Of a DNA stretch of 37,571 nucleotides, positions 1-37,571 are shown one piece after another. Position 1 is the stretch's first letter, and the number at the start of each line of letters is the position of its first letter. The position numbers were made by a program, and so were the translations under genes. The notes below the pieces were generated by a model. The model saw only the letters and a list, made by a program, of their open reading frames with translations. It was not told where the DNA came from and made no database searches. The stretch comes from Gammaproteobacteria bacterium (lineage in GTDB: Bacteria; Pseudomonadota; Gammaproteobacteria; Xanthomonadales; Wenzhouxiangellaceae): the NCBI GenBank assembly GCA_009908385.1, contig JAAAPE010000144.1, forward strand, positions 1 through 37,571. Reading direction: 5' to 3'.

Positions 1-694
1 GGAAGATGCGCGCGTTGCGCTCGTAGTAGCGCGCGTTGAGCAGCGCGCCGGGCTGCTCCTGCGCGTCGCCGTAGCGCATCAGGCCGTAGTAGAGGTCGCG
101 ATGGTTGCGCTCGATCAGCGAGGGTCGATTGGTCCAGTAGAGCACCTGCCCGATGCTGTTGGCGGCATGCATGCGCCCCATCGTGTCGACCAGGGCGGCT
201 GCGCGCCGGTGAAAGGATTCGAGGTCGCGGGCGAGACCGTTCGCCTCGGCCCAGGCGTCGACGGCGCCGAACGGAAAGTAGTTGACGTTCTCGTCCTGCT
301 CGTCGATGCCGTAGACCCGCTCGTGACCGAGCCGATGCGCCAGCCGGTAGCCGATCTGTTCGCGCTCGTTGGGCACTTCCTCGAGAACGGACGGCTCGAA
401 CTCGTCGTAGGCCGCCAGCGTGAGATCGTCGCGCTTCGAGACCGCTTCGACGGCGATGCGGTCGGGCGCGAAGGCAGCCAGCGCGTCGGCGATGGCCTCG
501 AGTTCCTTCTGACGGGCCGCGGCGGTGACATCGTCGACCTCGACGTTGTGGAGATCCTGCCCCGGACTTGCCAGGTGGTAGGTGCCGAGCACCATGACCT
601 GCACATCGCGGGCATGTACCAGCGCGGGCGCCATGAAGGCAGCAAGAAGAATGGCGGGAAAGAACGCATTCGATCGTTGCACGATCGCCTCCAT
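1..694 (-). CDS. DUF5694 domain protein (3' end outside window)
   Basis: The minus-strand frame runs from an ATG at 694 off the left edge, giving 231 codons without a stop. The first about 24 residues form a signal peptide (hydrophobic stretch FFPAILLAAFMAPALVHA, cut near the HA-RD junction), so the protein is probably periplasmic or lipid-exposed. The mature start reads VMVLGTYHLASPGQDLHN, followed by VDDV and a run resembling RQKELEAIADALAAFAPDRIAVE. That is the characteristic opening of DUF5694 proteins, which look distantly like the TraB/GumN haem-binding-like fold. No biochemical function is established for the family as far as I know. It lies downstream of, and in the same orientation as, the antiporter gene, with a 259 bp gap that makes co-transcription uncertain. 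An in-frame GTG at 682 is an alternative start. Confidence 0.8.
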   Translation of the reverse strand, partial: MEAIVQRSNAFFPAILLAAFMAPALVHARDVQVMVLGTYHLASPGQDLHNVEVDDVTAAARQKELEAIADALAAFAPDRIAVEAVSKRDDLTLAAYDEFEPSVLEEVPNEREQIGYRLAHRLGHERVYGIDEQDENVNYFPFGAVDAWAEANGLARDLESFHRRAAALVDTMGRMHAANSIGQVLYWTNRPSLIERNHRDLYYGLMRYGDAQEQPGALLNARYYERNARIF

Positions 695-953
695 CGGATA
701 CGAGCCTTGCGCCTGGCATTGTGACGCCCGGCCGGGCACCGTTGCATGTGCCGATGGTCCCGGTCGGGTCGATGCCGGACCAAGGCCCGGCTTCAGGCGT
801 CATCGCTCGCCCAGGGCGTGGCGGCCGACCCCGAAAGGACGCCGCCCTCAGCGAGCGAGGGTGGTGCGCTGAACCGCCTGCCAATTGGCCAGCCCGGGAT
901 CTTGGGAGACCGGCTTCCGAGGGCCGAATCAACTTGCTGTCGTTGCCGTCCGC
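695..953. other. Intergenic gap with no recognised gene
   Basis: This 259 bp stretch separates the DUF5694 start from the antiporter stop. Short open frames here have no recognisable motif. It must hold the promoter of the DUF5694 gene if that gene is not read from the antiporter operon, but I see no convincing -35/-10 pair and no hairpin followed by a T-run. Confidence 0.5.
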
Positions 954-1916
954 TCAGGAAGGAAATACGCGGAAGGTCACGAACAGATAGGCTGCATACG
1001 CTATCAGGAACACGCCCCCTTCGACCTGGCTCAAGCGCCGGCCGGTCCAGAGCATGAACAGCACCGCGATGCTGCAGCCCAGCAGCACCCACTGGTCGAA
1101 GACGACCATCCTGTGCGGAAAAGGCAGCGTCTGCAGAAGCGACGAGACGCCGAGTATGCCGAGCAGGTTGAACAGGTTGCTGCCCAGGATATTGCCGACG
1201 GCCACGTCCACCTGGCGCCGGATGACGGCCAGTAGCGACACGGCCAGTTCGGGCAGGGACGTGCCCACCGCCACCAGGGTCAGGCCGATGACGGCCTCCG
1301 ATACACCGAGATCACGCGCCAGCGCGACCGCACCGATCAGCAGAACGCGCGAACCGGCGATGAGCAACATCAGGCCGCCGAGGATGGTGGCAATGATGTA
1401 GCCAGTGGAATGCCGGGCGCTGCCCGGGACGGCGTCGGGATCGACCTCGCGAACGCCCTCGGCCTCCAGGCGTTTTTCCGTGAGGTAGGCCCAGACAAGG
1501 TAAAGTCCCAGGCCGACCAGCAACACGAGGCCGTCCACGCGACCCACGCCGGCGCCCCAGGCCAGCAGCATGAACAGGACGGTGACCGCCACGCCGGACA
1601 CCGCGTCCCGTGACAGTCCGAGCGGGGTGACCGGCAGCGGGCGCACGACGGCGCACAGGCCCAGGATGAGCAGGATGTTACCGATGTTGCTGCCCACCAC
1701 GTTGCCCAGCGCGATACCGGGCTGGTCGATCAGCGCGGCCTCCACGCTCACCACGAGCTCGGGCGTGGAGGTGCCGAAGCCAACCACCACCAGGCCGGTC
1801 AGCAGGGTGCTGATCTGCAGGCGACGCGCGAATCCGAGCGCACCGCTGATCAGGACTTCCCCGCCGACGGTCAGAAGCGCGATTCCGGCCAGGACCAGCA
1901 AGATGTCGAACCACAT
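954..1916 (-). CDS. Calcium/sodium antiporter, CaCA family (YrbG-like)
   Basis: This 320-residue inner-membrane protein has about ten hydrophobic segments and the two inverted alpha-repeats of the Ca2+:cation antiporter superfamily. Repeat one contains GFGTSTPEL (about residues 46-54) and GNVVGSNIGN (71-80). Repeat two contains VAVGTSLPEL and GNILGSNLFN (about 216-250). The paired Glu residues in the two GTS-PEL motifs are the ion-coordinating acids of the family, and both are present. Length matches YrbG-type exchangers. It starts at an ATG preceded by GGAG eight or nine bases upstream. It lies 16 bp after the rhomboid stop on the same strand, so the two are very likely one operon. The ion actually exchanged (Ca2+/Na+ or Ca2+/H+) cannot be read from the sequence. 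Confidence 0.93.
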   Translation of the reverse strand: MWFDILLVLAGIALLTVGGEVLISGALGFARRLQISTLLTGLVVVGFGTSTPELVVSVEAALIDQPGIALGNVVGSNIGNILLILGLCAVVRPLPVTPLGLSRDAVSGVAVTVLFMLLAWGAGVGRVDGLVLLVGLGLYLVWAYLTEKRLEAEGVREVDPDAVPGSARHSTGYIIATILGGLMLLIAGSRVLLIGAVALARDLGVSEAVIGLTLVAVGTSLPELAVSLLAVIRRQVDVAVGNILGSNLFNLLGILGVSSLLQTLPFPHRMVVFDQWVLLGCSIAVLFMLWTGRRLSQVEGGVFLIAYAAYLFVTFRVFPS

Positions 1917-1932
1917 CAGAAAATCTCCGGTT

Positions 1933-2538
1933 TCAGTTGAAAAAAGGGGGCGCCGAAAGCGACCGCAGGAAGTGCCCGACCACGCGCGGCTCCAGAACGA
2001 CCAGGAAGACCACGCCCCAAAGTCCGCCCCAGAGGTGCGCGCCGTGGTTGATGCGGCTGCGGGGGTTGCGCATGGCGTAGACCGAATAGGCTACGTAGGC
2101 GGCTGCGAACAGGATCGCCGGCACGGGCAAGACGAAAACCAGCAGCATCGCCCAGGGGTCGAGGAGGATGTAGGCGAACAGCACGGCCGACACCGCGCCG
2201 GAGGCACCCAGGCTGCGGTAGTGGGGATCGCGCCGGTGACGGAAGTGGCTGGGCAGCATGGCCACCACGATCGCCGCGAGGTAGAACAGCAGGAAACCGA
2301 TCGGTCCGATTCTCCCCGCCAGCGCGGGCTCCATGATCCGGCCGAAGAAGTAGAGCGTGATCATGTTGAAGGCCAGGTGCGTGCCGTCGGCGTGCACGAA
2401 GCCGTGAGAGAGCAGGCGCCACCACTCGCCGCGGGCGACCGCGGGCGGCCAGTAGACCAGGCGATCGAGCCAGTCGGGACGCTGCCACGCCAGCATCGAG
2501 ACGACAACGGTGACCGCGATCAGTGCCAGCGTGATCAA
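1933..2538 (-). CDS. Rhomboid-family intramembrane serine protease
   Basis: This 201-residue polytopic membrane protein carries the rhomboid signature. The catalytic serine is Ser113 in GASG (111-114), the catalytic histidine is His168 in HGAHLWGGLWG, and the conserved H-x3-N pair of the oxyanion region is His54/Asn58 in HLAFN. There are six or so hydrophobic segments, the minimal GlpG-like core, with no extra cytoplasmic domain. No ATG or GTG is available between the upstream in-frame stop and the first transmembrane helix. The TTG at 2538, preceded by GGGAGAG about seven bases away, is therefore the best start and gives the usual short N-terminus. It is the first gene of a two-gene operon with the antiporter. 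Substrates are unknown, and family members cleave single-span membrane proteins within the bilayer. Confidence 0.9.
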   Translation of the reverse strand: MITLALIAVTVVVSMLAWQRPDWLDRLVYWPPAVARGEWWRLLSHGFVHADGTHLAFNMITLYFFGRIMEPALAGRIGPIGFLLFYLAAIVVAMLPSHFRHRRDPHYRSLGASGAVSAVLFAYILLDPWAMLLVFVLPVPAILFAAAYVAYSVYAMRNPRSRINHGAHLWGGLWGVVFLVVLEPRVVGHFLRSLSAPPFFN

Positions 2539-2596
2539 TCGGGCGCTCTCCCATCTCCAACGCCATTGAGTGTAACCCGCGGCGCGGCGCGTCGCC

Positions 2597-2626
2597 TTGA
2601 ACCCCGTGGCCGATCAGGGCTATTCT
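2597..2626 (+). promoter_or_regulatory. Predicted sigma70 promoter for the nhaC-like operon
   Basis: TTGAAC at 2597-2602 and TATTCT at 2621-2626 are separated by 18 bp in the intergenic region between the divergent rhomboid and nhaC-like genes. The predicted transcript would carry a leader of about 70 nt. Two direct copies of GAACTGCC occur in that leader. This is a sequence-based guess only. Confidence 0.45.
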
Positions 2627-2701
2627 CCCCAGGCTGATACGGATCGAAAGAACTGCCGTTAAGGAACTGCCATCAAGAAGCAGCCAGGAGGGAGCGCTTC
2701 A

Positions 2702-4237
2702 ATGAACCAGCCAGAATCGACCGAGCAGGCCCCGGCCACTCGGACCACCATCGAGTTTCGCGGCGGCAAGGCGCTGAGCGCCCTGCCCATCCTGTTCTTC
2801 ATCGTCTGGGCCATCTTCCAGTCCGGCCTGCTGGGCATCAGCGCCACCGGCGGCCTGATCGTGGGCATGCTGGTCGGCCTGATCCTGGGCATGCTCTTCG
2901 TCAAGGGCGACTGGAAGGGCTACGCGGACACGGTCTTCGAGGGCATGGCCCAGCCGGTGGCGGTGACCGCCATCGTGGCCTGGCTGTGGGCCGGCATGTT
3001 CGCCGGCACGCTGCAGGTCGGCGCCTTCGTCGACGGCCTGGGCTGGCTGGCCGTGGCCGCCGGCATCGGCCCGCTACTCTTCCCGGCCATCACCTTCCTG
3101 CTGGCCGCCCTGCTGGCGACCGGCATCGGCACCGGCTACGGCACCGTCATCGCCTTCGTGGCGCTGTTCTTCCCGGCCGGCGTGGCGCTCGGCGCCGACC
3201 CGATCCTGATGTTCGGCGCGATCCTGTCGGGGGCGGTCTTCGGCGACAACCTCGCGCCCGTGTCCGACACCACCATCGTCAGCGCGGTCACGCAGGATTC
3301 GGACGTCGGCGGCGTGGTCGCCAGCCGCTTCAAGTACGCCATCATCGCCGCGGTCCTGTCATTGATCGCCTACCTGGTGGCCAGCGCCATGTTCAGCGGC
3401 AGCACCATCGCCCCGGAAGTCGCCGAAGCCTTCCGCGAACGGACCAATCCGGCCGGCCTGCTGCACCTGGTGTCGATGGGCGTGGTGATCTTCACGGCCA
3501 TCGCGGGCCGGCACATCATCGAGGCGATTTCCTGGGGCCTGATCGCGGCCATCCTGATCAATCTGATCTTCGGCCTGGCACCGGGCACCGACATGCTGGT
3601 GTTCAACGTGGCCGAAGGCGGCTGGGCGGCCGAAACCTTCGGCGGCTGGCCGCTGGTCGAGGTCGTCGCGGCCGGCAACGCCGGCGTGGGCGGCAGCCTC
3701 CACGACGGTGCGCTGGGCTTCGCCGAACTGGCCGTGCTGATCCTGCTGGTCATCGCCGGGGCGCAGATCATGATGCGCGGCGGCGCCTTCCACGCACTCG
3801 AGGACTGGCTGCTGCGCACCGTGGCGAAGACGGTTCGCTCCGCGGAGGTCGTGATGGTGACCGTGACCGCCTCGATCAATGCGGCGATCACCATCAACAC
3901 CGCCGCGCAGATCGCGGTCGCACCCTACATCGCCACCATCGGCAAGCGCTTCAACATCAACGGCTACCGGCGGGCCAACATCCTCGACGCCAACACCTCG
4001 GCGCTGGGCTACATCTTTCCCTGGGCCGGCGGCGTGCTGGTCGGCTACACGCAGATGGTGGCCCTGGTCGAACAGTACGACTGGTTCACCAGCGACATGG
4101 TGGTCGCCCCGATCCAGGCCTGGCCCTGGGTCTTCCACGGCTGGCTGCTGGTGATCGTCTTCCTGGTCTCGGCCTGGACCGGCTTCGGCCGCGAGTACAC
4201 CACCGACCGCCTGAGCAACCGGAGCAACGAATCATGA
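2702..4237 (+). CDS. Na+/H+ antiporter, NhaC family
   Basis: This 511-residue protein has about a dozen hydrophobic segments after a short polar N-terminus. It contains the NhaC-type block GDNLAPVSDTT (about residues 181-191), preceded by a glycine-rich membrane segment with TGIGTGYGT, and a second half with NTAAQIAVAPY and SALGYIFPWAGG. These place it in the NhaC/ion-transporter superfamily, whose members use the sodium or proton gradient for pH and Na+ homeostasis. A strong GGAGGG ribosome site lies nine to ten bases before the ATG. Its stop overlaps the start of the next gene (ATGA at 4234-4237), implying translational coupling. Some members of this superfamily carry organic acids or amino acids, so the substrate is inferred. 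Confidence 0.88.
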   Translation: MNQPESTEQAPATRTTIEFRGGKALSALPILFFIVWAIFQSGLLGISATGGLIVGMLVGLILGMLFVKGDWKGYADTVFEGMAQPVAVTAIVAWLWAGMFAGTLQVGAFVDGLGWLAVAAGIGPLLFPAITFLLAALLATGIGTGYGTVIAFVALFFPAGVALGADPILMFGAILSGAVFGDNLAPVSDTTIVSAVTQDSDVGGVVASRFKYAIIAAVLSLIAYLVASAMFSGSTIAPEVAEAFRERTNPAGLLHLVSMGVVIFTAIAGRHIIEAISWGLIAAILINLIFGLAPGTDMLVFNVAEGGWAAETFGGWPLVEVVAAGNAGVGGSLHDGALGFAELAVLILLVIAGAQIMMRGGAFHALEDWLLRTVAKTVRSAEVVMVTVTASINAAITINTAAQIAVAPYIATIGKRFNINGYRRANILDANTSALGYIFPWAGGVLVGYTQMVALVEQYDWFTSDMVVAPIQAWPWVFHGWLLVIVFLVSAWTGFGREYTTDRLSNRSNES

Positions 4238-4479
4238 GCAAGGGACTGTTTGCCAACTGGCGATTCCGCACCGCGTACCCGTCGTTCGAGCCCGGACAGG
4301 AGCTCGAGGTCTACCTGACCGGCTTCGACGAAGCCAGCGGCAAGGGCGAGGCCCGCATCGGCGACACCATTCTCGAAGTCGAGGGCGTCGGCGGCGGCCA
4401 GGTCGATTCGCTGGTCGTGATCCGGGTCGAGTCCTTCGACAAGCCCTCGCATCGCGGCGCGGCGCGCGCCGCGGACTGA
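4234..4479 (+). CDS. 81-residue protein coupled to the NhaC antiporter (DUF7513-like?)
   Basis: The start codon overlaps the NhaC stop by four bases. The protein is soluble, with no signal peptide or membrane segment. It reads WRFRTAYPSFEPGQEL at residues 9-24, then alternating hydrophobic/polar strands (LEVYLTG, GEARIGDTILEVE, SLVVIRVESFD) consistent with a small all-beta barrel of OB/TRAM-like kind. The pattern FRT-x-PSF-x-GQEL ... ARIGDT resembles small haloarchaeal proteins I remember as DUF7513, but I cannot run the comparison. Coupled translation implies a roughly stoichiometric partner or a cytoplasmic regulator of the antiporter. That role is inference. The last ten residues are Ala/Arg-rich and probably disordered. 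Confidence 0.75.
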   Translation: MSKGLFANWRFRTAYPSFEPGQELEVYLTGFDEASGKGEARIGDTILEVEGVGGGQVDSLVVIRVESFDKPSHRGAARAAD

Positions 4480-4574
4480 TCGAGAGGCCGCCGCCGCTCG
4501 AGACGGGGCCTCAGGGCTGTTCGCGGGCGATCCGCTCGTGAATCTCGCCCAGCTGCATCAGCGCCGATGATGGC
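4480..4574. terminator. Convergent gap with a weak GAGGCC/GGCCTC hairpin
   Basis: Just after the 81-residue gene, GAGGCC and GGCCTC can pair across a loop of about 17 bases near 4484-4512, with no T-run. It is the only terminator-like structure between these convergent genes. Confidence 0.25.
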
Positions 4575-5432
4575 TCAGCCCAGGCGCTTCAGCAGGGCGG
4601 CCAGGAAAGGCAGGGCCCGCGGGTAATCGCGCGCGTCGAGCACGAATTCCTGGCCGCGCGACGCCGACTCGAGGCGAAGGCGTCCACCCGCAACGGACCA
4701 GCGCGCCGGCTTGCGGTGGTAGGAGAGCGCCCGCCTGTCCTCGCCGGGCCGCAGCCAGGCCGGCAGGCGCCAGAGACTCGGACCCGCAGCCCGCGGATCG
4801 GTGAGCTGCAGCAGGGGGTGATAACGGGCGAAGACGCCACTACCAGGCAGCGTACCGGCCCCGGGCTCTGGCAGCGCGAGCCGCCGGCGGGCCAGGTAGA
4901 GCACGTTGTCCGGCCCCGCATTGTGGTGGAAGTGGGGATGATCCCCGATCCGCCGGCGGATCGGGGGCGGGCAATCCGCGACCGCGACGACCCGCTCGAC
5001 CTGCATCCAGCCCCACACGACATGGATGCGGGGCGCGTCGCGGTCGAAGCTGTATCGCCCGCGTCGATAGCGGACGCGCTGGAAAACGCCGAAGAAGACG
5101 AACAGGTCGCCGGGCCCGACGCCTTCGTTGCGGAGATGGCCCTGGGCGGCCGCTTCCTGGCCGAAGACCCCTCGCCAGCCGCTCGGACGCGGCCGGTCGG
5201 CGGCGACCAGGTCGGGATCGAGATGGGCGCGCGAACTGCGCCGGATGCGGCCTCCGGTCAGATTGGAAACCAGGGCGCCGATTTCGCGCGCTTCGCCACC
5301 GATCTCGCCGTAGCGCAGCGGCGAGCGCGGATCGGGAATCGGCAGCGACACCAGTCGCCCGTCCGGAAGGATCGGACTGGGCACGCCGCCGGCGCTGGAA
5401 TCGAAGCCCTTGCGGCTGAGCACGATCTTCAT
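4575..5432 (-). CDS. Nucleotide modification associated domain 3 (Nmad3) protein
   Basis: This 285-residue soluble protein opens MKIVLSRKGFDSSAGGVPSP and continues with ILPDGRLVSLPIPD. That N-terminus is highly characteristic of the family called Nmad3, defined computationally as associated with DNA base-modification systems. Further conserved-looking blocks are GDLFVFFGVFQ, HVVWGWMQV and the His-rich HPHFHHN. No enzymatic activity is established for the family. I chose the ATG at 5432 because the motif starts there; the frame is open ten codons further upstream but without family similarity. Nothing next to it is a methyltransferase, glycosylase or phage gene: the neighbours are a TonB-C-domain protein (divergent) and an NhaC operon (convergent). 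The ribosome site is weak. Confidence 0.82.
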   Translation of the reverse strand: MKIVLSRKGFDSSAGGVPSPILPDGRLVSLPIPDPRSPLRYGEIGGEAREIGALVSNLTGGRIRRSSRAHLDPDLVAADRPRPSGWRGVFGQEAAAQGHLRNEGVGPGDLFVFFGVFQRVRYRRGRYSFDRDAPRIHVVWGWMQVERVVAVADCPPPIRRRIGDHPHFHHNAGPDNVLYLARRRLALPEPGAGTLPGSGVFARYHPLLQLTDPRAAGPSLWRLPAWLRPGEDRRALSYHRKPARWSVAGGRLRLESASRGQEFVLDARDYPRALPFLAALLKRLG

Positions 5433-5522
5433 GGCCTGGACTTGCCCCGAAGAACACGCCATTGCCGGCCCGGCCGGACCGATGCTAGATTGACGGGCGT
5501 GTTGGACACCGGAGCAATTCTA

Positions 5523-6623
5523 ATGGCAGGAGCACGCCTTCTGATCGGGGGGTGGATACTGATGGTCACCGTCGGCGCGCCGGCCGCAACGGCCGACAGG
5601 ACGCTGCCCGAATGCGAGCAGGCGGAGCGAGAGGTCCGCATCGTCTCGCGTCAGGAACCCTACTACCCGCATTCGGCGCGGATGTTCTGCCTGACCGGCG
5701 AGGTCCGCGCTGCGTTCGTGATCGACGCGCAGGGCCGCACGAAGGACATCCGGGTGCTGGAAAGCGACCCTGAAGGCGTCTTCGACCGCGCCGCCGTCGA
5801 GTCGATCGAGGCATGGCGCTTCATTCCGGCGTGCCGGGACGGCGAGATGGCCGAACGCGAGGCCGTCCAGACGATCGAGTTCCGTCTGCCCGAGGAATCG
5901 AGGCAGGCCTGTTCGGAAACGGTCGGACAACTCGACGAGGAAACGACCGAACTGATCGGCGAGATCGGCGCTCGCTACGCCCTGATGGCGGAATTCTGGC
6001 AGACCGGCGGTTCCTGGTCCGAGGTACAGTCGGTGATCGAGGCGCCGTTCGGCGAGTTCAGCGGCGACCTGGCCCGCGTGGCGGAATTCCACCGCCGGAC
6101 GCTGGCCGTCATCGCCGAGAGCTGGGGCGGACGGCGGACCGACCGGCTATTCGAAGACGCCGTCGTCGCCCTGATGGCCGGCTCGCTGGCTCAAGACCCG
6201 CAGCTGGACGATGCCCGCGACGCGTTCGAGCGAGTCCGCGCCGCCTTCGACCGGCAGATGGCGGAATCCCGGAACGCCCATCGGGAACTGGCAACGGCCT
6301 ACCGGCAGCTCGAACACGACACGCAGCTCGACGCGGACACCCTGGCACTCCTGGTCAAGCCTTTCACCGGCGACCCGGAAGCGCCGTTCGACGAGGTGGC
6401 CCGCCCGGGCAGGCGATCGATCGAGAACCTGGAGCGAATCCTGGTGTTCCTCGAATCGACGCGCGGGGATTGGCGCGTGGCCGACGGCCGGATCCGCTTC
6501 GAAGACGAAGAAGACGCGGCCACCTCGCAGGCGCTGTGGGACGAGTTCCTGGAACACCGCCACGAAGTCGAATCGCAGGCGGTCAACAGCATGCGCAGCT
6601 TCCGGGACTACGCCGGGGACTGA
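5523..6623 (+). CDS. Secreted protein with TonB C-terminal domain and helical tail
   Basis: This 366-residue product starts at an ATG with GGAG eight bases upstream. Residues 1-24 form a signal peptide (hydrophobic LLIGGWILMVTVGAPAATA). Residues about 45-122 match a TonB C-terminal domain: YYPHSARMFCLTGEVRAAF, then DAQGRTKDIRVLES and AAVESIEAWRFIPA, the typical order YP-A...G-V...G-V-V..S....FD.AA..A...W.F.PA. Two cysteines (56 and 104) may form a disulfide. Residues 123-366 are charged and mostly helical with no family I recognise. It lacks the proline-rich periplasmic spacer and ExbB/ExbD neighbours of an energy-transducing TonB. It is more likely one of the periplasmic proteins that reuse this fold. 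Its substrate is unknown. Confidence 0.75.
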   Translation: MAGARLLIGGWILMVTVGAPAATADRTLPECEQAEREVRIVSRQEPYYPHSARMFCLTGEVRAAFVIDAQGRTKDIRVLESDPEGVFDRAAVESIEAWRFIPACRDGEMAEREAVQTIEFRLPEESRQACSETVGQLDEETTELIGEIGARYALMAEFWQTGGSWSEVQSVIEAPFGEFSGDLARVAEFHRRTLAVIAESWGGRRTDRLFEDAVVALMAGSLAQDPQLDDARDAFERVRAAFDRQMAESRNAHRELATAYRQLEHDTQLDADTLALLVKPFTGDPEAPFDEVARPGRRSIENLERILVFLESTRGDWRVADGRIRFEDEEDAATSQALWDEFLEHRHEVESQAVNSMRSFRDYAGD

Positions 6624-6721
6624 CGCCTGGCGCAGAGGTCCTGGGGTCGATGACGGTGCCAGTCGGCTGTTCGATTGCGCCATAATGAGGCGCCAGTCAC
6701 TCGCAGCGAGAAACGTCCCTC

Positions 6722-8611
6722 ATGAGCAACGCCTACCAGGCGTCGGATATCGAAGTCCTCCAGGGCCTGGAGCCGGTTCGACGCCGGCCCGGCATGTACA
6801 CCGACACGACCCGCCCCAACCATCTCGTGGCCGAGGTGGTCGATAACGCCGTAGACGAGGCCCTGGCCGGCCACGCGAAACACATCGAGGTGGTGCTGCA
6901 CGAGGACGGCTCGGTCGAAGTGACCGACGACGGGCGCGGCATGCCCGTGGACCCGCACCCCGAACACAAGCTACCCGGCGTGGAACTGATCCTCACGCGC
7001 CTGCACGCCGGCGGCAAGTTCTCGGGCAAGAATTACAAGTTTTCAGGCGGCCTGCACGGTGTCGGCGTATCGGTGGTCAACGCCCTGTCGAAGAAGCTGG
7101 TCTGCCGCATCAAGCGCAACGGGGAAGAGCACGAGATCGCCTTCGCCGGCGGCGAGACGAAGACACCGTTGACGGTGACCGACTCGGTGGGCAAGCGCAA
7201 TACCGGCACCGTGGTGCACTTCTGGCCCGACCCGCAGTACTTCGATTCGCCCAACATTTCGCGCCCGCGGCTGAAGCACCTGCTCAAGGCCAAGGCTATT
7301 CTCTGCCCCGGCCTGACGGTCAAGCTCGACGACCGCGCCATCTCCGAAACCGAGACCTGGCAGTTCGAGGACGGCCTGACCGACTACCTGACCGAGAGCC
7401 TGGAAGGCCTCGACCGAGTGCCCGAAAAGCCTTTTACAGGGGAATTCTCGGGCGCCGACCAGGAAGCCGAGTGGGCCCTGACCTGGGTGCCCGAGGGCGA
7501 GCTCGCGCAGGAGTCCTACGTCAACCTGATTCCCACGCCCGCCGGCGGCACGCACACCAACGGCTTGCGTACCGGCCTGATCGAGGCCCTGCGCGAATTC
7601 TGCGAGATCCGCAGCCTGCTGCCCCGCGGCGTCAAACTGGCGCCCGAAGACATCTGGGAGCGGCTGAGCTTCCTGCTCTCGATCAAGCTCGATGACCCGC
7701 AGTTCTCCGGCCAGACCAAGGAGCGGCTGTCCTCGCGCTCGGCCGCCAGCTTCGTGTCGGGCGTGGTCAAGGACGCCTTTGCGCTGTGGCTGAACAAGCA
7801 CGTCGCCGATGGCGAGGTGATCGCGAAACTCGCCATCGACAATGCGCTCAAGCGCCAGAAGGCGCGCAAGAAGGTCGCCCGCCGCAAGATCACCGCCGGC
7901 CCCGCCCTGCCCGGAAAGCTCGCCGACTGCGCTTCGACCGATCTCGAGGAGACCGAGCTGTTCCTCGTGGAGGGCGACTCGGCCGGCGGCAGCGCCAAGC
8001 AGGCACGCAACCGCGAATACCAGGCGATCATGCCGCTCAGGGGCAAGATCCTCAACACCTGGGAGACCGATCCGGCCCAGGTGCTGCAGTCGCAGGAAGT
8101 TCACGACCTCGCCATCGCCATCGGCGTGGACCCGAGCTCGGACGACTTGTCGAAGCTCCGCTACGGCAAGGTCATCATCCTCGCCGATGCCGACTCCGAC
8201 GGCCTGCACATCGCCACGCTGCTCGCGGCACTGTTTCTCAAGCACTTCCGCCCGCTGGTCGACGCCGGACGCGTGTTCGTCGCCATGCCGCCGCTGTTTC
8301 GCATCGACGTGGGCAAACAGACGCACTACGCCCTCGACCACGAAGAGCGCCAGGGCATCTTCGCCCTCATCGAGGCCGAGAAGCTCAAGGGCAAGGTCAC
8401 CGAGACGCGCTTCAAGGGCCTGGGCGAGATGAGCCCGCTGCAGCTACGCGAGACCACCATCGACCCGGACACCCGCCGCCTGCTGCAGCTGACCGTTGAC
8501 GACCCGGCCGGCACCGACGCCATCATGGATATGCTGCTGGGCAAGAAACGCGCCTCCGACCGCCGCGCCTGGCTGGAAGAGAAAGGCAACCTGGCCGACA
8601 TCGAAGTCTAG
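6722..8611 (+). CDS. parE: DNA topoisomerase IV subunit B
   Basis: This is the ATPase subunit of topoisomerase IV, which decatenates daughter chromosomes together with ParC. At 629 residues it is nearly the same length as E. coli ParE. It has a GHKL ATPase domain with Asn42 in EVVDNAVDEAL (Mg-ATP ligand) and DDGRGMP (about 69-75), the glycine-rich lid in GGKFSGKNYKFSGGLHGVG, a transducer domain, and a TOPRIM domain with EGDSAGGSAKQ (about 416-426) and DADSDG (about 489-494). It lacks the insertion that separates GyrB from ParE in many gammaproteobacteria, and the IMPLRGKILN context fits ParE. parC is not in the window. CATAAT at 6681-6686 could be a -10 element, but no good -35 accompanies it. 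Confidence 0.96.
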   Translation: MSNAYQASDIEVLQGLEPVRRRPGMYTDTTRPNHLVAEVVDNAVDEALAGHAKHIEVVLHEDGSVEVTDDGRGMPVDPHPEHKLPGVELILTRLHAGGKFSGKNYKFSGGLHGVGVSVVNALSKKLVCRIKRNGEEHEIAFAGGETKTPLTVTDSVGKRNTGTVVHFWPDPQYFDSPNISRPRLKHLLKAKAILCPGLTVKLDDRAISETETWQFEDGLTDYLTESLEGLDRVPEKPFTGEFSGADQEAEWALTWVPEGELAQESYVNLIPTPAGGTHTNGLRTGLIEALREFCEIRSLLPRGVKLAPEDIWERLSFLLSIKLDDPQFSGQTKERLSSRSAASFVSGVVKDAFALWLNKHVADGEVIAKLAIDNALKRQKARKKVARRKITAGPALPGKLADCASTDLEETELFLVEGDSAGGSAKQARNREYQAIMPLRGKILNTWETDPAQVLQSQEVHDLAIAIGVDPSSDDLSKLRYGKVIILADADSDGLHIATLLAALFLKHFRPLVDAGRVFVAMPPLFRIDVGKQTHYALDHEERQGIFALIEAEKLKGKVTETRFKGLGEMSPLQLRETTIDPDTRRLLQLTVDDPAGTDAIMDMLLGKKRASDRRAWLEEKGNLADIEV

Positions 8612-8726
8612 GGCGCGCCGCTGACGGGCGGACGACTGGCCGCTTTCCGCGGGGGGTGTATGCTTCGAAGTGATCGAGGAGGGCGATTCGCGTTGCCCGG
8701 TTCTTCCAAGCGGGCGGAGAGAAACG

Positions 8727-9494
8727 ATGCTCAGAGATCTGATTCAGGCCTACCCCGAACTGGCTGCCGTGACCGTCGTCATCCTGGGCATCGCGCTCGG
8801 CAAGCTGGCCGCGGTCATGACGCGCCGCCTGCTCTCGATCACCGATCGGGTCGCGGCCCGCTACGGCGGCCGCGAGGGCAAGGGCGTCTCACCGGTCTTC
8901 CAACGGGGGCTGCCGGTATTCGCGTTCGTTCTCGTGCTGTCCCTGTCGATCATCGTCGCCGTGAGGCTGCTCGACATCGACCAGGTCAGCGGCTGGCTGG
9001 ATGCCGTGCTGGCCTATGTGCCGCGTTTCATCGTCGGCTTGCTCATCATCGCCGCAGGTACCGTGCTGGGCACCGTTGCACGCCACGTCTGCGCCCGACT
9101 GATGGCGCGCGGCGACGCCAATTCGCTGCTGCCCCGTCTCGCCCAGTTCGGTGTCGTCCTCGTGGGCTTCGTCACCGGCCTGCAACAGATCGGCATCGAT
9201 ATTTCGTTCATCACACAGCTTTCGCTGATCGTTCTCGCGTCGTTGCTGGGCGGATTGTCGCTCGCCTTCGCGCTCGGCGCGCGGCAGTACGTGGCCAACC
9301 TGATGGGCCAATCGGAACTGGCGCGATACGCCACCGGTGTGCGGCTGCGCATCGACGACGACGAGGGCGAGGTGGTCGAGATTCATCGGACCGGCCTGAC
9401 CCTGGCCACCCGGGAGGGGCTCGTCTCGATCCCCGCCGCGCGCCTGACCAGCGGCCGGGTCGTACAGCTGACCGAGAAGCCGGACGGGGAATGA
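8727..9494 (+). CDS. MscS-like small mechanosensitive channel-type membrane protein
   Basis: This 255-residue protein has about five hydrophobic segments (near residues 11-31, 61-82, 95-118, 130-150 and 158-185). A short beta domain follows (GVRLRIDDDEGEVVEIHRTGLTLATREGL), the order seen in MscS-superfamily proteins with conserved-TM-helix repeats. The pore-lining-like helix is rich in Gly/Ala/Leu (LLGGLSLAFALGARQYVANLMG). The large C-terminal vestibule of true MscS is missing. The ATG at 8727 has GGAGAG seven bases upstream; an in-frame GTG at 8670 has no such support. It is the first of three genes, four bases ahead of a soluble MgtE-like gene, so it probably serves Mg2+ or osmotic homeostasis. 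Gating has not been shown for this subfamily to my knowledge. Confidence 0.8.
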   Translation: MLRDLIQAYPELAAVTVVILGIALGKLAAVMTRRLLSITDRVAARYGGREGKGVSPVFQRGLPVFAFVLVLSLSIIVAVRLLDIDQVSGWLDAVLAYVPRFIVGLLIIAAGTVLGTVARHVCARLMARGDANSLLPRLAQFGVVLVGFVTGLQQIGIDISFITQLSLIVLASLLGGLSLAFALGARQYVANLMGQSELARYATGVRLRIDDDEGEVVEIHRTGLTLATREGLVSIPAARLTSGRVVQLTEKPDGE

Positions 9495-9498
9495 CGGC

Positions 9499-10323
9499 AT
9501 GAATGCAAGCAACCCGCTCACGATCGCTTACGCCCGGAAATTTCCGGCGGAAGTCGCCGCCCACCTGGCCCGCGTTGGCGTCGAGGAAACCGGGCGGGCC
9601 ATCGCCGGCCTGCCCGATGCCGTGGCCGCCGGCGTCGTCGCCCGCCTGCCGCACGGCGTCGGCATGCGCATCCTGTCCGGACTGGACGACGCGCGCATCG
9701 CCGCCTGGCTCGAAGAGGCCGGACTCAATGACGCGCTCGCCATCCTTCTTCACGTCGATGCCGGCCACCGCATCCGTGTCCTCGATGCCTTGTCCAACCG
9801 GCGCGTTCGCCGCACGCTGCGGCGGCTCGTGGTCTTTCCGGCCGATACGGTGGGTGCCTCCCTCGACCCGGCCGCGATACGCCTGGATGCGAATCTTCCG
9901 CTGAAGGAGGCCGTGGCACTGTTGCGCAGCGACGAGCTGGAGTCGGAGCAGGTCATCTGGCTGGTCGACGGCGAGGGCGTCTACCTCGGCCGCCTCGACC
10001 TCGGCCGAGCCCTGATGGCTCGATCGGATCGCTCGCGCCTGAAGAAATTCCGGGTCGAAATCCGGCCCCTGCGCGGCGAGACGACGCTGGTCAGCGCACG
10101 CGACCACGGCGAATGGCTCGAACACGCGGAGTTGCCGGTCGTCGACGAACTCGGTCACCTGCTCGGCTCGATTTGCCGCGCCCGCCTGATGGAAGCGCTG
10201 AAATCCGTGCATCCGTCCGATCCGGGGCTGGCCGACGGCGTCAGCGAACTGGTTCGCCAGTATTTCCGCATCATGGGCATCTGCATCGGCGACCTGTTCG
10301 GAAACGGGAGGGCTCAGCGATGA
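9499..10323 (+). CDS. Soluble MgtE N-domain/CBS protein lacking the transport domain
   Basis: This 274-residue protein has no membrane segment. Residues 1-105 are short amphipathic helices of MgtE_N superhelical type (LPDAVAAGVVARLPHGVGMRILSGL, ARIAAWLEEAG). Residues about 115-250 resemble a CBS pair: TVGASLDPAAIRLDANLPLKEAVALLR, VIWLVDGEGVYLGRLDL, LPVVDELGHLLGSI. In MgtE these parts form the cytoplasmic Mg2+ sensor. Here they stand alone, directly before a full MgtE. The last codons overlap the next start (ATGA, 10320-10323), so the two are translationally coupled. A trans-acting sensor or hetero-oligomer partner for the MgtE channel is the natural inference. A degenerated duplicate is the alternative. 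Confidence 0.8.
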   Translation: MNASNPLTIAYARKFPAEVAAHLARVGVEETGRAIAGLPDAVAAGVVARLPHGVGMRILSGLDDARIAAWLEEAGLNDALAILLHVDAGHRIRVLDALSNRRVRRTLRRLVVFPADTVGASLDPAAIRLDANLPLKEAVALLRSDELESEQVIWLVDGEGVYLGRLDLGRALMARSDRSRLKKFRVEIRPLRGETTLVSARDHGEWLEHAELPVVDELGHLLGSICRARLMEALKSVHPSDPGLADGVSELVRQYFRIMGICIGDLFGNGRAQR

Positions 10324-11606
10324 ACGTTGCACTCGAAACCGAGTTCCTCAGACGGCACCCCGTCGCCGCGGCCGAGGAACTCGAGAACCTGCCGGACGAA
10401 AGCCTCGAGTCGGCGGTCACCGGCCTGGACCCGGCCGCCCTGGCTGTGGCCATGGAGTATCTCGGTCCGGCCAAGGCGCTGGCGGTGTTCGAGAACCTGC
10501 CGGTCGAGTCCCGCCTCGAAGTCCTCGAGCGCGCCGCCCCCAAGCTGGCGGTCACGATCCTGACGCAGTTGAGCACCGAGGAGCGAGAGCGATACCTTGC
10601 CGCCCTCACGCCGACCAGCCGGAAGGACCTGGAACGCCAGCTCTCTTTTCCCGACGATTCGGCCGGACGGCTGATGGATCGCTCCTTCGTGTCGGTCCGG
10701 ACCACCACGAGCGTCGGCAAGGCACTCGCTCGATTGCAGGAATCGAAGATTCGCGACCTCCGGTCGCTCTTCGTGGTCACGGCCGACGCGCGCCTGGCCG
10801 GCTTCGTCGATATCCAGGATCTGGCCCTCGCCGATCCGGACGAACCGGTGCGTGAGCACCTGCAGGCGGCCGGCGAAACGGTGACCACCCAGACCAGTCG
10901 CGAAGAGATGGTCGACCTGCTCGAACGATCACGGCGGGACTCGGTGCCGGTCGTCGATACCGACGGCCGGCTGGCCGGCGTGGTGCGCTATCGCAATCTT
11001 TTCCGGGCCATCGAGGACGTGGCCACCGCCGACATGCAGAAGATGGTAGGCGCCAGCCCCGAAGAGCGCGCCCTGTCGCTGCCGGGCTTCGCCATCAAGC
11101 GCCGCCTGCCCTGGCTGCACATCAACCTGCTGACCGCCTTTCTCGCAGCCGCGGTCGTGGGCCTGTTCGAAAACCTGATCGCCCAGTTCACGGCCCTCGC
11201 GGTTCTGCTTCCGGTCGTTGCCGGACAGTCGGGTAACGCCGGCGCACAGGCCCTGGCGGTGACCATGCGAGGCCTGGCGCTGCGCGAGGTGGGCATCCGC
11301 CAGTGGCGCTCGGTGTTGAGCAAGGAAATCATGGTCGGCCTGATCAACGGCCTGGCGCTGGCCGTGACCTGCGGCGTGGCCGTTTTCGTCTGGAGCCAGA
11401 GCCTGGGCCTTGCGCTGGTGATCGCTGTGGCGATGGTCATGTCCATGCTTGCCGCCGGCATCTCCGGGGCGCTGGTTCCCATGATCCTGACCCGCCTCGG
11501 CCAGGATCCTGCAACGGCATCGTCGATCATCCTGACCACCATCACCGACGTGGCCGGCTTCTTTTCGTTTCTGGGTACCGCGATGCTGCTCGCTTTCATG
11601 CTCTGA
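10320..11606 (+). CDS. mgtE: Magnesium transporter MgtE
   Basis: This 428-residue protein has the full MgtE order: N-terminal helical domain (1-105), two CBS motifs (about 115-240, with SLFVVTADARLAGFVDI and VPVVDTDGRLAGVVRY), a connecting helix and five membrane helices (about 270-428). The pore signatures are present: LPVVAGQSGNAGAQALAV, the counterpart of the family's P-x-GGNAG-Q block, and DPATASSIILTTITDVAGFF, with the Asp that lines the selectivity filter. Family members are Mg2+ channels closed by Mg2+ bound in the cytoplasmic domains. It is the last gene of a three-gene operon and overlaps the preceding soluble MgtE-N/CBS gene by four bases. Confidence 0.95.
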   Translation: MNVALETEFLRRHPVAAAEELENLPDESLESAVTGLDPAALAVAMEYLGPAKALAVFENLPVESRLEVLERAAPKLAVTILTQLSTEERERYLAALTPTSRKDLERQLSFPDDSAGRLMDRSFVSVRTTTSVGKALARLQESKIRDLRSLFVVTADARLAGFVDIQDLALADPDEPVREHLQAAGETVTTQTSREEMVDLLERSRRDSVPVVDTDGRLAGVVRYRNLFRAIEDVATADMQKMVGASPEERALSLPGFAIKRRLPWLHINLLTAFLAAAVVGLFENLIAQFTALAVLLPVVAGQSGNAGAQALAVTMRGLALREVGIRQWRSVLSKEIMVGLINGLALAVTCGVAVFVWSQSLGLALVIAVAMVMSMLAAGISGALVPMILTRLGQDPATASSIILTTITDVAGFFSFLGTAMLLAFML

Positions 11607-11702
11607 TGCCGTCACTCGGCCGAACGACGCCCGCCAGCGGGCCTCGACCCTGCTCCGGCAGTGTTGACGAACTCCTGACGAAGATTCTGATCCAATCCAG
11701 AT

Positions 11703-12260
11703 ATGAAAACGTCGATGTGCAACCCTTCTCGCAGACGCCTGCTGGGGCTGGCGGCCGGATCGCTGCCGCTGCTCTGGCTCGGTGCGCTGCCCACTCGCAG
11801 TCTTGCAGGAGAGCCCATGGCTTCCTACCCGATGTCGTTCGAACCGCTCGAACTGTCCGACGCGCGCTGGCGTGAAATCCTCAGCGCGGACGCCTATCGC
11901 GTGCTGCGGCGCGAGGCCACCGAACGCGCCGGCACCAGTCCCCTCAACGACGAGAAGCGCGCGGGAGTGTTCATCTGCGCCGGGTGCGCGCTGCCGCTGT
12001 TCTCGAGCGAACACAAGTACGAGTCCGGCACCGGATGGCCGAGCTTCTACCAGCCGATCCACCCCGAACACGTCGGCACCAGGAAGGACTTCCGCCTGAT
12101 CTGGCCGCGCACGGAATACCACTGCGCGCGATGCGGCGGCCATCAGGGCCACGTCTTCGACGACGGTCCTGAGCCGACCGGCAAGCGCTGGTGCAACAAC
12201 GGTGTGGCGCTCGATTTCGTGCCCGAGGGCGAAGCACTGCCCGAACTGAGGACATCATGA
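11703..12260 (+). CDS. msrB: Tat-exported peptide-methionine (R)-S-oxide reductase MsrB
   Basis: This 185-residue enzyme reduces the R-epimer of methionine sulfoxide in proteins. The N-terminus has a twin-arginine signal (Ser9-Arg10-Arg11-Arg12-Leu-Leu then a hydrophobic run to about residue 36), so the protein should be exported folded by Tat. The MsrB core follows: zinc ligands Cys92/Cys95 (CAGC) and Cys141/Cys144 (CARC), the GTGWPSFYQP active-site loop (109-118), GHQGHVF, and the catalytic Cys164 in RWCNNG. The usual Ser after the catalytic CxN is replaced by Gly here. The stop overlaps the msrA start (ATGA, 12257-12260). No good ribosome site precedes the ATG at 11703; the ATG five codons in (11715) is an alternative that keeps the Tat motif. 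Confidence 0.93.
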   Translation: MKTSMCNPSRRRLLGLAAGSLPLLWLGALPTRSLAGEPMASYPMSFEPLELSDARWREILSADAYRVLRREATERAGTSPLNDEKRAGVFICAGCALPLFSSEHKYESGTGWPSFYQPIHPEHVGTRKDFRLIWPRTEYHCARCGGHQGHVFDDGPEPTGKRWCNNGVALDFVPEGEALPELRTS

Positions 12261-12871
12261 GGCCGGCCCTGTTGCGAATTCCCGGAATCGCGCTGGCGAT
12301 TGCGCTGCTGTTCGTCGGCCTGCCGGCCCCGGCGCAGGACGACAGCCTCGCGCGCGCCACCTTCGCCGGCGGCTGCTTCTGGTGCATGGAACCCCCGTAC
12401 GACGAGGTCGAAGGCGTGATCGAGACGATTTCCGGATTCAGCGGCGGCCACGTGGTCGATCCGTCCTACCGCCAGGTGGTTCAGGGCGGTACCGGCCATA
12501 TCGAGGTCGTACAGGTCGTCTACGATCCCCACAAGGTCAGCTACGAGCAGCTTCTCGACATCTACTGGCCCAACGTGGACCCCTTCGACGGCGGCGGCCA
12601 GTTCTGCGACCGCGGCGAGAGCTACCGGCCGGCGATCTTCGTGCACGACGCGCGGCAGGAACGCTTGGCGCGGGAAAGCCTGCAATCCGTGGCCGAGCGC
12701 TTCGAGCAGCCCGTCGCCGTGACGATCGAGGATTTCGAGGCCTTCTACCCGGCCGAGGACTACCACCAGAACTACTACCAGGAAAACTCGATTCGCTACA
12801 AGTACTACCGCTGGCGCTGCGGCCGCGACGAACGACTCGAAGAGGTCTGGGGCGAGCAAGCCGGCGGCTGA
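12257..12871 (+). CDS. msrA: Exported peptide-methionine (S)-S-oxide reductase MsrA
   Basis: This 204-residue enzyme reduces the S-epimer of methionine sulfoxide and so complements the preceding msrB. Residues 1-27 form a Sec signal peptide (LLRIPGIALAIALLFVGLPAPAQ). The catalytic motif GGCFWCME places the nucleophile at Cys40. The family blocks SGFSGG, GHIEVVQVVYDP, QFCDRG and HQNYYQEN follow. The start codon overlaps the msrB stop, so both enzymes are made together. Both being exported, the pair is best read as a periplasmic repair system for oxidised proteins. No MsrPQ is seen, and the electron source (for example a DsbD/thioredoxin relay) is not in the window. Confidence 0.94.
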   Translation: MRPALLRIPGIALAIALLFVGLPAPAQDDSLARATFAGGCFWCMEPPYDEVEGVIETISGFSGGHVVDPSYRQVVQGGTGHIEVVQVVYDPHKVSYEQLLDIYWPNVDPFDGGGQFCDRGESYRPAIFVHDARQERLARESLQSVAERFEQPVAVTIEDFEAFYPAEDYHQNYYQENSIRYKYYRWRCGRDERLEEVWGEQAGG

Positions 12872-12982
12872 CCCGGCCGGTGGCGGGAAACCGTGACTTT
12901 CGCCACAACAAAACTCCTTCCGCTTGGGGCATCATGGCCGGCGAAACCCCTTTCCCCACCCCGACAGAACGGAGAACGCTCC

Positions 12983-15748
12983 ATGCAGCCACTTGCGCTC
13001 CACGGCAGACGACTGCTTGCCACCCTGCTCCTGATCCTGCCCGTGCTGGCCGCCGCCCAGCCCGAGGGCATCGAACAGGTGACCAGCGTCGAAGGCATCA
13101 CCGAGTACCGGCTCGACAACGGCATGAAGGTCCTCCTGATGCCCGACGCCAGCCGTCCGACGACCACCATCAACATCACCTACTTCGTCGGCTCCAAGCA
13201 CGAGAGCTACGGCGAAACGGGCATGGCCCACCTGCTCGAGCACATGCTGTTCTACGGCACGCCCGACCACCAGGACATCAAGGCCGAAATCTCCGAGCGC
13301 GGCGGACGCGCCAACGGCACCACCTGGTACGACCGCACCAACTACTTCCAGACCCTGCCGGCCGGCGAGGAGAACCTCGAGTGGGCCATCCGCATGGAGG
13401 CCGACCGCATGGTCAACTCGCTGATCGACGGCGAGGATCTGGAGTCGGAGATGACGGTCGTGCGCAACGAATTCGAGATCGGCGAGACCAACCCGATCGG
13501 CGTGCTGATGCAGCGCGTCATGTCGACCGCCTACCTGTGGCACGGCTACGGGCGCTCCACGATCGGCGCGCGCTCCGATATCGAGAACGTGCCGGTCGAG
13601 CGCCTGCAGGACTTCTACCGCCGCTACTACCAGCCCGACAACGCCATACTCATCCTCTCGGGCAACTTCGAGCCCGAGCAGGCCCTGGCGCTGATCGACG
13701 AGGAATTCGGCGCCATTCCCGCGCCCGAGCGCACCGGCGACATGAAGCTGTGGCCGACCTACACGCGCGAACCCACCCAGGACGGCGAGCGCAGCGTGAC
13801 GGTTCGCCGGTCGGGTACGTTCCAGGCCGTCATGGCCGCCTGGCACATCCCCGCAGCCTCGCATCCCGACAACACCGCGATGCAGGTCCTCGCGCACGTG
13901 CTGGGCGAATCCCCGTCGGGCCGCCTGCACCAGGCCCTCGTGACCGAGGAGCTGGCCAGCCAGGTCGGCGCGTTCTCGATGTCGCTGGGCGAGCCGTCGG
14001 TGATGCTGACCTTCGCCCAGGTCGACCAGGACGACGAGCTCGCCACGGCCCGGGCAACCCTGCTCGATACGGTCGATGCCCTCGAGGAAAACCCGCCGAC
14101 GCAGGAAGAGGTCACGCGGGCGATCAACGCGCTCAAGCGCAACGTCGAAGTCACCCTCAACGACTCCAACCGCGTCGGCATCCAGCTGAGCGAGTGGGCC
14201 GCCGCCGGCGACTGGCGCCTGCTGTTGCTGTTCCGCGACCAGCTCGACGAGGTCACGGTCGACGACGTGGTGCGCGTGGCCGATCGCTACCTGACGCGCG
14301 ACAACCGCACCGTGGGGCAGTTCATCCCCGACGACGATCCCGACCGCGCTGAAATCCCCGACGCCCCGGATCCCGAGGAAGTCCTCGCCGGCTACGAGGG
14401 TCGCGAGGCCCGGAGCCAGGGCGAGGCCTTCAACCCGACGGCCGAGAACATCGAACAGCGGCTGATCCGCTTCGAACTGCCCAACGGCGCGCAGGTCGCC
14501 CTGCTGCCCAAGCAGACCCGCGGCGATCGCGTCCACGGCCAGATCACCATGCGCATGGGAACCCTCGACTCCCTGACCGGGCTCGGCAACGTTCCCTCCA
14601 CGACCGGCGGCATGCTCATGCGTGGTTCGGAAAACTTCGATCGCCAGGCCATACGCGACCGCGTCAGCGAGCTCCAGTCGACGCTTTCGATCAGCGGCGG
14701 TAACCTGGTCTCGGCGCGCATGGAAAGCACCAACGACCAGCTCGTCGAGCTGCTCGAGCTGGCCGCCGACGTGATGCGCAACCCGACCTTCGACGCGTCG
14801 GAACTCGACGAACTGAAGCGCCAGCAGCTGACCGGCCTCGACCAGGCGCGCGACAACCCGATGTCGGTGGCCTCGCGCATGATCGGCCGGCACACCAACC
14901 AGTACGAGCCCGAGCATCCCGAATACACGCCGAGCTGGAAGGAGGCCGAAGCCCGCATCGAGGCCATCGAACGCGATCAGCTGGTCGACTTCCACGAGCG
15001 CTTCTACGGTTTCGGGCCGGGCACCACCATCAGTTTCGTCGGCGACTTCGATCCCGATGCGCTGAGAGCCGCCCTGGAAGACCTGTTCGGTGACTGGGAG
15101 CCCGAGATCGGCTTCCAACGCTGGGAGCGGCCCTACACCGAGGTCGAGTCCGAGGCGCTGGTCGCCCAGCTCGACGACAAGGCGAATGCCGGGCTGATCG
15201 GCACGCACAGCATCCAGATGAGCGACAGCCATCCCGACTATCCGGCCGTTTCCCTGGCCGGCCACCTGCTCGGCGGCGGCTTCCTGAGCTCGCGCCTGGC
15301 CGACCGGATTCGCGACGAGGAAGGCCTGAGCTACGGCGTCGGCGGCGGTTTCAACGCCCACAGCATCGACGAGGTCGGCTCCTTCTTCGTCTTCGCGATG
15401 TACGCGCCGGAGAATCGCGAACGGCTGGTGGACGTTCTGTTCGAGGAGCTCAACGACGCCGTCGATAACGGTTTCGACGCGGAAGAAGTGGCCGAGGGCC
15501 GACGCGGCTACCTGCAGCAGCTCGAGCTGGCGCGCAGCGACGACAGCCAGCTCACCGGCACGCTCAACAGCAACCTCTATCTCGACCGCGACATGCACTA
15601 CCAGACCGAATTCGAGCGCAAGGTCGGCGAGCTGACCGCCGAGGACGTCTCGGCGGCCGTTCGCGAACACCTCGATCCGGAGCGGCTCAGTTACGCCGTC
15701 GCCGGCGACTTCGAGGAAGCCTCCGACGCGACCGAAGGCGACGAGTAA
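12983..15748 (+). CDS. Periplasmic M16-family zinc metallopeptidase
   Basis: This 921-residue protein starts at an ATG with GGAG about nine bases upstream. A signal peptide covers residues 1-25 (LLATLLLILPVLAAA). The N-terminal M16 half carries the inverted zinc motif HLLEH (His83, Glu86, His87), with the third ligand expected in the Glu-rich block near ESEMTVVRNEFE about 75 residues later. A second, inactive M16 half follows after about residue 480, beginning QRLIRFELPNGAQVALLPKQ and lacking HxxEH, with the R/Y-type segment LADRIRDEEGLSYGVG near residue 780. The arrangement of active plus inactive halves on one chain matches the long bacterial M16B-type zinc proteases. Substrates are unknown; peptide clearance in the periplasm is the usual assumption. 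Confidence 0.93.
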   Translation: MQPLALHGRRLLATLLLILPVLAAAQPEGIEQVTSVEGITEYRLDNGMKVLLMPDASRPTTTINITYFVGSKHESYGETGMAHLLEHMLFYGTPDHQDIKAEISERGGRANGTTWYDRTNYFQTLPAGEENLEWAIRMEADRMVNSLIDGEDLESEMTVVRNEFEIGETNPIGVLMQRVMSTAYLWHGYGRSTIGARSDIENVPVERLQDFYRRYYQPDNAILILSGNFEPEQALALIDEEFGAIPAPERTGDMKLWPTYTREPTQDGERSVTVRRSGTFQAVMAAWHIPAASHPDNTAMQVLAHVLGESPSGRLHQALVTEELASQVGAFSMSLGEPSVMLTFAQVDQDDELATARATLLDTVDALEENPPTQEEVTRAINALKRNVEVTLNDSNRVGIQLSEWAAAGDWRLLLLFRDQLDEVTVDDVVRVADRYLTRDNRTVGQFIPDDDPDRAEIPDAPDPEEVLAGYEGREARSQGEAFNPTAENIEQRLIRFELPNGAQVALLPKQTRGDRVHGQITMRMGTLDSLTGLGNVPSTTGGMLMRGSENFDRQAIRDRVSELQSTLSISGGNLVSARMESTNDQLVELLELAADVMRNPTFDASELDELKRQQLTGLDQARDNPMSVASRMIGRHTNQYEPEHPEYTPSWKEAEARIEAIERDQLVDFHERFYGFGPGTTISFVGDFDPDALRAALEDLFGDWEPEIGFQRWERPYTEVESEALVAQLDDKANAGLIGTHSIQMSDSHPDYPAVSLAGHLLGGGFLSSRLADRIRDEEGLSYGVGGGFNAHSIDEVGSFFVFAMYAPENRERLVDVLFEELNDAVDNGFDAEEVAEGRRGYLQQLELARSDDSQLTGTLNSNLYLDRDMHYQTEFERKVGELTAEDVSAAVREHLDPERLSYAVAGDFEEASDATEGDE

Positions 15749-15756
15749 GACCGAAA

Positions 15757-15788
15757 CCCGGCGGCGCCCTCCCGCGGGCGTCGCCGGG
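15757..15788 (+). terminator. Strong GC hairpin just before the DUF374 gene
   Basis: CCCGGCGGCGCCC (15757-15769) pairs with GGGCGTCGCCGGG (15776-15788) across the loop TCCCGC. This gives a 13-bp stem with a single G-U wobble. It starts eight bases after the M16 stop and has no T-run. It ends five bases before the ATG at 15794, so it would also cover that gene's ribosome site. It may be an attenuator, a processing hairpin or a translational block. Confidence 0.55.
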
Positions 15789-15793
15789 GTATC

Positions 15794-16450
15794 ATGCGCG
15801 GCATGCTGCGCCGCACGATCCTTCCCAGGCTCGTCTACGCCGTCTACCGCGCCTGGAGCGCCACCTGGCGGCTGAGACGCCACGAACCCCCTGCCTTCAC
15901 CGAGCGCCTCGAGCGCGGCGAGCCCTTCATCGTGGCCATGTGGCACGGGGACGAACTCGGCCTGGTGTGTTTCGGACCGAGCTACCACCTCGCCACCATG
16001 GCCTCGTGGAGCAAGGACGGGGAGTTGATGAACTACGTCCTGCGCAAGTTCGGTTTCGAAACGGCGCGCGGCTCATCGAGCCGCGGCGGCTCACGAGCGC
16101 TGCGCGGCCTGATGCGCCTGGCGCGCAAGGGCTGGTCGCCGGTCATCGCCGTCGACGGGCCGCGCGGACCGGTTCACAAGGCCAAGCCCGGGGTGCTCGA
16201 GCTGGCGCGCATCACCGGCCTGCCCGTATTTCCCTGCGCCATGGCCTGCAGCCGCCATATCCCCCTGCACCGCTCCTGGGACCTGACCGACCTGCCCACG
16301 CCCTTCGCCCGGGTGCTCATCTACTGGGGCGATCCGATTGCCGTCGCGCGCGAGAACGATTCGCGCTCCGCGGAGATGACGCAGCGGCTCGAGGACGGCA
16401 TCAACCGCTGCCGGCGCGAAGCACGCGAAATGCTGTCGGGGCCGGGCTGA
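15794..16450 (+). CDS. Lysophospholipid acyltransferase-like protein, DUF374 family
   Basis: This 218-residue protein matches DUF374, a branch of the lysophospholipid/lipid A acyltransferase superfamily. WHGDE (residues 50-54) supplies the His of the HX4D/E active site, and SKDGELMNYVLRKFGFETARGSSSRGG is the diagnostic central block. VDGPRGPVHKAKPGVLELARITGLPVFPCA contains the conserved DGPRGP. The enzyme presumably transfers an acyl chain to a membrane lipid or lipid A-like acceptor at the inner membrane. Two in-frame ATGs are possible (15794 and 15803); the ribosome site of either lies in the strong hairpin directly upstream. It leads a run of envelope-type genes on the same strand. Confidence 0.87.
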   Translation: MRGMLRRTILPRLVYAVYRAWSATWRLRRHEPPAFTERLERGEPFIVAMWHGDELGLVCFGPSYHLATMASWSKDGELMNYVLRKFGFETARGSSSRGGSRALRGLMRLARKGWSPVIAVDGPRGPVHKAKPGVLELARITGLPVFPCAMACSRHIPLHRSWDLTDLPTPFARVLIYWGDPIAVARENDSRSAEMTQRLEDGINRCRREAREMLSGPG

Positions 16451-16492
16451 TGCGGGGGCGCGTCGCCGGCGGGCGCAGGCGGGGCTAGGCGC

Positions 16493-17671
16493 ATGGGGCG
16501 CCTGTTCCTGGAATCGCAATGGCGCCTGCTGCGCCTGGGCGCCCGGGCGATCCGGCCGCCCGCCGACGGCCTGGCCCGGCGCTCTCCACGACGTATCCTG
16601 CTCATGCTCGGGGTGATACCCGGGCTGTTCCTGCTCAATCTCTACCACTGGATGGGCCTGGCCCTCGACGAGATCTTCTTCCGCGGCTATCGAAAGGTGC
16701 GAGTCGAGAAGCCCCTGTTCGTGGTCGGGGTGCCGAGAAGCGGCACGACCTTCCTGCACGGCGTGCTGGCCGAGGACGAACGGACCACCACCTTCGGCAC
16801 CTGGGAGTGCTTCTTCGCGCTGTCGGTGACCTGGCGCCGCCTCTGGCTCGGCTTCGGCCGCATCGACGCGGCCGTGGGCCGGCCGCTCGGCCGCCTGTTG
16901 GACGCGCTGGTCCGGCGCCTGGCCGGCGGCTTCGAAGACACCCACCCGGTCCGCCTCGACCAGCCGGAGGAGGACTTCTTCTGCCTGCTGCCGCCGATGA
17001 CCTGCTTCGTCCTGGTGGTGCTGTTTCCCGACAGCCCCGACCTGTGGCGCATGGCGAGGCTCGACAGCGACGACGACGCGGGCTTCCGACGCCGGCAGCT
17101 CGACTACTACCACCGCGCCGTTCAGCGCCATCTCTACGTCCACGGCACGCGTCGGCGCTTCCTGTCGAAGAACGCGTCATTCGCGGGCATGCTCGGCAGC
17201 CTGTCGACCGTCTTCCCGGACGGGCGCTTCATCGTCTGCCTGCGCGAGCCCGAGCGGGCGCTGTCCTCGCAGCTGAGTACGCTCGAGGACTCGCTGCGCC
17301 TGTTCGCCAGCGACGCCGCGCCGCAGGCCTTCAACGAACGCTTCGCCGAGCTGTTCGCCTTCTATTTACGCAACCTCCTCGATCAGGCCGATCGACTGCC
17401 GACCGACCGGATCGCGCTGCTGAACAACACCGAGATCCGCGCCCACCTCGAGCCGGCCGTCCGGCAGACGCTGGCCCGGCTCGGAATCGAGCCGGCGCCG
17501 GGCTTCGCCGAACGCCTGCGCGAGCGTTCGCGCGAATCGCGACGGCACCGGTCACCGCACCGTCATCGTATCAGCGACGCCGACCTCGACCCGGCGTGGC
17601 TCGCCGGCCGTTTTGCCGATATCCTTGCCCGTCATGACTTCGCCCAGGACCGCTTCGCCTCCCGTGACTGA
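16493..17671 (+). CDS. PAPS-dependent sulfotransferase family protein
   Basis: This 392-residue protein has the 5'-phosphosulfate binding loop VPRSGTTFLH at residues 80-89. A later block RFIVCLREPERALSSQLS near residue 245 fits the 3'-phosphate binding region (R...S pattern). The N-terminus (residues 34-62) has a hydrophobic stretch, so it may be membrane-tethered. Bacterial members transfer sulfate from PAPS to carbohydrate, lipid or protein hydroxyls. The acceptor cannot be read from the sequence, but the neighbours (acyltransferase, glycosyltransferase, deacetylase-like protein) point to a glycolipid or surface glycan. No PAPS-synthesis genes lie in the window. The next gene overlaps its 3' end. 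Confidence 0.85.
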   Translation: MGRLFLESQWRLLRLGARAIRPPADGLARRSPRRILLMLGVIPGLFLLNLYHWMGLALDEIFFRGYRKVRVEKPLFVVGVPRSGTTFLHGVLAEDERTTTFGTWECFFALSVTWRRLWLGFGRIDAAVGRPLGRLLDALVRRLAGGFEDTHPVRLDQPEEDFFCLLPPMTCFVLVVLFPDSPDLWRMARLDSDDDAGFRRRQLDYYHRAVQRHLYVHGTRRRFLSKNASFAGMLGSLSTVFPDGRFIVCLREPERALSSQLSTLEDSLRLFASDAAPQAFNERFAELFAFYLRNLLDQADRLPTDRIALLNNTEIRAHLEPAVRQTLARLGIEPAPGFAERLRERSRESRRHRSPHRHRISDADLDPAWLAGRFADILARHDFAQDRFASRD

Positions 17672-18767
17672 CCCCGCCGGCGCCGAACGCCTGCGCGTGC
17701 TGATCTGCTGCGACGCGGCCATCGAACGCAACGGGGTCGGCTCCTACTACGGGGACCTGATCGAACAGATCGGCGATGCCGTCGAAGCGGTCGAACTGCT
17801 CGCGCCCGGACACGGCCCCCCCGCCCTGGTCGATTTCCCGCTGCCGGGGGACAGCACCCAGCGAGCGGCCCTGCCGGCCGGCTGGCGGCTGGCCCGCGTC
17901 TTCGACCGGCTGCGGCCGCAGGTCGCCATCATCGCCACGCCCGGTCCCTACGGCATGACCGGTGCGCGGCTCGCCCGGCGCCGGGGCATTCCCTTCATCT
18001 ACGGCTTCCACACGCACTTCGAGGCGCTCAGCGCGCTCTACTGGAACCGGCTGATGACCGCGGTGGCCACGCGCTACCTCGAATCGCGAAACCGCAAGCT
18101 GTTCGAGCGCGCCGCCCTGACCCTGGCGCATTCAGACAGCATGGTCGAACTGGCCCGCGAGCTGGGCGCCCGCCGGGCGGCCCTGGCCGCCACCCTGCTA
18201 CCGTCGCGCTTCGACCGGCCGCCGGAGCCGCGCGAGGGGCCGGTCCGCAGGATCCTGTTCGTCGGCCGGCTGGCCGCCGAGAAACGCATCGACCGGCTGC
18301 TCGACGCGGCGGGCAAGCGGCCGGCCCTGTCCTTCAGCTTTGCCGGGCACGGGCCGCTGAGCGAGACCGTGGCGGCGGCCGCCCGCGAACACGACAACGT
18401 CCACCATCTCGGCTGGGTCCAGCGCGAGACCATACCGGCCCTGCTGGCCGATCACGACGCGCTCGTCCTCCCCTCGGACGTGGAGTCCTTCGGCACGGTC
18501 GCGCTCGAGGCGATTGCCTGCGCCCGGCCGGCCCTGGTCTCCAGGCACTGCGGCATCGGCGAATGGCCGCAGCTCGATCCGGTCCTCTATCGCTTCGACC
18601 CCGACGAGCCCGACGCCCTGGTCGCTGCGCTGGACGCGCTCGTCGACACGCCGGAAACGGAGCGGCGCCGGCGCGCGGACGCCGGTGTGGCCGCCTACGC
18701 CGCCATCCGGGACGAGGGACGGCAAGCCTGGCTTCGGACCCTGCTGGAGGTCGCCGGTGCGTCCTGA
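17634..18767 (+). CDS. Glycosyltransferase family 4 (GT-B fold)
   Basis: This protein of about 377 residues has an N-terminal acceptor half (RVLICCDAAIERNGVGSYYGDLIEQIG; later GFHTHFEALSALYWNRL). The C-terminal donor half holds the GT4 markers FVGRLAAEKRIDRLLDA and the E-x7-E motif in VESFGTVALEAIA. It transfers a sugar from a nucleotide donor to an unknown acceptor at the cytoplasmic face. The start is uncertain: ATG at 17634 overlaps the sulfotransferase by 38 bp, and GTG at 17664 overlaps it by 8 bp and begins MTDPAGAERLRV, nearer to the conserved first strand. Either way it is coupled to the sulfotransferase. Its own stop lies inside the next gene. Confidence 0.9.
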   Translation: MTSPRTASPPVTDPAGAERLRVLICCDAAIERNGVGSYYGDLIEQIGDAVEAVELLAPGHGPPALVDFPLPGDSTQRAALPAGWRLARVFDRLRPQVAIIATPGPYGMTGARLARRRGIPFIYGFHTHFEALSALYWNRLMTAVATRYLESRNRKLFERAALTLAHSDSMVELARELGARRAALAATLLPSRFDRPPEPREGPVRRILFVGRLAAEKRIDRLLDAAGKRPALSFSFAGHGPLSETVAAAAREHDNVHHLGWVQRETIPALLADHDALVLPSDVESFGTVALEAIACARPALVSRHCGIGEWPQLDPVLYRFDPDEPDALVAALDALVDTPETERRRRADAGVAAYAAIRDEGRQAWLRTLLEVAGAS

Positions 18768-19419
18768 CCTGTCGATCCACGATGTCATGCCCGAAACGCT
18801 CGACCGGGTCGACGAGCAGCTGGCCCTGATCGATCGCCACTGTCCCGGCCCGGTGACGCTGCTGGTCGTGCCGGGTCGGCCCTGGTCCGACAACGACCTC
18901 GGCCGCCTGCGCGACTGGGTCGGGCGCGGCCACCGCCTGGCCGGCCACGGCTGGAATCACCGGGCTCGGTGCATCCGGGGAATCAGGCACCGGCTGCACA
19001 GCCTGCTGGTCTCGCGCGACTGCGCCGAGCACCTCGCCCTCGACCGGTCCGACATCATCGCGCTGATGAGCCGCAACCGCCGCTGGTTCGAGGAACACGA
19101 CCTGCCCGCTCCGGCGCTCTACGTGCCGCCGGCCTGGGCCCTGGGCCCGGTCCGCACGGCGGATTTGCGGCCGACCGGCTTTACGCGGGTGGAGACCATG
19201 AGCGGCTACCTGGATGTCGCCAGCGGAACGTTCCGCCGCAGCGCCCTGGTCGGTTTCGAGGCCGCCAGCGCCTGGCAGGTGCCCGTACTCAAGGCGTCGA
19301 ACGCGCTCAATCGCCTGCTCGCACGGCGCTGGCCGCTGCGCGTCGCGCTGCATCCCGACGACCACAGGCTGCCGCTGGCCGGGGACCTCGAGGCGACGCT
19401 GAAACGCTGCGGCCCCTGA
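18757..19419 (+). CDS. Polysaccharide deacetylase-like protein
   Basis: This 220-residue protein starts at a GTG with GGAGG seven bases upstream and overlaps the glycosyltransferase end by 11 bp. It opens LSIHDVMPETLDRV (His8-Asp9), and LAGHGWNHR follows at residues 61-69. The latter resembles the HxxxH metal motif of the NodB/DUF2334 deacetylase fold (His64, His68; Asp9 as the acid). The region YVPPAWALG (about 126-134) fits the next conserved segment of these enzymes. There is no signal peptide, so it would act in the cytoplasm on a glycolipid intermediate, like deacetylases that work on lipid-linked sugars. Together with the acyl-, sulfo- and glycosyltransferases it suggests one envelope glycolipid pathway (inference). 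Confidence 0.83.
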   Translation: MRPDLSIHDVMPETLDRVDEQLALIDRHCPGPVTLLVVPGRPWSDNDLGRLRDWVGRGHRLAGHGWNHRARCIRGIRHRLHSLLVSRDCAEHLALDRSDIIALMSRNRRWFEEHDLPAPALYVPPAWALGPVRTADLRPTGFTRVETMSGYLDVASGTFRRSALVGFEAASAWQVPVLKASNALNRLLARRWPLRVALHPDDHRLPLAGDLEATLKRCGP

Positions 19420-19445
19420 CATCCGATCGGGTACACTCTCGCCCC

Positions 19446-20213
19446 ATGAAAATCGCAAGCTGGAACGTCAACTCGCTCAAGGTGCGCCTGCCGCAGGTGC
19501 TCGACTGGATGGAACACCAGCGCCCGGACGTGCTCGGGCTGCAGGAAACGAAACTCACCGACGACAAGTTTCCCGTCGAGGCCATCCGCGAGGCGGGATA
19601 TCACGTAGCCTTCGCCGGGCAGCCGACCTACAACGGCGTGGCGCTGATCGCGCGCGAGGAACCACTCGACGTCGTCACCGAGATTCCGGACTTTCCCGAC
19701 GAACAGCGCCGCGTGATCGCCGGCACCGTCGGCAACGTGCGCGTGATCAACCTCTACGTGGTCAACGGCAAGGAAGTCGGCTCCGACAAGTACGACTACA
19801 AGCTTCGCTGGCTCGAAGCCGTGCACGAATGGATCGCCGACGAACTCATGCACCACGACAAGCTCGTGGTCATGGGCGACTTCAACATCGCCCCCGACGA
19901 CCGCGACGTCCACGACCCCGAGGCCTGGCACGAGAAGATCCTCTGCTCCACGCCCGAGCGCGAAGCCCTGAAGAAGATGCTCGACCTGGGGCTGCACGAC
20001 AGTTTCCGGCTGTTCGAGCAGCCGGAAGCGACGTTCTCATGGTGGGATTACCGCGCAGCGGCCTTCCGCCGCGGCCTGGGCCTGCGCATCGACCTCGTGC
20101 TGTGTTCCGACGCGCTCAAACTGGCATGCGCCACCAGCTTCGTCGACAAGGAACCGCGCAAGAACGAGCGACCCAGCGACCACGCGCCGGCGGTCGCCGA
20201 GTTCAAGATCTGA
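19446..20213 (+). CDS. xthA: Exodeoxyribonuclease III (AP endonuclease)
   Basis: This 255-residue DNA repair enzyme cleaves 5' to abasic sites and digests 3' ends. Its exonuclease-endonuclease-phosphatase motifs are all visible: KIASWNVNSLKVR (Asn7), LQETKL (Glu34), GDFNIAPDDRDVHD (Asp145, Asn147), GLRIDLVL and SDHAPAVAEF (catalytic Asp-His near the C-terminus). The length is typical of ExoIII. It starts 26 bp after the deacetylase-like gene but is functionally unrelated to that cluster. Its TGA stop is the first three bases of the large palindrome that follows, so nothing separates the coding end from the repeat. Confidence 0.96.
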   Translation: MKIASWNVNSLKVRLPQVLDWMEHQRPDVLGLQETKLTDDKFPVEAIREAGYHVAFAGQPTYNGVALIAREEPLDVVTEIPDFPDEQRRVIAGTVGNVRVINLYVVNGKEVGSDKYDYKLRWLEAVHEWIADELMHHDKLVVMGDFNIAPDDRDVHDPEAWHEKILCSTPEREALKKMLDLGLHDSFRLFEQPEATFSWWDYRAAAFRRGLGLRIDLVLCSDALKLACATSFVDKEPRKNERPSDHAPAVAEFKI

Positions 20214-20232
20214 CGCGGGGTTGGTTATTTCG

Positions 20233-20264
20233 TTTTTTGGTTTTTTGGTTTTTTGGTTTTTTGG
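20233..20264 (+). repeat. Four tandem copies of TTTTTTGG
   Basis: Four exact 8-bp units follow the xthA stop by 19 bp, at the left end of the palindrome. The right arm has a single copy (as CCAAAAAA near 21295-21302), so the array expanded on one side. It may also act as a U-rich terminator tract for xthA. Such arrays are prone to slippage. Confidence 0.85.
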
Positions 20265-20343
20265 TTCGGCATCTGCCTGGCGTGGCGGGGCGGCTGCGCC
20301 GCGGGGCCTATGACGTTTTCGGCACCTGGCACCCGGCACTGTA

Positions 20344-20375
20344 GTCCCGGACGGAGCGCAGCATAGATCCGGGAC
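20344..20375 (+). repeat. REP-like 32-bp palindromic unit, copy A
   Basis: GTCCCGGA and TCCGGGAC arms flank a GC-rich middle. It lies in the left arm of the large palindrome, in opposite orientation to copies B and C. Confidence 0.75.
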
Positions 20376-21105
20376 CTTCTTGGCGGTGGCAGGGCGCCGG
20401 GCTTTTCTCAGCCGTAGCTCACGGGGTTGGCGACACCGGGCGCTGTGCAGCCCTCGACAAGTCAAAGGCGTTCCGGCCGGCCTGCTTCGCAGGCTCTTGC
20501 GCCGGGTAACTTTTTTCCTGCGCGAAAAAAGTAACCAAAAAACGCGCTTAAAAGACGCCGGTCAGCGTCTCAGAATTCGGGCTGTGTGGGGGCTCCAGAA
20601 CTCCGATTACGACGTTGTTCGAGCCCGGCTGGATTCGCCGGGACTTCGGCAGAGGCCGGTAGTGGCCCTGGTCGGGACCTTGGACTTTCGGAGGACACGA
20701 AACCGCGCGCTTCGCGCGCGCAAGCGTCTGGGTGGGCAAAGCCCCTCAGCCGAGAGATCGTGGCTCCGCCAGCCGAAGCCGGGGTCATCGAGGTCGTGCC
20801 GTCCTCGTTCGGTTTACGCCAAGGTCTCGCTAGTGCCAACCGAGAATCAGACCGGTTTCGAGCAGCGCCGCAGCCGGGATTCTGGAGCCCCACCGATTCC
20901 AACTCCTGCGGCGCATCCGGCATCTTTCAAGAGCCCTTTTGCTTACTTTTTGGTCATTGAAAAAAGTAAGTCGCCGCAAGACCCCGCGAAGCGGGCCCGG
21001 GCGAAATCGCAGTTGACTTGTCGAGGTTCCCACTGCGACCGGCGTCGCGAATCCTCGATCCACGGCAGGAAGCAACAACCCGGCGCCCTGCCATTCTGCA
21101 AGAAG

Positions 21106-21137
21106 GTCCCGGATCTCCGCTTCGCTCCGTCCGGGAC
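21106..21137 (-). repeat. REP-like 32-bp palindromic unit, copy B
   Basis: It has the same GTCCCGGA/TCCGGGAC arms as copy A, in the reverse orientation and with a slightly different middle (TCTCCGCTTCGCTCCG). It has no partner in the left arm, so it breaks the symmetry of the palindrome. Confidence 0.75.
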
Positions 21138-21183
21138 TACGGTTCAGTAAGGGCAGCAGGACGCGCGGCGATTCGGCGACAAG

Positions 21184-21215
21184 GTCCCGGATCTGCGCTG
21201 CGCTCCGTCCGGGAC
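21184..21215 (-). repeat. REP-like 32-bp palindromic unit, copy C
   Basis: It has the same arms as copies A and B. Most of it lies in the 78-bp perfect inverted pair with copy A. Copies B and C form a tandem 78 bp apart. Confidence 0.75.
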
Positions 21216-21330
21216 TACAGTGCCGGGTGCCAGGTGCCGAAAACGTCATAGGCCCCGCGGCGCAGCCGCCCCGCAACGCCAACCGGATGCCGAACCAAAA
21301 AACGAAGGAACGAAAAAAACCAAACCCGCG

Positions 21331-22233
21331 TCAACCCAGAATCGCCTGGGCCCCGCCTTCCAGGTTGTAGACCTGCGTGTAGCCCTGCTTGCGGTAGTGC
21401 TCGGCGTACTGCATCGAGGTCTGGCCGACATTGCACACGAACACCAGCGGCTGGTTGGGGTCGCCATCCTTGAGCTCGGCCATCAGGTCGGCGTCGAGCG
21501 GACGGGCGAAATCCAGGGGCTTTTCGGCGCGGTCGGCCTCGCCGCGGGTGTCGATGACCAGCAGGCCCTCGCCCGAATTGATGCGCTCCTGCAGCTCGGC
21601 GGGGGTGATCTGCTTGACCGGCGCGGGCGCACCCGGCAAGTCGAGCTTCAGGCCTTCGCCCTGCACGGTCTCGACCCAGTCGATCGTCGCGCCGCGCGCC
21701 CGCTGGGCGCTGGCCAGGTCCATGAGCACGGTGATGCCGTTCGACTCGGTCTCGATCTCGCTGCCCTCCTTCGGTCCGACCTGGAACTGGGCTTCCCAGC
21801 CCCCGTCGATGGCGAAATGCAGGTGATTGCCGGGATACGCGTCGAGGAACTCGCGAATCTTCTCGGCCGCCTTGTCGGTAATGGTCATTTCCGGGGGCGT
21901 ACGGTCCGGCTTTTCCAGGCCGAAGAGCTCGTGCAGCTCACCGCTGTTGAACATCTCACCGATGATGTCGTTGCCGCCGACGAGTTCGCCGTCGATATAG
22001 AGTTGGGGAATGGTCGGCCAGTCGCCGTAGACCTTGATGCCCTCGCGGATGGTCTCGTCCTCGAGCACGTTGTAACTGGCGTAGTCGCCGGCGAGCAACT
22101 GGTCGAGGATGCCCGCGGTCTTCGCGGAGAAGCCGCATTGCGGCATCTTCGGCGTGCCCTTCATGTAGAGCACGAAGCGGTGCGAGGCAATCTGCGATTC
22201 GATCTTTTCACGTACAGCGGGGTCGAGGCTCAT
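21331..22233 (-). CDS. Monothiol glutaredoxin - A-type-like - rhodanese fusion
   Basis: This 300-residue protein has three domains. Residues 1-108 are a Grx4-type monothiol glutaredoxin with CGFS (Cys33) and the glutathione/Fe-S features WPTIPQLYIDGELVGG. Residues about 113-198 look like the HesB/IscA A-type fold (MTITDKAAEKIREFL, GGWEAQFQVGP, LMDLASAQRARGATIDWVE) but contain no cysteine, so this domain cannot ligate a cluster in the usual way, like the degenerate A-type domain of NfuA. Residues about 205-300 are a rhodanese domain with the candidate catalytic Cys267 in VCNVGQTS. Iron-sulfur cluster transfer with sulfur handling is the reasonable role. I chose ATG 22233 because the Grx domain begins there. 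The stop codon lies at the edge of the large palindrome. Confidence 0.9.
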   Translation of the reverse strand: MSLDPAVREKIESQIASHRFVLYMKGTPKMPQCGFSAKTAGILDQLLAGDYASYNVLEDETIREGIKVYGDWPTIPQLYIDGELVGGNDIIGEMFNSGELHELFGLEKPDRTPPEMTITDKAAEKIREFLDAYPGNHLHFAIDGGWEAQFQVGPKEGSEIETESNGITVLMDLASAQRARGATIDWVETVQGEGLKLDLPGAPAPVKQITPAELQERINSGEGLLVIDTRGEADRAEKPLDFARPLDADLMAELKDGDPNQPLVFVCNVGQTSMQYAEHYRKQGYTQVYNLEGGAQAILG

Positions 22234-22398
22234 GATTCTGCCCTGGTCTGATGCGTTGAGTGGCAATTCCTGATAGTTGGGCTGGCAGGGGGCACAATCA
22301 AGCGTTGGCGCGCACTCGAAGACTGCCAACGGCCGCGCTGGGCGTTTTCACACGACCTGGCTTAAAGTCCTCGAAAGACTGTCCGTGGAGACCCTGCC

Positions 22399-23673
22399 AT
22401 GGCGATGGCGTTCCACCCTGACCATTCCTGCCTGATCGGCGAGCTCCACAGCCGCCCCCATTTCGCCTTCGGGACGCCCGCCATCCTGACCCACCTGGCG
22501 ATTCTTCCAGCGCGGAACGAAGCGGGCTTGAAACCGCGGGTCGAAGCCCTGTGCCAACAATTCGGGCAGGAGGGGCCGAACGACGACCGCCACCACTCGG
22601 CCCGGCTCGGCGCGCTGGTCATGCGCTGGGAACGCCATACGGAGTTCGAGTCGATCGCCGTGATTCGCCCGGGCGCGTCGCCCGGCAACGACGGCTGCCC
22701 GCTCGAGGAACTCCCGGACGGCTGGCTCGATTCGCTCAGCGGCCGAATCGTTTCGGGCGCCAGGATCACCGTCCACCCCCCGGACGCCACGCCCCTGAAG
22801 CCCCGGGCCGGGCAGAATCCCGTCGTGGGCGGCCTGCTGCTCGCCGGGGCCGCCGAACTGTGTACCGACCTGCGCGCCGACGAGCGCGGATTCGTCCACT
22901 TTCACCTCGGACTGCGGGAATCCGTATCCGCCGAGCGGACCGGTCGCCTGGTCCAGCGCCTGATCGAGGTGGAGACCTATCGCATGATGGCCCTGCTCGG
23001 CCTGCCCACCGCCCGCGGGCTGGGCCCGAATCTCGACGGCCTGGAGAATCGCCTGGTCGACCTGGTCGGGCGCCTCGGGCGAACCGAGGATCTGACCCGC
23101 GAACAGGCGCTGCTCGACGAACTGTTCGACATCGCCCAGTCTTCCGAGGAACTGCTTTCGGCGCACGCCTTCCGGTTTTCGGCCACGGCCGCTTACGGCC
23201 GGCTCGTGGGCGACCGGCTCGAGGAACTGGATGAACGGCCGACGCCGGGCCGTCAGGCGCTCAGTGAGTTCCTCTCCCGGCGGTTCGAACCGGCGTTGCG
23301 AACCTGCCAGGCCATCCGCGACCGGCAGGAAGACCTCAGCCGCCGGATCTCGCGCACCGCCGACCTGGCGCGGACGCGCGTCGACGTGGCCCTGCAGAAG
23401 CAGAACCGGAGCCTGCTGTCGAGCATGGCCCGGCGCGCAAGGATGCAACTGAGACTGCAGCAGACGGTCGAAGGTCTGTCGGTCATGGCGATCGGCTATT
23501 ACTCGATCGGTATCCTGGCCTACCTTCTGGGCGGCTGGATCCCCTCCGATGCGCTCAAACTGGCGCTATCGGCGCTGGCACCCGTGGTACTGATCACCAT
23601 CTGGTGGCTGCTGAGACGCTGGCGACGCCGCCTGGATCGCGACACCCCGGGCGGTGAATCGCCGGGTTCGTGA
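22399..23673 (+). CDS. DUF3422 family membrane protein
   Basis: This 424-residue protein matches DUF3422: an N-terminal block HPDHSCLIGELHSRPHFAF (the family's HP...L..E.H.RP), a central segment with HFHLGLRESVSAERTGRLVQRLIEVETYRMMALLGLP, and a helical region with QKQNRSLLSSMARRARMQLRLQQTVEGLSVMAIGYYSIGIL. Two hydrophobic segments near residues 360-380 and 385-408 (split by GGWIPSD) anchor the C-terminus, leaving the large N-terminal part in the cytoplasm. The family has no established function that I know of. The gene is divergent from the glutaredoxin fusion, with 165 bp between their starts. A second in-frame ATG lies two codons further in. Confidence 0.88.
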   Translation: MAMAFHPDHSCLIGELHSRPHFAFGTPAILTHLAILPARNEAGLKPRVEALCQQFGQEGPNDDRHHSARLGALVMRWERHTEFESIAVIRPGASPGNDGCPLEELPDGWLDSLSGRIVSGARITVHPPDATPLKPRAGQNPVVGGLLLAGAAELCTDLRADERGFVHFHLGLRESVSAERTGRLVQRLIEVETYRMMALLGLPTARGLGPNLDGLENRLVDLVGRLGRTEDLTREQALLDELFDIAQSSEELLSAHAFRFSATAAYGRLVGDRLEELDERPTPGRQALSEFLSRRFEPALRTCQAIRDRQEDLSRRISRTADLARTRVDVALQKQNRSLLSSMARRARMQLRLQQTVEGLSVMAIGYYSIGILAYLLGGWIPSDALKLALSALAPVVLITIWWLLRRWRRRLDRDTPGGESPGS

Positions 23674-23723
23674 CGGCGGACCGGTTTTTCGCCCCTCGCT
23701 CACGCAAGCTCGGGCGGAAGGCG

Positions 23724-23750
23724 GTATGCTTTAGAGTTCGCTAAACATAC
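23724..23750 (+). promoter_or_regulatory. Inverted repeat upstream of gltB
   Basis: GTATGCTTTAG (23724-23734) mirrors CTAAACATAC (23741-23750) with one inserted C. It sits 44 bp before the gltB start in the only gap that can hold the gltBD promoter. It overlaps TATGCT, a possible -10 hexamer. Another small palindrome (TACGTA) lies just downstream. It is a candidate operator; the regulator is unknown. Confidence 0.45.
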
Positions 23751-23793
23751 GCCTACGTACGCCCCGCACTGGCAGACGGGGCCGGAGAGCTGA

Positions 23794-28242
<4,449 letters not shown>

Positions 28243-28260
28243 TACACTTTACGTGTACAC
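28243..28260 (+). promoter_or_regulatory. Predicted antitoxin operator with GTGTACAC palindrome
   Basis: The stop of gltB is followed at once by a TACACT hexamer (possible -10) and the perfect palindrome GTGTACAC (28253-28260), 13 bp before the antitoxin ATG. Its core TGTACA is the sequence recognised by the Phd/YefM-type repressor YefM at its own promoter. This fits autoregulation of the toxin-antitoxin pair from inside the glt operon. Confidence 0.55.
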
Positions 28261-28273
28261 AAGGATGGCCGAC

Positions 28274-28513
28274 ATGAGCGCAACCAATATTCGGGACGTC
28301 CGCAAGAACCTCTCGGCGCTGCTCGAACAGGTCGAAAGGGGCGAGGAAGTGATCATCAGCCGAAGAGGCAAGCCAGTGGCGCGCCTGGTCAACGTTCACG
28401 ACACCGAAAACGTGCGTTTTCCCTCGCGCGCCGACTTGCGCGCAGCACTGCCGGCGGCCAGCAAGCCGGCCGGCGAGCTGTTGCGCGACTTGCGCGACGA
28501 AGAGCGTTTCTGA
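28274..28513 (+). CDS. Phd/YefM-family antitoxin
   Basis: This 79-residue protein has the Phd/YefM N-terminal DNA-binding and dimerisation domain (NIRDVRKNLSALLEQVERGEEVIISRRGKPVARLV, residues 5-39). A charged C-terminal tail (residues 50-79) would wrap the toxin. AAGGA at 28261-28265 spaces well for the ATG at 28274; the in-frame GTG at 28253 and ATG at 28265 are poorer. It binds and silences the VapC-like nuclease encoded four bases downstream and should repress its own promoter at the TGTACA palindrome immediately upstream. It begins 31 bp after the gltB stop. Confidence 0.92.
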   Translation: MSATNIRDVRKNLSALLEQVERGEEVIISRRGKPVARLVNVHDTENVRFPSRADLRAALPAASKPAGELLRDLRDEERF

Positions 28514-28517
28514 GGCG

Positions 28518-28964
28518 GTGCTGTATTTCGATACCAGCGCAGTGCTTCCCTACTACCGGGCCGAACGGGCGAGCGAAGAGGTCGAGCGGCTTCTGCGCGC
28601 CCAGGCGCAGCCGGTGTGGATCAGCGACCTGGTGCAGGTCGAGTTCGCCTCGGCGCTGTCGCGCTGGGTGCGCACCGGCGAGCTCGAGGAGCCGCAAGCG
28701 CATCGCATCGAAGCAGCCTTTCACGAGGACCGCCGTGCCGGGCGCTTCGTCACCACCGCCATCGGCCAGGGGGAGTTCCGCCAGGCCAGGGAATGGCTGG
28801 GCAGCTTCAAGACAGCGCTGCGAACCCTCGACGCCCTGCACCTGGCCTGCGCGCACCTGCAGGGCCACTGCCTCGTCACCCTCAACCGCGTGATGATGAA
28901 GGCAGCCGAGTTCTGGGGCCTGGAGACCCTGGCGCCCGGCTCGGACAATCGGACCGAACGCTAA
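28518..28964 (+). CDS. PIN-domain ribonuclease toxin, VapC family
   Basis: This 148-residue protein has the PIN fold. Acidic metal ligands are Asp5 (YFDTSA), Glu42 (VEFASAL) and Asp105 (LRTLDALHLA). The fourth acidic position, usually Asp in a T-x-D-R motif, is Asn123 here (TLNRVM); PIN toxins with Asn or Ser there exist, so activity is not excluded. Such toxins cleave tRNA or rRNA when freed from the antitoxin. The only available start is the GTG at 28518, four bases after the antitoxin stop, with GAGG unusually close. It ends 12 bp before gltD, so the pair sits cleanly between two glutamate synthase genes. Confidence 0.9.
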   Translation: MLYFDTSAVLPYYRAERASEEVERLLRAQAQPVWISDLVQVEFASALSRWVRTGELEEPQAHRIEAAFHEDRRAGRFVTTAIGQGEFRQAREWLGSFKTALRTLDALHLACAHLQGHCLVTLNRVMMKAAEFWGLETLAPGSDNRTER

Positions 28965-30431
<1,467 letters not shown>

Positions 30432-30513
30432 GAACCTGCGAACGGCTTGCGACGTTCCGACCGTCCGCCGCGTCCGGTAGATACACTCCATGCCGTTCGA
30501 GAGGGAACCGACG

Positions 30514-31944
30514 ATGCTGCGACTGATTCCGGCCGTGCTGGCCGCCGCCCTGTCATTGCAGTTCGCCCGGGCCGCCGACCTGCCCGAAACACCGGCCGGC
30601 CAGCGCCTCGGCGAACTGATCGGGCTCATCGAGCAGGCCACGCCCCGGGCCGTGGCGGACTACATCGATGAGCACTACACCGAAGCCTACGCCGCGCGCC
30701 TTCCGCTGGCCGCAAGAATCGACAGTTTCATGGACTGGAAGGCCCGGGGCGGCATGGCGCTGCTGGAAATACGGCGCTCGGAAGCCCACGGGATCGAGAC
30801 GGTCACGCGACAGCCGCTGTCGGATGAACGCTGGCTGTTTTCGGTCAGCGTCGAAGCCGAAGCGCCGCACCGCATCGAGGCGATTCGTGTGGGCCGCGCG
30901 CCCCTGCCGGTCCTCGAGGCGCCCGCGGACGACGAAGCGACGGCGCGGGCATTCATCGACTACGTCGCCGGGCTGGCCGGGCACGGCCTGTTCTCGGGCG
31001 CGGTGCTGATCGGGCGCGACGGGGAGGTGCTCGGCAAGGGCGCCTGGGGGCTGGCCAACCGCGATTTCGATACCCGGAACACGCCCGACACGCGTTTCAA
31101 TCTGGGCTCGATGAACAAGACCTGGACGGCCGTGGCGATCGGCCAGCTGGTCGAGGCCGGCAAGCTCGCCTTCGACGACCCGGTTTCGAAATACATCGAC
31201 TACCCCGACGCCGAATCCGCGCGCAGAATCCGGATCGAACACCTGCTGACCCACACCTCGGGCCTGGGCAACTACTTCACCGACGAATTCGACGCGACCG
31301 CACGCAAGAACCTGCGCAGCATCGACGACTTCCTCGCCCTGTCCCGCGACCAGGCGCTGGCGTTCGAACCCGGCGAGGACTGGCGCTACTCCAACACCGG
31401 CATGATGCTGGCCGGCAAGATCATCGAGCTGGCCAGCGGCCAGGACTACGACAGCTATGTCGCCGAGCACATCTTCGCGCCGGCCGGCATGACGCGCTCG
31501 GGCTGCTTCGAGCTCGACACGGTCAACGACAATCTCGCGGTGGGCTACGTCGAGGACTGGTCCGTCGACGGGATGACGATCAGGAACAACCTGTTCGAAC
31601 ACGTGGTCAAGGGCGGACCGGCCGGCGGCTGCTACAGCACGGTCGAGGACCTGTTCCGATTCGCCCGGGCGCTCGAGACGGGCGAACTGGTGGGTCCCGC
31701 CATGGCCGAAACCCTCACCACGGGCAAGCCCGAGCTCAACTCGGCGCACTACGGATTCGGATTTCAGGTCCAGCACGGGGGCGCCCTGTACGGCCACGGC
31801 GGCGGCTTCCCGGGCATCAGCGCCAATCTCGACATCGCCGCCGAGCCCGATGGCTGGGTCGTGGTGGTGCTCGCCAACGACGACAGCGCGCGCGCACCGG
31901 TCGTGAAGGCGCGCCAGCTCCTCGGCCTGGCCGAGGCTCCTTAG
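30514..31944 (+). CDS. Secreted serine hydrolase, beta-lactamase/class C PBP-like
   Basis: This 476-residue protein has a signal peptide at residues 1-21. An uncharacterised N-terminal region of about 120 residues follows, then a beta-lactamase-related domain (about 145-465). The catalytic triad motifs are present: S-x-x-K as Ser199-Met-Asn-Lys202 (GSMNK), Y-x-N as YSN near residue 292, and HGGG (GHGGGFPG) near residue 430 in place of KTG. The HxG variant is typical of esterase, D-amino peptidase and LACTB-like members rather than true beta-lactamases. The ATG at 30514 has GAGGGA eight bases upstream, better than the ATG at 30490. TACACT at about 30482 may be its -10. Confidence 0.9.
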   Translation: MLRLIPAVLAAALSLQFARAADLPETPAGQRLGELIGLIEQATPRAVADYIDEHYTEAYAARLPLAARIDSFMDWKARGGMALLEIRRSEAHGIETVTRQPLSDERWLFSVSVEAEAPHRIEAIRVGRAPLPVLEAPADDEATARAFIDYVAGLAGHGLFSGAVLIGRDGEVLGKGAWGLANRDFDTRNTPDTRFNLGSMNKTWTAVAIGQLVEAGKLAFDDPVSKYIDYPDAESARRIRIEHLLTHTSGLGNYFTDEFDATARKNLRSIDDFLALSRDQALAFEPGEDWRYSNTGMMLAGKIIELASGQDYDSYVAEHIFAPAGMTRSGCFELDTVNDNLAVGYVEDWSVDGMTIRNNLFEHVVKGGPAGGCYSTVEDLFRFARALETGELVGPAMAETLTTGKPELNSAHYGFGFQVQHGGALYGHGGGFPGISANLDIAAEPDGWVVVVLANDDSARAPVVKARQLLGLAEAP

Positions 31945-31961
31945 CCGAGAGCTTCCCTGCC

Positions 31962-32074
31962 GGCGCGCGGACGCACGCCGGCGCGAATCCCCAATCCCGA
32001 AGGTCGGCCCGCCTGCTCGATCGGGCGGATCGCGCCGGCTCGAAGCCGGTTCCGCGATCGTGCACGAGAGCACG
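31962..32074 (+). terminator. Three GC hairpins between the serine hydrolase and hemP
   Basis: First, GCCGGCG and CGCCGGC pair near 31962-31985. Second, GATCGCG-CCGGCT (32028-32040) pairs with AGCCGG and CGCGATC (32044-32059), leaving a CGA loop and a TTC bulge. Third, CGTGC and GCACG pair at 32059-32074, followed by CTTTCCCC. Together they should isolate hemP from upstream transcription, although none has a clean T-run. Confidence 0.45.
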
Positions 32075-32082
32075 CTTTCCCC

Positions 32083-32118
32083 TTGCGCATCTAAATACGA
32101 ATCGTTATTATTTGCATA
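32083..32118 (+). promoter_or_regulatory. Predicted hemP promoter with overlapping Fur-box-like site
   Basis: TTGCGC (32083-32088) and TATTAT (about 32106-32111) are spaced 17 bp apart. The AT-rich segment from 32092 to 32117 (TACGAATCGTTATTATTTGC) resembles a Fur box and covers the -10. The expected start of transcription, seven bases after the -10, is the A of the hemP ATG (uncertainty of one base). No ribosome site can fit between, so the mRNA would be leaderless. Confidence 0.55.
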
Positions 32119-32294
32119 TGCGCGATCAGCAGCACAAAACCGCCGCGCGCCGACGCCCGGGGGACTCGACCGTCGAACGGACCATTCCGGTCCGGCAACT
32201 GCTGGGCGGAGCGGGCTCCGTGCAGCTCGAGCACGGCGGCGACGTCTACCGGCTGCGGATCACGCGCAACGGCAAGCTGATTCTGACCAAGTAA
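32118..32294 (+). CDS. hemP: Hemin uptake protein HemP
   Basis: This 58-residue protein ends in the HemP signature: RTIPVRQLLGG, then SVQLEHGGDVYRLRITRNGKLILTK. HemP is a small cytoplasmic protein encoded with haem receptors and needed for their expression or for haem use in several proteobacteria; it has been described as an activator of the receptor gene. The first 20 residues are basic and variable. The only sensible ATG abuts the promoter and Fur-box-like sequence with no ribosome site, so translation is probably from a leaderless transcript. The haem receptor follows 61 bp downstream. Confidence 0.92.
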   Translation: MRDQQHKTAARRRPGDSTVERTIPVRQLLGGAGSVQLEHGGDVYRLRITRNGKLILTK

Positions 32295-32355
32295 TCCCGG
32301 GCCAGCCAACCGCGGACGCGGCCAGCCAACCCGAATGAGAATCCAGGAGTAAGAC

Positions 32356-34593
32356 ATGACCTGTTCCATTCGCCGGCTGACCGCGTTCATGCTGCTGCCG
32401 GCCAGCCTGACGGCGGTGGCCGACACCGACACCGCCAAGCTCGACAAGATGACCGTCAGCGCGGCGAAAAGCGACCGGCCCGTGACCGAGATCGCCGCGC
32501 CCGTGACCGTCATCGACGACGAGGAAATCGCACGCACGCTCACCGAGTCGATCCGCGACATGGTCCGCTACATTCCCGGCGTGACCGTGCCCTTCCAGGG
32601 CCAGCGTTTCGGCCTGGCGGGGTTCCAGATTCGCGGCCTCGGCGGCAACCGCGTGCAGGTGAGCGTCGACGGCGTGCGCATTCCCGACGGCTTCGCCATC
32701 GGCGACTTCACCAACGCCTCGCGCAACTTCATCGATACCGACTCGCTCAAGCAGGTCGAAATCCTGCGCGGCCCGGCCTCTTCGCTGTTCGGTTCCAGCG
32801 CGCTGGCCGGCGTCGTCGCCCTGACCACGAAGGACCCCGCGGACTGGCTGGCCGATACCGGCGGCGACTTCACCGTCAGAACGCGCGCCGGTTACTACAC
32901 GGCCGACGAGGGCTGGGTCGCCTCGGGCACCCTGGCCGGTCGCGGCGAACGTCTGTCCGGATCGATCCAGTGGGTCGAGCGCAGCGGTCACGAACTCGAC
33001 AACCAGGGCGAAGTCGGCGGCACCGGTCCGACGCGCACCCAACCCAACCCGCACGAATACGACGGGCGCAACGTCCTGGCCAAGCTGCTGCTCGACGAGG
33101 GCAGCGACAAGAAGTGGCGCCTGACCCTGGAACAGAACGAGACCGACAGCGAGACGAACGTCCTCAACCTGGTGCGCACGCAGGATTTCACCGCGATGTT
33201 CGGCTTCCCCTACATTGTCGATACCACCGCCCTGAGCGGCGACGACAGCACCCGTCGCCAGCGTTTCAGCCTGGACTACGAGGCAGCGGCACCGGGCTGG
33301 GCCGACCACTTTTCCTGGAAGGTCTACTACCAGAACGCCGTCACCGAACAGGAGACTTTCGAACGCCGCACGACGATCATCACCGGGCAGCCCTCCCCGG
33401 TCGAGCGCCTGCGGCGCGCCGAGTTCGAGCAGGACATCCTGGGCACCGAGGCCATCGCCCGCTGGCGCTTCGGCACCGGCAACTTCGAGCACGATCTCGT
33501 CGGCGGCTTCGAAATCTACGAAACACGGACCGAGCAGATTCGTGACGGCTTCGAGATCGACCTGACCGATGGTTCCACCAGCCCCACGGTCGGCCCCGAT
33601 ACCTTCCCCGTGCGCGACTTTCCCAATAGTACGACCCTGGAAGCCGGGCTCTACCTGGAGGACCGGATCGCCTTCGGCGAACGCTTCAGGCTGATCCCGG
33701 GGGTTCGCGTCGACTACTACGACCTCGACCCGCAACTGGATTCGATCTTCATCGAGGACAATCCCGGCTTTACGCCGGCGTCGGTCGACGAAACCAGCGT
33801 GACGCCGCGGCTGGGCGCCATCTACGCGCTGACCGGGGAACTCGACCTGTTCGCCCAGTACGCCCGCGGCTTCCGGTCGCCGCCGTACAACGACGTCAAC
33901 GTCGGCTTCACCAACCTGCAGTTCGGCTACACCGCGATTCCCAACCCGGACCTCGAGCCCGAGGAATCGCGCGGCTGGGAGCTGGGGCTTCGCAGTCGCA
34001 GCGACTGGGGGCAGTTCACCCTGACCGCCTATCGCAACGACTACGACGACTTCATCGAGAGCTTCGTCAGCCTCGGCGTGAATCCCGAGACCGGCCTGCT
34101 GGTGTTCCAGTCGCAGAACCTGACCGACGTGCGCATCCAGGGGGTCGAGGCCTCGGGCACGCTCAACCTGGGCAGCCTGGCGCCGGCGCTCGACGACTGG
34201 CAGCTGCGCGCGGCCGCCGCCTGGTCGGAAGGCGACGACCTGTCCGCCGACGTGCCGCTCAACAGCATCGAGCCGGCGACCGGCGTGATCGGCCTGCGCT
34301 GGCTGCCCACCAACCTGCCGGTGGACCTTGAGCTGGTCGCCACGGCCGTCGAAGGCAAGGACGACGTCGCCAGCCCGGGCAATTTCCAGGCGCCCGGCTA
34401 CCTCACGCTCGACCTACTCGCCGGCTGGGAGATCGAGCCGGGCACGCAGCTCCGGCTCGGCCTGTTCAACCTGACCGACCGCAAGTACTGGGCCTGGTCG
34501 AGCGTGCGCGGCCGCACAGCCGACGACCCCGGCCTGGACCGCTACACCCAGCCCGGCTTCAACGCAGGCGCAAGCCTGACCTGGCAATTCTGA
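32356..34593 (+). CDS. TonB-dependent haem/haemoglobin-type receptor
   Basis: This 745-residue outer-membrane receptor has a signal peptide at residues 1-22. A TonB-box-like segment (LDKMTVSAAK) follows, then a plug domain with TVIDDEEIARTLTESIRDMVRYIPGV, GFQIRGLGGNRVQVSVDGVRIP and VEILRGPASSLFGSSALAGVV. A 22-strand barrel ends in the aromatic TWQF. The haem-receptor region FRSPPYNDVN ... NPDLEPE (about residues 505-535) is the local form of the FRAP/NPNL motif of HmuR/HemR-type receptors. GGAG lies six bases before the ATG. AATGAGAATCC just upstream may be half of a Fur box. HemP before it and DUF6607 after it support haem as the ligand. Confidence 0.92.
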   Translation: MTCSIRRLTAFMLLPASLTAVADTDTAKLDKMTVSAAKSDRPVTEIAAPVTVIDDEEIARTLTESIRDMVRYIPGVTVPFQGQRFGLAGFQIRGLGGNRVQVSVDGVRIPDGFAIGDFTNASRNFIDTDSLKQVEILRGPASSLFGSSALAGVVALTTKDPADWLADTGGDFTVRTRAGYYTADEGWVASGTLAGRGERLSGSIQWVERSGHELDNQGEVGGTGPTRTQPNPHEYDGRNVLAKLLLDEGSDKKWRLTLEQNETDSETNVLNLVRTQDFTAMFGFPYIVDTTALSGDDSTRRQRFSLDYEAAAPGWADHFSWKVYYQNAVTEQETFERRTTIITGQPSPVERLRRAEFEQDILGTEAIARWRFGTGNFEHDLVGGFEIYETRTEQIRDGFEIDLTDGSTSPTVGPDTFPVRDFPNSTTLEAGLYLEDRIAFGERFRLIPGVRVDYYDLDPQLDSIFIEDNPGFTPASVDETSVTPRLGAIYALTGELDLFAQYARGFRSPPYNDVNVGFTNLQFGYTAIPNPDLEPEESRGWELGLRSRSDWGQFTLTAYRNDYDDFIESFVSLGVNPETGLLVFQSQNLTDVRIQGVEASGTLNLGSLAPALDDWQLRAAAAWSEGDDLSADVPLNSIEPATGVIGLRWLPTNLPVDLELVATAVEGKDDVASPGNFQAPGYLTLDLLAGWEIEPGTQLRLGLFNLTDRKYWAWSSVRGRTADDPGLDRYTQPGFNAGASLTWQF

Positions 34594-34703
34594 ATACACT
34601 GGCAAGGACAATCGGTTTACCCTGCGCCCCGAACCCATCCGTCTGCCTGACTCTCCTCACCCGTTCGGGGCGCAGTCTTTCTTTATCCACGAGGCGCTTG
34701 ACC

Positions 34704-35834
34704 ATGAGACATTGCATTTCGATCATTCTCGGCGCGGCCCTGCTGGCCCTGGCCGGCACGGCCCTCTCCTACGACGAGGAAGAAGCACCCGAAGGCGTGG
34801 ACTACGTCTTCTCCTGGCCCTTCATCGACACCTCCGACATGGCGCCCCGCGGCGGCACGACCACGGGCCCCGAGCCCGAAGCGGTCGCCGAGCCGACCGA
34901 GGCCTGGCGATCGCTGCGGGCCGAGGGCCTGGACAAGGTCGAACGCGACCGGCGCGCCATCCTCGCCATGGCCGGTGCCTACCGCGCCAGCTTCGACTTT
35001 CTCGAGACCGTCGGATTCTCGGCCGGATTCGAACCGGCCAAGCCCTACCGCTCCTGGGGCACCGAGTACGTCTACGTCGTGGCCGACGAGCCGGACTTCA
35101 TCAGCCTGCAACACATCCTGGTGATGGTGATCGAACAGGAAGACGGCAGCCTGAGCGAGCCCTTCGTGACCAAGCACTGGCGCCAGGACTGGCGCTACGA
35201 GGATACCGACCTGCACGAACACGTCGGCCACGGCATCTGGCAGCGCACGACGCTCAGCGAGGCGCAGGCCGAAGGGCGGTGGACGCAGGCCGTCTTCCAG
35301 GTGGACGATTCGCCGCGCTACGAGTCCCACGGCGAATGGGTCCACTACCCGACGCACTCGGCCTGGCAGGGCAGCGAAACCCGCCGGCCCCTGCCGCGCC
35401 GCGAGTTCAGCGTCCGCGACGACTACGACGTCCTCGTCGGCAGCAACCGCCACACGATCCTGCCGACCGGCTGGACCCACGAGCAGGACAATCTCAAGGC
35501 GGTTATCACCGAAGGCGGAGATCTCGATCCCGAACGGCCTTTCGTGGCGCGCGAGACCGGCGTCAACCGCTACCAGCGCATCACCGGCTTCGATTTCAGC
35601 CCCGGTGACGAGTACTGGGAAGCCACCGCCGACTTCTGGGCCCTGGTTCGGGACGCCTGGGCGGAACGATTCGAAGCCCACGATCGCATCCGCTTCGAAG
35701 CCCGCGTCGACGGCGACTCGATGATGATGACCCTGTTCGGCATGGCCGGTGACATCGCCGAGGGCGAGCCCTTCGATCCCGAGCAGTCGCGGCAGGAGAT
35801 CGAAGCCCTGTTCGAGCGCCACGTCGAGCCCTGA
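34704..35834 (+). CDS. DUF6607 family exported protein
   Basis: This 376-residue protein has a signal peptide at residues 1-22 (ISIILGAALLALAGTALS). It carries the strongly conserved DUF6607 blocks: RRAILAMAGAYRASFDFLETV (about 92-112), YRSWGTEYVYVV, ISLQHILVM, KHWRQDWRYED, QAVFQVDDSPRYE, PLPRREFSVRDDYDVLVG and ITGFDFSPGDEYW. Many Trp, Tyr and His residues lie in the conserved parts (for example HEHVGHGIWQ), which would suit haem or metal contact, but no function is established. Its position after the haem receptor, 110 bp downstream on the same strand, suggests a role in haem uptake or release at the periplasm. The ATG at 34704 is preferred over a TTG two codons upstream. Confidence 0.87.
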   Translation: MRHCISIILGAALLALAGTALSYDEEEAPEGVDYVFSWPFIDTSDMAPRGGTTTGPEPEAVAEPTEAWRSLRAEGLDKVERDRRAILAMAGAYRASFDFLETVGFSAGFEPAKPYRSWGTEYVYVVADEPDFISLQHILVMVIEQEDGSLSEPFVTKHWRQDWRYEDTDLHEHVGHGIWQRTTLSEAQAEGRWTQAVFQVDDSPRYESHGEWVHYPTHSAWQGSETRRPLPRREFSVRDDYDVLVGSNRHTILPTGWTHEQDNLKAVITEGGDLDPERPFVARETGVNRYQRITGFDFSPGDEYWEATADFWALVRDAWAERFEAHDRIRFEARVDGDSMMMTLFGMAGDIAEGEPFDPEQSRQEIEALFERHVEP

Positions 35835-35845
35835 GAAACGCACGG

Positions 35846-35873
35846 CGCCGCCGGGTTCCCGGATCCGGCGGCG
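35846..35873. terminator. Hairpin between convergent DUF6607 and outer-membrane-protein genes
   Basis: CGCCGCCGG (35846-35854) pairs with CCGGCGGCG (35865-35873) around a 10-base loop. It starts 12 bp after the DUF6607 stop and ends 26 bp from the opposing stop. There is a short T-poor tail on either side. It is probably a bidirectional terminator. Confidence 0.55.
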
Positions 35874-35898
35874 TTCGTAAGCACGGGCGGCGACGCGC

Positions 35899-37170
35899 TC
35901 AACCGTCGCCGCCTCCCGTGTCCTCCTCCTCGTCCTCGCTTGCACCACCCGCTGCATCGTTATCGAGCAGCGGATCCTCGACCCGGTCACCGGGCGCGTC
36001 GACCGGAATCGGCTCGTCCTCCCAGGCGTCGGCGTCCGGATTGTCGTCGAGGTAGTGCCGCAGCCGCTGCTGGCGCGATCGCCGGTTCTCGAACTGGATC
36101 TCGAGCGTGAAGGTCAGCCGCCAGTCGCTTCGCCGCTCGCCGGTGTCGAAATCCTTCGGCCAGGCGTGCTGGGGCTCGATTTCCCAGTACAGCCAGTGAC
36201 GCAGGAACTGTCTGCGGTAGCGCAGCGCGACGAAATACTCCCGCGTCTCCCAGCGCGGTTCGGTATAACCCCAGGCACCCACCTCGGCGCGCACGGCGCT
36301 GCGCAGGTCGAGCTGCCTGAACGACACCAGCCCGGTGCGCCAGTCGATACCGTCGGATTCCTCCGACCAGGTGCCGCGCGCGCTCCAGCGCAACAGGCGG
36401 TCGCGATCGGGCAGCCACTCCCAGTCGAGCCGCGTGGTCAGGCCGAAGCCCTCGTCGCGTTCCCAGAAGGCGGACTGGGTGAACCGGCCCAGACTGCGGT
36501 CGGTCAGTCCCCGGACGTAGCGGTAGCGGCCGCGCACCCGCGGGTTGAGCGAACCGCTGCTGACGCGAATCGTGCCGTCGACATCGAAACGGCTTCGCGC
36601 GTGTTCGCTGGCGATGAAGCGCAGGCCAAGGCGGGTGCGGTTGTCGGGGTCGTCGAAGGCGTCGGTGGCGGGATAATCGCCTTCGAGATCCTCGTCGCGC
36701 GCGACCAGCAGCCGGACGCGCTCGGACAGCCGCGGCAGGATGACATTGGCGCGCACCGAGGCGCGGTAGTTCCAGCCCTCGGTTTCGTCCCAGCGGATGG
36801 CGTTGCGAAGCCGAACGAAGCTGCCGACCGGGTTTTCCTCGAGCGTCCTCGGATCGCCGAAGAAGCCGTCGAACCAGGCGGCCGGTTCGCACAGGCGCTG
36901 ACTCAGGTAGGAGTGGGTCAGGTCCAGCCAGCTTTGGGGCCGCCCCTGCTCGTCGCGGCAGGACATCTCCATCAGCCGCTGCTGGCGCTGCTGGCGTTCG
37001 ATGCGCCGCTGCTCCTCCTGTGCCTCGTTCTTTGCCTCGTCGGATTCGCTTTGCGACGATTCATCCCGCTCGGCCTGCTCTGGCTGGTCGGCGGGCCGGG
37101 AGGCGTGCGCGGCCTGCCCGGCCAGCAGCGCCAGTCCCAGGCCGAAAAGGGCCCACCGGAACCGATTCAT
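35899..37170 (-). CDS. Predicted outer-membrane beta-barrel protein, family unknown
   Basis: This 423-residue protein has a signal peptide at residues 1-23 (WALFGLGLALLAGQAAHA). A Gln/Glu/Arg-rich segment (residues 28-68) is likely a short coiled coil. After Cys71 and Cys94 the sequence alternates polar and aromatic residues in strand-length blocks through about residue 375 (VGSFVRLRNAIRW, NYRASVRANVIL, RTRLGLRFIAS, RWSARGTW, REYFVALRYRRQ, WYWEIEPQ-like and WRLTFTLEIQFE). That pattern is typical of outer-membrane barrels. The tail is acidic (EDEEEDTGGGDG). I do not recognise a family. It is divergent from srkA. A GGGA ribosome site precedes the ATG. Confidence 0.72.
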   Translation of the reverse strand: MNRFRWALFGLGLALLAGQAAHASRPADQPEQAERDESSQSESDEAKNEAQEEQRRIERQQRQQRLMEMSCRDEQGRPQSWLDLTHSYLSQRLCEPAAWFDGFFGDPRTLEENPVGSFVRLRNAIRWDETEGWNYRASVRANVILPRLSERVRLLVARDEDLEGDYPATDAFDDPDNRTRLGLRFIASEHARSRFDVDGTIRVSSGSLNPRVRGRYRYVRGLTDRSLGRFTQSAFWERDEGFGLTTRLDWEWLPDRDRLLRWSARGTWSEESDGIDWRTGLVSFRQLDLRSAVRAEVGAWGYTEPRWETREYFVALRYRRQFLRHWLYWEIEPQHAWPKDFDTGERRSDWRLTFTLEIQFENRRSRQQRLRHYLDDNPDADAWEDEPIPVDAPGDRVEDPLLDNDAAGGASEDEEEDTGGGDG

Positions 37171-37289
37171 GACACAATTCCCGTCTTGAGACGACCCATT
37201 GATCGCACACGCCGTCGAAGCCATCGCATGCATCGCATCATACGACAAGACAAGCCCGTCAGACAGGGACCGCAAGGACCGCTGGAGGC

Positions 37290-37571
37290 ATGAGCGATTC
37301 GGCCCCGAACCGCCGCCCTTACGACGATCTCGGACCCGAAGTCGTGCTGGATGCCGTCGAGGCGCTCGGACTGCGCACCGACGGCCGTCTGCTGGCGCTC
37401 AACAGCTTCGAGAACCGCGTCTGGCAGGTCGGGCGCGAGGACGGCGAGCCGGTTGTGGTCAAGTTCTACCGGCCGGCGCGCTGGAGCGACGAGGCGATCG
37501 AGGAGGAGCACGCCTTCTCGAAAGAGCTGGCCGACACCGGCTTGTCGGTGGTCGCTCCCCTGTCGATCGAG
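37290..37571 (+). CDS. srkA: Stress response kinase SrkA/YihE, N-terminal part
   Basis: The first 94 codons of a gene that runs off the right edge. After an ATG with GGAGG it reads PYDDLGPEVVLDAVEALGLR, then LLALNSFENRVWQVG, VVVKFYRPARWSDEAI and EEEHAF. This closely matches the start of E. coli YihE (SrkA), a eukaryotic-like Ser/Thr kinase that protects against stress-induced death. The Lys of VVVKFYRP is the ATP-binding lysine and EEEH the helix with the partner Glu. The catalytic loop lies outside the window. Confidence 0.92.
   Translation, partial: MSDSAPNRRPYDDLGPEVVLDAVEALGLRTDGRLLALNSFENRVWQVGREDGEPVVVKFYRPARWSDEAIEEEHAFSKELADTGLSVVAPLSIE

Follow-up and report, generated by a model that had tools for sequence, protein, structure and literature searches.

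A palindrome between two convergent gene ends

The 37,571-nt stretch of DNA analysed here (the window) comes from a Wenzhouxiangella-like draft MAG that is 85% complete. It contains xthA, an exonuclease III-like gene (19446..20213, plus strand; PF03372), and, on the minus strand, a glutaredoxin/Fe-S/rhodanese fusion gene (21331..22233; PF00462 and PF00581 over the cut-off, PF01521 just under it). The sequence from one stop codon to the other (20211..21333) is palindromic. The initial annotation described a palindrome reaching from one stop codon to the other, with a 78-bp perfect inverted pair in its arms. Self-alignment shows that the pair is exact (20285..20362, plus strand; 21197..21274, minus strand) and that the symmetry extends far beyond it, the whole element being palindromic apart from a centre of ~200 nt. 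An outer stretch of 144 bp matches in inverted orientation at 92% and is followed inward by ~306 bp that match at 74% (20338-20636 versus 20844-21143), flanking a central spacer unmatched by the inverted halves (20637..20843). Local alignment of one half with the other scores 297, whereas none of 100 base shuffles scored above 32. Terminal inverted repeats, a criterion for MITEs, are therefore present in this self-alignment.

Both ends of the window element read TGACGCGGG inward, as had been noted from the sequence, although among the copy ends listed this is a property of the window copy only; the other ends consist of variable T-rich octamer arrays. In the window such arrays occupy 20221..20266 (plus strand; TTTTTTGG-type units, the number of which varies in other copies) and, inverted, 21293..21324 (minus strand). 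GTAG-tagged REP-type hairpins are evident in the sequence of the left arm (20341..20375, plus strand) and at two positions of the right arm, inner (21106..21140, minus strand) and outer (21184..21218, minus strand), which belong to a direct repeat, D2. The window displayed no match to Rfam up to E=1, except for one sub-threshold microRNA match. A coding function was rejected, as the four inner ORFs matched no Pfam family and no reading frame was open in all of 16 cores compared.

A dispersed family, absent from the same site in relatives

BLAST of the own genome revealed 161 matching places, several per copy, confirming the earlier view that the palindrome belongs to a repeat family. Genes were called on both sides of 18 family stretches and on one side of a further 20. 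Identity to the window is 80-91% for the 29 larger matches among those listed. Copies flanked by a called gene on each side are 777-1216 bp long in 17 cases, the 18th being a 278-bp fragment, and share a core of ~690 bp defined by family comparison (20452..21143 in the window; 678-708 bp in 16 cores). These lengths led us to reject the whole unit as a short REP or REP dimer. Neither the lack of other copies nor symmetry confined to the 78-bp pair, either of which would have counted against the initial annotation, was observed.

The comparison with relatives that had been proposed shows that, where both flanking genes are retained, the gap between them is 9-51 bp in 11 of 14 loci. The element is absent from the orthologous site in most relatives; those without the core give similar short matches to the GTAG hairpin region. 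Within the own genome, 19 contigs have a family match no more than 100 bp from an end, and a dispersed repeat would explain why many contigs of the MAG break inside it. The same contig ends, in a draft assembly, are what could be cited for chance or an assembly artefact, a reading already refuted and left with virtually no probability: independent genomes, some of them single-contig, share the design described below, and the symmetry of the palindrome is far above that of shuffles.

The same design recurs across Gammaproteobacteria

In otherwise different sequence, A/T hairpins that face inward and share the signature ACTTTT-N-AAAAGTARSCAAAA recur in Gammaproteobacteria. Within the order, 59 of 200 genomes carry the signature, the number of matches per genome ranging from 0 to 43, and within the class 32 of 377 genomes do so; a reversed-pattern control gave none in the 200 order genomes and a single match in each of 4 of the 377 class genomes. 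A wider survey found matches in 34 of 396 genomes, all inside the class, while the genomes surveyed outside it (about 225) all gave 0; match totals from this survey are inflated, one hairpin being counted as many as three times if its CCC terminus can slide. Where adjacent matches lie <1.5 kb apart they face inward in 36 of 36 cases among the matches listed (hand counts from listings, 11 from the 396-genome survey and 25 from outside it).

Inverted alignments of 64-96% were obtained in other genera, from locus sets mostly picked for two close hairpins and thus an unfair sample of palindromes. The fair sample, loci chosen by signature alone, gave an inverted alignment >60 nt in 9 of 22 loci and none in the other 13, indicating that many signature matches represent a copy that is single, decayed or truncated. 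The label 'Pseudomonas-like' used below derives from the match of one element to two Pseudomonas plasmids; a second element gave three short matches to plasmids, covering 5-7% of the query. At one locus (L174) the inverted arms enclose two small ORFs.

A bias towards gene 3′ ends

In the own genome 8 of 18 copies lie between convergent genes, compared with 61 of 398 of all gene pairs (Fisher p=0.002; subtracting the copies leaves a background of 53/380 pairs), and 9 of the 18 lie between tandem genes. Gene 3′ ends adjoin the elements at 39 of 55 ends in this genome and at 52 of 70 called flanks in other genera, where five more flanks have no call; all of these calls come from crude custom scripts, and the caller used for other genera was wrong for at least one flank (L045, minus strand). 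The initial proposal that the element targets convergent gene ends is supported in its 3′-end preference and in the convergent excess, but is too narrow because half of the copies separate tandem genes.

This placement could indicate that the host keeps the element as a two-way gene-end module, either a bidirectional terminator, in line with the two-way transcription end suggested in the initial annotation, or a 3′-end cap, with the copy number reflecting the spread of a useful part. The 3′-end bias in both data sets is consistent with such a role, as is the inversion, which confers independence of orientation, and the grouping of element arms by lineage in a tree (from topology alone). We consider the proposal unlikely, however, as the number of signature matches varies so widely between genomes of the order, half of the own copies lie between tandem genes, and a tail-to-tail bias is general among small bacterial repeats, according to the available text of PMC2718517 and PMC3733652. 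In addition, terminator-like sites (a GC hairpin with a T run) numbered 4 compared with 2.2 (sd 1.6) in shuffles, which is not clearly in excess; promoter-like sites were likewise not clearly more frequent than in shuffles.

Covariation points to a probable triple-helix pseudoknot

The left structured unit of the window (20505..20547, minus strand) has a stem, GGTAACTTTTTT/AAAAAAGTAACC, with one A.A mismatch, a loop, GCGCG, complementary over 5 bp to CGCGC at 20543-20547, and an A6 linker (20537-20542). Judged from this sequence, the minus strand of the unit could adopt a triple-helix pseudoknot fold, the mirror match here being trivial as an A6 run is compared with an A6 run. The right unit (20927..20970, plus strand) comprises an A/T hairpin (20942-20970) and an A-rich linker; it lacks the loop pairing, and such pairing is weak or absent in the right units of the own genome.

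Across the class, three relations covary: the stem, the loop with a downstream segment, and the linker with the stem as its mirror image. The longest loop/downstream complement averages 4.15 in 67 units (reduced from 70 distinct units), compared with 2.93 and 2.87 in displaced controls, and was reached in 0 of 2000 permutations. In a second set of 78 strings from 26 genomes, distinct strings among the matches listed in the 396-genome survey from genomes outside the first set, the mean is 3.88 (permutation maximum 3.1; 0/2000), or 4.0 with one string per genome (permutation maximum 3.27); this set includes near-duplicates from the same genomes and G801, leaves out G411, G344 and G552, and draws many genomes from family f141, which is also the family of the first-set genome G552. 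In a fixed register, 85 of 108 cells pair in 27 units, compared with 23-46 when slid. The linker/stem mirror table, built from 56 units that passed stem and purine filters and counting only positions within purine runs, contains 317 A-A and 48 G-G matches and 8 mismatches, a result reached by none of 2000 permutations, and a direct-repeat control was never better than the mirror match (0/22). The second set gave 82 A-A, 29 G-G and 3 A-G. These class-wide tables and the control show that the linker follows the stem in the way needed for base triples. Identical mirror covariation would arise from a triplex at the DNA level (H-DNA).

The loop, mirror, register and second-set tests are the unselected ones. 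For the stem itself, the search pattern predetermines the positions that it covers. The pairing of 95-99% in a set of 20 rows is biased because the rows were hand-picked as good examples of equal length. Wobble asymmetry, counted without positions out4 and in4, favours the outward strand, almost wholly through one position, without which the count is 6 versus 7.

A second indication of strand comes from Rfam. In Pseudomonas-like genomes and in G173 the unit contains, in its inner part, a match to TwoAYGGAY (RF01731) over the cut-off; where this match adjoins a hairpin it lies on the outward strand, which carries the U-rich linker, in 29 of 30 cases among the matches listed (hand counts from listings). 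RF01731 exceeded the gathering score at five loci (L245, L246, L256, L257 and L259), while the first 12 other-genus loci had no Rfam match at that score, RF01731 being sub-threshold in L203. Neither the window, searched up to E=1, nor the own genome matches it, and it was not found in 12 of 22 genomes tested. Two genomes with 0 signature matches do contain it, G037 and, at a score below the cut-off, G175.

Homopurine mirror repeats inside a palindrome, together with convergent enrichment, might instead reflect H-DNA or a cruciform acting on double-stranded intergenic DNA, through supercoiling or replication-transcription conflict. We regard this as very improbable, since such a structure does not require the loop/downstream pairing, and the strand agreement of RF01731 points to RNA. 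In the structure that we propose, the loop of each A/T-rich hairpin would pair with a segment across the A-rich linker to form a pseudoknot. As the linker mirrors the purine strand of the stem, it could occupy the stem groove on the outward-reading strand as a U.A-U/C.G-C triple helix, which, judged from the sequences, probably forms in RNA. The units are inverted and, therefore, a transcript that runs through the element from either neighbour would contain one foldable unit in its distal half.

Spread of the element

The own genome contains no match to Y1_Tnp, the domain of RAYT transposases, within its 85% completeness, in agreement with the initial suggestion that the element is, apparently, non-autonomous. 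Y1_Tnp is present in 24 of 30 genomes tested; it was not found in the own genome (G000), G024, G173, G104 or G187, which carry 9 to 43 signature matches, and RVT_1 was not found in 22 of the 30. RAYT and reverse transcriptase were thus set aside as required movers because they were not found in several high-copy genomes. A check for target-site duplications gave no signal, with a mean of 4.35 versus 4.46 in mismatched ends (17 internal copies, the octamer ends of which blur the boundary), and no autonomous transposase-bearing relative was noticed among the fetched family copies. With neither a duplication nor a mover found, we infer mobility from the copy number and the absence from relatives, and trans-acting machinery is the probable agent.

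These observations also bear on whether the element is a MITE- or BIME-like selfish repeat, its conserved fold being the single-stranded DNA substrate of a transposase (HUH or other) and not an RNA. The similarity of the copies, the empty site in most relatives, the GTAG-REP hairpins within the arms, the T-rich ends that abut native terminator hairpins in some copies (by eye) and the frequency of Y1_Tnp are consistent with this account. We judge it improbable given the high-copy genomes in which Y1_Tnp was not found, the rarity of RVT_1, and the results for duplications and autonomous copies.

In the reading we favour, with about half of our credence, the element is dispersed and non-autonomous, joins a structured unit to its inverted copy, lies preferentially at gene 3′ ends and could fold on the outward strand. 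The outward RNA structure, through 3′-end protection or protein binding, is the probable selected trait. It is a more tentative and somewhat doubtful step to propose an undescribed class of Gammaproteobacteria mobile element that carries an outward RNA triple-helix pseudoknot at each end, gives messages a protected, protein-binding 3′ structure, and of which TwoAYGGAY is the visible part in some lineages. If so, whichever neighbour is transcribed, its message would gain such a structure. The inverted-dimer design suggests a device that works in both directions at the 3′ ends of genes. As the three covarying relations are kept in unrelated sequence from many genera, the structure is testable.

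Comparison with known systems

We found no description of the motif or the element class in the open-licence PMC papers listed by our searches. Catalogues of dispersed repeats in bacteria usually list short hairpins, whereas here the repeat is a kilobase inverted dimer. The GTAG REP class is described in PMC3733652, and GTAG REPs and BIMEs with RAYT transposases are the subject of that paper and of PMC2817692. The present family resembles them in its intergenic location, palindromic form, 3′-end bias and the GTAG hairpins in both arms; however, GTAG REPs are 20-40 bp, a size and type displayed only by the three embedded hairpins, while the present elements are ~0.8-1.2 kb long and conserve a structure of another kind. 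The suggestion that the element is REP-derived holds for the hairpins it carries, but that identity is unsupported because the part shared with other families across the class is a different structure. The R0, R2, R26 and R200 repeats of Pseudomonas fluorescens are also dispersed and intergenic, with some inverted repeats and a tail-repeat-tail bias, but their sizes in the available text of PMC2718517 are 50-352 bp; compared by description only, R26 (352 bp) or R200 (320 bp) might each represent one half of an element of this type.

Telomerase-RNA-type structures are H-type pseudoknots with major-groove U.A-U triples. The outward strand here has the same order, S1a, U-rich linker, S2a, a loop with S1b, and S2b, and its linker bases track the stem bases as triples require. 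It differs in that C.G-C triples are also predicted, and the likeness, which is known from sequence alone, is not a claim of homology.

The TwoAYGGAY RNA motif (RF01731; Weinberg et al. 2010, PMC2864571), for which CsrA binding has been proposed (PMC4333381), overlaps the unit itself: its matches lie inside the elements, at some loci with one per arm, and this candidate RNA would correspond to the unit's inner part in Pseudomonas-like genomes and some others. An Rfam family would thus be placed within a larger element. By length and alignment the model (168 positions) covers one inner module of the unit, and neither the A/T triple-helix pseudoknot nor the inverted dimer is mentioned in the available text of PMC2864571 and PMC4333381.

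A kilobase palindrome between two stop codons

Self-alignment of the segment at 20211-21333 bears out the initial annotation of this region as a kilobase palindrome. The halves match almost up to the centre, with 92% identity across an outer 144 bp and 74% across the next ~306 bp, leaving a central ~200 nt unmatched. The 78-bp inverted pair is exact, and the element does fill the space between two stop codons, that of an exonuclease III-like gene (xthA) on one side and that of a glutaredoxin/Fe-S/rhodanese fusion on the other. The shared TGACGCGGG ends, also proposed as a feature, are present in the window copy but, among the ends listed, were seen in no other copy. Each arm contains an A/T hairpin with an A-rich linker after it; together with the downstream segment these make up a predicted structured unit, two of which, inverted, make the element. 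In the window the left unit, on the minus strand, retains the hairpin, the loop pairing and the A-run linker, while the right unit retains the hairpin alone.

Copies in the same genome and their gene context

Further copies in the same genome, a 2.94 Mb metagenome-assembled genome (MAG) in 155 contigs that is 85% complete, were found by BLAST at 161 places, several per copy. Among the matches listed, the 29 larger ones are 80-91% identical to the window copy, and the family has a core of ~690 bp. The 35 stretches fetched plus the window comprise 18 that have called genes as neighbours on either side (17 measure 777-1216 bp, the other is a 278-bp fragment) and 20 with a gene called on one side only; three stretches are shorter than 150 bp. 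Copies end in T-rich octamer arrays of variable number, some of which, as judged by eye, adjoin a native terminator hairpin or stop codon, and no target-site duplication was found at these copies. In 19 contigs a match lies within 100 bp of the contig end; the assembly thus breaks at the repeat and the true copy number is uncertain. Contigs C154 (9496 in locus L164) and C54 (16555 in L140) have identical flank sequence beside a copy, which is either an assembly duplicate or a segmental duplication.

The neighbours of the 18 two-sided stretches are convergent in eight cases, tandem in nine and divergent in one. Against 61 convergent pairs among 398 adjacent gene pairs on the same contigs (53/380 after subtracting these 8 and 18), the excess has a Fisher p of 0.002, which is approximate because the pairs include some crude gene calls made within elements. 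Single ends face a gene 3' end in 39/55 cases (P=0.001; one array duplicate left out), and in other genera 52 of the 70 called flanks are gene 3' ends, with five further flanks lacking a call. A bias of this kind is known for REPs (PMC3733652) and for Pseudomonas repeats (PMC2718517).

The orthologous site in relatives

Judged by the fusion protein, Wenzhouxiangella sp. 15190 (L031, 92%) and W. sediminis (L032, 91%) are the closest named genomes. Neither has an element match in the 4 kb after the fusion gene; xthA is also not found within this distance in L032 (after 4897). Both genes were located at 14 loci at ≥70%, and at 11 of these (L033, L034, L036-L041, L043, L046 and L050) only 9-51 bp separate the match ends. 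The remaining gaps are 3.7 kb in L031 (4900-8565), 698 bp in L035 (4901-5597), where the loose hairpin signature was not found, and 1430 bp in L045 (70%), which contains an inward pair of signature hairpins differing in sequence from the window's, with arms only 52% alike.

A class of inverted elements

Matches to the oriented pattern ACTTTT-N4-24-AAAAGTARSCAAAA are present in 59/200 genomes and 20/72 genera of the order, with no match for the reversed control, and in 32/377 genomes and 30/271 genera of the class, where the control gave one match each in four genomes. Three of the 15 relatives listed from the same genus carry it. A longer pattern, which misses the present genome because it demands CCC, occurs in 34/396 genomes of the phylum, every one inside the class. 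Among the matches listed, all 36 signature pairs less than 1.5 kb apart face inward. Palindromes of unrelated sequence also occur at loci in other genera; they are 415 to 835 bp long where a single alignment spans the element, and their arms are 64-96% alike. Not every locus is palindromic: at 22 loci retrieved by signature only (L174-L195), an inverted alignment longer than 60 nt is present in nine and absent in 13, some being cut by contig ends. The elements are a class rather than a single family. At L174:1497-2712, two small ORFs of 117 and 97 aa without assigned role sit between inverted arms (169 bp, 79%) that bear the signature hairpin, as though they were cargo of the element.

When 42 arms of 21 elements are placed in a tree, they cluster by genus or family rather than all left arms together, which suggests that the two halves of an element either are re-made or evolve in concert. 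Within a genus (G000, the present genome, with G024; the f12 group), arms cluster by side; L045 and G315 are exceptions.

A predicted triple-helix pseudoknot

Among 85 units, read loosely, stem positions out2 (85/85; T-A 72, C-G 9, G-C 4), out3 (83/85) and in1 (82/85; C-G 35, T-A 32, G-C 15) are Watson-Crick paired, while out1 is C-A or A-C in 31/85. The loop can pair with the downstream segment over at least 4 bp in 44/67 units, whereas two displaced controls give 15 and 13; the mean was reached by none of 2000 permutations, and the result is the same with one unit per genome (n=36). In a second set of 78 strings, 40 show such pairing, with a mean of 3.88 versus a permutation mean of 2.69 (maximum 3.1). 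At a fixed register, 85/108 cells pair across all units of that geometry versus 23 to 46 when slid, with 6/27 units pairing just 0 or 1 of 4.

At 6.98 of 8 positions the linker mirrors the purine strand of the stem (permutation maximum 5.89; A-A 317, G-G 48, G-A 3, A-G 5), and outside the pattern the second set gives A-A 82, G-G 29 and A-G 3. A direct-repeat alignment was never better (mirror better in 17, tie in five; n=22). Hoogsteen triples need such a mirror relation; on the outward-reading strand they are predicted to be U.A-U and C.G-C, the linker running parallel to the purine strand. Telomerase-type pseudoknots have the same strand order.

Of 22 genomes tested against the Rfam candidate RNA TwoAYGGAY (RF01731), eight have matches above its cut-off (G173, G037, G552, G717, G778, G746, G847 and G898) and two below it (G104 and G175); none was found in the other 12, which include the hairpin carriers G000, G024, G034, G071, G117, G176, G192, G299, G500 and G938. 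Among the matches listed, RF01731 less than 150 bp from a hairpin lies on the opposite, outward-reading strand in 29/30 cases, some of them under cut-off (G778 7/8, G173 9/9, G717 6/6, G746 4/4, G552 2/2, G898 1/1); the sole same-strand case is L256:1485-1671. G037 and G175, with RF01731 but no signature hits, speak against a strict link. Wobble asymmetry in the sense direction (A.C 38, G.T 6; out4 and in4 left out) also points to the outward strand, but rests on one position.

Proposed mobility and mechanism, and known systems

Since it is multi-copy and most relatives lack it at this site, the element is taken as mobile; we put at about even the chance that it is non-autonomous and mobile with the RNA structure as its conserved part. 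No mover was found: the RAYT transposase domain Y1_Tnp is missing from five carrier genomes, and the reverse transcriptase domain RVT_1 from 22/30 genomes searched. A transcript entering from either side would first meet a unit in reverse and after it the second unit in foldable orientation, so that inversion would make the device orientation-independent. Searches of open-licence literature found no description of this inverted dimer or of its predicted triple-helix pseudoknot; of its parts, the REP hairpins and the inner RNA module were already known.
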